Origin: Thermococcales archaeon 44_46
GTDB taxonomy: Archaea > Methanobacteriota_B > Thermococci > Thermococcales > Thermococcaceae
Direction: 5' to 3'
Assembly (NCBI GenBank): GCA_001507935.1
Contig: LGET01000036.1
Location: 1 to 11,034, forward strand
Length of the DNA stretch: 11,034 nt
A program made the position numbers and the translations under genes. The first letter of the stretch is position 1. Each line of letters starts with the position of its first letter. The notes below the pieces were generated by a model. That model was not told where the DNA came from. It worked only from the letters and a program-made list of their open reading frames with translations, and made no database searches. Shown one piece after another: positions 1-11,034 of this stretch.

Positions 1-257
1 TTCCTTTTTCCACCGGTTTTAACAACAAGAGCATCTCTAAAGTCCTCCTCAATGCCAACAAATTCAAGATGCTTCTGGATAACGTGGAGAGAATCGAAGT
101 TATCATCAATTATAACCGGCAATCCCCGTGATTTCCCATAATACAGAAGACCAAGGGTCATAAGCTCAGGTATGAACGATCGGTAGTATTCAACGAGAAC
201 AATCTCGCCAAACTTTATTTTATCGACGAGCTTAAAAACCTCCTCCAAGGATTCCAA
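1..257 (-). CDS. DUF257-like protein, N-terminal part (cut by window edge)
   Basis: The minus strand reads openly from about 266 to the window edge and gives about 85 residues. They include a hydrophobic stretch ending VLVEYYRSFIPELM, then GLPVIIDDNFDSLHVIQKHL and a final KTGGKR. The pattern of a strand ending in VEY, then an IDD-x-x-D-x-LH motif, a GIEEDF segment and a K-x-GG motif resembles the DUF257 family, known to me mainly from Thermococcales. Its function is unknown, though the fold looks like a RecA/KaiC-type alpha/beta protein without an obvious P-loop in this part. The start is probably TTG at 257, because GAGGTGA at 269-263 lies 5 nt upstream. The in-frame GTG at 266 overlaps that Shine-Dalgarno sequence. 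The gene has its own TATA-type promoter and sits downstream of hydA in the same direction. Confidence 0.7.
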   Translation of the reverse strand, partial: MESLEEVFKLVDKIKFGEIVLVEYYRSFIPELMTLGLLYYGKSRGLPVIIDDNFDSLHVIQKHLEFVGIEEDFRDALVVKTGGKR

Positions 258-293
258 AACTCTCACCTCTATAATTAAGTCAATGCTCTTTGC

Positions 294-302
294 ATATATA
301 AC
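294..302 (-). promoter_or_regulatory. TATA box of the DUF257-like gene
   Basis: On the minus strand, TTATATAT at 301-294 follows AAAAGTG, a weak BRE-like stretch. Archaeal initiation about 24 nt downstream would fall near 273, giving a short leader that keeps the GAGGTGA ribosome binding site at 269-263. This fits an independent promoter between hydA and the DUF257-like gene. It is a prediction from spacing and composition only. Confidence 0.45.
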
Positions 303-315
303 ACTTTTGCACTAC

Positions 316-330
316 AAAAATAAAAAGAAG
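316..330 (-). terminator. Oligo-T terminator after hydA
   Basis: Directly after the hydA stop codon the minus strand reads CTTCTTTTTATTTTT. Such pyrimidine/T-rich tracts without a stem-loop are the usual intrinsic terminators in Thermococcales. It would end the hydBGDA transcript just before the promoter of the DUF257-like gene. Confidence 0.55.
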
Positions 331-332
331 AG

Positions 333-1583
333 TCACAGTCTAACAACGTGCACAGAACAGGAAATGCAAGGATCAAATGCCCTTACAGTCTCTTCCAGCT
401 TCTGAAGGAAAGTCACTTCATCTGAGCTTCCATATCTCTTTTTAGCCTCTTCGTAAAGGCTGAGCTCCATCATGGCATGGTTAAACGCGGTTGGAGTTAT
501 TATGTTGGAATACGCTATGTTGCCCTTTTCATCAATCCTGTAGTGGTGCAGCAAAACGCCTCTGGGTGCTTCCACGTATCCGATTCCCTCTCCTTCCCGA
601 GGCTCTACTGGGACGTTTTCACCTTTAATTCCTCTGTCGAGGAGATTTTGAGCTATTTCCTTTGTTCTCTCAAGGGCATATACAAGTTCAATGGCTTGAG
701 CCAGATTGTTTAAGCTTGCGTATCCCTGAGAGAGCTTTTCTTTGTATTCTTCATAAAGGTGCTTTGCCATCGGGGTGAGGGCTTCGTGCTTCAGCATTAC
801 CCTGGGAAGGGCCCCCACCATGAATACTTCTCCCTTGTACCTGCTCTGCTTTGCAAAGCTGTAGGGCAGGGTTTTTTCTTCAATGTGCTGGAAATAGTCA
901 AAGTGCTCTCCATCGTCAGCAATCAGCTCATCCCCATAGAGGTAGCCGTTAACTGCAACGTAATGCTCTGCTTTTGCTCCCAAATACTCCTGATCCGCAA
1001 ATATGCCCACTGCCCTCCTTGCAAGCTTTAATAATGCCTCACTTTGTCTTTCCATTCTTTCAAGCTCTTCTATTGTTGGATATCTCCCAAATCCACCGGG
1101 CTTGACGTTTATGCCGTGTATCTCCCTTCCACCAATAACTTCCCGGATGTAGTTGCCAAACGCCTTGATTGTAAGGCCTTCTTTTACTACCTCTCCATGT
1201 CTGCTAGCCATTCTTATTGCGTCAGCATAGCCAAATAAGTCTGGGGCCACTAAGAGGTACAGGTGTAAAGCATGGCTTTCGATGAGTTCTCCTAGAAGGC
1301 CGAGTTCTCTTAGGAGCATTATCTCCTCTGGAACTTCAACTCCCAGAGCCCGCTCTATTCCAAGAACTGAAGCGACTGAATGCGAGAGATAGCAGATTGC
1401 ACATATTCTAGCCTCTAAATCCGGCACATCCCAGTAGTGTCTTCCAAGGGTGAGGAGTTCGAAGAACCTTGGCCCTTCAAATATTTTTACTCTTACGTCC
1501 TTCACTTCCCCGTTCTCAATGATAATCTCCGCTCCTCCATTCCCTTCCACCCTTGTAAATGCCTCAATTTCAATACTCACCAT
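333..1583 (-). CDS. hydA: Soluble [NiFe] hydrogenase (sulfhydrogenase) alpha subunit, catalytic
   Basis: This is the large, NiFe-carrying subunit of a cytoplasmic group 3b hydrogenase, which interconverts H2 and protons plus electrons. The 416-residue product has the N-terminal L1 motif R-I-C-A-I-C-Y-L-S-H (C61, C64, H68) and the C-terminal L2 motif D-P-C-I-S-C-S-V-H (C406, C409, H412). All four NiFe cysteine ligands are therefore present. Four residues (VVRL) follow His412 and match the short tail removed by a maturation protease in this family. EGPRFFE near residue 36 and ESHALHLYLL near residue 103 are also typical of the family. Length is close to the P. furiosus homologue of about 428 residues, as I recall it. 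It is the last gene of the operon. Its ATG at 1583 overlaps the hydD end by 7 nt and is preceded by GGGGTGAG. The gene looks intact. Confidence 0.93.
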   Translation of the reverse strand: MVSIEIEAFTRVEGNGGAEIIIENGEVKDVRVKIFEGPRFFELLTLGRHYWDVPDLEARICAICYLSHSVASVLGIERALGVEVPEEIMLLRELGLLGELIESHALHLYLLVAPDLFGYADAIRMASRHGEVVKEGLTIKAFGNYIREVIGGREIHGINVKPGGFGRYPTIEELERMERQSEALLKLARRAVGIFADQEYLGAKAEHYVAVNGYLYGDELIADDGEHFDYFQHIEEKTLPYSFAKQSRYKGEVFMVGALPRVMLKHEALTPMAKHLYEEYKEKLSQGYASLNNLAQAIELVYALERTKEIAQNLLDRGIKGENVPVEPREGEGIGYVEAPRGVLLHHYRIDEKGNIAYSNIITPTAFNHAMMELSLYEEAKKRYGSSDEVTFLQKLEETVRAFDPCISCSVHVVRL

Positions 1584-2317
1584 CTGAGCTCACCCCTTGC
1601 AAAAGTCTTGAACTTTCTCCTGATGTACTCCTCGTCATAGCCAAGCTCCTTGAGAATCTCGAACTCACTTGCAGGGTTTGCTTCCTTCGGTAGAGGTCCC
1701 CTGCACCCAATACAGCCAAGGTGGCATTTTATACATGCAGCGTTGCATCCGCCGAGCGTTATCGGACCCAAACAGGGAATGCCTCTCTTAACGAGGACGC
1801 ACTCGTATTCATTGAGCTTGCACTCCACACAGACCGGATAGTCCTTTGTAGGTGGCTCAACACCTTTTGCCAAATTCATGAGCACCTGATAAAGTTCATC
1901 CTTATCATAAGGGCAGCCCGGCAAGGCGTAATCAACAGCGACGTGCTGAACAATTGGAGTTGAATCCAGAGCCTTCATTGGGTTTGCTCTCGTTCCATAA
2001 ACCCTCTCAAGCTTGTCCCTTATTTTTCCCTCAACACTCGCCTGAACGTCTCCATGGGTGGCACACGTCCCAAGGGCAATGAGATAATTGGAGTGGTTTC
2101 TCGCATAGTGGAGCAAATTAAGGTCTCTCTGAGTTGATACGCTCCCGGTAACTATAGCCACGTCGAGGGTATCGTGCTCTCTAAAGCTCGAAGCCATGTG
2201 GAACTCCTTTATCTCGTAGAATTCGAGGAGATCAAAGAGCCTTTCGTAAAGGAAGAGAATATTGAGGGCACATCCCCCACAATCGGTCAGCTCAAAAACA
2301 CCAAGCTTAAGCATCAT
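1577..2317 (-). CDS. hydD: Soluble [NiFe] hydrogenase delta (small) subunit, three [4Fe-4S] clusters
   Basis: This small hydrogenase subunit passes electrons between the NiFe site of HydA and the flavin subunit HydG. In a 246-residue product the proximal-cluster ligands are visible as C13 and C16 (TDCGGC), C85 (GTC) and C135 (PGCP). A cysteine-rich C-terminal half (C163, C166, C173, C182, C191, C195, C198, C202, C205) can hold two further [4Fe-4S] clusters. The open frame extends to a TTG at 2347. However, ATG at 2317 forms an ATGA overlap with the hydG stop and has AAGGGGG a few nt upstream, so it is preferred. The second ATG at 2314 is a close alternative. There is no Tat signal, as expected for a cytoplasmic enzyme. 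Translation is probably coupled to hydG and hydA. Confidence 0.92.
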   Translation of the reverse strand: MMLKLGVFELTDCGGCALNILFLYERLFDLLEFYEIKEFHMASSFREHDTLDVAIVTGSVSTQRDLNLLHYARNHSNYLIALGTCATHGDVQASVEGKIRDKLERVYGTRANPMKALDSTPIVQHVAVDYALPGCPYDKDELYQVLMNLAKGVEPPTKDYPVCVECKLNEYECVLVKRGIPCLGPITLGGCNAACIKCHLGCIGCRGPLPKEANPASEFEILKELGYDEEYIRRKFKTFARGELRW

Positions 2318-3180
2318 ATCAGCCCCCTTGTAGATAGAGCGTCCCAATAAGTGAAGACAGGGCCGTCTTTACACACGTATTTAATGGACGTGCTCGTTCC
2401 CACGATGCAGTGTCCACATTTTCCAACCCCACAGCGCATTCTCCTTTCGAGGGTCATGTAAATCCTTCCCGGGGAGAGCTTCCTATCCAAGAGCTCCTTG
2501 ATAATGTATTTGTACATCACCGGTGGGCCGCAGATTAGCGCATAGGTGTTTTCGACGTCAAAGGTTTCTCCCCTGAAGAGATCTGTGACAACTCCCTTGC
2601 ACACTCTCGGCGAATAACCCTTCTCTAGGTATATACATGAAGGGCTTTCCACTTCGTAGGCAAGCTTCACATGACAGTTCATGTCCTCCCCATGTTTGAG
2701 GAGGTGTATCACCTCATCCCTGAAAAGAATGTCCTCATAGGCCTTTGTACCGTAGAAGAGGTAGATTTTCTCGTATTTCCCTGTATCCAGAGCATACCAC
2801 AGCACTGAGCGGAGGGGAGCCATCCCTAATCCTCCAGCCACCAGAATTAAAGTCGAACCTTCCATCTTTTCCATTGGAAAGCCATTGCCATAAGGTCCCC
2901 TAATTCCAATCACATCGCCTTCCTTTAGAGTGTGCATGTATTTTGTCATTCTCCCAACCCTTCTAACACAGAGCTGGAAGTAACCTTCCCTCGTGGGAGT
3001 TGAGCACAGGCTTATCGGAAACTCTCCAAAGCCTCTTATGTCAACTATAACAAACTGACCGGGCTTGTATTTGAAGCTTCTGTTGATTTCGGGATCGACA
3101 AAGCGGAGTGTGAAAAGCTTTTCCCTTGAGGTGAGCTCCTTAACTTCCAAAATCCTCGCATCATGTGTTTGAAAGGTCAT
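2314..3180 (-). CDS. hydG: Soluble [NiFe] hydrogenase gamma subunit, FAD and NAD(P)-binding
   Basis: This flavoprotein subunit exchanges electrons with NADP(H) or NAD(H), and in sulfhydrogenases it works with HydB. The 288-residue product has a ferredoxin-NADP reductase-like layout. An N-terminal FAD barrel carries PGQF at 40-43. A pyridine-nucleotide domain carries AGGLGMAPL at 115-123 and CGPPVM at 217-222. A C-terminal [2Fe-2S] loop has C250, C255, C258 and C270 (RCGVGKCGHC then C). All expected motifs are intact. The ATG at 3180 overlaps the hydB stop by 4 nt (ATGA), with GGAGGGG upstream, which fixes the start and suggests translational coupling. That coupling makes the frameshift in hydB relevant to expression of this gene. 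NADP preference is assumed from the group 3b family and cannot be read with certainty here. Confidence 0.92.
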   Translation of the reverse strand: MTFQTHDARILEVKELTSREKLFTLRFVDPEINRSFKYKPGQFVIVDIRGFGEFPISLCSTPTREGYFQLCVRRVGRMTKYMHTLKEGDVIGIRGPYGNGFPMEKMEGSTLILVAGGLGMAPLRSVLWYALDTGKYEKIYLFYGTKAYEDILFRDEVIHLLKHGEDMNCHVKLAYEVESPSCIYLEKGYSPRVCKGVVTDLFRGETFDVENTYALICGPPVMYKYIIKELLDRKLSPGRIYMTLERRMRCGVGKCGHCIVGTSTSIKYVCKDGPVFTYWDALSTRGLI

Positions 3181-4183
3181 TGTAACCCCTCCCTTACCTC
3201 ATCAAGAACCTTAACATGCTCTATCCTAGCCGGACAGAACTCATCACATCTTCCGCATCCAACGCAGTTGAAGCCTGCTGAGGGGTCAAAGTAGCTCTTG
3301 CAGTAATAGCGGTGCCTGAATCTATCCAAGCGGGTAGGTCTAAAGTTATGCCCTCCAGCAACTAAGCCGTGGCTCTCCATGAAGCAAGAGTCATATCTTC
3401 TAACTCTCACTGCCTCATAGGCGTTCATCCAGAGGTCACAAACCTCGTAACATCTGCACGTTGGACAGACCATGTTGCAGTTGCCGTATCCAAGACATAT
3501 CTTCTCGTACTTTTTCCACACCGGGCTGTTGTAGGCCAAATCAAGGATATCTTCAAGGCCTTTCTTGTTAAGATGCTTCTTGAAGGAATTTGCTCTCTTC
3601 TCTTCAAATTCTCTGAAGTTCTTTACGTCCTCCTCAGTAAGCTCTTCAAAGAGCTCTTCGTTTTCCCACGCTATCTCGTGACCCCTAACACTGCCAACTC
3701 TCACCAACCAGCCGTCAGGGAGTTCGTGGAGAAACAAATCAAAGCCGTGCATTGCAAAGTCCGTGCCCAGGCTTTTGCAGAAGCAGTACTCATCGGGCAT
3801 ACAGCTAATGCCGATTATTATTGAATTTTCTCTCCTCTTTTTGTAATATGGATCCACAGGCTCTGCAAGATAGACCTTATCAAGTATCTCCAATCCGTGT
3901 ATATCACATGAATGAACCCCAAATAGAACTATTGGTTCGGCTCCATCGCTCTCCTCCCATTTACCCCCCCCCTAAGTCGCAGCATCTCATCCTTAGGCCT
4001 CACAAAGAACTTCTTCGGAGGAAGCATTGTACGGGTATAATCAAAGGCTATCTCTGGAGGGTTCTCTACATGTTGAAAGGAGTATATGTTGCCCTTCTTA
4101 GTTGGAGCATACAATTTGCCCCAGTTCTTAAGAGAATTGAAGAATTCTTCAAAATTTTCCTGAGGTAGCTTTACATATCGCAA
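3177..4183 (-). pseudogene. hydB: Soluble [NiFe] hydrogenase beta subunit, 2[4Fe-4S] protein, frameshifted in a G9 run
   Basis: HydB is the iron-sulfur subunit linked to electron transfer and S0/polysulfide reduction in sulfhydrogenases. The gene lies in two frames. The N-terminal part runs from TTG 4183 (MRYVKLPQEN..., GGGTGG 5 nt upstream) to R71, just before a run of nine Gs on the minus strand (3972-3964). The rest (KWEE...PIVLFGVHSCDIHG..., to 3177) lies in another frame, where an upstream TAG blocks entry. Ten or seven Gs would restore one protein of about 335 or 334 residues. The second [4Fe-4S] motif is intact (C307, C310, C313, C317). The first reads C230-x-x-Y233-x-x-C236-x3-C240, with Tyr in place of the second Cys. 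The cause could be a homopolymer sequencing error, a real mutation, or slippage re-reading one G. A TTG at 3893 could restart translation but would lose about 97 residues. Confidence 0.82.
3964..3972 (-). other. G9 homopolymer, site of the hydB frame change
   Basis: The plus strand carries nine consecutive Cs here, so the mRNA-sense strand reads A-GGGGGGGGG-TA. Continuing in the N-terminal frame runs to a TAG at 3931-3929. Moving to the conserved downstream frame needs a net gain of one base or loss of two. Re-reading one G (-1 slippage), or polymerase slippage to ten Gs, would both give full-length HydB. Long G runs are also typical places for read errors and for phase variation. Confidence 0.85.
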
Positions 4184-4188
4184 GATTA

Positions 4189-4194
4189 CCACCC
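4189..4194 (-). promoter_or_regulatory. Ribosome binding site deciding the hydB TTG start
   Basis: GGGTGG at 4194-4189 on the minus strand lies 5 nt upstream of TTG 4183-4181. That TTG begins the segment RYVKLP, which matches the N-terminus I recall for the P. furiosus beta subunit. The open frame continues upstream, but into the promoter and operator, so the further residues are unlikely to be translated. Confidence 0.55.
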
Positions 4195-4240
4195 GAGTAT
4201 GTTCTTCAGGATTTATATTTGTAAAGAACGGATTTAAGGA

Positions 4241-4250
4241 TTTTTTAAAC
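4241..4250 (-). promoter_or_regulatory. Probable TATA box of the hydBGDA operon
   Basis: GTTTAAAAAA on the minus strand lies about 60 nt upstream of the hydB start and directly downstream of the SurR-type site. Initiation about 24 nt further on would give a leader of roughly 35 nt that keeps the ribosome binding site. A second AT-rich candidate, AAATATAAAT at 4220-4211, is less likely because it would start transcription after or within the ribosome binding site. Confidence 0.4.
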
Positions 4251-4261
4251 ATAAGGTGACC

Positions 4262-4278
4262 AACCAAATGTTGCAAAC
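4262..4278 (-). promoter_or_regulatory. SurR-type redox regulator binding site shared by both operons
   Basis: On the minus strand the sequence is GTT-TGC-AAC-ATTTG-GTT. This is an exact match to the extended SurR motif GTTn3AACn5GTT described for Pyrococcus. SurR is a sulfur-responsive regulator that activates hydrogenase operons when sulfur is absent and releases DNA when its CxxC motif is oxidised. The site lies upstream of the TATA element of hydB on one side and upstream of the TTTATAAA of the nuoE-like gene on the other. That is the position expected for activation of both. Binding itself is inferred. Confidence 0.7.
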
Positions 4279-4295
4279 ATATACTTTAGTGTACA

Positions 4296-4303
4296 TTTAT
4301 AAA
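4296..4303 (+). promoter_or_regulatory. TATA box of the nuoE/nuoF/fusion operon
   Basis: TTTATAAA is a near-ideal archaeal TATA element, 49 nt upstream of the chosen nuoE start. Initiation about 24 nt downstream would fall near 4325, leaving a leader of about 20 nt that contains GGTGAT at 4335-4340. The SurR-type site ends 17 nt upstream of the box. Confidence 0.65.
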
Positions 4304-4334
4304 CGTTGACGTAGATAAAGGGAATAGAATGGTG

Positions 4335-4340
4335 GGTGAT
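4335..4340 (+). promoter_or_regulatory. Ribosome binding site deciding the nuoE start
   Basis: GGTGAT is complementary to the archaeal 16S 3' end and is followed by a 4-nt spacer and ATG 4345. The same GGTGAT plus 4-nt arrangement precedes the fusion gene at 6612. It favours ATG 4345 over the in-frame GTG at 4336, which lies inside the site. Confidence 0.6.
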
Positions 4341-4344
4341 AATC

Positions 4345-4809
4345 ATGAATTTGAAGTTTGGATACATTTATAGTTATGAGCCGAATCCCAGTTCTTTGAT
4401 TCCATTGTTGCAGAAAACTCAGGAAATTTTTGGTTATCTCCCAAGAGAGGCCCTAGAGGAGATTTCAAAATATTTAAAGGTGCCCCTGAGCAGAGTTTAT
4501 GGCGTCGCCACATTCTACGCCCAGTTCCGTTTTGAGCCCCTTGGAAAGTATGTCGTCAAAATCTGCCATGGAACAGCTTGCCACGTTAACGGAGCTGTCA
4601 ACATTTCTCAGGCAATTACAGAAGAAGTTGGAGTTGAAGAGGGCCAGACAACCGAAGATGGGCTTATAACTCTTGAAAGGGTCGCCTGCCTTGGCTGCTG
4701 CAGTCTTGCACCGGTCATCATGATCAACGAGAAGGTCTACGGAAAATTAACGCCTGAGAAGGTTAGGAAGATAATTAAAAACCTCAAGGAGGGGAAGCTC
4801 GATGTCTGA
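4345..4809 (+). CDS. nuoE: NuoE-like [2Fe-2S] thioredoxin-fold subunit
   Basis: This is a 154-residue homologue of complex I NuoE (24 kDa subunit) and of the HydC/HndA subunit of NADH-linked and electron-bifurcating hydrogenases. The N-terminal helical part has the family motif SRVYGVATFYAQF at about 49-61. The thioredoxin-like domain has the [2Fe-2S] ligands C74 and C79 (CHGTAC), then C115 and C119 (CLGCC). Length and motif spacing are normal, so the protein looks complete. It normally binds next to NuoF and supplies an off-path or branch cluster near the FMN. It is the first gene of the plus-strand operon. Its stop overlaps the nuoF-like start by 8 nt, which indicates coupled translation. 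It is divergent from hydB across the shared operator. It could equally be called HydC or BfuC, depending on the complex it joins. Confidence 0.9.
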   Translation: MNLKFGYIYSYEPNPSSLIPLLQKTQEIFGYLPREALEEISKYLKVPLSRVYGVATFYAQFRFEPLGKYVVKICHGTACHVNGAVNISQAITEEVGVEEGQTTEDGLITLERVACLGCCSLAPVIMINEKVYGKLTPEKVRKIIKNLKEGKLDV

Positions 4810-6610
4810 GATAAAGGCGATAGCTGTGGGAATGAACTCGTGCGGCATAGCGGCCGGTGCCAAGGAGACGTACGAGGCAATAAAACGCGAGCTGGAAGAG
4901 AGAGGGTTGAGTGTTAAGCTCAAGATAGTCGGCTGCGTCGGCATGTGCTACCGCGAACCTCTCGTGGATATAATCACCGAGGACGAAATAATCACCTACG
5001 GTCACGTCGACCCGAAGAAGGTCCCCAAGATCATCGAGGAGCACGTTATCAAAGGTAAGCCCATCGAGGAGTGGGTAGTGAAGAGGGACTGGTGGGAGGA
5101 CGGGGAGAGAAGGACGTGGGACGTTGACGGCTACTTCGCCAAGCAGAAGAAGATAGTGCTTGAGAACTCGGGCTACATAGATCCAGAAAACATAGACGAG
5201 TACATTCAAGCTGGCGGTTATGAGGCCCTGAAGAAGGCCCTCCAGATGAAGCCCGAGGAGATAATAGACGTCATCATCAAGTCTGGCCTCCGCGGAAGGG
5301 GCGGCGCCGGCTTTCCGACGGGCCTGAAGTGGAAGTTCACGCGCGAGGCGAAGGGAGACGAGAAGTACGTCATCTGCAACGCCGATGAGGGTGATCCGGG
5401 AGCCTTCATGGACAGGAACGTGCTTGAGGGAGACCCCCACCGGGTCATAGAGGGGATGATAATCGGTGCCTACGCCATTGGGGCTACCAAAGGCTTCATA
5501 TACGTCCGTGCCGAGTACCCGCTCGCCATAAAGCGCCTCAAAATAGCACTCCAGCAGGCGCGTGAGAGGGGTTTCCTCGGGGAGAACATCCTCGGTTCTG
5601 GCTTCTCCTTTGACATCGAGATCAAGGAAGGTGCCGGAGCCTTCGTCTGCGGTGAGGAGACTGCTTTGATTGCTTCCATCGAGGGCAAGCGCGGGATGCC
5701 GAGGCCGAGGCCGCCATATCCCGCCCAGAAGGGCCTCTGGGGCAAGCCTACCAACATAAACAACGTCGAGACCTGGGCGAACGTCCCGTGGATAATAAAG
5801 CACGGCTGGGAAGCCTACGCTTCCCTCGGAACCGAGAAGAGCAAGGGCACCAAGGTCTTCGCCCTCTCGGGCAAGATAAAGCACGGCGGCAACGTGGAGG
5901 TGCCCATGGGCATCACCCTGAGGGAGATACTCTACGAGATCGGAGGCGGCACGAAGACCGGCAAGAGGATTAAGGCCGTCCAGCTTGGAGGTCCATCTGG
6001 CGGGTGTATACCAGAGTATCTCTTCGACACTCCTGTGGATTATGAAAGCGTCACTGCAACTGGCGCGATAATGGGGAGCGGCGGAATGGTGGTTATGGAC
6101 GAGGACACCTGTATGGTCGACGTCGCCAAGTTCTTTTTGGACTTCACCGTGAAAGAGTCCTGCGGCAAGTGCACCTTCTGCCGGCTGGGGACGAAGAGGA
6201 TGTGGGAGGTTCTGGATAAGATAACCAACGGTCAGGGGACAATGGATGACCTAAAGGAGCTCGAGGAGCTTGCCACAAAAGTGAAAGCCGGCTCCCTATG
6301 TGGTCTCGGACAAACTGCACCGAATCCTATTCTTACAACGCTTCGCTACTTTATGGATGAATACATCGCCCACGTGAAAGACAAGAGGTGCCCGGCCAAG
6401 GTGTGTAAACCCCTCATAAAGTATGTCATAATACCCGACAAGTGCACAGGATGTACAGCGTGTGCAATTTCCTGCCCTGTCAAAGCAATAAGCGGAGAGA
6501 AGCTTAAGCCGCACGTAATAGACCAAGAAGCTTGCATAAAATGCGGAACGTGCTATACTGTGTGCAGGTTTGACGCCATAGAGATAGTTGATGCCTACGA
6601 GGGTGATTGA
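4802..6610 (+). CDS. nuoF: NuoF-like NADH/FMN subunit with N-terminal [2Fe-2S]-type and C-terminal 2[4Fe-4S] domains
   Basis: The 602-residue product has the architecture of HydB/HndC of NADH-linked and bifurcating hydrogenases rather than of plain NuoF. Residues 1-95 form a small thioredoxin-like domain with C14, C45 and C49; the usual second Cys of a C-x4-C pair is not seen. The FMN and NADH sites are GRGGAGFPTGLKW (165-177), NADEGDPGAFMDR (193-205) and GAGAFVCGEETALI (277-290). The N3-type [4Fe-4S] cluster has C454, C457, C460 and C500. The C-terminal domain has two complete motifs (C548, C551, C554, C558 and C578, C581, C584, C588), which in relatives exchange electrons with ferredoxin. 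The start has GGAGGGG upstream and overlaps the preceding gene. About 5281-6000 is much richer in GC than its surroundings, suggesting recombination. The enzyme would oxidise or reduce NAD(H). Confidence 0.92.
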   Translation: MSEIKAIAVGMNSCGIAAGAKETYEAIKRELEERGLSVKLKIVGCVGMCYREPLVDIITEDEIITYGHVDPKKVPKIIEEHVIKGKPIEEWVVKRDWWEDGERRTWDVDGYFAKQKKIVLENSGYIDPENIDEYIQAGGYEALKKALQMKPEEIIDVIIKSGLRGRGGAGFPTGLKWKFTREAKGDEKYVICNADEGDPGAFMDRNVLEGDPHRVIEGMIIGAYAIGATKGFIYVRAEYPLAIKRLKIALQQARERGFLGENILGSGFSFDIEIKEGAGAFVCGEETALIASIEGKRGMPRPRPPYPAQKGLWGKPTNINNVETWANVPWIIKHGWEAYASLGTEKSKGTKVFALSGKIKHGGNVEVPMGITLREILYEIGGGTKTGKRIKAVQLGGPSGGCIPEYLFDTPVDYESVTATGAIMGSGGMVVMDEDTCMVDVAKFFLDFTVKESCGKCTFCRLGTKRMWEVLDKITNGQGTMDDLKELEELATKVKAGSLCGLGQTAPNPILTTLRYFMDEYIAHVKDKRCPAKVCKPLIKYVIIPDKCTGCTACAISCPVKAISGEKLKPHVIDQEACIKCGTCYTVCRFDAIEIVDAYEGD

Positions 6611-6611
6611 C

Positions 6612-9479
6612 ATGGTCAAGGTCATCGTAAATGGTAAGGAAGTTGACGTCCCCGAAAACAAGGTGCTCCTCCAAAGCCTGAGGGAAAAAGGAGAACACAT
6701 CCCAGGAATGTGCTACGATTTTGAGCTCGAGCCCTATGGATCATGCCGCCTTTGCTTAGTCGAAACTCCCAGGGGGATTGCAACTTCATGTACACTCAGG
6801 CCAGTCGAAGGTCTGGCAATAGAAACGTTAAACGAAAAGATAATTTCAATGAGAAGAACCGCCCTTGAGCTAATGCTTTCCGACCATTACGGAGATTGTA
6901 TAGGCCCATGCCAAGATGGGTGCCCGGCGCACAGTGATGTTCAGGGATATCTTGCACTAATTGCGATGGGCAAATACCATGAGGCAGTCAAACTCATGAA
7001 GGAGAAGTACATACTCCCAGCGGTTCTTGGAAGGGTTTGTCCGGCTTTCTGTGAAAGCAAGTGCAGAAGGAACCTCGTAGAGGAGCCCCTCGCGATAAGA
7101 CAGCTCAAGAGGTTTGCGGCTGATTACGATCTCGAACACGGACCATGGATGCCTGAAATCCCGCCATCGACCGGGAAGAGGGTTGCGGTGGTTGGAGGTG
7201 GGCCGGCTGGTCTGGCGTGCGCCTACTACCTCAGGACGATGGGCCATGAGGTAACTATAATCGAGGCCATGCCAGAGCTTGGTGGAATGATGCGCTACGG
7301 AATTCCCCCCTACAGGCTCCCGCGCGACGTCCTTGACAAGGATATAGCGACGGTCATTAACACGGGTATTGAGGTCAAGACCAACACCATGCTTGGAAGG
7401 GATATAACGCTTGAAGAGCTCAGGAAAGAATACGATGCCGTTTTCCTAGCCATTGGAGCATGGAAAGGTAAGAAAATGGGCATAGAGGGAGAAGAGCTTG
7501 AAGGTGTCATGCAGGGCATCGAGTTCCTCAGAAAGGTCAACATGGGCGAAGAAGTAAAGCTCGGCGAACGGGTTATCGTTGTCGGCGGTGGAAACACTGC
7601 TATGGATGTCGCAAGAACGGCTTTAAGGCTTGGCGCAAAGGTTACTGTTGTTTACAGGCGTTCAAGGGAAGAAATGCCTGCAAACCCAAGGGAAGTTGAG
7701 GAAGCAGAAGAGGAGGGAGTTGAGTTCATATTCCTTGCCAACCCTGTTAAAATCCATGGCAACGGCAAGGTAGAAAAGGTTGAGCTAATTAGAATGAAGC
7801 TGGGCGAGCCAGATGAAAGCGGAAGAAGGCGTCCAATACCCATAGAGGGCTCAAACTTCTTCTTGGAAGCTGACAACGTCATCCTTGCCATCGGCCAGTA
7901 CTGCGATGATTCCTTCTTGAAGGCGCTCGGCATAGAGGCCAAGCGTGGAAAAGCCGCGGTAGATGAGATAACATTACAGACAAGCCTTGAAGGGGTTTTC
8001 GCGGGAGGAGACCTTGTCTTAGGACCTTCAACTGTCATAGAGAGTATAGCAACTGGAAGAAAAGCCGCGTTGATGATTGACCTCTACCTCAAAGGCAAGC
8101 TCAACAAGGCAAGGGAAGCGCTCCTTGAGCCTTCAAAGCACATAGAGGAAATAGTGAAGGATGACGACCTATACAGAGTTCTTTTCGACCTGAGACCATA
8201 CAACCACTGGAAAGACGTCACCGAAAAGGACTATGAGCATGTGGAGAAGAAGCCAAGGGTTAAAGCAAAATTAAAGCCTGCTGAGGAAAGAATTAAAGGA
8301 TTCGTTGAAGTTGAAGAAAGCCTAACCGAAGAGGAAGTGCTTAAGGAAGCAGAGAGATGTATGAGCTGTGGATGCATGGAGGTCTTCAGGTGCAAGCTTA
8401 GAGAGTATGCCACGCTTTACGAGGCAAAGCAGGACAGGTTTAAGGGCGAGACAAACCGCTTTGAAATCGATGAGACACATCCAAACGTTGTCCTCGACAA
8501 CAACAAGTGTGTTCTGTGCGGCAGGTGCGTCAACTTAACCCACGAGATAGCTGGAGAAGGAGTTGTGGACTACCTCTTCAGGGGATTCACAACAAGAATT
8601 TCGCCTCCTCTTGGAGAGACACTTGGAGATATGGACGGGGTTTTCATAGGGGACATGATTGACGTCTGTCCAACCGGAGCTATAAGCGAAAAACTGCCGT
8701 TCATAAAACCCGGCCCGTGGAAGACAACTCCAGTAAAAACTGTCTGCAACGGGTGCAGCTTTGCATGTGAAATGAACATCGAGGTTTATAACGATATGCT
8801 CGTTAGAGCTTCCTCAGTGGCAGGATGGAATAACGGGCACCTCTGTGACATCTGCCGCTTTAAGAGGCCGTGGGCTGAGGATTTAACATTCCCGCTTCTC
8901 AACGGCGAAAAAGTGGAATGGGAGAAAGTCAGAGAATTCATAGGGAACCACAAGGACATTGCCCTTATATTGACTCCCGAGCTGACGAATGAGGAGATTA
9001 AGTACTTCAAGAAAGTTGCAGAGGAAAGAGGGTTCAAACTTGGAGCCTTCGTAGAGGAAGGGATTTCCACAGCAACCCCAGAGGACATAAAGAAAGCCAA
9101 GAAAGTTCTTTTAAGAGCGGACATCGAAAAGTATCCCTATCTGAAGGTGCTGCTGAAAGGCAAAGAGTTCGTGGAGGAAGACTACGAAGTTGCTGTACTC
9201 GAAGCACCTGCTGAACCACTGGAAGTACCTACCCTCATACTCCACGAAGGGGTCAATGAAGTAGGCTTGCTGAAGCTTGGAGTTAAAGGATTACCCGAGG
9301 CAGAGGCCTATGTGGTTATAGGAAAGCCCAGAAAGGAGCTAAAAGGTGATGTCTTAGCCCTTCCTTCAGGCTTGTGGGCAGAAAAAGAAGGAACCATCAT
9401 AAACGCTTTCAACATGGAGCTCAAGGTTAGCAAAGCACGTGAACCCGAATACAGCGCAAAGGATATATTCTCCCTCTAA
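6612..9479 (+). CDS. NuoG-like iron-sulfur scaffold fused to GltD/NfnB-like NADPH:FAD oxidoreductase
   Basis: The 955-residue product reads in order as follows. First is a [2Fe-2S] NuoG-type domain (C34, C45, C48, C60). Next is a double [4Fe-4S] region of the GltD/NfnB/DPD type (C96, C100, C104 and C143, C147, C151, with H92 nearby). An FAD site (VVGGGPAG, 193-200) and an NADPH site (VVGGGNTA, 323-330) follow, with YRRSREEMPA at 348-357, typical of NADPH-specific GltD proteins. Then come a cysteine cluster (C583, C586, C588, C594), an N4-like cluster (C633, C636, C639, C686) and an N7-like cluster (C712, C715, C719, C745). The last 200 residues are a shrunken molybdopterin-type domain without a catalytic core. 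The start is ATG 6612, with GGTGAT 4 nt upstream and 1 nt after the nuoF stop. An in-frame TTG at 6588 is rejected. Probable role: linking NADP(H) to NuoEF and possibly the hydrogenase. Confidence 0.88.
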   Translation: MVKVIVNGKEVDVPENKVLLQSLREKGEHIPGMCYDFELEPYGSCRLCLVETPRGIATSCTLRPVEGLAIETLNEKIISMRRTALELMLSDHYGDCIGPCQDGCPAHSDVQGYLALIAMGKYHEAVKLMKEKYILPAVLGRVCPAFCESKCRRNLVEEPLAIRQLKRFAADYDLEHGPWMPEIPPSTGKRVAVVGGGPAGLACAYYLRTMGHEVTIIEAMPELGGMMRYGIPPYRLPRDVLDKDIATVINTGIEVKTNTMLGRDITLEELRKEYDAVFLAIGAWKGKKMGIEGEELEGVMQGIEFLRKVNMGEEVKLGERVIVVGGGNTAMDVARTALRLGAKVTVVYRRSREEMPANPREVEEAEEEGVEFIFLANPVKIHGNGKVEKVELIRMKLGEPDESGRRRPIPIEGSNFFLEADNVILAIGQYCDDSFLKALGIEAKRGKAAVDEITLQTSLEGVFAGGDLVLGPSTVIESIATGRKAALMIDLYLKGKLNKAREALLEPSKHIEEIVKDDDLYRVLFDLRPYNHWKDVTEKDYEHVEKKPRVKAKLKPAEERIKGFVEVEESLTEEEVLKEAERCMSCGCMEVFRCKLREYATLYEAKQDRFKGETNRFEIDETHPNVVLDNNKCVLCGRCVNLTHEIAGEGVVDYLFRGFTTRISPPLGETLGDMDGVFIGDMIDVCPTGAISEKLPFIKPGPWKTTPVKTVCNGCSFACEMNIEVYNDMLVRASSVAGWNNGHLCDICRFKRPWAEDLTFPLLNGEKVEWEKVREFIGNHKDIALILTPELTNEEIKYFKKVAEERGFKLGAFVEEGISTATPEDIKKAKKVLLRADIEKYPYLKVLLKGKEFVEEDYEVAVLEAPAEPLEVPTLILHEGVNEVGLLKLGVKGLPEAEAYVVIGKPRKELKGDVLALPSGLWAEKEGTIINAFNMELKVSKAREPEYSAKDIFSL
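9463..9468 (+). promoter_or_regulatory. Possible TATA element for the nitroreductase gene
   Basis: ATATAT within GGATATATTC, at the very end of the fusion gene, lies about 40 nt upstream of ATG 9504. Initiation near 9490 would leave a short leader containing GAGGTG. Read-through from the upstream operon is the alternative. The signal is weak. Confidence 0.25.
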
Positions 9480-9491
9480 TTTTTTCTTTTT
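9480..9491 (+). terminator. Oligo-T tract ending the nuoE/nuoF/fusion operon
   Basis: TTTTTTCTTTTT begins immediately after the TAA of the fusion gene and ends at the ribosome binding site of the nitroreductase gene. Tracts like this act as intrinsic terminators in Thermococcales. Partial read-through into the next gene is possible because the gap is only 24 nt. Confidence 0.45.
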
Positions 9492-9503
9492 GAGGTGGAG
9501 CGT

Positions 9504-10046
9504 ATGGAGTTTTTTGAAGTAGTTAAGAGGAGGAGAAGCATAAGGCGCTTTCAGGACAAGAAAGTTCCGGAAGAATACGTGAAGAAAATCCTTGAGGCCG
9601 CTTTCTATTCGCCGAGTTCAAGAAACAGAAGGCCATGGCATTTTATAGTTGTTGATGATGGAGACCTTATCAAAAAACTGGCTCAGACTAGGCCAGCTTT
9701 GAGGTTCTTGGAGACAGCGCCGCTTGCAATAGTTGTATGTGGAGATGAGAACATAAGCTCCGCATGGGTGTTTGATGCATCTATAGCAGCAGAGCATATA
9801 CAGCTGGCGGCAACAGCCCTTGGATTAGGGGCATGCTGGGGACATGTGCTCGACAGAATGCACAGCGAAGAGAAAAGCGCAGAGGATTATATAAGAGAGC
9901 TATTGGGAATTCCAAGGCATATAAGGATTCTATGCGTCATTGGCATAGGGTATCCAGCTGAAGAGAAGCCACCTCACAGTGAAAAAGAGATAATGCCAGA
10001 CAGAGTGCATTACAACAGGTTTGGAAACTTATGGAAAATAGAATAA
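9504..10046 (+). CDS. Nitroreductase-family FMN-dependent oxidoreductase
   Basis: The 180-residue product has the hallmarks of the nitroreductase fold: KRRRSIRRF at 8-16 (FMN phosphate contact region), SPSSRNRRPWHFIVV at 36-50, and a later GLGACWGHV with a C-terminal IGIGYP segment. These small proteins bind FMN as homodimers and reduce varied acceptors with NAD(P)H. The true substrate is unknown, and none can be read from the sequence. Cys-containing segments (VVCGDEN, GACWGH) show no iron-sulfur motif. The ATG at 9504 has GAGGTG about 6 nt upstream. An in-frame GTG at 9495 lies inside that site and is rejected. It follows the redox operon by 24 nt across an oligo-T tract, so co-transcription is possible but not required. 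It converges with the next gene across a 10-nt gap. Confidence 0.85.
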   Translation: MEFFEVVKRRRSIRRFQDKKVPEEYVKKILEAAFYSPSSRNRRPWHFIVVDDGDLIKKLAQTRPALRFLETAPLAIVVCGDENISSAWVFDASIAAEHIQLAATALGLGACWGHVLDRMHSEEKSAEDYIRELLGIPRHIRILCVIGIGYPAEEKPPHSEKEIMPDRVHYNRFGNLWKIE

Positions 10047-10056
10047 AGGGACAAAG

Positions 10057-10962
10057 CTAGATAACAGCAGGGATTCCCGGAATCCTTGGGAAGGGCTGTA
10101 CCTCAGCGATGTGCTTTGCTCCAACCATATACCTAACAAGCCTCTCCACGCCGATGCCGGCTCCGGCAGAGGGCTTGAGCTTCCCAGCCTTTGCAACCTC
10201 GAGGTAAGGCCTAAAAGCTTCCAAGCTCAGGCCGCTTTCCTTAAGTTTTCTGACTATTACTTCATACTGCCACTCCCTTTCTCCACCGCTTGAAACCTCA
10301 CCATAACCTTCGGGCAATACCAGATCATAGTTCCTAAAGTGTCCCGGTCTTTCAGGGTCTTCCCTATCATAGAACTCCCTTGAGATGTCCGTTATCCAGA
10401 AAGGCTCGTCCATTGCTTTGCTTGCCTCTTCGTCGTCTCCAAACTCTTCCATTATTTCGCTCATGGTAAACCTCTTGAACGGCGCCTTAATCCTTGGCAG
10501 TCCTCTTTCCTCAAGTTCTCCCCATTTCCTTGCTTCCTTGAAAAGACCCACCATAAGCTCTTCAATCAACCCCATCACATCCTCCATGCTCGCATAGGCT
10601 ATCTCAAAGTCTAGCTGGCTAAACTCATACGCATGCCTGCCGTCGTCTCTATCCCTCTCCTCAAGCCTGATGTTCGGTGAAAGGACGAATATCTTCTCCA
10701 GTCCCATAGCTATTGCAAACTGCTTATGCAGAATCATGCTGTGCATCAGCTTTAGTCTTGTCCCATAAGCTTCAATTTCTGGGGCTCTCATTTTACTCGC
10801 TGCTGGATCTGGCCACAGGGGATCGGTTATCGAGCTAAGCATAACTGGCAAGAGCCACTTAAAGCCCTTCTTCACAAAGAAGTCTGTCATATAGTCTATA
10901 ACTTTCGTCTGTACCCTTATCACCTTTTCAATATCTCTGCTTACAAGTTGAACTGCGTTCAT
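10057..10962 (-). CDS. Archaeal asparagine synthetase related to aspartyl-tRNA synthetase (AS-AR type)
   Basis: The 301-residue product is a class II aminoacyl-tRNA synthetase catalytic core without an anticodon-binding domain. Motif 1 region is GFKWLLPVML (33-42). Motif 2 with its adjacent loop is NIRLEERDRDDGRHAYEF (97-114), followed by QLDFE. Motif 3 is GAGIGVERL (267-275). It closely resembles the Pyrococcus abyssi AS-AR protein as I recall it, including the C-terminal HIAEVQPFPR...PGIPAVI. That enzyme makes asparagine from aspartate and ammonia with ATP, through aspartyl-adenylate. The missing tRNA-binding domain argues against a true AspRS or AsnRS. The start is ATG 10962, with GGTGAT 4 nt upstream (10972-10967). 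An open extension to a TTG at 11013 is judged untranslated. There is no evident functional link to the hydrogenase region. Confidence 0.88.
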   Translation of the reverse strand: MNAVQLVSRDIEKVIRVQTKVIDYMTDFFVKKGFKWLLPVMLSSITDPLWPDPAASKMRAPEIEAYGTRLKLMHSMILHKQFAIAMGLEKIFVLSPNIRLEERDRDDGRHAYEFSQLDFEIAYASMEDVMGLIEELMVGLFKEARKWGELEERGLPRIKAPFKRFTMSEIMEEFGDDEEASKAMDEPFWITDISREFYDREDPERPGHFRNYDLVLPEGYGEVSSGGEREWQYEVIVRKLKESGLSLEAFRPYLEVAKAGKLKPSAGAGIGVERLVRYMVGAKHIAEVQPFPRIPGIPAVI

Positions 10963-10995
10963 GAGCATCACCAGTATGAGGAATTCCCGAAGTCC

Positions 10996-11003
10996 TATAT
11001 GTA
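10996..11003 (-). promoter_or_regulatory. Possible TATA element of the asparagine synthetase gene
   Basis: TACATATA on the minus strand, preceded by CACAAAA, lies about 35 nt upstream of ATG 10962. Initiation about 24 nt downstream would leave a very short leader that includes or just truncates the GGTGAT site. The fit is moderate only. Confidence 0.3.
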
Positions 11004-11034
11004 TTTTGTGCAAAAAACTTTGAAAAATTGGTAA

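Follow-up and report, generated by a model that had tools for sequence, protein, structure and literature searches.

Hydrogenase genes that face genes for NuoE-, NuoF- and NuoG-like proteins raise the question of whether the two sets encode one composite redox enzyme or two separate enzymes. The window, by which we mean the whole stretch of DNA analyzed here, has this layout; it is one entire contig of 11,034 bases from an incomplete genome assembly (272 contigs, 79% complete). The initial annotation favored a single seven-subunit enzyme and named as its alternative a separate, co-regulated transhydrogenase. That alternative is the reading supported here. With a probability of about 0.9, the window encodes two distinct enzymes whose operons flank a common operator, linked through carrier pools, and the transhydrogenase position has been refilled in relatives. 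The basis for this reading is gene identity, ligand conservation, layout, counts of what occupies the position, breakpoints and operator conservation, and bifurcation has been shown in print for a relative of the transhydrogenase.

Products of the two operons

Pfam scanning of ten window proteins confirmed the domains first annotated and the arrangement of a leftward hydrogenase operon divergent from a rightward three-gene unit at 4345-9479. The features are as follows.

3-266: DUF257 gene at the left edge of the window
333..1583, minus strand: shyA, NiFe large subunit of sulfhydrogenase 2 (NCBIfam NF040828, 789 bits, cut-off 700)
1577..2347, minus strand: shyD, NiFe small subunit (NF040831, 471 bits, cut-off 460)
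2314..3180, minus strand: shyC, FAD/NAD(P) reductase subunit (NF040830, 612 bits, cut-off 600)
3177..3893, minus strand: shyB, C-terminal two thirds (NF040829, positions 98-333 of 334)
3929..4192, minus strand: shyB, N-terminal part in another frame (tblastn of both pieces and DNA alignment to relatives)
4262..4278, minus strand, read toward shyB: candidate long SurR-type motif GTTn3AACn5GTT, kept in 65 of 66 loci
4296..4303, plus strand: TATA-like box TTTATAAA of the nfn operon, read from the sequence, 42 nt before the nfnC ATG (4345)
4345..4809, plus strand: nfnC, NuoE-like, [2Fe-2S] (PDB 9n5u_C, 312 bits; Pfam PF01257)
4802..6610, plus strand: nfnB, NuoF-like, with FMN domain and C-terminal ferredoxin domain, predicted bifurcating core (PDB 9n5u_B, 1250 bits)
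6588..9479, plus strand: nfnA (PDB 9n5u_A, 1686 bits; Pfam)
9495-10046: nitroreductase-like gene, 3' of nfnCBA
10057-11034: asparagine synthetase A gene, after the nitroreductase-like gene

Profile scores identify the leftward operon as that of sulfhydrogenase 2 (SHII, ShyBCDA) rather than SHI. ShyA, ShyC and ShyD all exceed the SHII equivalog cut-offs of NCBIfam, whereas the SHI models give them only 336, 287 and 166 bits against cut-offs of 880, 650 and 500. The enzyme is thus not the classical HydBGDA initially named, and the accompanying statement that such enzymes need only NADP(H) fits SHI, the other isoenzyme; NCBIfam labels SHII as NAD(P)-dependent. Because profile NF040831 begins at residue 13, the true start of shyD probably lies inside the annotated open reading frame.

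The window's operon differs from known SHII operons in that shyB is frameshifted. What had been taken for a whole hydB gene at 3177-3893 is merely the C-terminal two thirds of shyB (524.5 bits, below the NF040829 cut-off of 690), and the rest lies in another frame, with a likely GTG start at 4192-4190 in an open frame that extends to 4276. The frame breaks at nine consecutive C residues (3964-3972), so that a full-length ShyB is absent from the window's assembly; relatives carry both parts in a single frame. The break is either an assembly error or a mutation, which one assembly cannot separate. Because shyB is frameshifted in this assembly, the SHII of the source organism may be inactive. In another genome (G077, locus L192), shyB contains an insertion of ~930 bases (~6442-7373, reverse strand); the flanking alignments to genome G075 overlap there by 7 bases, like the trace of a small mobile element.

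The rightward unit is assigned by similarity as nfnCBA, which encodes a bifurcating transhydrogenase of the Stn/Bfu type, NfnABC. All three proteins match chains of PDB 9n5u and 9n5v over nearly their full length. These closest solved relatives are deposited with three chains, NfnA, NfnB and NfnC, one each per entry. One 102-residue stretch of each chain is matched exactly at locus L186 (genome G079), the only fetched locus to do so, where nfnCBA is divergent from shyBCDA as in the window. The window's enzyme thus shares with Thermococcus sibiricus NfnABC and 9n5u/9n5v the three subunits, domain order and ligands, and with L186 the divergent SHII neighbor. Subunit lengths are also alike (963, 602 and 154-157 amino acids for NfnA, NfnB and NfnC), and the difference from L186 lies in sequence alone, at identities of ~75%, 88% and 89%, respectively. 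The 963-residue NfnA fuses NuoG-like and GltD-like parts in one protein, with a 2Fe-2S domain, a GltD-like FAD/NADP(H) domain, a NuoG-like domain and a truncated FdhF-like end. In-frame TGA recoding in the NfnB of four genomes (G022, G025, G033 and G044) was considered and rejected because the first stop occurs at codon 598-600 and the match simply extends beyond it.

Cofactor ligands agree with this assignment. The C-terminal 2[4Fe-4S] domain attributed earlier to the NuoF-like protein was found by Pfam and by residue check (Cys 548-558 and 578-588). NfnB has the FMN domain and the B1, B3 and B4 [4Fe-4S] ligands (Cys 454/457/460/500, 548-558 and 578-588; PF01512, PF10589, Fer4). The positions that form cluster B2 in bifurcating BfuB hold Cys437, Thr475, His524, Cys530 and Cys535, all of the B2 type. 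As described in PMC9304861, the B2 His is absent from non-bifurcating homologues, Thr occupies its B2 position in about two thirds of BfuB proteins, and F182, A202 and M204 (Acetomicrobium mobile numbering) are typical of Bfu enzymes. NfnB Ala201 and Met203 correspond to A202 and M204, and F182 could not be placed in the alignment. An N-terminal [2Fe-2S] cluster (B5) of NfnB is doubtful because the first 100 residues contain just three Cys (14, 45 and 49); in Stn, PMC7483475 describes a B5 ligand Cys as replaced by Gly. NfnC is a [2Fe-2S] subunit of the BfuC type (PF01257; Cys 77, 82, 118, 121 and 122). NfnA has the GltD-like FAD/NADP(H) domain (PF07992, PF14691), and both Lys174, the Lys at cluster C7, and Arg243 are conserved. 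The proposal of a bifurcating unit for ferredoxin, NAD(H) and NADP(H) is borne out by this identity and these ligands.

Related enzymes place NfnABC in a known family. StnABC of Sporomusa ovata (PDB 8oh5) is described as having the same NuoE-, NuoF- and GltD/NuoG-like subunits (PMC7483475, PMC10482914). Lys174 and Arg243 of NfnA, near the FAD site, correspond to Lys170 and Arg239 of S. ovata StnC, and Val118 stands where StnC has Cys114 (PMC10482914). NfnA is ~200 residues shorter than its S. ovata counterpart (963 versus 1172), with part of the FdhF-like domain missing. NsoABC of Thermococcus litoralis, named as closely homologous and as having its GltD and NuoG parts fused in the same way, is described as an NADPH-dependent sulfur oxidoreductase (PMC7483475, PMC10482914); we liken it to NfnABC by description, not by sequence. 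NfnAB (NfnI) of Thermococcales catalyzes the same class of reaction; unlike NfnABC, it has two subunits and no NuoE or NuoF parts, and its FAD is reported to bifurcate (PMC10482914).

The mechanism that follows is the most likely one given the families of SHII and NfnABC, and the direction of flux in the cell is one that we infer. ShyBCDA would be a NiFe hydrogenase linked to NAD(P), in which a dedicated flavin subunit is included, and would pass electrons between H2 and NAD(P)(H). NADPH would be handled at the FAD in the GltD-like domain of NfnA, and Fe-S clusters would carry its electrons on to the NfnB FMN, where they would be split between NAD+ and ferredoxin; in reverse, NADH and reduced ferredoxin would yield NADPH. 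SHII and NfnABC would be connected by NADP(H) (and NAD(H)) as diffusible carriers, joining the pools of H2, NADPH, NADH and ferredoxin. The couples first listed (H2, NAD(H), NADP(H) and ferredoxin) stand, with their coupling most likely metabolic rather than inside one complex.

Occupants of the slot opposite the hydrogenase genes

We surveyed 94 genomes of the order. NfnB matches at E 1e-30 or better occurred in 44 genomes. A relative of NfnB in genome G003 (62% identity) is a different gene and was counted apart, and G083, whose nfnC is cut by a contig end, was added, giving 44 genomes with orthologous NfnABC. SHII-type ShyA was found in 67 genomes, as typed among the matches listed (down to ~109 bits). 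In five of these, the slot opposite shyBCDA could not be read: contig ends intervene in G036, G053, G067 and G091, and the shy contig of G003 was left out. All 62 readable slots hold a bifurcating transhydrogenase, which is NfnABC in 40 genomes and NfnAB in 22.

Linkage of the three-gene unit to hydrogenase genes across Thermococcales genomes was a check proposed at the outset. NfnABC lies opposite SHII genes in 40 of the 44 genomes that have it, the window's included (40/94 of the order), and the contrary outcome, a unit usually found away from hydrogenase genes, did not occur. Because 40 of 94 genomes have nfnABC opposite shy genes, the divergent layout is not due to chance. The association with SHII is real, and because the readable slots divide into 40 NfnABC and 22 NfnAB, it is with transhydrogenase function rather than with NfnABC itself. 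In the NfnAB slots, the small subunit is 78-100% identical to that of genome G004 and is encoded on the strand opposite shyB (22/22). The large subunit adjoins it in 19 of the 22 (split between two frames in G029 and truncated where the contig ends in G093), and in G010, G012 and G080 the small subunit stands alone on the fetched piece; in G080, no NfnAB large subunit was found at the search threshold.

Four NfnABC genomes (G024, G027, G050 and G058; 95-99% complete) have no SHII among the ShyA matches listed or in the fetched flanks. Each has another NiFe large-subunit match of ~43% identity, which is probably SHI. Because every NfnABC genome has some NiFe large-subunit match among the matches listed, the role of NfnABC may be tied to hydrogenase in general. 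One of the 40 genomes, G018, has nfnABC opposite shy remnants only: at locus L177 (10135-10883), the SHII operon is reduced to shyB and shyA fragments beside an intact nfnCBA.

These counts bear on the single-complex proposal, in which ShyBCDA and NfnABC together would couple H2, NAD(H), NADP(H) and ferredoxin in one seven-subunit enzyme. Its model is the NiFe-Bfu hydrogenase of A. mobile (PDB 7t2r/7t30), whose BfuBC core belongs to the same family as NfnBC and is fed by NiFe subunits within the complex. The conserved divergent layout is in its favor, as are the existence of NiFe-Bfu enzymes, which use an A3 route, and the statement that Tsib-type NfnA uses A3 too (PMC9304861). Against it, the solved orthologue has three chains, and NfnABC is active when purified. 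Schut et al. (2022) expressed the T. sibiricus nfn operon in P. furiosus and purified the enzyme, whose NADPH-dependent reduction of ferredoxin is reported to require NAD+ (PMC9304861); an enzyme of the NfnABC kind therefore works without added hydrogenase. The same hydrogenase stands opposite NfnAB, which has no NuoE, NuoF or NuoG parts, in 22 genomes, and NfnABC is kept without SHII in four. In Type 3 NiFe-Bfu enzymes, the NiFe subunits are fixed partners of BfuABC. The window's hydrogenase is instead encoded by a separate divergent operon as an NAD(P)-linked enzyme, and it is no fixed partner, because it faces NfnAB in 22 of 62 slots and is missing beside NfnABC in 4 of 44 genomes. Neither 9n5u nor 9n5v appears among the best 60 of the 70 PDB chains matched by ShyA. 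We give the seven-subunit enzyme next to no credence. The survey thus serves as a natural experiment on a giant composite hydrogenase: the hydrogenase stays constant while its neighbor is swapped, and the neighbor stays where the hydrogenase is lost.

Two counts sit less easily with the preferred reading of two pool-linked enzymes: the slot rule has no exception in readable loci, which is tighter than pool coupling alone demands, and the four NfnABC genomes without SHII each keep another NiFe large-subunit match.

A rule that genomes have either Nfn-Bfu or NfnAB (PMC9304861) was considered and holds for the slot, but not genome-wide, because the window's own genome carries NfnAB-like pairs and loci L003 and L004 carry nfnABC beside nfnAB. 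The additional pairs in the window's genome are at L190 (1221-3502) and L191 (4793-7062). At L003 (1077-8620) and L004 (1-11621), on metagenome-assembled contigs titled Euryarchaeota and DHVE2 archaeon, nfnABC adjoins nfnAB, and at L004 a sulfhydrogenase-like operon, below all cut-offs, and an NAD kinase gene come after. A WOR-3 bacterium contig (L007, 7736-12925) encodes an NfnABC at 58-75% identity, next to a glutamate dehydrogenase gene and genes of folate metabolism (FTHFS, FolD-like); the nine neighboring ORFs scanned include no hydrogenase.

Formate dehydrogenase as a partner was rejected, as no such domain occurs in the ten window proteins scanned by Pfam. In T. piezophilus, PMC8595942 lists Fdh3 with SHI, not SHII, under consecutive locus tags.

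A candidate shared SurR-type operator

The candidate operator at 4262-4278 has the form of the long SurR motif GTTn3AACn5GTT as defined in PMC8595942 and PMC12162507. It is separated from the likely shyB start by 69 nt and from the nfnC ATG by 66 nt. The first distance agrees with those listed for SHII of T. piezophilus (69 nt) and T. barophilus (67 nt) in the same papers. For T. piezophilus, SHII and NfnI are listed under SurR by motif and by locus tags, which are consecutive, with one long motif given at 69 and 72 nt (PMC8595942).

An exact long motif occurs within 300 nt upstream of nfn at 40/40 NfnABC-SHII loci, 21/22 NfnAB-SHII loci (the exception being G012) and 4/4 loci with NfnABC and no SHII. 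Motifs were counted in 66 of 79 loci, after leaving out nine (duplicates, off-slot pairs and flanks) and four that have no nfn gene. The 141 long motifs in these loci are all confined to the 200 nt preceding nfn (13,200 bases in total), and the remaining 853,532 bases contain none; the case for the operator rests on conservation, and kinship among the loci inflates the count of 141. The absence of long motifs elsewhere applies to the 66 loci alone, because among the excluded loci three long motifs directly precede a further nfnAB pair at L191 and one falls within an nfnB-like gene at L183. By itself, the short form of the SurR motif shows no enrichment in the window (2 occurrences against 2.15 expected), which tells against the preferred reading.

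Both operons are probably under the control of SurR, a sulfur-responsive regulator, as judged from the motif. For the window's copy, this control and its sign are presumptive. On the nfn side, the sign is unsettled, as the sources point differently: PMC8595942 counts Nfn under negative SurR control, whereas PMC7483475 describes P. furiosus NfnI as rising in sugar fermentation.

Exchange of the transhydrogenase in place

A quick tree was built from ShyA and ShyC of 61 of the 62 loci; G018, which has no full ShyA, was left out, and G055 forms one long branch. On this tree, partner type must change 9 times, and well-supported branches force at least 5 of these changes. Shuffled assignments need a mean of 18.2 changes, and none of 500 shuffles needed as few as 9.

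Comparisons between relatives locate the edges of the exchanged segment. Aligned with genome G075, which has NfnAB, the window is 88% identical in DNA over positions 1-4295 and 85% over 9502-11034, and between these flanks only a single 150-base stretch aligns, at 68%. The left breakpoint, 4295, is downstream of the operator and directly before the TATA-like box (4296-4303). Genome G078 is 95% identical to G075 up to the corresponding point, then 90% (nitroreductase) and 97% further downstream. The same pattern of flanks is seen for G039/G026 (95%, then 91%) and G084/G076 (90%, then 87%). The swaps recur and, from these alignments, look like exchanges of cassettes, which would have occurred through recombination in the flanks.

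Hydrogenase sequences do not follow the exchanges. No Shy column distinguishes the two partner types, whether among the 1281 of the order or the 1274 of the genus (11 loci), which also argues against the seven-subunit enzyme. Some columns do lean with partner type, the best single one assigning it correctly at 0.88 in the order and 0.91 in the genus, against a baseline of 0.64; this sits less easily with the preferred reading but could be caused by ancestry.

We consider it probable, as one joint reading, that the slot opposite SHII is a swap site at which, several times among close relatives, NfnABC and NfnAB have taken each other's place, through recombination in two flanks, one carrying the SurR operator and one the nitroreductase and asparagine synthetase genes. 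Selection would then keep a bifurcating transhydrogenase under SurR beside SHII, not a particular enzyme, with mechanisms that differ in that NfnABC has an FMN-FeS core and NfnAB a bifurcating FAD. The hydrogenase, operator and downstream genes would stay while the occupant changes.

Two other readings of the linkage are weakened by these results. SHII might associate loosely and transiently with whichever transhydrogenase occupies the slot, as a metabolon that passes NADP(H) locally; the slot rule (62/62 in readable loci) and the shared operator would fit. Two enzymes with different parts occupy the slot, however, while the Shy sequences stay alike, and shared regulation alone explains the linkage, which makes such an association quite unlikely. 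The operons might also be mere neighbors, kept adjacent by shared ancestry and a promoter in common without any link in function, since divergent pairs can persist through regulation only; the persistence of NfnABC without SHII in four genomes is compatible with this. After every exchange, however, the incoming enzyme has the function of the one it replaced, and both partner classes retain the operator, so that we regard bare adjacency as very improbable.

Under the preferred reading, the enzymes are known ones linked by shared control and carrier pools, and the swapping in place is the interesting part. The enzyme family, its archaeal member and its structure are already known; in the paper texts searched, we found no account of a slot rule under which two bifurcating mechanisms are exchanged in place. 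Close pairs that differ in the slot, such as G078 and G075 (flanks of 90-97% identical DNA), would allow the two mechanisms to be compared in near-identical cells. At locus L187, G078 also carries ~1.7 kb that G075 lacks, located between its nitroreductase and asparagine synthetase genes. Many slot loci have DUF257, nitroreductase-like and asparagine synthetase A genes as neighbors, whichever transhydrogenase is present.
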